From: a virus
IMG/VR virus record: IMGVR_UViG_3300029945_000044
Coordinates: 1 to 28,740 of that record
DNA length: 28,740 nt
Reading direction: 5' to 3' (one strand)
Positions 1-28,740 of the stretch are shown here, in pieces. Made by a program: the position numbers and the translations under genes. Position 1 is the first letter of the stretch. Each line of letters begins with the position of its first letter. The notes below the pieces were generated by a model. It was given only the letters and a program-made list of their open reading frames with translations. It made no database searches and was not told the DNA's origin.

Positions 1-2
1 AT

Positions 3-995
3 GGCGGAACATTATATAGAGGCTTCCATTTTGACAATCAAAAACAACATGATCAATTACTCAAAGATATTGAAGATGGATCGGTAGATTTTAAAGGACC
101 GTCTTCATGGACTACGCATTTAAATACTGCTATAGGATTTGCAAAATCTAAAAAATCATATTTTCCAACTCTTGAATTGATGAAGGCTGAACGTGATATG
201 AATGACCGCGGTGATCATATGACTGGATATGGTGGCATCGTTATGGAAACTAAAGTCGGGAAAAATATCGGGTGTGATGTAAGGAAAAGTAGTTTTTCTA
301 AAGAAGACGAAGTAATTTTACCTGATGGGCATTACAAAATTAAATTGAAAGAATTAATTGAACCATTCCATCGCAAATACGATACCCCTGAAAAAGTTGT
401 AGATATTATATCGCAATTAAAAAAAGCAAAGGAAACTAATTCGAATTTAGATAAACTTGTTGATTTTGTTAGAAGATCATGGATTAATAAATTAACACCT
501 GAACAAGTCGATGTGGTGATTAATTATACAAACAAAAAAGCATTTTCTATTCCAGCCGCAACACTAGCTGAAAGAGCTATATCATGTGATTTTAGAAAAA
601 GAGTATTCGAGACCGATGGCTCTTTACGATTAGAAGTATATGCTAAAGTCCCATTTGACTTCATTCTTTATAAAAAATCAACAGAAGCAATGCAAAAGAA
701 AATAGACAAGTTGATCTTAGTAATGGTTAAGGCATTAGGCAAAGAACTTAAGAAAATAGAAGATGCTAAAAACTTTGATAAGATTGAAGAATTTGATATT
801 GGTGGCGTAGATGCTTTACGTCAATTTATGCCATCCGAAACAGATGAAATTATTCAACCACTTCGAAGAATGCTTGGTGACAAATATCACCAATTGAATT
901 CTAGAGAAACAAATAAAACGCTGAAAAACACTGATGATTTTTCAAAGCATGCTAAAAAAATAGGTGCAGTAATTACGGCTATGTCAAAACTATAA
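3..995 (+). CDS. Alt-like ADP-ribosyltransferase, 5' end cut by the window
   Basis: The frame is open from base 3, well upstream of the first in-frame ATG at 177, so the gene begins outside the window. The visible N-terminal part holds the arginine-specific (R-S-E) ADP-ribosyltransferase signature: YRG (Arg codon at 18), a Ser/Thr motif SSWTTHLNTAIGFA (from 102), and the Glu-x-Glu motif KEDEVILPDGHYKI (EDE at 303-311). The last motif closely resembles the one I recall in T4 Alt (EMEVILPRG). Such enzymes move ADP-ribose from NAD+ to arginines of host proteins; T4 Alt is packaged in the head and modifies RNA polymerase. About 220 residues of charged, mostly helical sequence follow the catalytic domain; I do not recognise them. 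Whether it has a capsid-targeting leader cannot be seen. The family call is firm; the target is unknown. Confidence 0.8.
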   Translation, partial: GGTLYRGFHFDNQKQHDQLLKDIEDGSVDFKGPSSWTTHLNTAIGFAKSKKSYFPTLELMKAERDMNDRGDHMTGYGGIVMETKVGKNIGCDVRKSSFSKEDEVILPDGHYKIKLKELIEPFHRKYDTPEKVVDIISQLKKAKETNSNLDKLVDFVRRSWINKLTPEQVDVVINYTNKKAFSIPAATLAERAISCDFRKRVFETDGSLRLEVYAKVPFDFILYKKSTEAMQKKIDKLILVMVKALGKELKKIEDAKNFDKIEEFDIGGVDALRQFMPSETDEIIQPLRRMLGDKYHQLNSRETNKTLKNTDDFSKHAKKIGAVITAMSKL

Positions 996-1000
996 AATAG

Positions 1001-1031
1001 GTCGGCTTCCGGTATAAATACTGAAGCCGAT
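1001..1031 (+). promoter_or_regulatory. T4-type late promoter inside a hairpin
   Basis: TATAAATA at 1013-1020 is an exact match to the T4 late promoter octamer. It lies in the loop of an inverted repeat, TCGGCTTC (1002-1009) with GAAGCCGA (1023-1030). Read-through RNA would form the hairpin, acting as a weak terminator or spacer, while RNA begun at the late promoter would start within or just after it. It serves the first fibre cassette at 1087. Confidence 0.7.
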
Positions 1032-1086
1032 TCCGATCTATTCACATAGGTGGGTTTTCGTCTCATTTACCCATTATAGGAAAATT

Positions 1087-1824
1087 ATGTTAGTAGATAC
1101 ACTATCATTTATGACTGGCTCAACACTCGGAAATGCCCCAGTCGAAAGCGGTTCCACACTTCCATCGACATCAACAGCAGACATAGGTGAATTATATTAT
1201 TTAACTGGATCTACTTCCAGTCTTTATATTTTTAATGGGGCTTCTTGGCAAACCAGTGCTTCTTCATTGATTACTTCCTTCATGGATAGAATTGGTGCTA
1301 TTACACTCCAAACTTCAGACATTGTTACAACACTTGGCTTCACCCCGGCAAACGCGGCTACATCAGCCCCACTGTTGTCTCCTGCATTCACGGGAACGCC
1401 GTCAGCGCCAACAGCAGCGTTTGGGACTAATACTTCTCAACTAGCCACAACAGGGTTCGTAGTCACACAACTAGACGGTGGTCCTCAATCTACCAATCTA
1501 ACTGAAACACTAACTATTGCAGCGACAGCCGGAATTACTGCAAGCGGAAACATTGCGACTGGATTAACTTCTAAATTCATGGTATTGATGGTTCAAGCAG
1601 TCAACTCACTAACTTCACAAAATTATTCACTTAGTATCTATGATGGTAGTACATCAGGAACTTTATTGTACCAAGCTTCAGGAATTACACAACGGACTTA
1701 CATAGATACTGGATCTTTCTTTGTGCCTGCACTTAGTACCGGAAATCTATTTGTACAAATAACAAACATTGATGCTGATGCTATGTCTTTAGCAGTATCG
1801 GTACTAATAATCAAAATACAATAA
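1087..1824 (+). CDS. Tail fibre protein, shared anchor module, short form
   Basis: A 245-residue fibre protein. Residues 1-55 (MLVDTLSFMTGSTLGNAPVE onward, then GELYYLT and LYIFNGASW) form a module also found at the start of the fibres at 5059 and 9565, probably the part that binds the tail or baseplate. Next come tail-fibre repeats: IGAITLQTSDIVTTLGFTPA, then a SPAFTGTPSAPTA...TTGFV unit. The last 110 residues are a beta-rich head domain, perhaps a jelly roll, that I cannot name. The start follows TATAGGAAAATT, a ribosome-binding region nearly identical in all three anchor-bearing genes. Its stop overlaps the start of the next gene (TAATG), so the two are probably co-translated. Receptor specificity cannot be read from the sequence. 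Confidence 0.82.
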   Translation: MLVDTLSFMTGSTLGNAPVESGSTLPSTSTADIGELYYLTGSTSSLYIFNGASWQTSASSLITSFMDRIGAITLQTSDIVTTLGFTPANAATSAPLLSPAFTGTPSAPTAAFGTNTSQLATTGFVVTQLDGGPQSTNLTETLTIAATAGITASGNIATGLTSKFMVLMVQAVNSLTSQNYSLSIYDGSTSGTLLYQASGITQRTYIDTGSFFVPALSTGNLFVQITNIDADAMSLAVSVLIIKIQ

Positions 1825-4775
1825 TGACAGCATTAGTAAATTACACAGATGTTTTATATGTTCAAAGTAACCAAACTTGGGATGGAGTCGGCGCAAATTA
1901 TATTGATAACAGAACCAAATGGTTCAATTTAAATAATTCCAATCTATCATTGATCAGCCCAACATTCACCTTACCAGGTGGAACAATAGTAAATGGCGCC
2001 GCTTGGACATCAGATAGTGGGCCAAATACTATGGCCATTTCAGAACAAGAACCTAGAGCATTTTGTTTAGTTGGTAAAGTCAATTTTACTTTTACAGGAA
2101 CAACATTATTAATCCGGTTAAATACCGATTATGGTTGGGGTAATGATCATGTTGTATACATCGATGGAGTCCAACCTACAAGTATATCAGGTATTTTAAC
2201 AGCTGTCAATTCCGTAAGTTGTGATAGCGAAACATATGGGTTTCCTGGTCCGGCTTATGTAGATGTGTTGATCGCAGATGGTTTAACAAATACATCACAC
2301 ACTGTTGATATCTATGTTAATGAAACTGGCTCTAGTTTCTTTTCTTTAGCCGGTTTTAAAACTGCTGGATTTGTTAGTCAAAATATTAATCAAACGGGCA
2401 TGTATATCATGCCACCAAGTTATGAACTAACTCAAAATGAAACTACTCTAACTGTTTTAATGAAGGGCCCAAACACTATCCAAAATGTGACATTAGCATT
2501 CCCATCTGGATTAGTCAGTGGAACAAATACAGCATTATCAACATTAAGTAATACTGCATTGACAACTTCATTACCATCAAGTCAAGAACTATTACCAAAT
2601 TTTACTGGGAGTGAAGTCAGTGGTGCATTCACTTATGCATTAACTTTGTCTGGGCAATATCCGGATCCAACTGGGGTCATAGTAGAAAATTCAACTGCGA
2701 CATTATTAGCCAATAGTTCATTATTGACTCTTGGTGGAACATCTTGGGCTATTGATAATTCTGCACCTGGTGGAGTTCCAAGAATTTATTCTGATGCAAA
2801 GGGGTCCACTACTAATGAATTAACATTCTCATTTCCTGGTTCATCCTTGACTATTACAGTAGAACAAAATTATGGATATGGTACATTAGGAATTTATAAC
2901 ACTTCTAATACTTTATTGTATTCTATTTCATGTAGTGCTGATGCCGATCAATTATATTCAGAGACTTTTACAGGTTTTAGTACCGGTACAAATACTGTCC
3001 ATCTTAGAAAAACCACAACCGATACGACTGAATATGTAGTCTTCGTATCCGCATCATGGCCTATTTCTGAAACATTTACCGAAATCACAGAAACAGTTAA
3101 TTTGGTAATCAATGCATCACAACCAGTCGCAACTCCAGTTTTAGGTGTAGCCGTTGGCGAATTCAATATGACATTCAATCAGCCAATTGAATCATCATCA
3201 AATTTAACAGCAACACCAGTTCAATTGAATACTGATATAGCATACACTGAAGTCCTAAGTAGATTTCCAACATTTGCAGTATGCTATCAACCAGGTTTTG
3301 CAGATATTTTATCTCAATATGATATTTTGATTGTTGATCCATTTGCTGCTCATGCTGCTGATGTTTTAGCTTGGCAAGCACTTGGTATTAAAGTATTCGG
3401 GTATATTTCCCTTGGTGAAGAAGATGGGTTCTATTCTAATCGATATGATTTTACTTCGGCTGCAGGGCCATATGTAGGAAATGGCGAAGGACCTGGAGGA
3501 ACAGCTGGATATTATTTGAAAGGTGGATTCCAATCTAGAGAATGTAATGAGTGTGCTAATGATAATCAAGCTATCCTAGGAACAAAAACTTGTGCCTTAT
3601 CTCAGCCAATGTATTATCAACCATTAGGAAGATGTTCATCTTCTTGTAAGTTTGATAGCTTAGATGGATATACAGCATTTTCTACTGGTGGTGCATGTGG
3701 TGCGGGATTCACTAGTGCTAATAATTGGAAACGAGCATCGGCTAATTCAGCATGTGTTAATACATCATGTCCTTCATATTATCCAATTCACCAAATTCAA
3801 ACAGGAACTAAATGCCCTACATACTCGGCAGCTGCTAATTTATCAAATGGCGCATATCTTCAGGATTTTAGCATATCATCTCCGGATACTCCAGATCAAA
3901 ATGGGGTCTTTGCTTCTTATTATACAAATCAATCTAGCTCAAGTGGTTGGTTAAGCAGAATCCAATCTTATTATGCACCAACAGTATTGGGTGGCCCTAT
4001 TATAGTCACAGGAGAATCTATCACTGTTTCTGAAGCTACAATTTCATCTGGTTCGGTGTTTGTATTTAATACTGCGCAATATCCAATTGATCCGGACGCA
4101 ACTATTTCTGTTATGACTGCGGGTGATGCTGTGACTTATACAGCAAATGTTGATTTTACTTTTGATATGAAAACTGGTGCATTTGTATTTAACACCGGGA
4201 TTACTCCAGCTGTTATATCTGGACAAGTATTGACTATTAACTATACTAAGAAGGGTCACACAATGGATGGTATTTTCATGGATACTATTGATGATGCTGA
4301 TGTATATCCAGCAATAGGAAGTGAAATGTCTTCAATGATTAATAGTTTAAAATCATACGTTGGTGAAGATGTTATGCTATTATCGAATCGCGGATTTACT
4401 AATTTAAATGATTATATCCAATCATGCCATGGTGTTATGTTTGAATCTTGGTTAGTAGATTGGGATGAAAATACCGGCGTTTATTCGATAGTGACTGATG
4501 AACCATCATTGTCATTTAATGATTCCATTAATGCACAATTACAAGAACTCAGATTGACTAATGTGTTTGACGTATACAGTTTAAATTATTGTGATGCTGG
4601 TTCTGCAGGTGAAACAATACAAGCATATTGTAGATCAGAAGATGCTAAAAAAGGATATCTATCTTGGCAATCCACTATAGATTTGAATAATCCGGCAGCA
4701 AATAGTGTAGTGACTACTCCAGGATTACCTATCACAACAAACAATTTTACTCGTATTCAATTGGAGACTTATTAA
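1824..4775 (+). CDS. GH114-like TIM-barrel fibre protein with Cys-rich insert
   Basis: A 983-residue protein, probably a tail-associated depolymerase. The N-terminal half has two similar beta-sandwich modules (about 60-190 and 295-410; shared F-x-G-x-x-L-x-I and YGWG/YGYG patterns) that look like glycan-binding domains. From about 490 it follows the GH114/TM1410 TIM-barrel pattern: ILIVDPF (D505), VFGYISLGEED (E532-E533), GIFMDTIDDAD (D820, D823), LLSNRGF and VMFESW (E874). GH114 includes endo-alpha-1,4-polygalactosaminidases. Two insertions interrupt the barrel: a cysteine-rich stretch (about 570-665, nine Cys, with CNEC and CSSSC) and an 85-residue beta module (about 720-810). It starts on the last base of the preceding fibre gene. 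The fold call is from motif order; activity, substrate and catalytic residues are not shown. Confidence 0.7.
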   Translation: MTALVNYTDVLYVQSNQTWDGVGANYIDNRTKWFNLNNSNLSLISPTFTLPGGTIVNGAAWTSDSGPNTMAISEQEPRAFCLVGKVNFTFTGTTLLIRLNTDYGWGNDHVVYIDGVQPTSISGILTAVNSVSCDSETYGFPGPAYVDVLIADGLTNTSHTVDIYVNETGSSFFSLAGFKTAGFVSQNINQTGMYIMPPSYELTQNETTLTVLMKGPNTIQNVTLAFPSGLVSGTNTALSTLSNTALTTSLPSSQELLPNFTGSEVSGAFTYALTLSGQYPDPTGVIVENSTATLLANSSLLTLGGTSWAIDNSAPGGVPRIYSDAKGSTTNELTFSFPGSSLTITVEQNYGYGTLGIYNTSNTLLYSISCSADADQLYSETFTGFSTGTNTVHLRKTTTDTTEYVVFVSASWPISETFTEITETVNLVINASQPVATPVLGVAVGEFNMTFNQPIESSSNLTATPVQLNTDIAYTEVLSRFPTFAVCYQPGFADILSQYDILIVDPFAAHAADVLAWQALGIKVFGYISLGEEDGFYSNRYDFTSAAGPYVGNGEGPGGTAGYYLKGGFQSRECNECANDNQAILGTKTCALSQPMYYQPLGRCSSSCKFDSLDGYTAFSTGGACGAGFTSANNWKRASANSACVNTSCPSYYPIHQIQTGTKCPTYSAAANLSNGAYLQDFSISSPDTPDQNGVFASYYTNQSSSSGWLSRIQSYYAPTVLGGPIIVTGESITVSEATISSGSVFVFNTAQYPIDPDATISVMTAGDAVTYTANVDFTFDMKTGAFVFNTGITPAVISGQVLTINYTKKGHTMDGIFMDTIDDADVYPAIGSEMSSMINSLKSYVGEDVMLLSNRGFTNLNDYIQSCHGVMFESWLVDWDENTGVYSIVTDEPSLSFNDSINAQLQELRLTNVFDVYSLNYCDAGSAGETIQAYCRSEDAKKGYLSWQSTIDLNNPAANSVVTTPGLPITTNNFTRIQLETY

Positions 4776-4776
4776 T

Positions 4777-5013
4777 ATGGCTGTGTCAAATACCCCAGCG
4801 GGTCCTAATCCATTTTTTACAAATCCGCCTATCGTTTTAGTAGTTCGACACGTTAGAGTTACCGGATCTGGAGAAGTTGTAGCTGAAGATGCTAATGACT
4901 TACATCGATATACATATAGATCATTTAATACTAGAGTATTTCCGCAACGTCTTGCTACACAAGCGGCACAAAGAGATATTCCTAATGTAGGCCAACAAAA
5001 AATTTCTTTCTAA
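4777..5013 (+). CDS. Small hypothetical protein of the fibre region
   Basis: A 78-residue protein, rich in Pro at the start (PAGPNPFFTNPP) and in Arg and Gln later, with no signal peptide or membrane segment. It begins one base after the stop of the TIM-barrel gene, so it is probably translated by coupling. I recognise no family. Its position at the end of the first cassette suggests a small virion component or fibre-associated factor, but that is position only. Confidence 0.6.
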   Translation: MAVSNTPAGPNPFFTNPPIVLVVRHVRVTGSGEVVAEDANDLHRYTYRSFNTRVFPQRLATQAAQRDIPNVGQQKISF

Positions 5014-5025
5014 TATCATCCATTT

Positions 5026-5033
5026 AATAAATA
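5026..5033 (+). promoter_or_regulatory. Possible variant late promoter
   Basis: AATAAATA, one mismatch from TATAAATA, lies 25 bases before the second fibre gene. It is followed by two copies of TATAGGA; the second is part of the ribosome-binding region shared by the three anchor-bearing fibres. In AT-rich DNA such a match is weak evidence. Confidence 0.35.
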
Positions 5034-5058
5034 TAGGAGAGACATTTATAGGAAAATT

Positions 5059-6696
5059 ATGTTAGTAGATACACTTTCATTTATGACTGGAGCAACCTTA
5101 GGGAATGCTCCAGTCGAAAGCGGACCGGCTTTTCCAACGGTTGATAGTGCAGACATTGGCGAACTATTTTATTTGACTTCTGGGCTTGCTGGTTTATATA
5201 TTTTCAACGGCGAATCTTGGATATCTAGTGGAGATAGTACACTAGCAACATTATCAGATACATCAATTACATCACTAACTACCGGTGAAACATTAATCTA
5301 TAATGGTACTAAATGGGTTAATACGCCATCTATTAACATTTCTCTATATGCCACTTTAGCATCACCGGTATTATCTGGAACACCATCAGCGCCAACTCCA
5401 ATATCAAGCTCCAACAATACACAGATCTCAACAACCGCTTTCGTTGTTGAGTCTATTTCTTCAACACCAATAACTGGATTAAGCGATGTATTGATTACTG
5501 ATGTTGTAACAGGCCAAGCATTGATGTATAGTGGGACCGAATGGACAAATCAAGATATTCCAAATTATGAAGCACAAGCAGAATATTGGGCGAATATTGC
5601 TCAAGAGGTCAATGCAAACCCAGTCACATTCAGCACAGTGACTATTAATTCTTCTATTGTTCTTTCTAATAATAATTTAACTGCGACTTTTATAGCAACC
5701 CAATCCGGAGTATTAAGTACTATCGGGTATAATAGTGGTAAATATTATGCCGAAGTAAAATTTGTTAGTGGTTCAGCTAGTGGTGATTGTTCGATAGGTC
5801 TTGCTCCTTCTACAGAGCCATTATCTAGCCAAATAGGATATAACGATTCTTCTGGTGCTATTGCGATATTCCAAAATAGCGGAAATATTTATCGCAATGG
5901 AACATCGGTTGGATCCGGTTCTCCATTTTCAACAGTTGGAAACACTGTTGGCGTTGCTGTCGATTTCACGAATAAATTGATTTGGTTTTGCACAAGTGGT
6001 GGTGAATGGAATGGAAGTGGTACAGCAAATCCAAGTACAGGCACTGGCGGCCTAGCATATACTAATACAGGCTTGATGTATTTAGCTGTTGCTACAGATG
6101 AAGCTTGTGTAATGACTGCAAATTTTGATGGAAGTTTCGTGACTACATGCCCATCAGGATTTAATGCTTGGGGTGCTAATCCATATACCTATATTATGCC
6201 AATTGGTACTACTGCTACTGCTGGTGGTGTCATTACTGGTTCATTGATGAATGTGACTCCGCTTGGTGTATTAAATCCTAATATTGCTACTTCGAATTCT
6301 TTAGGTGTTGCATCATTTGGTTCAGGATTATCTATTACATCAGGCCAAGTCACAACAAGCAAATTTACCGGTGTAACAACATTAAGTCCAGCTGGATCTA
6401 CCCCAACAATAGATTTATCATTGAATACTCCAATCTATCATTTGATATTGAATGAATCTTCTGCAGTATTAGCATTTGCTAATTGTTCTGTTCCTTCTGG
6501 GTTTACACAAAGATTCACCACATATATCGAACAAGGCGTTGGCTCAAGTTTATTGACTTATCCAACATCAGTATTATGGGTTGGTGGTCCACCAATATTA
6601 GGTTTTACTGTTGGTTCAAAAACCATAATTGAATGGGAGACATTTGATGGCATTACATATTATGGTTTTCCAGTCGGTCAAATAAACCCAGCATAA
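5059..6696 (+). CDS. Tail fibre protein with SPRY-like domain
   Basis: A 545-residue fibre protein. It opens with the anchor module shared with the genes at 1087 and 9565 (MLVDTLSFMTGATLGNAPVE, GELFYLT, GLYIFNGESW). Then come L-x-D-x...GE-x-LIYNGTKW repeats and a SPVLSGTPSAPTP...STTAFV unit, both common in tail fibres. Residues about 195-374 match the SPRY/B30.2 pattern: LSNNNLTATF, GKYYAEVKF, IGYNDSSGA, NTVGVAVDFTNKLIWF, GEWNGSGTANPSTGTGG and TTCPSGFNAWG. SPRY domains are beta-sandwich binding modules, here probably contacting a receptor or another fibre. The last 150 residues are beta-rich and unassigned. The third fibre at 9565 holds a paralogous SPRY domain. Confidence 0.82.
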   Translation: MLVDTLSFMTGATLGNAPVESGPAFPTVDSADIGELFYLTSGLAGLYIFNGESWISSGDSTLATLSDTSITSLTTGETLIYNGTKWVNTPSINISLYATLASPVLSGTPSAPTPISSSNNTQISTTAFVVESISSTPITGLSDVLITDVVTGQALMYSGTEWTNQDIPNYEAQAEYWANIAQEVNANPVTFSTVTINSSIVLSNNNLTATFIATQSGVLSTIGYNSGKYYAEVKFVSGSASGDCSIGLAPSTEPLSSQIGYNDSSGAIAIFQNSGNIYRNGTSVGSGSPFSTVGNTVGVAVDFTNKLIWFCTSGGEWNGSGTANPSTGTGGLAYTNTGLMYLAVATDEACVMTANFDGSFVTTCPSGFNAWGANPYTYIMPIGTTATAGGVITGSLMNVTPLGVLNPNIATSNSLGVASFGSGLSITSGQVTTSKFTGVTTLSPAGSTPTIDLSLNTPIYHLILNESSAVLAFANCSVPSGFTQRFTTYIEQGVGSSLLTYPTSVLWVGGPPILGFTVGSKTIIEWETFDGITYYGFPVGQINPA

Positions 6697-6706
6697 GGAT
6701 ATTCTA

Positions 6707-9472
6707 ATGTTACAAAGTTTGCGTGCTTCTGCACTAGATGTAAATCAACAGAATGTATTGAGTATTATAAATGGTTTAGATACCTTTTTAGCTAATGCAA
6801 CAGGGGATGTCGATGATGATGGTGATAATGTAGCCAATGCTTATATTATCAATAACCAAGGGATTATTGCAAACAATCTCCACTTTGAGGGTGGGCCACA
6901 AGGATATTCACCAACTCAATGTGGAACAACTGAAGGTCAAGCATTATTAATCCAGGGATATTATTATATTTGGAAGGCCACTGGGAATCCAGCATATTTA
7001 GCTAAAGCAGAACTATATCTTAATGCATATATTACATATTTTTATGGCGGTATAGCTCCACCAAATCCGCCAGATGTTTATGCATCTAATTGGATGATCA
7101 ATGCGAAAAATCCATTTACTGCATATGGACCAACCAGTATCCAAAACCCAGATAGTCCTGGATATCTAGGCATCCCTGTTACATTCACTAATGGAGTAGG
7201 AAATATACCAGCAGGTGGAACAACGTTTGGCGATCAATTAGTTAGACTTTACCAAGTCTATACGGGCCAATTAGGGTATGTTTCTGTTCAAGCTAATCCA
7301 ACGGATGGCGGAGTTGATTTGCCTTTTACGTCATATACAGCGACCAACGGAAGCTGGGATTCGAATGGTGATTCTGTCTCTACACCAGAAGGTGCTATAG
7401 TCGGTAATATTGTTCTATCTGATTTGACCTATAATGGGACTGCAAATGTCGCATATGTTATTGCAGATGGTGGTGTAATAGAAAGAAATGCATTATTTGA
7501 TGTATGGCCAACATGGCGCGCATTAACACCAGATCAATGGGGCAATTCAATAGACTCGGAACAATGGTTCTGCGAAATTTGTTTATTGATGTATCAAGCA
7601 ACCGGAAATGAACTATACAATAATGTTTATTTAAGTTCATTTGAAACATGTGTTCAGGCTTCAATAGTTGATGATGTAACTACATATTTTAATCAGGAAG
7701 TTGGCGGACAATTATTCGATTATGGAATTTCATATTGGTGGGATTATAGTCCATCAACTAGTGTTACTACAATGGTGCGTGATATTTATGGGAACACAGT
7801 CGCTACAAAAACAGCCGAAACTGGAACTAGTGCTGGAACGGTTGCTATGGAACAGATTGCTATTTTTAATAGAATTGTCGCTGAAACATCAATGCAGGTT
7901 AATATGTCATTATCAAGTCCCACAGCTAGAATTCAATTTTTTACATTAATCCAACCTACGTTAAATGATGCAGGAGTTGAATATAGATATGCGTATCATC
8001 CAGGAATAATTTCTACTATTACTCCTCTCAATATTCCTTTCAATCAAATGATTTCTGTTACTGCAACTAGTGGTAACGATAATGTCATGTTAGATGGTGG
8101 GAGCTTTGTTCCATTTGGTAGTGCATACGGATCCAGTGAATATCAAACATTCACTGTTAATGGAACAACTTATACCGATTGGGTTGGTGTTCTAACTGTC
8201 CCTGATGTTGATTCTGGTATGGTGATTGGATTTTGGGATAATTCAATAACATTATTACCACTTGAATCATTGACATATAAAAGTCTAAATACTTATACTA
8301 TGTATTTAACTTTGACTGATACTGCAGGGGTTAAATGGTGGTATCCACTTCCATATAGTGCAGAATGGACCACTATTACATTATCATCAGATTGGTCTGA
8401 ATTTACTTTGGTTCCATATCAAACTCCGACTCCTACTGAAATTGTTCCATCGGTTAATACATTAATGGAGCAGATAATATTCGAAACAGATTCTGCTGAT
8501 GCCGCATCAATTGCAGTATATTGTTGGGGCGAATTACCACGATATTATGTCCCATCAACCGATTGGTCGACCACATATTATCTCCATGTCTCGGATGTTA
8601 ATGCATTTACATGGACTGTTGGTAATGTAGTAATTCAAAATGAATATCCGGCAGGATTAAATTATACTCCTGGTGTTGTTCCATTTTCAAACCAATATTC
8701 GCCATCAGTTAGAAGAAATGAATTTTGGCGCGGAACACCCTATGCAGGTTATCAATATCCGGTTAATTGGGCTAATCAAAATTTAACGACATATGTTGAT
8801 AATTGTGTAGATTTTTATTATGATGCTCAACAATCATACCATTCTACTATTGGGGTGCTTGGTCCATTCAGCCCAGTTTATGTTTGGCCACGATACGATG
8901 ATTTAGGTGCAGGCCCGGTTGATACATTTTCATGGGGTACAGATAGTCCTTATCCATGGGGTGGGTATGAAGCGCGAGCATTTTGGTCGGCTTGTCATCT
9001 TTGGGCTACTCAAGTTAGATTGGGGCAGCCAGTTAATGAAAAATTAATTACGGTTTGTCAGAATTATGCAGCTTACTTATTAAATTTTCAGCAGAATAAT
9101 GGAGGATTAACTCCTTCAGATTTTCCATCTAATGCACCAGCATTTAATGATGGATATACTTCAGATCCAGAAACTAGTGATCCATCTAATGTTGGACATA
9201 TGACTGCATTGTTTATGGCTGGGTGTATAGAAATGTTAAATGCTGGAGATAATACTGGAATTCCTATCCAAGTTATTAATGGATGCTGGTATCAATTACA
9301 AGATACTTATGTTATTGAACAAGGCACATATCAACATATGAGTGGTTCATATTCTAGTTATGTCGGCGGGTTTTATTTTTATGGCTTCTGGGGTGGTGAA
9401 ATTTTAAGAGCTTTAGGCCTTCTATTGATATGGCTTAAGGAAGGAAATAAGTTAAGTTACCAATCAACATAA
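6707..9472 (+). CDS. Putative tail-associated hydrolase, helical toroid-like
   Basis: A 921-residue protein without the fibre anchor. Paired amphipathic helices occur near the N-terminus (TEGQALLIQGYYYIWKATG, then NPAYLAKAELYLNAYI), at about 280-320 (EQWFCEICLLMYQATGNELY) and again from about 750 to the end (EARAFWSACHLWATQVRLGQ, VGHMTALFMAGCIEMLNAG). This spacing is typical of (alpha/alpha) toroid glycosidases and lyases. A beta-rich middle (about 430-650) interrupts it. It has many Trp and Tyr, as is common in sugar-binding proteins. The start has a clear AAGGA 10 bases after the preceding fibre gene. I infer a capsule or O-antigen depolymerase paired with that fibre. No family is assigned and catalytic residues are not identified. 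Confidence 0.6.
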   Translation: MLQSLRASALDVNQQNVLSIINGLDTFLANATGDVDDDGDNVANAYIINNQGIIANNLHFEGGPQGYSPTQCGTTEGQALLIQGYYYIWKATGNPAYLAKAELYLNAYITYFYGGIAPPNPPDVYASNWMINAKNPFTAYGPTSIQNPDSPGYLGIPVTFTNGVGNIPAGGTTFGDQLVRLYQVYTGQLGYVSVQANPTDGGVDLPFTSYTATNGSWDSNGDSVSTPEGAIVGNIVLSDLTYNGTANVAYVIADGGVIERNALFDVWPTWRALTPDQWGNSIDSEQWFCEICLLMYQATGNELYNNVYLSSFETCVQASIVDDVTTYFNQEVGGQLFDYGISYWWDYSPSTSVTTMVRDIYGNTVATKTAETGTSAGTVAMEQIAIFNRIVAETSMQVNMSLSSPTARIQFFTLIQPTLNDAGVEYRYAYHPGIISTITPLNIPFNQMISVTATSGNDNVMLDGGSFVPFGSAYGSSEYQTFTVNGTTYTDWVGVLTVPDVDSGMVIGFWDNSITLLPLESLTYKSLNTYTMYLTLTDTAGVKWWYPLPYSAEWTTITLSSDWSEFTLVPYQTPTPTEIVPSVNTLMEQIIFETDSADAASIAVYCWGELPRYYVPSTDWSTTYYLHVSDVNAFTWTVGNVVIQNEYPAGLNYTPGVVPFSNQYSPSVRRNEFWRGTPYAGYQYPVNWANQNLTTYVDNCVDFYYDAQQSYHSTIGVLGPFSPVYVWPRYDDLGAGPVDTFSWGTDSPYPWGGYEARAFWSACHLWATQVRLGQPVNEKLITVCQNYAAYLLNFQQNNGGLTPSDFPSNAPAFNDGYTSDPETSDPSNVGHMTALFMAGCIEMLNAGDNTGIPIQVINGCWYQLQDTYVIEQGTYQHMSGSYSSYVGGFYFYGFWGGEILRALGLLLIWLKEGNKLSYQST

Positions 9473-9485
9473 TATTGATTTAAAG

Positions 9486-9515
9486 ATCGACTCCTATATA
9501 AATATAGGAGTCGAT
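9486..9515 (+). promoter_or_regulatory. T4-type late promoter inside a perfect hairpin
   Basis: A perfect 13-bp inverted repeat, ATCGACTCCTATA (9486-9498) with TATAGGAGTCGAT (9503-9515), has a four-base loop. The exact late octamer TATAAATA occupies 9497-9504, spanning the loop. It sits between the second and third fibre cassettes, so it may limit read-through while letting late RNA start for the gene at 9565. Confidence 0.72.
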
Positions 9516-9564
9516 TCATGTTTTAGCTAACATAGTTCGATAAAATAATCTTTATAGGAAAACT

Positions 9565-12500
9565 ATGTTAGTAGATACACTTTCATTTACATCTGGTGCT
9601 ACTCTAGATAATGCGGTGGTTGAGAGTGGTTCATCATTACCATCCACATCAAATTCATCTTTAGGTGAACTTTTCTATTTAACGGAAACTGCTCCTGGGC
9701 TTTATGTCTATAATGGAACAACTTGGATATTAACTTCAAATGTTCTTGGGACATTAGCTACACTGGTCGATGTTTCACTTAATGATTTATCTGAAGGCCA
9801 GTCATTAGTATACAACGGAACAAATTGGATTAATTCAACTCTCTCTGGAGATGGCGGCGCAACAGCATTTGATTCATTAGTCGGTGTTGTTATCACAAGC
9901 CCTAGCGCGAATCAACTTTTATCCTACAATGGAACCAACTGGATCAATTCGCCAGCACCAACATATGCATTTAGTGGATTGTCTGGTATCTCGTTGTCTA
10001 GTCCATCGACCGGTCAATATTTAACTTATAACGGAACAAATTGGATTAATTCTGCGCCGCCTACGGCCGCCCTAGCATCTTTGACTGATGTCACTATTGG
10101 AACACCAACAATAGGTCAACTCCTATCGTATAGCGGCTCTACATGGCTTCCAGTCAACCAAACATCATTGACTTACAAAGGAACATGGAACCCGGTTACC
10201 AATACACCAACTCTTGTATCTGGGACTGGATCAACAGGAAATCTTTATACAGTTAGTACTGGTGTTATTCCAATCAACGCTCCATTAGTTGGAACTTACT
10301 CTGGTGATGGACAACATTTTACTGTGACTTCTGTAACAGGTATTGTTGTTGGTATGGCAATGTATTTTGGTACTACATTTTTAGGATATGTTGGTAGTAT
10401 TTCTGGCAATATTGTTATTTTAACTGCAGTCAATAACCCAGGATCAATCTCTGGCAATCTAACATTCTATCCTACTTATTTGGATGGACATGTTCAATTC
10501 AGTGTTGGTGATACTGTTTTTTACAATGGAAGTAATTGGAATAAGGTAAATGGCAATTATTTTCCTGTTACTAGTTTCAATACTCGATTTGGCGATATCA
10601 TTTTAAACCTAGGAGATATTACTACAGCATTAGGATTTACACCAGCTAATTCTACATTGGTTGCACCTCTTGCATCACCAGCATTGACTGGAACACCTAC
10701 TTCTGTTACACCAAGCACATCAGATAGTTCTACTACTATTTCGACTACAGCGTATGTAAAAAATAATCTAGTTAATTATTTAACCAGTACTATTGCGGCC
10801 TCGACTTATCTTACATTATCTTCAGCGGCTTCTACTTATGCACCAATTTCAAGTGCATCATTAACAGGTATACCTACTGCACCTACAGCAACTACTGGGA
10901 CTAGTACTACACAGATTGCAACTACTGCATTCGTCGCAAATACGATTATTGCATTGGCTGGTGGATTGAATTATACCGGAACTTGGAATGCTTCTACTAA
11001 TACTCCAACTATCACATCTGGAACAGGGACCAAAGGAAGTTTATATAAAGTTTCTGTAGCTGGGACTACAACGGTCGATGGAATTTCGTCATGGAATATT
11101 GGCGATATGCTTGCGTTTGATGGAACTACATGGGATAAAATAGACGGTCAGTCAACTGAAGTATCTTCAGTTTTTGGACGAGTTGGCGCAGTAGTTTTAA
11201 TGTCTTCTGATGTTTCATCGGCTTTAGGGTTTACACCGGCTAATGCTTCATTGGTGGCTCCATTAGCTTCACCAACATTAACCGGAGTTCCATTAGCCCC
11301 AACAGCAACGCCCGGCACTAATACAACACAAATTGCAACAACGGCATATGTTACATCAGCTGTTAGTACAGCGGCTTATGTACTTCCAGCTGCAACAACT
11401 ACAACATCTGGTGGGATTATAGTAGGTACCGGTTTAACTATTAGTTCAGGTTCGTTAAGTGCAAATGTCCAAACTGTAGCCGGGCGCGCTGGCACAGTTG
11501 TGTTATCAACAACTGATATTTCTGGCATATCCGCCTATGCTCCGTTGGCCTCACCAACATTGACTGGAACTCCATTGGCTCCAACAGCACCATCTGGGAC
11601 TAATACAACTCAAATAGCAACAACCGCATATGTCATGTCTGGCATATCCGCCTATGCTCCGTTGGCCTCACCAACATTGACTGGAACTCCGTTGGCTCCA
11701 ACAGCAACATCTGGGACTAATACAACTCAAATAGCAACAACCGCATATGTCATGTCTGCTATATCCGGAATAAGTTCCGGTGTAACAGCATTTAATACAA
11801 GAACCGGGGCTATTACATTAACAACCTCAGATGTTGCAACTGCACTTGGTATTGCCTCTATGGCAAGTACTGCGATTGGTTATAACAGCAATTCAACTCT
11901 TGGTAATTTCTCTATTCTTCTAGGGTCTGCAGCAACACCTGCATTAGATCCAACTCATACAGAAGCCGGGATTACATTATCAAATAGTAATTTAACAGCA
12001 ACATTTGCTGGTGGCACTGGCGTTTGCGTAACACTCGGTAATACTGGTTTAACTGGTGGTAAATATTATTATGAACTAACATTTGTTTCTGGGACATCCA
12101 GTAGTAATGCCGCAGTTGGTGTTGTTCCACAGACAGAAAGTTTGACAGCACAAATCGGATATAATGATGGGGTTGGAAGCACTGGTGTGTTCCAAACATC
12201 TGGTAATATTTACTATAATGGCGGAACTGCTGATGGTACAGCAGAAAACTTTTCAACAGCAGGAAATATAGTTTGTGTTGCTGTTGATGCTACAAATAGA
12301 TTAGTTTGGTTTAGAACTGGGACAGGTAATTGGAATGGTAGCGGAACGGCTAATCCAGCAACTGATACTGGTGGTATCCCGATTGGTGGAACCGCAACAA
12401 TCTATCCGGCATTCTGTTCTGATTCTGCTTCTGTATGGACTATCAATTTAGCTGGATCATTTACCGAAACTATACCTTCAGGATATTCTGCCTGGGCTAG

Positions 12501-13584
12501 TTCGGCTGGATCTGCTGCTATAGGTCTTGGTGATGTTTCAGTATCTGGTCCAATAAACCAACAAGTGCTTACATATAATTCATCAAGTTCTAAATGGATT
12601 AATACTTCGTTGAGTGCAAATACTGCACTTACTTCTATTTTATCGCCGTATGCATTGTTAGCTAGCCCAGCATTATCAGGAACACCAACAACGACAACAG
12701 CTTCATTAGGGAATAATACAACCCAAGTATCATCTACTGCTTTCGTATATAATGCAACTCAAGTAAGTTCATCAGTTAGTACAACTGGCGGAGCTACGAT
12801 ATTAAGCGCATCCCAATATGGCTGTGCTATTATTGTAGTGTCTGGAACATTAACTAGTAATGCAACATTGACATTTCCAACGTCCGGACAGTGGACTATA
12901 TATAACAGTACTACTGGTGGATATTCACTAATCCTTACTAATGGTTCTGGTTCAAATATTACTACAGTTGATCAGAATGGAAGCCAAGAGATTATATCAC
13001 TAGGTTCTACTGGGATGGTTGCATCTTCTAATACTACTCCATTGGCATCACTTGGCGATAGTACAGATAAAATAGCAAGTACCAAATACGTCACTACGGC
13101 AATTGCTGCAGCTATTGGAACACCAGTAGCTTTCAGTGCATATCAAAGTTCTGCACAAACTCTTTCTAGTACTACGTTTACTAAGATTCAGTTACAGACA
13201 AAAACTTTTGATACAACTGTGGCATTTGATAATGTAACAAATTATCGGTATCAGCCATTGGTTGCAGGTTATTACAGTGTGTCTGGTGCAATAACTATTG
13301 GATCTTCAACAACAGCAATAATTAGTGCAATTTATAAAAACGGATCTAGTTTTTCTGCTGGTGTTCAAGCCGCATCTTCAACAACCGGAACAGTTTCATC
13401 TGTAGTTTATTTAAATGGATCATCGGATTATATCGAATTATGGGGTTATGTCACTACTGGTCAAGCACTAAGCGCAGTAGCGACAAATACATATTTCACA
13501 GCAGTATTAACCAGTGCAACAGCTCCAACTGGGCCTTCACTAGGATTATTAACAGCATTACTAACAGCAAACACTTTCATGTAA
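9565..13584 (+). CDS. Long modular tail fibre with SPRY and C1q-like domains
   Basis: A 1339-residue fibre. Order: the shared anchor (1-55, MLVDTLSFTSGATLDNAVVE); four repeats of about 35 residues ending YNGTNWINS or similar (about 60-200); a KGTW...TGNLYTVS module repeated later as TGTWNASTNTP; a run of GFTPAN and SPxLTGTPxAPTA...TTQIATTAYV units (about 345-740); a SPRY-like domain (about 795-977: LTATF, GKYYYELTF, IGYNDGVG, VCVAVDATNRLVWF, IPSGYSAWA); one more repeat; and a C1q/TNF-like tip (about 1187-1320: VAFSAYQSSAQTLSSTTFTK, VAGYYSVSG, SDYIELWGY). Two repeat units at 11521-11754 are almost identical in DNA. It is probably the longest receptor-binding fibre of this virion; attachment through the N-terminus is inferred. 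Confidence 0.85.
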   Translation: MLVDTLSFTSGATLDNAVVESGSSLPSTSNSSLGELFYLTETAPGLYVYNGTTWILTSNVLGTLATLVDVSLNDLSEGQSLVYNGTNWINSTLSGDGGATAFDSLVGVVITSPSANQLLSYNGTNWINSPAPTYAFSGLSGISLSSPSTGQYLTYNGTNWINSAPPTAALASLTDVTIGTPTIGQLLSYSGSTWLPVNQTSLTYKGTWNPVTNTPTLVSGTGSTGNLYTVSTGVIPINAPLVGTYSGDGQHFTVTSVTGIVVGMAMYFGTTFLGYVGSISGNIVILTAVNNPGSISGNLTFYPTYLDGHVQFSVGDTVFYNGSNWNKVNGNYFPVTSFNTRFGDIILNLGDITTALGFTPANSTLVAPLASPALTGTPTSVTPSTSDSSTTISTTAYVKNNLVNYLTSTIAASTYLTLSSAASTYAPISSASLTGIPTAPTATTGTSTTQIATTAFVANTIIALAGGLNYTGTWNASTNTPTITSGTGTKGSLYKVSVAGTTTVDGISSWNIGDMLAFDGTTWDKIDGQSTEVSSVFGRVGAVVLMSSDVSSALGFTPANASLVAPLASPTLTGVPLAPTATPGTNTTQIATTAYVTSAVSTAAYVLPAATTTTSGGIIVGTGLTISSGSLSANVQTVAGRAGTVVLSTTDISGISAYAPLASPTLTGTPLAPTAPSGTNTTQIATTAYVMSGISAYAPLASPTLTGTPLAPTATSGTNTTQIATTAYVMSAISGISSGVTAFNTRTGAITLTTSDVATALGIASMASTAIGYNSNSTLGNFSILLGSAATPALDPTHTEAGITLSNSNLTATFAGGTGVCVTLGNTGLTGGKYYYELTFVSGTSSSNAAVGVVPQTESLTAQIGYNDGVGSTGVFQTSGNIYYNGGTADGTAENFSTAGNIVCVAVDATNRLVWFRTGTGNWNGSGTANPATDTGGIPIGGTATIYPAFCSDSASVWTINLAGSFTETIPSGYSAWASSAGSAAIGLGDVSVSGPINQQVLTYNSSSSKWINTSLSANTALTSILSPYALLASPALSGTPTTTTASLGNNTTQVSSTAFVYNATQVSSSVSTTGGATILSASQYGCAIIVVSGTLTSNATLTFPTSGQWTIYNSTTGGYSLILTNGSGSNITTVDQNGSQEIISLGSTGMVASSNTTPLASLGDSTDKIASTKYVTTAIAAAIGTPVAFSAYQSSAQTLSSTTFTKIQLQTKTFDTTVAFDNVTNYRYQPLVAGYYSVSGAITIGSSTTAIISAIYKNGSSFSAGVQAASSTTGTVSSVVYLNGSSDYIELWGYVTTGQALSAVATNTYFTAVLTSATAPTGPSLGLLTALLTANTFM
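11521..11754 (+). repeat. Tandem 117-bp duplication within the long fibre gene
   Basis: Two direct copies, 11521-11637 and 11638-11754, each 117 bp (39 codons), differ at only two positions that I can see (CCATTG/CCGTTG and GCACCATC/GCAACATC). They encode an SPTLTGTPLAPTA...TTAYVMSGISAYAPLA unit. Other copies of the protein repeat in this gene have diverged much more, so this duplication is recent or kept alike by gene conversion. Confidence 0.9.
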
Positions 13585-13596
13585 AAGGAATTACAA

Positions 13597-14007
13597 ATGA
13601 CAGCAAATACAGCTCCGATTTATAGTGTATCAGCAAATATAAGCTGGGCGACAGCCGCACTAGTAACCGCAGTAACCGCGGTAACTGGTGTTGGTGCAAC
13701 AAACGTTTTTACTGCGGGATCTAACGGAAGTCGAGTTGAGAAAATTCGATTTCGTGCACTTGGTACAAACGTTGCAACAGTGGCACGGGTATTCATTAAT
13801 AATGGGTCCACTTTGGCTACTGCAACAAACAATATTTTATGGGAAGAAATAACACTACCAGCAACAACACTATCTCAAACTACCCAGTTGTTGAATCAGG
13901 AAATTTATTTGGGATTTGCTTTGCCTGCTGGATATACATTAGCGGTAACTATCGGTACAACTGTTGCAGCCGGATATGCGGTATCCGTTATTGGTGGTAA
14001 TTACTAA
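13597..14007 (+). CDS. Small beta-rich virion-associated protein
   Basis: A 136-residue protein with no signal peptide and a strongly beta-strand pattern: APIYSVSANISW, VFTAGSNGSRVEKIRFRALG, VARVFINNGS, LPATTLSQT and LGFALPAGYTLAVTIG. I recognise this as a protein type common in phage genomes near tail or head-fibre genes, usually annotated as hypothetical or structural; its role is not known to me. The start has an AAAGGA site directly after the stop of the long fibre, so it is in the same transcription unit. Its last bases are followed at once by the propeller gene. Confidence 0.72.
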   Translation: MTANTAPIYSVSANISWATAALVTAVTAVTGVGATNVFTAGSNGSRVEKIRFRALGTNVATVARVFINNGSTLATATNNILWEEITLPATTLSQTTQLLNQEIYLGFALPAGYTLAVTIGTTVAAGYAVSVIGGNY

Positions 14008-14008
14008 A

Positions 14009-15793
14009 ATGGAAATGTTTCATACTCCAATCAATTCAATAAATCCTCCAGTGAAATCAGAGAGTATTGATTATGTATGGGAGCAACCTCCAAAATTTAG
14101 TAATATTTCTGCACCATTTACTTCAGCTAATGCTTCATGTATTACTAATAATGGAACTGTAGCTGTTACTCTATTTAGCGGAACTGCACAAGGTGCTATT
14201 ACATCAAATGGTACTAACTGGCAATTAGTCGCTTTACCAGTTAGTGATACTTGGTCTTCTATTACATATGGCAATGGTATTTTCGTAGCTGTTAGTAGTA
14301 CTACAACAAATGTCATTTCATCACCAGATGGAATGACGTGGGCATTAGCGACTAGTGTTCTTACTGGGGCTGTTAATATAGCATACGGAAATAGTACCTT
14401 TGTTGCTATACAATATGGAAATTCGGTTGGAGCAACTTCACCAAATGGGATCAATTGGACGCTGATGTCTATGCCAAGTTCACAAGCCTGGCAAGCATTA
14501 ACTTTTGGTAATGGTATTTTCGTATGTTGTGCATTTGATACAACAATAGCTGCATATAGTTCAAATGGAACTACATGGACAACTAGTACAATGACGACTA
14601 CATCACAATGGTGGTCCATTACTTATGGCGGCGGGTTATTTGTCTGTGTATCAAATGGTGCTGCAACTATTAATACTAGCCCAGATGGGATCAATTGGAC
14701 AGCACAAGCCTGGGATAATGATGATTACACTAGTATTTGCTATGGTAATGGTATGTTCATGGCTTGTGCAACATCTGGTGATAATGAATTTAGTACAAAT
14801 GGTATTGCAAATACTTACGGAACAACATTATCATATACCGGTGCTAGTGGAATTACATATTTACCAACATCTGGTTTATTCATTATTGTATTTAGTACTG
14901 GTGTTTTATCAGTATCTAGTCCTACTGCTTCTGTTTGGACTGCTAATAATTATGCACAACAATATGCATGTGGAGCATATGGTAATTCAACTTATGTAAT
15001 TCTATCTAACAATAATAGTAATGCATTTATATCAAGCACCGGATCCACATGGAAACAAATCCCATTACCTGTTTCTCAAATTTGGAGTTCTATTATATGG
15101 GGCGGCCGAATATTTGTCGCCTTTCCGGTAACTGGAACTACTGGTATGGTTTCATTAAATGGAGTTGAATGGACACTTATTACGTTACCAACCACATTAA
15201 CGGCAGGCGCATGTATTGCATACGGTAATGGTAGATTTCTTGCTACTGGTGCTACCGCTGCCCAGGCAATGTATAGTACAGATGGAATAGAATGGTATGC
15301 TAGATCTCAAGTAGCCACAGGTGTTTCTGTTAATACATTTGGGAATAATTTATTTGCTGGGATAACAACCGGAACATCGGTATGTTCATCAACTGGAACA
15401 CCACAGAACGCTTTTCCGAGAGCGGGTGCAATGCCGTCATCAACAACTTGGGGGTGTATAGCATATGGACGAGGAGTATTTGTTGCTATGAATACTACTA
15501 CAGCTGGAGCTGTTTCTGTTGATGGATTATTTTGGAATCCAGTTACATTACCGGTTAGTGCAGTTTGGTCAAATTTACAATTCGTATTTGGTTCATTCAT
15601 GGCAGTCGCAACAGCTGGATCAACTATGCTTCTCAGCTATGATGGAAAGAGTTGGAAAAGTTATGCGATGCCATTTGCGGCTGCATATGTCCAAATAGTA
15701 GTAGGAAAGAATAATATTGTTGTTATTGGTTCAGATGGAACTCTTTTAACATCACAAGACTTCAATGGTTCCAGGTATGGATTGTTAATGTAA
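14009..15793 (+). CDS. Fourteen-repeat beta-propeller adhesin-like protein
   Basis: A 594-residue protein. I chose the ATG at 14009, just after the preceding stop; an in-frame ATG at 13964 lies inside the previous gene and gives an unlikely leader. After about 35 residues come repeats of about 40 residues with the pattern W-x-x-I-x-YGNG-x-FVAV...S-x-DG-x-x-W (for example SITYGNGIFVAVSS, CIAYGNGRFLATG, CIAYGRGVFVAMN). I count fourteen, ending in a partial unit (VVIGSDGTLLTSQDFNGSRY). The pattern is that of propeller blades with Asp-box-like turns, so two seven-bladed propellers are plausible. Being last in the fibre region, it is probably a fibre tip, adhesin or sugar-binding component. The enzymatic alternative (sialidase-like) is not supported by any catalytic motif I can see. 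Confidence 0.75.
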   Translation: MEMFHTPINSINPPVKSESIDYVWEQPPKFSNISAPFTSANASCITNNGTVAVTLFSGTAQGAITSNGTNWQLVALPVSDTWSSITYGNGIFVAVSSTTTNVISSPDGMTWALATSVLTGAVNIAYGNSTFVAIQYGNSVGATSPNGINWTLMSMPSSQAWQALTFGNGIFVCCAFDTTIAAYSSNGTTWTTSTMTTTSQWWSITYGGGLFVCVSNGAATINTSPDGINWTAQAWDNDDYTSICYGNGMFMACATSGDNEFSTNGIANTYGTTLSYTGASGITYLPTSGLFIIVFSTGVLSVSSPTASVWTANNYAQQYACGAYGNSTYVILSNNNSNAFISSTGSTWKQIPLPVSQIWSSIIWGGRIFVAFPVTGTTGMVSLNGVEWTLITLPTTLTAGACIAYGNGRFLATGATAAQAMYSTDGIEWYARSQVATGVSVNTFGNNLFAGITTGTSVCSSTGTPQNAFPRAGAMPSSTTWGCIAYGRGVFVAMNTTTAGAVSVDGLFWNPVTLPVSAVWSNLQFVFGSFMAVATAGSTMLLSYDGKSWKSYAMPFAAAYVQIVVGKNNIVVIGSDGTLLTSQDFNGSRYGLLM

Positions 15794-15816
15794 AGTAAGA
15801 AGCAATTCAAATTATG

Positions 15817-15824
15817 AATAAATA
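15817..15824 (+). promoter_or_regulatory. Possible variant late promoter before the ATPase gene
   Basis: AATAAATA, one mismatch from the late octamer, lies 28 bases upstream of the AAA+ gene. No clear Shine-Dalgarno sequence precedes that gene's ATG (AATAATTATAAACATG), so translation initiation there may be weak or unusual. Confidence 0.35.
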
Positions 15825-15852
15825 GTTTTATCCACTAATAATAATTATAAAC

Positions 15853-17517
15853 ATGTCAACACTATCATCATTTAAGCTATTCGTTGTAGAAGACAAAGAA
15901 CATGGATCAGGTCTAGATCGTGTTCTTAATGCAATCGAAAAACGTTTACCAGCATTACTAAATACTAAGCTCTATAGGTTCGGCGGTAAAGATGGTACCG
16001 AACAACTAAAATCTGGAGTCGGGTATTTGTATTTCTTTGGTAAGGGAAAAGCTTTCAGAATCAGAACTAAAGGAAGTACAATTATTGCATTTGACGTATG
16101 GACAAAATACGGAATGAATGCAACAGCAGATTACACAATTCACACTGAAAATCTCAGTGTTGCAGCAATTGCGTCCGAGCTAAAGAAGATTGCTCAATTG
16201 ATTAAATCTCCTAAAGAAGGCAAAGTAGAAATTACTGCTGTAGAAGAAGCTAAATCTATTTCACTAGAGATTGGTGCTGATCTATTTGAAGCTAAAGGTG
16301 TTTCTCCTGAAGAATTTCTAAAGCTTGCTAAGAAAGACTTGAGTGATGCCCAAGTTAAAGATGTTACCTTTGATCAGATTGTTAAAATTGCTCGTGATAA
16401 TAATGTTGGTGTTCCAAGCAAAAAATATCTTGATGGCCAGAAAGTTGGTCGCGGTCGTTGGTCTCTAATTCCTGGCGGTTCATCAGAAAAAGAATCGAAA
16501 TCAGATGAACCAAATAAACCAGATTCTAAATCTTCAGGTAAAGCGGAACCAATTCTTTATATTAAAGTTACTGCGCAAGACCCAGTAACAAAACGATTTA
16601 TTTCGGCTGGTGAAAATAAACAAGCCCAAGCTCTATATAATCAAATCCAAGATAAGCTTGCTGCTAATCCAACTGAAGAGGAAATGCGTGATGTCGATAT
16701 GCTATATGGTCACTTATTTCAATTAGTGACCTTAGCATGTAAAGATAAACTTAAAGCGTTATTGATATATGGCGGGCCAGGGACTGGTAAAACCTTTACG
16801 ATTATGGAAGCTATCAAGGCAGCCGGATTAGTTAAAGGTGAAGATTATGTTAAACTTTCTGGTAAGATTACTCCTACTGAATTGTATAAGACATTGTTTA
16901 TGTTTCGTAAAGGTGGTTTAATTTTATTTGATGATTGCGATTCAATGTGGAAGAATCAAGATGCTGCTAATTATTTAAAAGCTGCATTAGATACTTCGCC
17001 AGTTCGTGAAATTTCTTCGGCAAATGCACAAACTAAAAATGTATCTAAATGGACAGATGATGAACGTGAAAAGTATAATACTTCAATGGATCATTATCTA
17101 GCTGGGACTCAGCCAGATGAAGAAGATGAAACTGAAGAAGAGGAAGAAGGCGATTCAAAGAGAGATACCGGTCTAGAAGATAAAATGAAATTCCCGTCTA
17201 CCTTCGAATTCAGAGGGCGGGTAGTATTCGTTTCAAATCTTAAGAAAGAAGAATTCGATAAAGCTATTCTTTCACGTTCTGCTAAGATTGATATGTCATT
17301 GACACCAGAAGAAACACTAGTTCGTATCCGTTCTATTCTTCCTACACTTGGCGGGACTGATGTTTCTATCGAAGACAAAGAAAAATTGATAGGTGTTCTT
17401 TTAGATCTCAATAAAAAGAAAATCCTTGATGTAGTGACGATCCGAGAATTTGTAAAAGGTTTGGACATTGTCAGATCAGGCGCGGAAAATTGGCAAGAAT
17501 TGGTAATCTACATGTAA
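15853..17517 (+). CDS. AAA+ ATPase with an N-terminal accessory domain
   Basis: A 554-residue protein. An unrecognised alpha/beta domain (about 1-200) is joined by a Ser/Lys/Pro-rich linker (about 210-235) to an AAA+ core. The core has Walker A GGPGTGKT (307-314), Walker B LILFDDCD (D360-D361), a sensor-1 Asn in VFVSN (N462) and a probable arginine finger in ILSRSAKID (R475). Between Walker B and sensor 1 is a strongly acidic, disordered-looking insertion (DEEDETEEEEEGDSK). Such ATPases act as oligomers that remodel or unfold partners; the substrate is unknown. The N-terminus, MSTLSSFKLFVVEDKEHG, faintly resembles a capsid-targeting leader (L-x-x-E), but this is weak. It sits between the fibre genes and the small-gene cluster. 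Confidence 0.82.
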   Translation: MSTLSSFKLFVVEDKEHGSGLDRVLNAIEKRLPALLNTKLYRFGGKDGTEQLKSGVGYLYFFGKGKAFRIRTKGSTIIAFDVWTKYGMNATADYTIHTENLSVAAIASELKKIAQLIKSPKEGKVEITAVEEAKSISLEIGADLFEAKGVSPEEFLKLAKKDLSDAQVKDVTFDQIVKIARDNNVGVPSKKYLDGQKVGRGRWSLIPGGSSEKESKSDEPNKPDSKSSGKAEPILYIKVTAQDPVTKRFISAGENKQAQALYNQIQDKLAANPTEEEMRDVDMLYGHLFQLVTLACKDKLKALLIYGGPGTGKTFTIMEAIKAAGLVKGEDYVKLSGKITPTELYKTLFMFRKGGLILFDDCDSMWKNQDAANYLKAALDTSPVREISSANAQTKNVSKWTDDEREKYNTSMDHYLAGTQPDEEDETEEEEEGDSKRDTGLEDKMKFPSTFEFRGRVVFVSNLKKEEFDKAILSRSAKIDMSLTPEETLVRIRSILPTLGGTDVSIEDKEKLIGVLLDLNKKKILDVVTIREFVKGLDIVRSGAENWQELVIYM

Positions 17518-17544
17518 TTCTAGTTTTTAGGAGTGTGATTTGTG

Positions 17545-17550
17545 TATAAT
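17545..17550 (+). promoter_or_regulatory. Host-type -10 box before a small gene
   Basis: TATAAT lies 33 bases before the small gene at 17584. No good -35 box is visible at the right distance, so activity is uncertain. Confidence 0.45.
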
Positions 17551-17583
17551 TGCATTTCCAAAATTAAAAAATAGGAAATGCAA

Positions 17584-17721
17584 ATGGCCAAAACTCGTAT
17601 TATGCTAGAAGATAGTGCAATGGATGCTATTTTGAAAATGGCAAATGGTAATGCCGGCGCAATAAAGGTATGCGTTGACATCTTGCACAAAGGCGCGGAC
17701 ATTGATCCAGACTCGCAATGA
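17584..17721 (+). CDS. Small conserved-type phage protein, short form
   Basis: A 45-residue protein, MAKTRIMLEDSAMDAILKMA at its start and ending HKGADIDPDSQ. The core AILKMANGNAGAIKVCVDIL followed by DIDPDS resembles a small phage protein family of unknown function that, as I remember it, usually continues 35-40 residues further. Here the reading frame stops right after IDPDS, and the stop codon lies in the stem of a terminator, so the terminator may have replaced the C-terminal half. The start has AGGA eight bases upstream. The host-like promoter and the terminator make it a one-gene unit. Confidence 0.65.
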   Translation: MAKTRIMLEDSAMDAILKMANGNAGAIKVCVDILHKGADIDPDSQ

Positions 17722-17733
17722 GTCTCCTTTTTT
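17709..17733 (+). terminator. Rho-independent terminator overlapping a stop codon
   Basis: AGACTC (17709-17714) pairs with GAGTCT (17720-17725) around a five-base loop, followed by CCTTTTTTG. The stop codon of the small gene at 17584 is in this hairpin. Confidence 0.85.
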
Positions 17734-17766
17734 GTTACACTTTTTCCTACACATTCTTTAAGTTTA

Positions 17767-17775
17767 TGTTATAAT
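17767..17775 (+). promoter_or_regulatory. Extended -10 promoter of a three-gene small operon
   Basis: TGT followed by TATAAT (17770-17775) is an extended -10 element 31 bases before the gene at 17807. The -35 region is poor, as expected for extended -10 promoters. The terminator just upstream isolates it, so the three genes 17807-18544 probably form one early or middle transcript. Confidence 0.7.
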
Positions 17776-17806
17776 GATTCTAACGTAACGAACTTGGAAG
17801 TAAATC

Positions 17807-18061
17807 ATGAAACTGACCACCGAACAGAAAGCCTTCATTGCTCAAATTCGTAAGCTCAAGAAGGAAGGAGCGATGAACTTTCACTTCACGTGTTGGGATG
17901 GAGATTTGGTGATTAAAAACAATGTATATCCGGACTGGATACTATTCACTCCATCTGGAGCAATCAGCAGCATTACTCGTGACATCGTGATGACTGGGAC
18001 TCGTCAAATAGTGTGCAAGTGGAAAGGTGCTAGTGCACTCCCAACAACTGTTGCTAAATAA
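17807..18061 (+). CDS. Hypothetical small protein, first of an operon
   Basis: An 84-residue soluble protein: a basic helical start (TTEQKAFIAQIRKLKKEGAM), then beta-like segments FHFTCWDGDLVIK and DWILFTPSGAISSITRD. No family recognised. GGAAG six bases before the ATG is a good ribosome-binding site. It heads a tightly spaced trio behind a host-type promoter, a context typical of small host-modulating phage genes, but no function can be given. Confidence 0.7.
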   Translation: MKLTTEQKAFIAQIRKLKKEGAMNFHFTCWDGDLVIKNNVYPDWILFTPSGAISSITRDIVMTGTRQIVCKWKGASALPTTVAK

Positions 18062-18073
18062 GGAAATAAAATC

Positions 18074-18337
18074 ATGAGTATTGCATCTCAAGGCGTTATA
18101 ACAGAAGAAGCCGAAAGTGGCCGGGTTGAATGGGTTGAACTGTCAAAGCTGACTTTTGATCTATGGCGGAATGATTGGTGGATCGGTATGGCGACTGGCG
18201 ATACTGTTCAAGAAGCGCGCCAAATGGTGGTTGATGCTGGATATCCGGCAGATCATGAAATCATTATGACTCCGTTCTATGGACTCAATACAAGTAAGGA
18301 AACTTACGTAGCTATAACAGGTCGAAAAGCTAAATAA
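18074..18337 (+). CDS. Hypothetical small protein, second of an operon
   Basis: An 87-residue, Trp-rich, mildly acidic protein (VEWVELSKLTFDLWRNDWW near the start; DTVQEARQMVVDAGYPADHE in the middle). No membrane segment and no family recognised. It starts 12 bases after the preceding stop, with AAGGA in the sequence AAATAAGGAAATAAAATC that also precedes the next gene, so the three are translated from one RNA. Confidence 0.7.
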   Translation: MSIASQGVITEEAESGRVEWVELSKLTFDLWRNDWWIGMATGDTVQEARQMVVDAGYPADHEIIMTPFYGLNTSKETYVAITGRKAK

Positions 18338-18349
18338 GGAAGTGAAATC

Positions 18350-18544
18350 ATGGCACTCAATATTGCTCACATCCCGAAACAAATTATCAGTGATCTGCAA
18401 GAGCGAGGCCACTCGCTCGAGGCTATTGCAGATATGGATCCACAAAAAGCATTTCGCGAGTATTGTGAATGGAATGGCCTAATTCGGTGGGGCGATGCAC
18501 TCTGGGATGCAATGGAAAATCTCAACCGCGCCGAAAAGAAATAA
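18350..18544 (+). CDS. Hypothetical small protein, third of an operon
   Basis: A 64-residue, mostly helical protein (IPKQIISDLQERGHSLEAIA, then DPQKAFREYCEWNGLIRWGD). The middle could form a short helix-turn-helix-like pair, but I see no firm DNA-binding signature. AAGGAAG precedes the ATG, in the same spacer pattern as the preceding gene. No obvious terminator follows. Confidence 0.68.
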   Translation: MALNIAHIPKQIISDLQERGHSLEAIADMDPQKAFREYCEWNGLIRWGDALWDAMENLNRAEKK

Positions 18545-18569
18545 TTCCAGTTTCGTTTTTAAAAGTTTT

Positions 18570-18578
18570 TGGTAAGAT
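18570..18578 (+). promoter_or_regulatory. Possible extended -10 promoter of the transglycosylase gene
   Basis: TGG followed by TAAGAT (18573-18578) is an extended -10-like element 33 bases before the ATG at 18612. No strong -35 is visible. Confidence 0.45.
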
Positions 18579-18611
18579 AAAGTATGGTTGACTTATTTAA
18601 AGGTGTTTATC

Positions 18612-19043
18612 ATGGACTGCCTGAAAATTTGTATTACTTTATTCTGTCTATTCTTTAGTGCCTCTTCAAATGCCGATTGCTTTGAAGAGGCAGCTAATTA
18701 TCAACATGTCAATCAGCTTTTACTGAAAGCTATTGCATGGAAAGAATCCCATAATAAACCTGATGCCATTCATAAAAATGATGATGGCTCAGTCGACATT
18801 GGTATATCCCAGATTAATTCAATTCATTTCTCAGAACTTTCTGAGTATGGTATTAAATCAGATCAACTGTATAATGAGTGCACCAATGTCTATGTTGCGG
18901 CTTGGCTTCTTAAACAAAAGATGGTAAAACACGGGAATACTTGGGCCGCAGTTGGTGCATATCATTCCGAAACCCCAGACAAACGTGAAGCTTATGCTAA
19001 TGATATTAAAGACATCTTGTCTAAATGGGATGACACAAAATAA
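18612..19043 (+). CDS. Exported lytic transglycosylase (SLT/IagB-like)
   Basis: A 143-residue protein. I chose the ATG at 18612 (preceded by AAAGGTG) over an upstream in-frame TTG, because it begins a proper Sec signal peptide: MDCLKICITLFCLFFSASSNADC, written here as MDCLKICITL then FCLFFSASSNADC, with probable cleavage after SNA. The mature part has the SLT goose-lysozyme-like motif: AIAWKESHNKPDAI with the likely catalytic Glu45, then DGSVDIGISQINSIH and WAAVGAYHSETP. It is most like the small periplasmic transglycosylases of the IagB/VirB1 type, which cut peptidoglycan between MurNAc and GlcNAc. In a phage it could be a secreted endolysin that needs no holin pore, or a factor that loosens the wall. 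No holin was seen nearby. Confidence 0.85.
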   Translation: MDCLKICITLFCLFFSASSNADCFEEAANYQHVNQLLLKAIAWKESHNKPDAIHKNDDGSVDIGISQINSIHFSELSEYGIKSDQLYNECTNVYVAAWLLKQKMVKHGNTWAAVGAYHSETPDKREAYANDIKDILSKWDDTK

Positions 19044-19045
19044 AG

Positions 19046-19074
19046 TTTTACTTTTTCAAGATATAGTATATAAT
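19046..19074 (+). promoter_or_regulatory. Sigma-70-type promoter
   Basis: TTTTAC (19046-19051) and TATAAT (19069-19074) with a 17-base spacer, just before the gene at 19104. Confidence 0.65.
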
Positions 19075-19103
19075 GAATCAACATCAACAATCCTGGAAAT
19101 ATC

Positions 19104-19463
19104 ATGTCAAATAAAACGAATCTTACAGTTAAAGAATTTGATGTTTTAGTCGAATCTGAAAAAGCTGAGCCGATATGGGCTCAAGCAGAAAAATCGATTA
19201 TGGCATTGCCTGGGATGATTTTGACCCACAAACCGCCTGGACGCCACCCATCTATCGAAATTGATTATGATGAAGATGAAGAAGATTATACAAAAAAGAT
19301 GGTGTACCTCAAAATGATGAGCAGCGGCGGTGTTACCGATGATGCGAATGGTATTGCATTACAAACACATTTGAAACAGCGCGGCATTGCGTTCATCTCT
19401 AATCGGCCACGCAGCCTTAGTATGTTGATTGTTGATTTTCTGAATGAATTCGTCAATCAATAA
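19104..19463 (+). CDS. Hypothetical protein
   Basis: A 119-residue soluble protein with a Pro/His stretch (THKPPGRHPSIEIDYDEDEE) that runs into an acidic patch, and a helical C-terminus (SMLIVDFLNEFV). No family recognised. It has its own sigma-70-type promoter and is followed by a strong palindromic terminator, so it seems to be a single-gene unit. Confidence 0.65.
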   Translation: MSNKTNLTVKEFDVLVESEKAEPIWAQAEKSIMALPGMILTHKPPGRHPSIEIDYDEDEEDYTKKMVYLKMMSSGGVTDDANGIALQTHLKQRGIAFISNRPRSLSMLIVDFLNEFVNQ

Positions 19464-19499
19464 TGATCTTTGTTTGTTGAAAGCCAGAATAATTTCTAG

Positions 19500-19525
19500 A
19501 AAAGAGACCTGATCAGGTCTCTTTT
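19500..19525 (+). terminator. Palindromic terminator before the homocitrate synthase gene
   Basis: A perfect palindrome, AAAAGAGACCTGA with TCAGGTCTCTTTT, with A and T runs on its two sides so it could work in both directions. It separates the early-type unit from the late promoter that follows. Confidence 0.85.
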
Positions 19526-19531
19526 CGGGCA

Positions 19532-19539
19532 TATAAATA
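19532..19539 (+). promoter_or_regulatory. T4-type late promoter of the homocitrate synthase gene
   Basis: Exact TATAAATA, 24 bases before the ATG at 19564 and seven bases after the terminator. The placement implies that the metabolic gene is made late in infection, together with the virion genes. Confidence 0.7.
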
Positions 19540-19563
19540 TTGCATATACTTACAATACAAGTT

Positions 19564-20679
19564 ATGCAAAATCCAATTATTAATGATACAACTCTTCGTG
19601 ATGGTGAACAAACTGCTGGTGTAGCCTTCACAACAAAAGAAAAATGTGATATAGCTCAAGCTTTATCTGATGCTGGAGTTCCAGAATTAGAAATAGGAAT
19701 TCCTATTATGGGCGACGATGAGATTGAATGTATTCAAGCTATCACTTCATTAAATCTCAATTCCAAATTAATGGTCTGGGGTCGTCTAACAGATTCGGAT
19801 CTTAATGCGGCATTACAATGTACACCAGACATTATCCATCTTTCTATTCCTGTATCGGATATTCATCTCCAATATAAACTCAGACAATCTAGAGAATGGG
19901 TTCTTGATGAAATTACCAGGGTTATTGGTAAAGCAGTCAAGACAGGATATAAAATATCCCTAGGTCTTGAAGATTCATCAAGAGCAGATCTTTCATTTTT
20001 AATCAAGGTTGCTAAACGAGCTCAACAGGTTGGAGCTTCCAGAATTCGGTTTGCTGATACTCTAGGTGTTTTAGATCCATTTTCTACCTATGAAAGTATT
20101 TCTAGAATATTAGAGATTGTTGATATTGAGCTTGAAATTCATGCTCATGATGATCTTGGATTAGCAACAGCAAATACCTTGGCAGCTTTAAAAGCTGGGG
20201 CTACTCATGCTAATACCACAGTAAATGGACTTGGCGAGCGTGCCGGTAATGCTGCACTAGAAGAAATAGTCATGGGCGTTAAGCATCTCTATAACACCGA
20301 TAGTGGGATCGATCCAAAAGCCTTACTTGGTATATCACGGCTCGTCGAGAAAGCCTCAGGGCGCAGTGTAGCGACTAATAAGAGCATTGTAGGTGCTGGA
20401 GTCTTTTCTCACGAGGCTGGAATTCATACTGATGGTTTGGCTAAGAATATTTTGACATATCAAGGATTCGATCCGGCTGAACTTGGCCGGACACATTCGA
20501 TAGTACTTGGTAAGCATTCTGGGTCTCAGGGTATTCGTAAAGCCTATGAGTTGCTTGGATTATTTCCTACTGAAAGACAAGTTAGATTGTTATTAACTGA
20601 TGTTAGAAATCATGCTATGGAATTTAAATGTGAACCCTCTGAACAAGATTTGAAAAGATTTCTTTTTGCTATACGATAA
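19564..20679 (+). CDS. nifV: Homocitrate synthase (NifV-like)
   Basis: A 371-residue protein with the full catalytic core of the homocitrate/isopropylmalate synthase family, which condenses acetyl-CoA with 2-oxoglutarate (homocitrate) or another 2-oxoacid. Motifs: [16 protein letters not shown] (7-22), [28 protein letters not shown] (metal-binding H193 and H195), [16 protein letters not shown] and GIHTDGL, then SIVLGKHSG. From recall, the wording is closest to nitrogenase NifV (ELEIGIP, SRADL, GAGVFxHEAGIH). It lacks the long C-terminal regulatory domain of LeuA, as NifV does. The ATG at 19564 was preferred to an upstream TTG; no clear Shine-Dalgarno is visible. No other nif gene is present. 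Related 2-oxoacid specificities (lysine-pathway homocitrate, citramalate) cannot be ruled out by eye. Confidence 0.88.
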
Positions 20680-20682
20680 ATA
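20675..20682 (+). promoter_or_regulatory. Possible variant late promoter overlapping a stop codon
   Basis: GATAAATA, one mismatch from the late octamer, contains the stop codon of the homocitrate synthase gene and lies 25 bases before the ADP-ribosyltransferase start. Confidence 0.42.
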
Positions 20683-20707
20683 CTTGGCACACTATAATAA
20701 TACGCCA

Positions 20708-21886
20708 ATGAAAGTATCAGATATTTTTCTCCTTGCCGAATCTAAAGAAATTATGACAGTCCTAGCTCGTCCATTAAATAAAATGGAAGCTAAACTAGCT
20801 CAAGAATTCCAAGGTCTATGTTCAGTTATCCATGATTATATTGTTGGTGATAAATCAAAAGAATCATGGACCGATCAACATGTTAAAGAATTAATTAGGT
20901 CCCTTAAAAAATTCAAACGTTTCACATTTATGGACCATGCTATCAAAGAACTAGAAGACTGTATTTCTGCATTTGGTAAGATGGGACAAGCTCGTGAGAA
21001 TATGGTTAAGCATCGAACTAAGATGAATAAACATTCAGATGATATTCTTGCTGCTATGTTAGCTGGAGATTTAGATAAAGTTCATGATGTTTCGACTGCA
21101 TTAGGTGCACTATTAGATCAAATAGATGCACACGTAGATGTCAACGAGAAAGCAAAACGCCAAATGAAACAAACTTTCACTAGAGAGAATATGGGTTTCT
21201 TTAGTGGTGGATCAACAGATATTATAGATATCATTGATGGCAATATGTATAAAAAGATTATCGAACTTGATTTCACAAGTGATATTTTTACATACACAAA
21301 TTTCCCAGTTAATAAGATGGCTGAAAATCTAAAATATCTTATCGCATTTATGCTCAATTTGTCAACCACTGATAAGCCAAAACGAATTGATAGTAATGAT
21401 GAATTTAGAAAATATTTAATGTTATCTAAAGCAGGTAGTGATTCATATAAAACATTAATGGATCTAGTTCAAAATTATCTTCAATCAAATAATAAGACCT
21501 TGATTCCTAAAATTATGTCTTATATTGAAGATCATCCTGAAATCCGGGATGCTAATAATAAGGCTAAAAAGAAAATTAAAACAGTTTATCGTGGAGTTCC
21601 GGCTGATAAAGACGAACGTACCATTTCATCAGCCAAAGCAGTATTATTAGATAAAAAAGAAAAAGTTGTTGCTACCTCGCCAAGTAAACATGCTGCAATG
21701 AATTTTGCTCTTCAAAAAGGACATCTAGATTCAGTACGACGTTCTGAACTTGGTTATCTAATTGAATATGAAGTTGATTTTAATTCGATTGTATTAGTAA
21801 CATATATACTTGGTACTGCTTACAATGAAAAAGAAATTTTAATAGATGCAAGTAAAGCTAAAGTTGTACAAATAGAGGAAGTATAA
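20708..21886 (+). CDS. ADP-ribosyltransferase with capsid-targeting-like leader
   Basis: A 392-residue protein from the ATG at 20708 (an upstream TTG overlapping the previous gene is unlikely). The leader MKVSDIFLLAE followed by S has the form of T4 internal-protein leaders (MKTYQEFIAE, from memory), which are cut after Glu by the prohead protease. Residues about 20-285 are helical and unrecognised. The C-terminal domain has the R-S-E signature: KTVYRG (R295), VVATSPSKHAAMNFA (S324) and YNEKEILIDASKAKVV (E374, E376). I infer a packaged, injected arginine-type ADP-ribosyltransferase similar in use to T4 Alt. The catalytic domain is at the C-terminus, as in Alt. Host target unknown. The stop overlaps the next start (TAATG). 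Confidence 0.8.
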   Translation: MKVSDIFLLAESKEIMTVLARPLNKMEAKLAQEFQGLCSVIHDYIVGDKSKESWTDQHVKELIRSLKKFKRFTFMDHAIKELEDCISAFGKMGQARENMVKHRTKMNKHSDDILAAMLAGDLDKVHDVSTALGALLDQIDAHVDVNEKAKRQMKQTFTRENMGFFSGGSTDIIDIIDGNMYKKIIELDFTSDIFTYTNFPVNKMAENLKYLIAFMLNLSTTDKPKRIDSNDEFRKYLMLSKAGSDSYKTLMDLVQNYLQSNNKTLIPKIMSYIEDHPEIRDANNKAKKKIKTVYRGVPADKDERTISSAKAVLLDKKEKVVATSPSKHAAMNFALQKGHLDSVRRSELGYLIEYEVDFNSIVLVTYILGTAYNEKEILIDASKAKVVQIEEV

Positions 21887-22341
21887 TGAGTGAAAACAAA
21901 GCATTTAAAGTTAATACATATGGAACTAGCCCCTTAACAATATTTTCTTCCATGGACAATATTACATTAAGATTTGGTAGTGAACTTCCAACAGAAATAG
22001 AACATCCATTTAAAGATACATTTGATGTATATGTTGACTCTAGAGATAAAAATTGGAAAGAATTGGAAAGAATTATGAAGCATAATGGTGCTTCGGATAA
22101 AGAACTTGAAGAAACTAGAAAAAAGTTTAATAGTGAATCTTTAGCAGAATTAAGATCTACTCATAGAGATTTAATGAACAACAAAATAAAAGAAGTGACT
22201 GCTGTATTATCTAAAATGAGTATTGCTTTTACTAATGTAGCCAAACAAAAATTACTTGAAGTCATACATACTTCCGACGAAGCTAATAAAAAATTAGAAG
22301 AAAGTATTGCTGAACTTGCTAAGAGCTACGCCAACCAATGA
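21886..22341 (+). CDS. Hypothetical helical protein
   Basis: A 151-residue, charged, mainly helical protein, likely coiled-coil in parts (KELERIMKHNGASDKELEET; a helix from about 95 to the end). No family recognised, no membrane segment and no targeting leader. It begins on the last base of the ADP-ribosyltransferase gene, with AGAGGAAG just upstream as a strong ribosome-binding site, so the two are translated together. It might be an immunity, chaperone or companion protein for its neighbour, but only position suggests that. Confidence 0.65.
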   Translation: MSENKAFKVNTYGTSPLTIFSSMDNITLRFGSELPTEIEHPFKDTFDVYVDSRDKNWKELERIMKHNGASDKELEETRKKFNSESLAELRSTHRDLMNNKIKEVTAVLSKMSIAFTNVAKQKLLEVIHTSDEANKKLEESIAELAKSYANQ

Positions 22342-22351
22342 AAGTATCAAT

Positions 22352-22777
22352 ATGAAAACATTTAAACAATTTTTGAGTGAAAGTAAACAATATCCTCCAG
22401 AACAAGTTATTGCAGCTTTCACTCAATTGTATAAAGAAACTGGTAATTCTTTAGATGGTGGAGAATGTGGAGATGCCGCATTCATGTATCATCTCCTTAA
22501 TTCTGAGTTCGAGTACTATGGAATTCTAAGTGATGATGAAGATGAAAACTTAGCTCATATCGTAGTCAAGTATAATGGCAAACTCTATGATGGGCAAGGC
22601 GAACTGAATGACAAATATGAATACCAACCAGTCAAATTCAATAAAGGCTCTAATTTTCATACAAGCACATATGAAGACGATGCTGGCCATGAATCTGCTG
22701 TTGGCGGCGGTGATGGGCATGGCCAACCACATGATAAAGCAACATACAGAAAACTCTTGGCCATCTTAGAAAAATAA
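22352..22777 (+). CDS. Papain-like fold protein with capsid-targeting-like leader
   Basis: A 141-residue protein from the ATG at 22352; an in-frame start at 22307 lies inside the previous gene. The leader MKTFKQFLSE followed by S is very close in form to T4 internal-protein leaders with cleavage after Glu. The body carries a possible Cys-His-Asp triad: GGECGDAAFMYHLL (C39), AHIVVKYNGKLYDGQGE (H69, D80). The order and the H-x-V...G-x-x-YD-x-x-G wording match small papain/transglutaminase-like proteins seen in phages, so a protease, amidase or transglutaminase activity is possible. A His/Gly-rich stretch (GHESAVGGGDGHGQPHD) follows. I infer an injected internal protein; the enzyme activity is unproven. 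Confidence 0.62.
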   Translation: MKTFKQFLSESKQYPPEQVIAAFTQLYKETGNSLDGGECGDAAFMYHLLNSEFEYYGILSDDEDENLAHIVVKYNGKLYDGQGELNDKYEYQPVKFNKGSNFHTSTYEDDAGHESAVGGGDGHGQPHDKATYRKLLAILEK

Positions 22778-22797
22778 CAAACGTAAAATACCTTTTG

Positions 22798-22806
22798 TGT
22801 TATAAT
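22798..22806 (+). promoter_or_regulatory. Extended -10 promoter before the structured region
   Basis: TGT followed by TATAAT (22801-22806), the same element as at 17767. No protein gene of normal size begins in the next 580 bases, so its transcript would be mostly the structured stretch 22890-23340. Confidence 0.62.
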
Positions 22807-22832
22807 ATTCACATAATTAAAATAATAAATTT

Positions 22833-22895
22833 ATGATATCGAATTTGTATCTCTGCATTTTTGTAACACTTCTGTTTGTGATCTTTCTTTCATGA
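22833..22895 (+). CDS. Possible 20-residue hydrophobic peptide
   Basis: An ATG 27 bases after the promoter box opens a short frame, MISNLYLCIFVTLLFVIFLS, that is one continuous hydrophobic segment. There is no Shine-Dalgarno sequence, and AT-rich DNA yields such frames by chance. It could be a tiny membrane peptide or simply the 5' part of the RNA described next. Confidence 0.2.
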   Translation: MISNLYLCIFVTLLFVIFLS

Positions 22896-23340
22896 TCTTA
22901 ATTTAAGAAATTTTTTAGGGACTCCAACCCTTTAATTAAGACGTTCAATATGTGCGTGCGTGGAGTATGAAAGCGTATGTGCTACAGGCCTTAGCACACT
23001 AGTAATAGTAAATTATGGCGGCCCTCTCGACATTATAAAAACTAAAGTCATCCGAGCTTCGGGGCACACTGATGTAAGCGCATCAGAAATAAACAGCAAA
23101 ACTCTTTAAATCCTTCCCTAACGGGTATTCATTGTGGTACGTTCCACTGCTGATAATTGGCGGCCAAAATTCGACCTTCGGTAAGTCGAAATATACTGTC
23201 GTCCGCTTTACGACTATTCACCACAGACCATTTTGTCAATAGAATTTCGTAGCAGAATCTTTTTGATTCTGAACTTTTTCATCCTATATTCTTTCTATTA
23301 TAGGTGATAGAGAAGAAGCTCGGCTATCCCGAAAATACTA
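22890..23340 (+). ncRNA. Candidate large structured RNA
   Basis: No supported ORF, but many stems in series: ACTCCA 22921-22926 with TGGAGT 22961-22966; TGTGCTA 22978-22984 with TAGCACA 22992-22998; CCGA/TCGG at 23052-23062; CTGATG/CATCAG at 23069-23086; TTCGAC 23170-23175 with GTCGAA 23185-23190, capped by C(TTCG)G; GTCGT/ACGAC at 23198-23214; CAGAATC/GATTCTG at 23253-23271; CCTATA/TATAGG at 23283-23304. Longer-range complements exist (TGTGGT 23133 with ACCACA 23220; CCGAGCT 23052 with AGCTCGG 23317). A host-type promoter lies upstream. Large ornate RNAs of phages (GOLLD, ROOL) are the obvious comparison; I cannot assign a class. Pairings were found by eye, not by energy calculation. Confidence 0.5.
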
Positions 23341-23396
23341 ATAAATAAAAGAAACATAAATTAAACATAAATTAAAGTAACAGAAATATTATCTGA

Positions 23397-24200
23397 AGCA
23401 ACTCGACCATATGGTCGAGTTGGGCTAAGAGCGGTGAGTACAAGGCCAGAATAGTTCTTGGGGAAATATATGATATTAAGAATGATCATGAATTTTCTAA
23501 AGATGTCCTAACTAAGCTACAGAAACAAGCCAAAGAAAAATTAGCTAAGATGGCTGAAGAACATCCAACCCACCTCATGTTCAAAGATGTAAAAACCGCA
23601 TCTGAATATATGAAAAAAATGGAGCTTCCAAATTGGCCATTGGCTATAGAAAAGGCTACTGGTAACGGATGGGGTCCTAGTCGCAAAACTGCAATTACCT
23701 CTGGTGATGTTAGTATGAAAATTCCCGGATATGAGGATATTAAGATCACTGATATGGGTGATGGTAAGATCATGGTTCATGTTGATGCTACAACTGGCCG
23801 GACACTTGGAGCAATTGGCGAGGTTGCCTATCTTGACAATGCAGAGCATGATAAAATCAAGACTCTGGTGAGTGATACTACTTTAAATGAATTGCAAAAA
23901 GATTCATGGAAGGTGCGCAGCATTATCAGTAATCAAAATGAATTGTGTGATTGCCTTAATGGTGTAAGTGGTGTGTGGAATATTAAAGATGATTATAGCC
24001 CTGCTCCCACGATTTATAGTTTTGAACAAATGCAGGAAAAACATGATGCACTGAGTGCCAAACTTGAACTGGTTGAAAAACTAAGTAGCCTTATACTAGG
24101 ACAAACTGTGGTTTTCAAAATTCAGGAATTCAATGGATTTGAGTGTAACTTTTATGAGTCTAATTTTTTTAAGCATTTAAAAAATTTTTATATGAACTAA
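23397..24200 (+). CDS. Hypothetical protein, 5' end uncertain
   Basis: The first in-frame ATG is at 23550 (216 residues to the stop), but the frame is open and protein-like from 23397: about 40 residues before that ATG read SGEYKARIVLGEIYDIKNDH and continue as a charged helix, with no usual start codon. The gene either starts at a non-standard codon or has lost its 5' end beside the palindrome. The middle (SRKTAITSGDVSMKIPGYED, GKIMVHVDATTGRTLGAIGE) is beta-rich. The C-terminus, IYSFEQMQ...KLELVEKLSSLILGQ, aligns with that of the next gene (IYTDEQFE...KLKVIEEMLSLLLEQ), so the two share a domain. No family recognised. A strong terminator follows the stop directly. Confidence 0.55.
   Translation, partial: SNSTIWSSWAKSGEYKARIVLGEIYDIKNDHEFSKDVLTKLQKQAKEKLAKMAEEHPTHLMFKDVKTASEYMKKMELPNWPLAIEKATGNGWGPSRKTAITSGDVSMKIPGYEDIKITDMGDGKIMVHVDATTGRTLGAIGEVAYLDNAEHDKIKTLVSDTTLNELQKDSWKVRSIISNQNELCDCLNGVSGVWNIKDDYSPAPTIYSFEQMQEKHDALSAKLELVEKLSSLILGQTVVFKIQEFNGFECNFYESNFFKHLKNFYMN
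23399..23422 (+). repeat. Perfect 24-bp palindrome
   Basis: CAACTCGACCAT and its exact reverse complement meet without a spacer at 23410/23411. No T run follows, so it is not a standard terminator. It lies between the structured region and the gene at 23550, at the point where the frame of that gene opens. It could be an operator, a cleavage or recombination site, or the last helix of the upstream RNA. Confidence 0.8.
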
Positions 24201-24230
24201 AGCCTGCAATTCTCATTGCAGGCTTTTTTA
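24199..24230 (+). terminator. Rho-independent terminator
   Basis: AAAGCCTGCAAT (24199-24210), loop TCTC, ATTGCAGGCTTT (24215-24226), then T residues. It overlaps the stop codon of the gene ending at 24200. Confidence 0.92.
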
Positions 24231-24259
24231 TTTTTTATCATGATACATTGCTATATGTA

Positions 24260-24268
24260 TGGTATAAT
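24260..24268 (+). promoter_or_regulatory. Extended -10 promoter
   Basis: TGG followed by TATAAT (24263-24268), 31 bases before the gene at 24300 and just after a terminator; the -35 region is poor. Confidence 0.7.
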
Positions 24269-24299
24269 GGACTATTCCATTTGATTTATAGAGGCACAC

Positions 24300-24740
24300 A
24301 TGAGCATTCATCGTTACCAGTTTAGTGGTGTTCTGGCTCAACCGGCGAAGGTTGAAAAAACTGCACTTTTTTCAGGCAAACTGCTCGATCTTCAAGATGC
24401 CTTTGAAGTTATTTTTGATAATTCCAAACATCCCGCCATTGCTGCCAAAATGACTAAGGCATTGCGGCGTGAACTTAAACGTGAACAGGAAAAACTGGCG
24501 ACCATCATGACCCCCGATATTATTTATGGGGTGACATTTAATGGACAAACTGGAGAGGCATTTGAGGTGCCCTATGGGCAAGCTCCAAAACGCACTATTT
24601 ATACTGATGAACAGTTTGAAATCATGAACAAACTGATGCACGATAAACTTAAGGTCATTGAAGAAATGCTAAGCTTGCTGCTTGAACAGAGTATTCATTT
24701 TACATTGAGTCAGATTAACGACATGGAATACTGGCATTAA
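24300..24740 (+). CDS. Hypothetical protein, paralogue of the upstream gene's C-terminus
   Basis: A 146-residue soluble, helical protein with a basic middle (AKMTKALRRELKREQEKLAT) and a C-terminal helix domain that matches the end of the preceding gene (shared IY-x-x-EQ, then KL-x-x-x-E-x-L-S-x-L-x-L-x-Q-x-x-x-F). GAGG before the ATG is a good ribosome-binding site. It stands alone between a terminator plus promoter upstream and the internal-protein-like gene downstream. Its early-type promoter suggests early expression. Function unknown. Confidence 0.66.
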   Translation: MSIHRYQFSGVLAQPAKVEKTALFSGKLLDLQDAFEVIFDNSKHPAIAAKMTKALRRELKREQEKLATIMTPDIIYGVTFNGQTGEAFEVPYGQAPKRTIYTDEQFEIMNKLMHDKLKVIEEMLSLLLEQSIHFTLSQINDMEYWH

Positions 24741-24789
24741 TTTGTATCAATTACACTTAAGTATCATTTTTACATCTTTTTTTTATAAA

Positions 24790-25500
24790 ATGGAATTAGT
24801 TAAAGAATTATTGTTGTTGAATGAAGCTTCAACGGCTGGAAGAGCTTGGGAAGGCAAATTGAAAAAGATTGATGCGCTTTTAGCATGGATGTATGACAAA
24901 GACATTCTTACAAAGGGCGAAAAGGCTAAAAAGGATTCGATCTTTAGAGCATACTATCGTTATTACAATGATGGCGATATGCCAAAATCTTTAGCATTAA
25001 AAGGATTTAGCAAATACTCAGATAAAGGTTCTATAGAAAAAGCATTAGAAGCATATCTAGAAGATTTTATCAAATCATTACTAAGCAAATATCTACCTAA
25101 AGTAGATAGAGCAGAATTTAGAATTGACAAAATGCTTTCTGATCTATCAACTGTTATTGATGTTTCTGAAAGACATGATGCTCACGGCCTGTTAGAGTAT
25201 TGGTTAAAGACTGTAAAAATTAATGATCCGGAATTAATTTTATCGAAATTAGTAGATGAATTAAAAGAACAATACGACAAGGTAAAAACGGAAGCTGATT
25301 CGATTTCTCCATCTACAGACAATCTAGTCATGTCTCATAGACTAGAAAAAATGAAAACAGCAGGCGAGTCAACAAAAACACTTGACAAAAATTGGAAAGC
25401 TTGTGAAGATACTATCGATGAAATTACAGCATTCTTAAAAAATCTAGTTGATTCGTTAAAACAACTTAAGAAACAAAAGTTTGGTGAATCAGCAGAATAA
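24790..25500 (+). CDS. Helical protein with Alt-like capsid-targeting leader
   Basis: A 236-residue protein from the ATG at 24790. An upstream TTG at 24742 gives a less likely start. The N-terminus MELVKELLLLNE followed by A resembles the T4 Alt leader (MELITELFDE, from memory) and has the L-x-E cleavage form. The rest is nearly all helix and highly charged (KALEAYLEDFIKSLLSKYLP, FLKNLVDSLKQLKKQK), without an enzyme motif that I can see. No Shine-Dalgarno sequence precedes the ATG (TTTTTTTTATAAAATG). I infer a packaged internal head protein, or scaffold-like component, whose role after injection is unknown. Confidence 0.6.
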   Translation: MELVKELLLLNEASTAGRAWEGKLKKIDALLAWMYDKDILTKGEKAKKDSIFRAYYRYYNDGDMPKSLALKGFSKYSDKGSIEKALEAYLEDFIKSLLSKYLPKVDRAEFRIDKMLSDLSTVIDVSERHDAHGLLEYWLKTVKINDPELILSKLVDELKEQYDKVKTEADSISPSTDNLVMSHRLEKMKTAGESTKTLDKNWKACEDTIDEITAFLKNLVDSLKQLKKQKFGESAE

Positions 25501-25519
25501 ACTGATGTCTTTCAGGATC

Positions 25520-25527
25520 CATAAATA
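25520..25527 (+). promoter_or_regulatory. Variant late promoter of the first terminase-like ORF
   Basis: CATAAATA, one mismatch from TATAAATA, followed by AAGGA and an ATG at 25547; the arrangement parallels the exact octamer before the second copy (26421). Confidence 0.48.
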
Positions 25528-25546
25528 ATCTTTTTAAGGATTGTTT

Positions 25547-25957
25547 ATGGAAAATATAGAATACACAAGACTGCCAATAAATGAGCTTCGCAAATGTCAA
25601 GCTGACCCAGTTCACTTCATTTCAAAGTATTGCAAAATAGTAAATAGAGATAAAGGTTTAGATTTTATTAATTTGAATGACTCTCATATAGCAATGATTC
25701 GTGCAATGCAAGAAGGAAATGCTATCATTGAGGCTCCAAGAATGTTTGGTAAGACGACAATTGAATGTTTATTTGCTCTTTGGTATGCGATATTTTACTA
25801 CGAAAAAAATATTTTATTAGGCGCACATAATTTTCATGCATCAGTTTACATGATGGAAATTATAAAAATCGCATATCAACATCTTCCAGATATGTTTAAG
25901 ATTGGCATAGTACAGCAAACCAAACAGAACATGAGGCTAAAGTTGCTAGCGGATTAA
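25547..25957 (+). pseudogene. Truncated terminase large-subunit-like ORF
   Basis: A 136-residue frame that aligns from its start with the two terminase ORFs downstream: DPVHFISKYC versus DPVYFINKYC, AMQEGNAIIEAPRMFGKTTI (Walker A at 63-70, the same position as in the second copy), LFALWYAIFYYEKNILLGAH and IIKIAYQHLPDM. It stops before Walker B, and the adenine-binding YPYQID of the other copies is replaced by LNDSHIA. It is therefore missing most of the ATPase and all of the nuclease. It still has a good AAGGA site and a late-promoter-like box, so a short protein may be made. A decayed duplicate is the simplest reading; a regulatory fragment is the alternative. Confidence 0.75.
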
Positions 25958-26150
25958 GAGCATATATGTTATACCAGTATCTTGAAGCCCATCTTCCAGA
26001 ATATTTAGCTAAAGTCAGTAAAAATGCCAGTAAGATTGTCAGTACTAAAAAGAAGGCATCCCCGCAATCGATAAAGTCAAAATCACAGATGACGCACATA
26101 AAGAGTATGACACTCTGATGAACCGTTTAAAAAAGAAAAGTGGAAAATAA
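25912..26150 (+). pseudogene. Frameshifted remnant of an unknown gene
   Basis: Protein-like sequence without a start follows the truncated terminase ORF in another frame: EHEAKVASGLRAYMLYQYLE and AHLPEYLAKVSKNASKIVS up to about 26050, then after a one-base shift at an A run, EGIPAIDKVKITDDAHKEYD and NRLKKKSGK to a stop at 26148-26150. Together they resemble the C-terminal end of a helical protein, not terminase. I do not recognise the family. The arrangement suggests a deletion that fused a terminase duplicate to the tail of another gene. Confidence 0.45.
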
Positions 26151-26167
26151 ATGAAAGTAATGAAATG

Positions 26168-26198
26168 AAATTCTAATCGAATGCTTTGATTAGAATTT
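26168..26198 (-). terminator. Hairpin between convergent units
   Basis: AAATTCTAATC (26168-26178) pairs perfectly with GATTAGAATTT (26188-26198) across a nine-base loop. On the + strand ATTTT follows; on the - strand it comes straight after the small gene 26202-26336. It can act as a terminator for both directions, although the T runs are short. Confidence 0.68.
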
Positions 26199-26201
26199 AT
26201 T

Positions 26202-26336
26202 TTAACAAGTCAAATGATGGAAGCAAATCATGAAGGTTGCATTCCACAGATCCAGTTGATTGCCAATCGAAGCAATGACTACAACAATACCAACACCAAG
26301 ACAGAAGTCACGAGCAATGGCTTTTAATTCTTTCAT
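26202..26336 (-). CDS. Small membrane protein on the opposite strand
   Basis: A 44-residue protein, MKELKAIARDFCLGVGIVVV at its start and then IASIGNQLDLW. A charged N-terminus followed by one hydrophobic segment (about 11-25) predicts a single-pass inner-membrane protein. It has complete signals of its own: TATAAT with TGTACA 17 bases away, GGAG eight bases before the ATG, and a hairpin after the stop. It is the only minus-strand gene in the window and sits between two terminase-like ORFs. No family recognised; possible roles such as a small holin-like, exclusion or toxin-like protein are speculation. Confidence 0.55.
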   Translation of the reverse strand: MKELKAIARDFCLGVGIVVVIASIGNQLDLWNATFMICFHHLTC

Positions 26337-26364
26337 GATTGAACTCCATGTTTAAGTTAAAGAA

Positions 26365-26393
26365 ATTATAACTTGATATTTTTGGAATGTACA
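26365..26393 (-). promoter_or_regulatory. Sigma-70-type promoter on the minus strand
   Basis: On the minus strand TGTACA (26393-26388) and a perfect TATAAT (26370-26365) are spaced by 17 bases, 28 bases before the ATG at 26336. Confidence 0.58.
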
Positions 26394-26420
26394 TCAATTT
26401 TTGACATCACTTTCCTGCCA

Positions 26421-26453
26421 TATAAATAAATCTATCTAAAAGGATTTATTTAT
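26421..26453 (+). promoter_or_regulatory. Late promoter in a hairpin that covers the ribosome-binding site
   Basis: The exact late octamer TATAAATA (26421-26428) overlaps the left arm of an inverted repeat, ATAAATAAATC (26422-26432) with GATTTATTTAT (26443-26453). The right arm runs up to the ATG at 26454, and AAAAGGA lies at the loop/arm border. Read-through RNA would hide the start site; RNA begun at the late promoter would lack the left arm and be free for translation. T4 gene e (lysozyme) is known to be controlled in this way. Confidence 0.62.
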
Positions 26454-27206
26454 ATGCTACCAATAGGGTATTCTGAAGAACTTATTAATGAGTTTTTCCT
26501 CTGCGAAACAGACCCAGTTTATTTCATCAACAAGTATTGCAAGTTTCAACATCCAATTAATGGATTGGTGTCTATCAATCTATACCCATACCAAATTGAT
26601 TTAATCAATGCTATGCATCGTGGCAATATTATTTCTATTGGGCCAAGACAGGTTGGTAAAACTCTTATCTCTGCACTATTTTCTCTTTGGTTAGCAATCT
26701 TCTGGCCCAGCCAAAATATCTTGATTGGCACAATCAATGTCAATAATGCACAACACATAATGAGCATTATTAGAATCGCACTCAAGGAATTGCCAACATG
26801 GTTAATTCCAAAAGTAAATATTAATACAATGCAAAAACTGGAATTTTTTAATGGTTCCAGGATTATATCTAATGCATGCTCCTCCGATAATTTTGGTAGA
26901 GGAATTAAAGTATCATATTTAATTTTTGATGAATTTTTATTTGTTAGGAAATCTGTTCAGCAATATTTACTAGGTAATATTGGTTTAACTTATGACCGAG
27001 GTGGCAGTGTTGCAATCTTATCTACTATGTCTGATGATGATGAAATCGCTAAAACACTGTGTGATAGTTCGATATTGGAACAGTGTCATATTAGATGGGA
27101 TGAGCATCCTGAAAGAGGACAAGAATTCAAAAAAAATATGATGGCTGTACTTGGACAGAAAGCCTGGTATAGAGAGTTTGAGTGGGACTTAGATAATGGC
27201 GAATGA
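26454..27206 (+). CDS. Stand-alone terminase-type ATPase (no nuclease domain)
   Basis: A 250-residue paralogue of the ATPase half of the terminase that follows. It keeps YPYQID (adenine motif), Walker A GPRQVGKT (63-70), Walker B YLIFDEF (D159-E160), VAILSTMSDDDE, which fits the coupling-motif position, and WDEHPERGQEFKKNM, then ends at REFEWDLDNGE, exactly where the full-length protein passes into its nuclease domain. All ATPase motifs look intact, so this is a defined domain, not random decay. It overlaps the terminase start by 11 bases, so co-translation is likely. It might join or regulate the packaging motor or act elsewhere; this is not known. The late promoter and hairpin upstream indicate late control. 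Confidence 0.8.
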   Translation: MLPIGYSEELINEFFLCETDPVYFINKYCKFQHPINGLVSINLYPYQIDLINAMHRGNIISIGPRQVGKTLISALFSLWLAIFWPSQNILIGTINVNNAQHIMSIIRIALKELPTWLIPKVNINTMQKLEFFNGSRIISNACSSDNFGRGIKVSYLIFDEFLFVRKSVQQYLLGNIGLTYDRGGSVAILSTMSDDDEIAKTLCDSSILEQCHIRWDEHPERGQEFKKNMMAVLGQKAWYREFEWDLDNGE

Positions 27207-28722
27207 TTATTTAAAAGCGCCAAATGCTCTTTCTGAATATACACCAGAATTAATCCAAGAATTAGTTAAGTGTAAGAAAGATCCCGTGTACTTTATGGAG
27301 AATTATGTTTACATACAACATCCGGTAAGAGGGAAAGTAAAGTTTATTTTATACCCATATCAAATAGATATGGTTAAACAACTGCATGCCAATAAATTTA
27401 ATATTCTGAAAGTTGGGCGTCAACAAGGTAAAACATTGACTGTTGCAATTTATTTCTTTTGGTTTGCTATTTTCCATTCGGATAAATTGGTTCTTGTTGC
27501 TAGTAATAAATTCAGTAATGCTATTGAAATTATGCAGAGAATTCAATATGCGTATGAAGAACTTCCACATTGGCTGAAACCGGGTGTTAAGAGCTACAAT
27601 AAGACTTCAATAGAATTTGATAATGATTCTAGAATGATATCACAAGCGACAACAGCTAATACTGGTCGTGGTCTTGCTTGTGCTAAAATTTTCATTGATG
27701 AAATTGCTTTCGTTCGTAAATCTATTCAGGAAGATTTATGGACTTCGATGGCGCCAACATTATCAACTGGTGGCGATTTAATTATTTCATCAACGCCTAA
27801 TGGCGATAATGAATTGTTTGCTACCTTATGGCGCGGCGCAGTTCTTGGGACAAATGGGTTTACTCCATTCGAAACTTCGTGGGATGCACATCCGGAAAGA
27901 GATGCGACGTTCAAAGATAAAATGATTGGCCAAATTGGCGAATTGAAATTTCGCCAAGAGTATGGATGTGAATTTTTATCATCGGATCCATTATTGATTA
28001 ATTCAATTAAGCTCCAACAACTTAAATCTTCTATGCCTATTATGGAAGATCGCGGATTTAAATTCTGGGGTGAGGTCGATGTCAGAAATTCATACTATGT
28101 TGGTGTTGATATTTCAGTAGGCGTCTCTGGGGATTATTCGACTATCCAAGTTCTTGAATTTCCATCAATGAAACAATTCGCTGAATTTAGATCTAATACA
28201 ATTACACCGCAACAATTGTATGCCAGAATCAAATGGATACTGACTTATCTAAAGGCACCTAAGACTGATCGAGGAAAGTCCCCTGAGGTCTACTGGAGCT
28301 TCGAGAACAACGGCGTTGGTGCTTCTATTGTTGCACTATACCAAAATGAAGACAAGTTCCCTGACGCCGTCCTGCTTAGCGATGATGATCGGATTGGAAT
28401 GAATACTTCAGCCAAATCCAAATTACTAGCTTGCCTAGAATTAAAACGATTAATAGAAAAAACTACTGGAGGTCTCACTGTTAATTCTGAATTACTATTG
28501 ATGGAACTCAAGAATTATATTTCGAATGGTAAGACAACATATCATGCTAAACCCGGTGCAACAGATGACTTAGTAGCAGCCATGTTGATTGTTATGAATG
28601 TATTAAAGAAAGCAGCGGATTATGAAGAATCAGTATTTGAGATGATGTATTCGACTGAGGATGATGATCTTCTTGATAGCGATGATCCTTATGGTAATGA
28701 AGCTGCACCAATGATATTTTAA
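27196..28722 (+). CDS. Terminase large subunit (T4 gp17-type)
   Basis: A 508-residue DNA-packaging motor that pumps DNA into the prohead and cuts the concatemer. ATPase: YPYQID, Walker A GRQQGKT (74-80), Walker B KIFIDEIAF (D168-E169), LIISSTPNGDNE, SWDAHPERDATFKDKM, FRQEYGCEF. The RNase H-like nuclease has YVGVDISVGVSGDYSTIQ (D305), SFENNGVGAS and the late acidic pair ATDDLVAAML; these match the acidic residues of the T4 gp17 nuclease site. The C-terminal tail is very acidic (STEDDDLLDSDDPYGNE), a likely contact for a partner. Length is somewhat shorter than T4 gp17. It starts within the end of the ATPase paralogue. A good AAAAGGA after the stop serves the next gene. Confidence 0.95.
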   Translation: MANDYLKAPNALSEYTPELIQELVKCKKDPVYFMENYVYIQHPVRGKVKFILYPYQIDMVKQLHANKFNILKVGRQQGKTLTVAIYFFWFAIFHSDKLVLVASNKFSNAIEIMQRIQYAYEELPHWLKPGVKSYNKTSIEFDNDSRMISQATTANTGRGLACAKIFIDEIAFVRKSIQEDLWTSMAPTLSTGGDLIISSTPNGDNELFATLWRGAVLGTNGFTPFETSWDAHPERDATFKDKMIGQIGELKFRQEYGCEFLSSDPLLINSIKLQQLKSSMPIMEDRGFKFWGEVDVRNSYYVGVDISVGVSGDYSTIQVLEFPSMKQFAEFRSNTITPQQLYARIKWILTYLKAPKTDRGKSPEVYWSFENNGVGASIVALYQNEDKFPDAVLLSDDDRIGMNTSAKSKLLACLELKRLIEKTTGGLTVNSELLLMELKNYISNGKTTYHAKPGATDDLVAAMLIVMNVLKKAADYEESVFEMMYSTEDDDLLDSDDPYGNEAAPMIF

Positions 28723-28733
28723 AAGGAACTATA

Positions 28734-28740
28734 ATGAAAT
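28734..28740 (+). CDS. Start of the next gene, cut by the window
   Basis: AAAAGGA followed six bases later by ATGAAAT. Only two codons are visible. In T4 the gene after the terminase is the tail sheath (gene 18), but nothing in the visible bases shows this. Confidence 0.6.

Follow-up and report, generated by a model that had tools for sequence, protein, structure and literature searches.

Results

Three TerL-like genes in series

The window, that is, the whole 28,740-nucleotide stretch of viral DNA analysed here (positions 1 to 28,740 of IMG/VR record IMGVR_UViG_3300029945_000044), carries three terminase-type ATPase ORFs in a row (Table 1), as a first-pass annotation made from the sequence alone had reported. 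Copies 1 and 2 are real paralogues of the complete large terminase (TerL), copy 3. Local alignment scores of 244 (copies 1 and 2), 170 (1 and 3) and 438 (2 and 3) lie far above the respective maxima of 43, 71 and 59 reached in 200 shuffles, and the likeness among the three is thus beyond chance. TerL families in both Pfam and PHROGs match all three ORFs, copy 1 falling below the Pfam cut-off, and the nuclease domain (Pfam Terminase_6C) is found only in copy 3, which is complete, as described. The proposal that one N-terminal architecture occurs three times holds as far as homology is concerned, but less so in its details: DPV is present in all three copies (residue 20 in copies 1 and 2, residue 29 in copy 3), YPYQID is seen in copies 2 and 3 but not in copy 1, and Walker A occupies the same residue only in copies 1 and 2 (GKT at 68), lying ten residues later in copy 3 (GKT at 78).

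Table 1. Features of the TerL-like region (positions in the window)
Feature	Position	Strand	Basis
Late-promoter-like box CATAAATA before copy 1	25520..25527	+	sequence; ATAAATA core begins 26 nt 5' of ATG
Copy 1, TerL-like ORF cut short at 136 aa; has Walker A (APRMFGKT), lacks RG motif and Walker B	25547..25957	+	sequence comparison
Non-TerL sequence 3' of copy 1, resembling coding remains in two frames	25958..26150	+	sequence
Late-promoter-like box TATAAATA before copy 2	26421..26428	+	sequence; ATAAATA core begins 32 nt 5' of start codon
Copy 2, nuclease-free TerL paralogue, 250 aa, corresponding to T4 gp17 residues 97-360	26454..27206	+	PHROGs, motif alignment, predicted fold
Copy 2 Walker A, GPRQVGKT	26640..26663	+	sequence
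Copy 2 Walker B Asp and catalytic Glu	26928..26933	+	sequence
Copy 2 C-terminal helix-loop-helix, residues 223-241, matching the hinge-proximal end of the gp17 ATPase domain	27120..27176	+	predicted helices, alignment
Overlap of copy 2 stop and TerL start, 11 nt	27196..27206	+	sequence
Copy 3, complete TerL (gp17), ATPase and nuclease, 508 aa	27196..28722	+	Pfam/PHROGs

Copy 1 is indeed broken, its stop codon preceding both the RG motif and Walker B, and it is most likely a decaying extra duplicate; a search for relatives of the sequence that follows it found none. Two further contigs, of 102 kb and 8.7 kb, have the same three-ORF arrangement and show one difference apiece, in TerL, over ~8.3 kb; the whole window matches the larger of them at 99.94-99.98%. 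Scans for Rfam families (in the window and in the related contigs L009 and L011) and for tRNAs (in the window) came back empty.

Copy 2 ends at the ATPase-nuclease boundary

Copy 2 had been described as a clean stand-alone ATPase domain. Its structural alignment to T4 gp17 (residues 97-360 with the ATPase-domain structure, 99-360 with the full-length one) ends at residue 360, and copy 2 therefore stops at the ATPase-nuclease boundary and lacks the RNase H-fold nuclease of T4-type large terminases. Its Walker A, RG and LIFDE motifs, and with them the Walker A, Walker B and catalytic Glu that mark the ATPase domain of these enzymes, are in place; motif III is the exception to the claim that all ATPase motifs are intact, since it reads STM rather than STP and has lost its Pro. 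Copy 2 does not qualify as a pseudo-ATPase, because Walker A Lys and catalytic Glu are both kept, and judging from these motifs it may bind or hydrolyse ATP. The models of copy 2 (pLDDT 93.6, Z 26) and of the motif-dead form of phage GAP32 (pLDDT 89.1) are both predicted to adopt the gp17 ATPase-domain fold, with a TM to query of 0.82-0.86, their input alignments having contained TerL rows that favour such an outcome. Copy 2 thus resembles the T4 gp17 ATPase domain (PDB 2o0h, 2o0j) in whole-length predicted fold, Walker A, Walker B and P-loop Arg; in T4, however, this domain and the nuclease make up the two halves of a single protein, whereas copy 2 is a separate gene besides a complete TerL.

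The late-promoter-like boxes noted ahead of copies 1 and 2 do lie there. In the window, five of nine plus-strand ATAAATA sites fall 20-40 nt before a listed gene start, versus none of five on the minus strand (binomial 6e-8, with the 20-40 nt rule set after the sites were seen and with 19 listed gene starts, two of them mis-set and not ATG). By raw count ATAAATA is not enriched in the window, and an ATAAATA scan of the plus strand found no further site between the copy 2 box and the window end.

Adjacent paralogues recur patchily

Several groups of large phages carry an ATPase-only TerL paralogue in this position, just before TerL, but its occurrence is patchy. One scan found an adjacent ATPase-only ORF in 4 contigs among the best 80 TerL contigs listed, a set in which seven had less than 600 nt upstream and one of the four positives (L072) is only moderately supported. 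The first-pass description of a conserved paralogue is consequently borne out by the recurring arrangement and by purifying selection, but not by universal presence. Profile searches of three complete jumbo-phage records (Munch, fENko-Kae01 and 121Q) returned TerL only, and in Sinorhizobium phage Phosso the paralogue lies ~52 kb away from TerL. Absence or breakage of copy 2 in all close relatives, named beforehand as an outcome that would refute the idea, was found in part: of three relatives with upstream sequence, L009 and L011 (TerL 72-73% identical) carry a shortened paralogue without P-loop and C-terminal part. Since two of three close relatives lack the P-loop, ATPase activity cannot be the paralogue's general function.

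Both ends are known for 16 adjacent paralogues; 14 of these, several near-identical genomes among them, overlap TerL by 1-14 nt or leave a 1-nt gap. The exceptions are L009 and L011, in which 46 and 48 nt separate the two genes, and gaps of 6-134 nt are seen in seven phages without an adjacent copy. Membership of the K64-1, Hallingskeid and L072 forms is moderately supported by profile comparison: hhalign gave 79, 38 and 61% to the TerL profile and 87, 93 and 9% to the paralogue profile, and a paralogue model that excluded them, run with hmmsearch, gave 2e-8, 4e-12 and no match, respectively, the L072 form matching the TerL model at 4e-4. E-values from a later paralogue model were not counted, because it contained all three. 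An ORF of RAS14 suggested by eye (WAX21702.1; hhalign 0.2-0.3%) was excluded from the counts, L144 with its two TerL-like ORFs in series was left out, and the two-ORF terminases of Atu_ph07 and L147 were rejected, since each resembles a single gene interrupted at the P-loop by intein-like sequence. A common-origin test, with long branches, gave AU p values of 0.08 (all ten rows) and 0.26 (without L055 and phiM12), values compatible with one origin or with several, so that a single shared function is an assumption; copy 2 grouped with L063 at only 42/72 in one tree and at 84/71 in another.

Across the paralogues, Walker A Lys is absent in 14 of 19 rows and catalytic Glu in 12 of 19, while P-loop Arg and RG Arg are each kept in 17. 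Both Lys and Glu survive in copy 2, in gp17.2 of phiM12 and phiN3 and in the L055 form; most rows having lost one or the other, copy 2 is to be regarded as a motif-intact variant. The hinge-side segment could be aligned in 14 of 20 rows, with the partial K64-1 and L072 forms counted in, L055 not, and RAS14 excluded.

Purifying selection on a fast-changing gene

To judge from pairwise comparisons, the paralogues are under purifying selection yet change much faster than TerL. None of the 18 pairs reaches a whole-gene dN/dS of 1, and 10 of the 11 diverged pairs lie at 0.15-0.27; in the diverged pairs the dN of the paralogue is ~3 to 36 times that of TerL. Values (95% bootstrap interval in brackets) include 0.205 (0.13-0.30) versus 0.044 in TerL for phiM12/phiN3 gp17.2, 0.152 (0.08-0.24) versus 0.045 for XbC2/Kaldavass, 0.227 (0.15-0.33) versus 0.042 for L049/L050, 0.217 (0.11-0.35) versus 0.038 for GAP32/CBB, with dS >1 here as in all three GAP32 pairs, and 0.091 (0.02-0.23; 13 changes) versus 0.068 for K64-1/W12-3. 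The L009/L011 value of 0.18 is weak because dS is near saturation (2.0, versus 0.40 in TerL). All these figures describe pairs of relatives; copy 2 and its near-identical contigs offer one difference in all, in TerL. The TerL of K64-1/RaK2 has a raised dN/dS of 0.39.

Discussion

Copy 2 lies immediately 5' of a complete TerL and consists of a TerL-like ATPase domain with no nuclease, and as such belongs with CBB_274 and gp17.2. This kind is already known from CBB and phiM12: the 2017 phage CBB paper describes an unusual 'truncated' large terminase, in phiM12 too. What is added here is its recurrence and patchiness, the frequent catalytic loss, the purifying selection, the hinge-segment count and the lack of TerS replacement in the window clade. 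The CBB and GAP32 forms likewise are nuclease-free ORFs directly before, and overlapping, TerL, and the GAP32 form shares the predicted fold and end point; unlike copy 2, they carry Leu in place of the Walker A Lys, and Ser or Asp in place of the catalytic Glu, and the window differs further in its third, broken copy. Gp17.2 of Sinorhizobium phage phiM12 (YP_009143010.1) is also nuclease-free and has intact Walker motifs, but it is placed between an adjacent TerS and TerL and, at 196 aa, ends after motif III without the hinge-side helix-loop-helix. The open-access papers listed include no functional study of such a paralogue, and current annotations ('terminase large subunit', 'hypothetical protein') mask them.

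The family pattern, namely the same place before TerL, the usual loss of catalytic residues and the maintained selection, suggests a regulatory or accessory role in packaging; because most relatives, by their motifs, are not expected to hydrolyse ATP, a shared role would be structural or regulatory. We favor, with slightly less than even confidence, a reading in which copy 2 would have arisen by duplication of the ATPase domain of TerL and would have been retained to serve the packaging motor, either as a non-cutting accessory subunit or as a regulator. Its basis is the homology, the predicted fold, the end at the domain boundary, the TerL overlap and the family-wide purifying selection with catalytic loss; the late-promoter box before copy 2, with none found between it and TerL, also counts in its favor, as does the frequent retention of P-loop Arg, RG Arg and the hinge-side segment among the paralogues. 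Copy 2 would share a late transcript with TerL, would meet TerL or the portal through its kept ATPase face and hinge-side helix-loop-helix, and could alter motor loading, nuclease timing or ring composition. Residues 223-241 probably correspond to the hinge-associated helix-loop-helix to which PMC9958956 ascribes a portal role. However, docking by this segment cannot be general, as the phiM12, phiN3, L009, L011 and copy 1 forms lack it, and such loss, together with the patchy presence, Phosso's distant copy and the fast dN, speaks against the motor-accessory reading. CBB_274 is also missing from the virion proteins in the portion of Table 4 covered (PMC5259590), a further point against, but TerL is likewise missing there.

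It has long been asked whether the subunits of packaging motors all act alike or whether asymmetry is built in. A natural second ATPase-domain protein that is often catalytically dead, is tied to TerL by gene overlap and is maintained by selection would make this question open to genetics in growable phages (phiM12, GAP32, CBB). It is conceivable, though unlikely, that these phages have a heteromeric motor, in which a nuclease-free, often ATP-dead TerL-like subunit sits in the TerL ring or on the portal and makes the ring asymmetric, perhaps so as to mark where packaging starts or ends; copy 2 would then represent an early state before catalytic decay.

About equally improbable is that the paralogues are functionless leftovers of tandem duplication, shortened and decaying. 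Copy 1 is broken, the L009 and L011 copies have lost P-loop and C-terminal part, and presence is patchy; T4 gene 17 amplification mutants, named in the reference list of a review (PMC9958956), imply that terminase genes can amplify. Yet purifying selection acts in several phage groups, a complete predicted fold and a common end point are found in many paralogues, and as the arrangement recurs under such selection we do not regard the class as junk.

A slightly weaker candidate is an anti-defence decoy, a TerL look-alike that would bind or occupy host large-terminase sensors of the Avs type without triggering them. According to PMC12931631, what Avs1-4 sense is the large terminase, the portal or another phage protein. 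Quick evolution, patchiness and lost catalytic residues would fit, and the copy 2 and GAP32 models both have the Avs3-bound terminase (8dgc) among their top structural hits, as would be expected of any TerL. In contrast, the TerL overlap and late-promoter-like box suggest late rather than early expression, and a dN/dS below 1 throughout gives no sign of diversifying selection, whole-gene pairwise comparison being a weak test of it. If true, this would be a new way round terminase-sensing immunity.

Less probable still is a role for copy 2 outside packaging, as an ATP-driven enzyme in its own right that moves or remodels DNA or RNA: the few forms with both catalytic residues and the helicase folds among the next structural neighbours would permit this, but most relatives lack those residues and the gene overlaps TerL.

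That the paralogue took over the job of TerS is very improbable, and for the window clade it is rejected, TerS being a separate gene in the paralogue-bearing genomes G001, G004 and G005, as also in L072's contig, although the paralogue occupies the TerS (phrog_445) position of sister contigs L065, L066, L067 and L098. Copy 2 has no phrog_445 match, its 11 PHROG matches being TerL or unknown. TerS reaches at best borderline E-values in the searched Mimasvirus and Eneladusvirus genomes and was not found in Alcyoneusvirus K64-1, but phiM12 has TerS, paralogue and TerL consecutively, and TerS loss does not track the paralogue, since by these searches Munch and fENko-Kae01 show neither. A PF11053 search matched 0 of 18 records, but this model also missed the TerS genes of the four sister contigs; phrog_445 detected TerS in 13 of 33 records and a TerS-alignment search in 19 of 33, some at borderline E.

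Results

The existence and recurrence of nuclease-free TerL paralogues as a kind is solid, and the window, a viral contig of 28.7 kb, carries two ORFs of this kind, copies 1 and 2, ahead of its complete large terminase gene. As the first-pass annotation had it, three terminase-type ORFs stand in a row, their pairwise similarity greatly exceeding that of shuffled sequences; the layout recurs in two further contigs, with one difference each across ~8.3 kb. The YPYQID motif ascribed to all three is absent from copy 1, and the shared position of the Walker A residue holds for copies 1 and 2 but not for TerL. Copy 2, described as having every ATPase motif intact, keeps the Walker A Lys and catalytic Glu but has lost the motif III Pro.

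TerL-like ORFs at the right end of the window
Feature	Position	Strand	Length	Remark
Copy 1, TerL-like ORF	25547-25957	+	136 aa	
Copy 2, TerL-like ORF	26454-27206	+	250 aa	
TerL (copy 3)	27196-28722	+	508 aa	sole one of the three with a nuclease domain

AlphaFold predicts copy 2 confidently as a full domain (mean pLDDT 93.6; alignment of 47 rows, chiefly TerL), and the top solved matches of the model are structures of T4 gp17 (Foldseek TM 0.86 against 2o0j; Z 26.0-26.1 across 243-246 residues). Because model residues 3-250 span gp17 99-360 of the full-length structure (3cpe, Z 25.8), copy 2 is, as modelled, the gp17 ATPase domain encoded as its own gene, and its proposed end at the ATPase-nuclease boundary is confirmed. 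Just before that end, two helices (223-233 and 235-241) align near gp17 332-352, and they may be the same segment as the hinge-associated helix-loop-helix of the large terminase that is given a portal role in an excerpt of PMC9958956. Since a late-promoter-like box precedes copy 2, no second ATAAATA was found from this box to the end of TerL, and the two genes overlap by 11 nt, a single message likely carries both.

A paralogue occupies the same place in 3/3 nearest relatives with upstream sequence (L007, L009 and L011; TerL 72-76% identical), a count outside which L008 falls, its contig starting within TerL. In L007 the C-terminal half, located at the edge of the contig, keeps its Walker B, the L009 and L011 paralogues (157-161 aa) lack the P-loop and end shortly past Walker B, and the more distant L063 has a full-length paralogue with Walker A Lys replaced by Leu. 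The paralogue also adjoins TerL in GAP32, CBB, XbC2, Kaldavass and the Eneladusvirus BF/SNUABM group, as does a divergent one in the Alcyoneusvirus K64-1/RaK2 group and in Hallingskeid; phiM12 and phiN3 have the order TerS, paralogue, TerL, and the Phosso paralogue lies ~52 kb from TerL. Profile searches of Munch, fENko-Kae01 and 121Q found TerL alone and no paralogue, and the partial record of Vibrio 2.275.O contained, beyond TerL, just a 503-aa frame that matches weakly (E 0.04). The 121Q result does not fit the CBB paper, an excerpt of which places the feature in "the other Rak2-like phages" and names 121Q beside Rak2 (PMC5259590). In one scan, 4 of the best 80 TerL contigs had an adjacent ATPase-only ORF, among them the 102 kb contig that matches the window, L011's contig and the moderately supported L072.

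Single-origin trees gave AU p values of 0.08 (all ten), 0.15 (without L055) and 0.26 (without L055 and phiM12), none of which rejects a common origin. The L055 paralogue clusters with its own TerL (support 95/93), a grouping that speaks for multiple origins. The tandem TerL-like ORFs of another contig (L144 3102-5751), the first with intact motifs and no nuclease domain, look like a recent duplication.

Discussion

We tentatively propose that the paralogue would act as an accessory subunit or regulator of the packaging motor, a role that we put at somewhat short of an even chance. That the paralogues are instead decaying leftovers is unlikely. Among 18 pairs compared, which share sequences and are thus not independent, and none of which includes copy 2, paralogue dN/dS was 0.15-0.27 in 10/11 diverged pairs and 0.49 (0.30-0.70) for GAP32/SNU47, with upper bounds below 1 in 11/11, the ratios being rough for GAP32 with CBB, XbC2 and SNU47 and for L009/L011 because dS exceeds 1. 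Seven of the 18 pairs are close, four of them with too few changes for judging; W12-3 against K64-1, KP13-7 and Muenster gave 0.07-0.09. In the diverged pairs paralogue dN is ~3 to 36 times TerL dN. A function as immune decoy appears quite unlikely. Separately, paralogue dS far exceeds TerL dS in L009 5851-7912/L011 5851-7926 (~2.0 versus 0.40) and in phiM12/phiN3 (0.48 versus 0.11), a contrast hinting that alleles have been exchanged at the TerL locus.

A separate enzyme is improbable. Nineteen paralogues, either confirmed or with moderate support, include the Walker A region; 5 keep the Lys (both window copies, phiM12, phiN3 and L055) and 14 have replaced it. The catalytic Glu is kept in 7 of the 19 with the Walker B region, although two of these, L009 and L011, lack the Asp; the other 12 have a different residue there. 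The P-loop Arg and the RG Arg are each retained in 17/19, and Lys, Asp and Glu are intact in 30/30 TerLs of the same alignment. These counts leave out the intein-bearing K64-1 TerL and RAS14, an unconfirmed paralogue, and the losses are not independent events because several rows are closely related.

Least probable is replacement of the small terminase, TerS. A T4-type TerS (phrog_445) lies directly 5' of TerL in four contigs (L065, L066, L067 and L098), and substitution is ruled out for the window clade, since its paralogue-bearing genomes G001, G004 and G005 also encode TerS elsewhere. In Mimasvirus and Eneladusvirus genomes TerS is borderline at best (E 0.008-0.04 in three), and it was not picked up in Munch or fENko-Kae01 either, both without a paralogue.

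Since nuclease-free paralogues as a kind were already in print in 2017 (excerpt of PMC5259590), what is new here is the three-copy variant with intact motifs, the evidence of selection on the paralogues and, judged by motif, their catalytic impairment in most lineages.

Other observations

In L018 (Atu_ph07; 3552-5773) and L147 (334-3369) the P-loop is the point where TerL divides into two ORFs, and the sequence at this point resembles an intein, possibly an atypically split one such as the AceL-TerL intein. At 19564-20679 the window carries a phage-borne NifV homocitrate synthase (NCBIfam equivalog, 496.6 versus a cut-off of 462.9 bits), with a TATAAATA box ~31 nt 5' of its ATG and an identical copy in the 102 kb contig; against the phage collection, identity is 26-37% among the matches listed (8 of 11). 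A near-identical MLVDTLSF leader opens three probable tail-fibre genes (1087, 5059 and 9565). Several head-protein candidates (20708-22777 and 24742-25500) open with similar short LLLxE/FLSE-rich leaders, which we liken to the capsid-targeting peptides of T4-type phages, and the one starting at 20708 also matches an ADP-ribosylase, though weakly (E 0.05).
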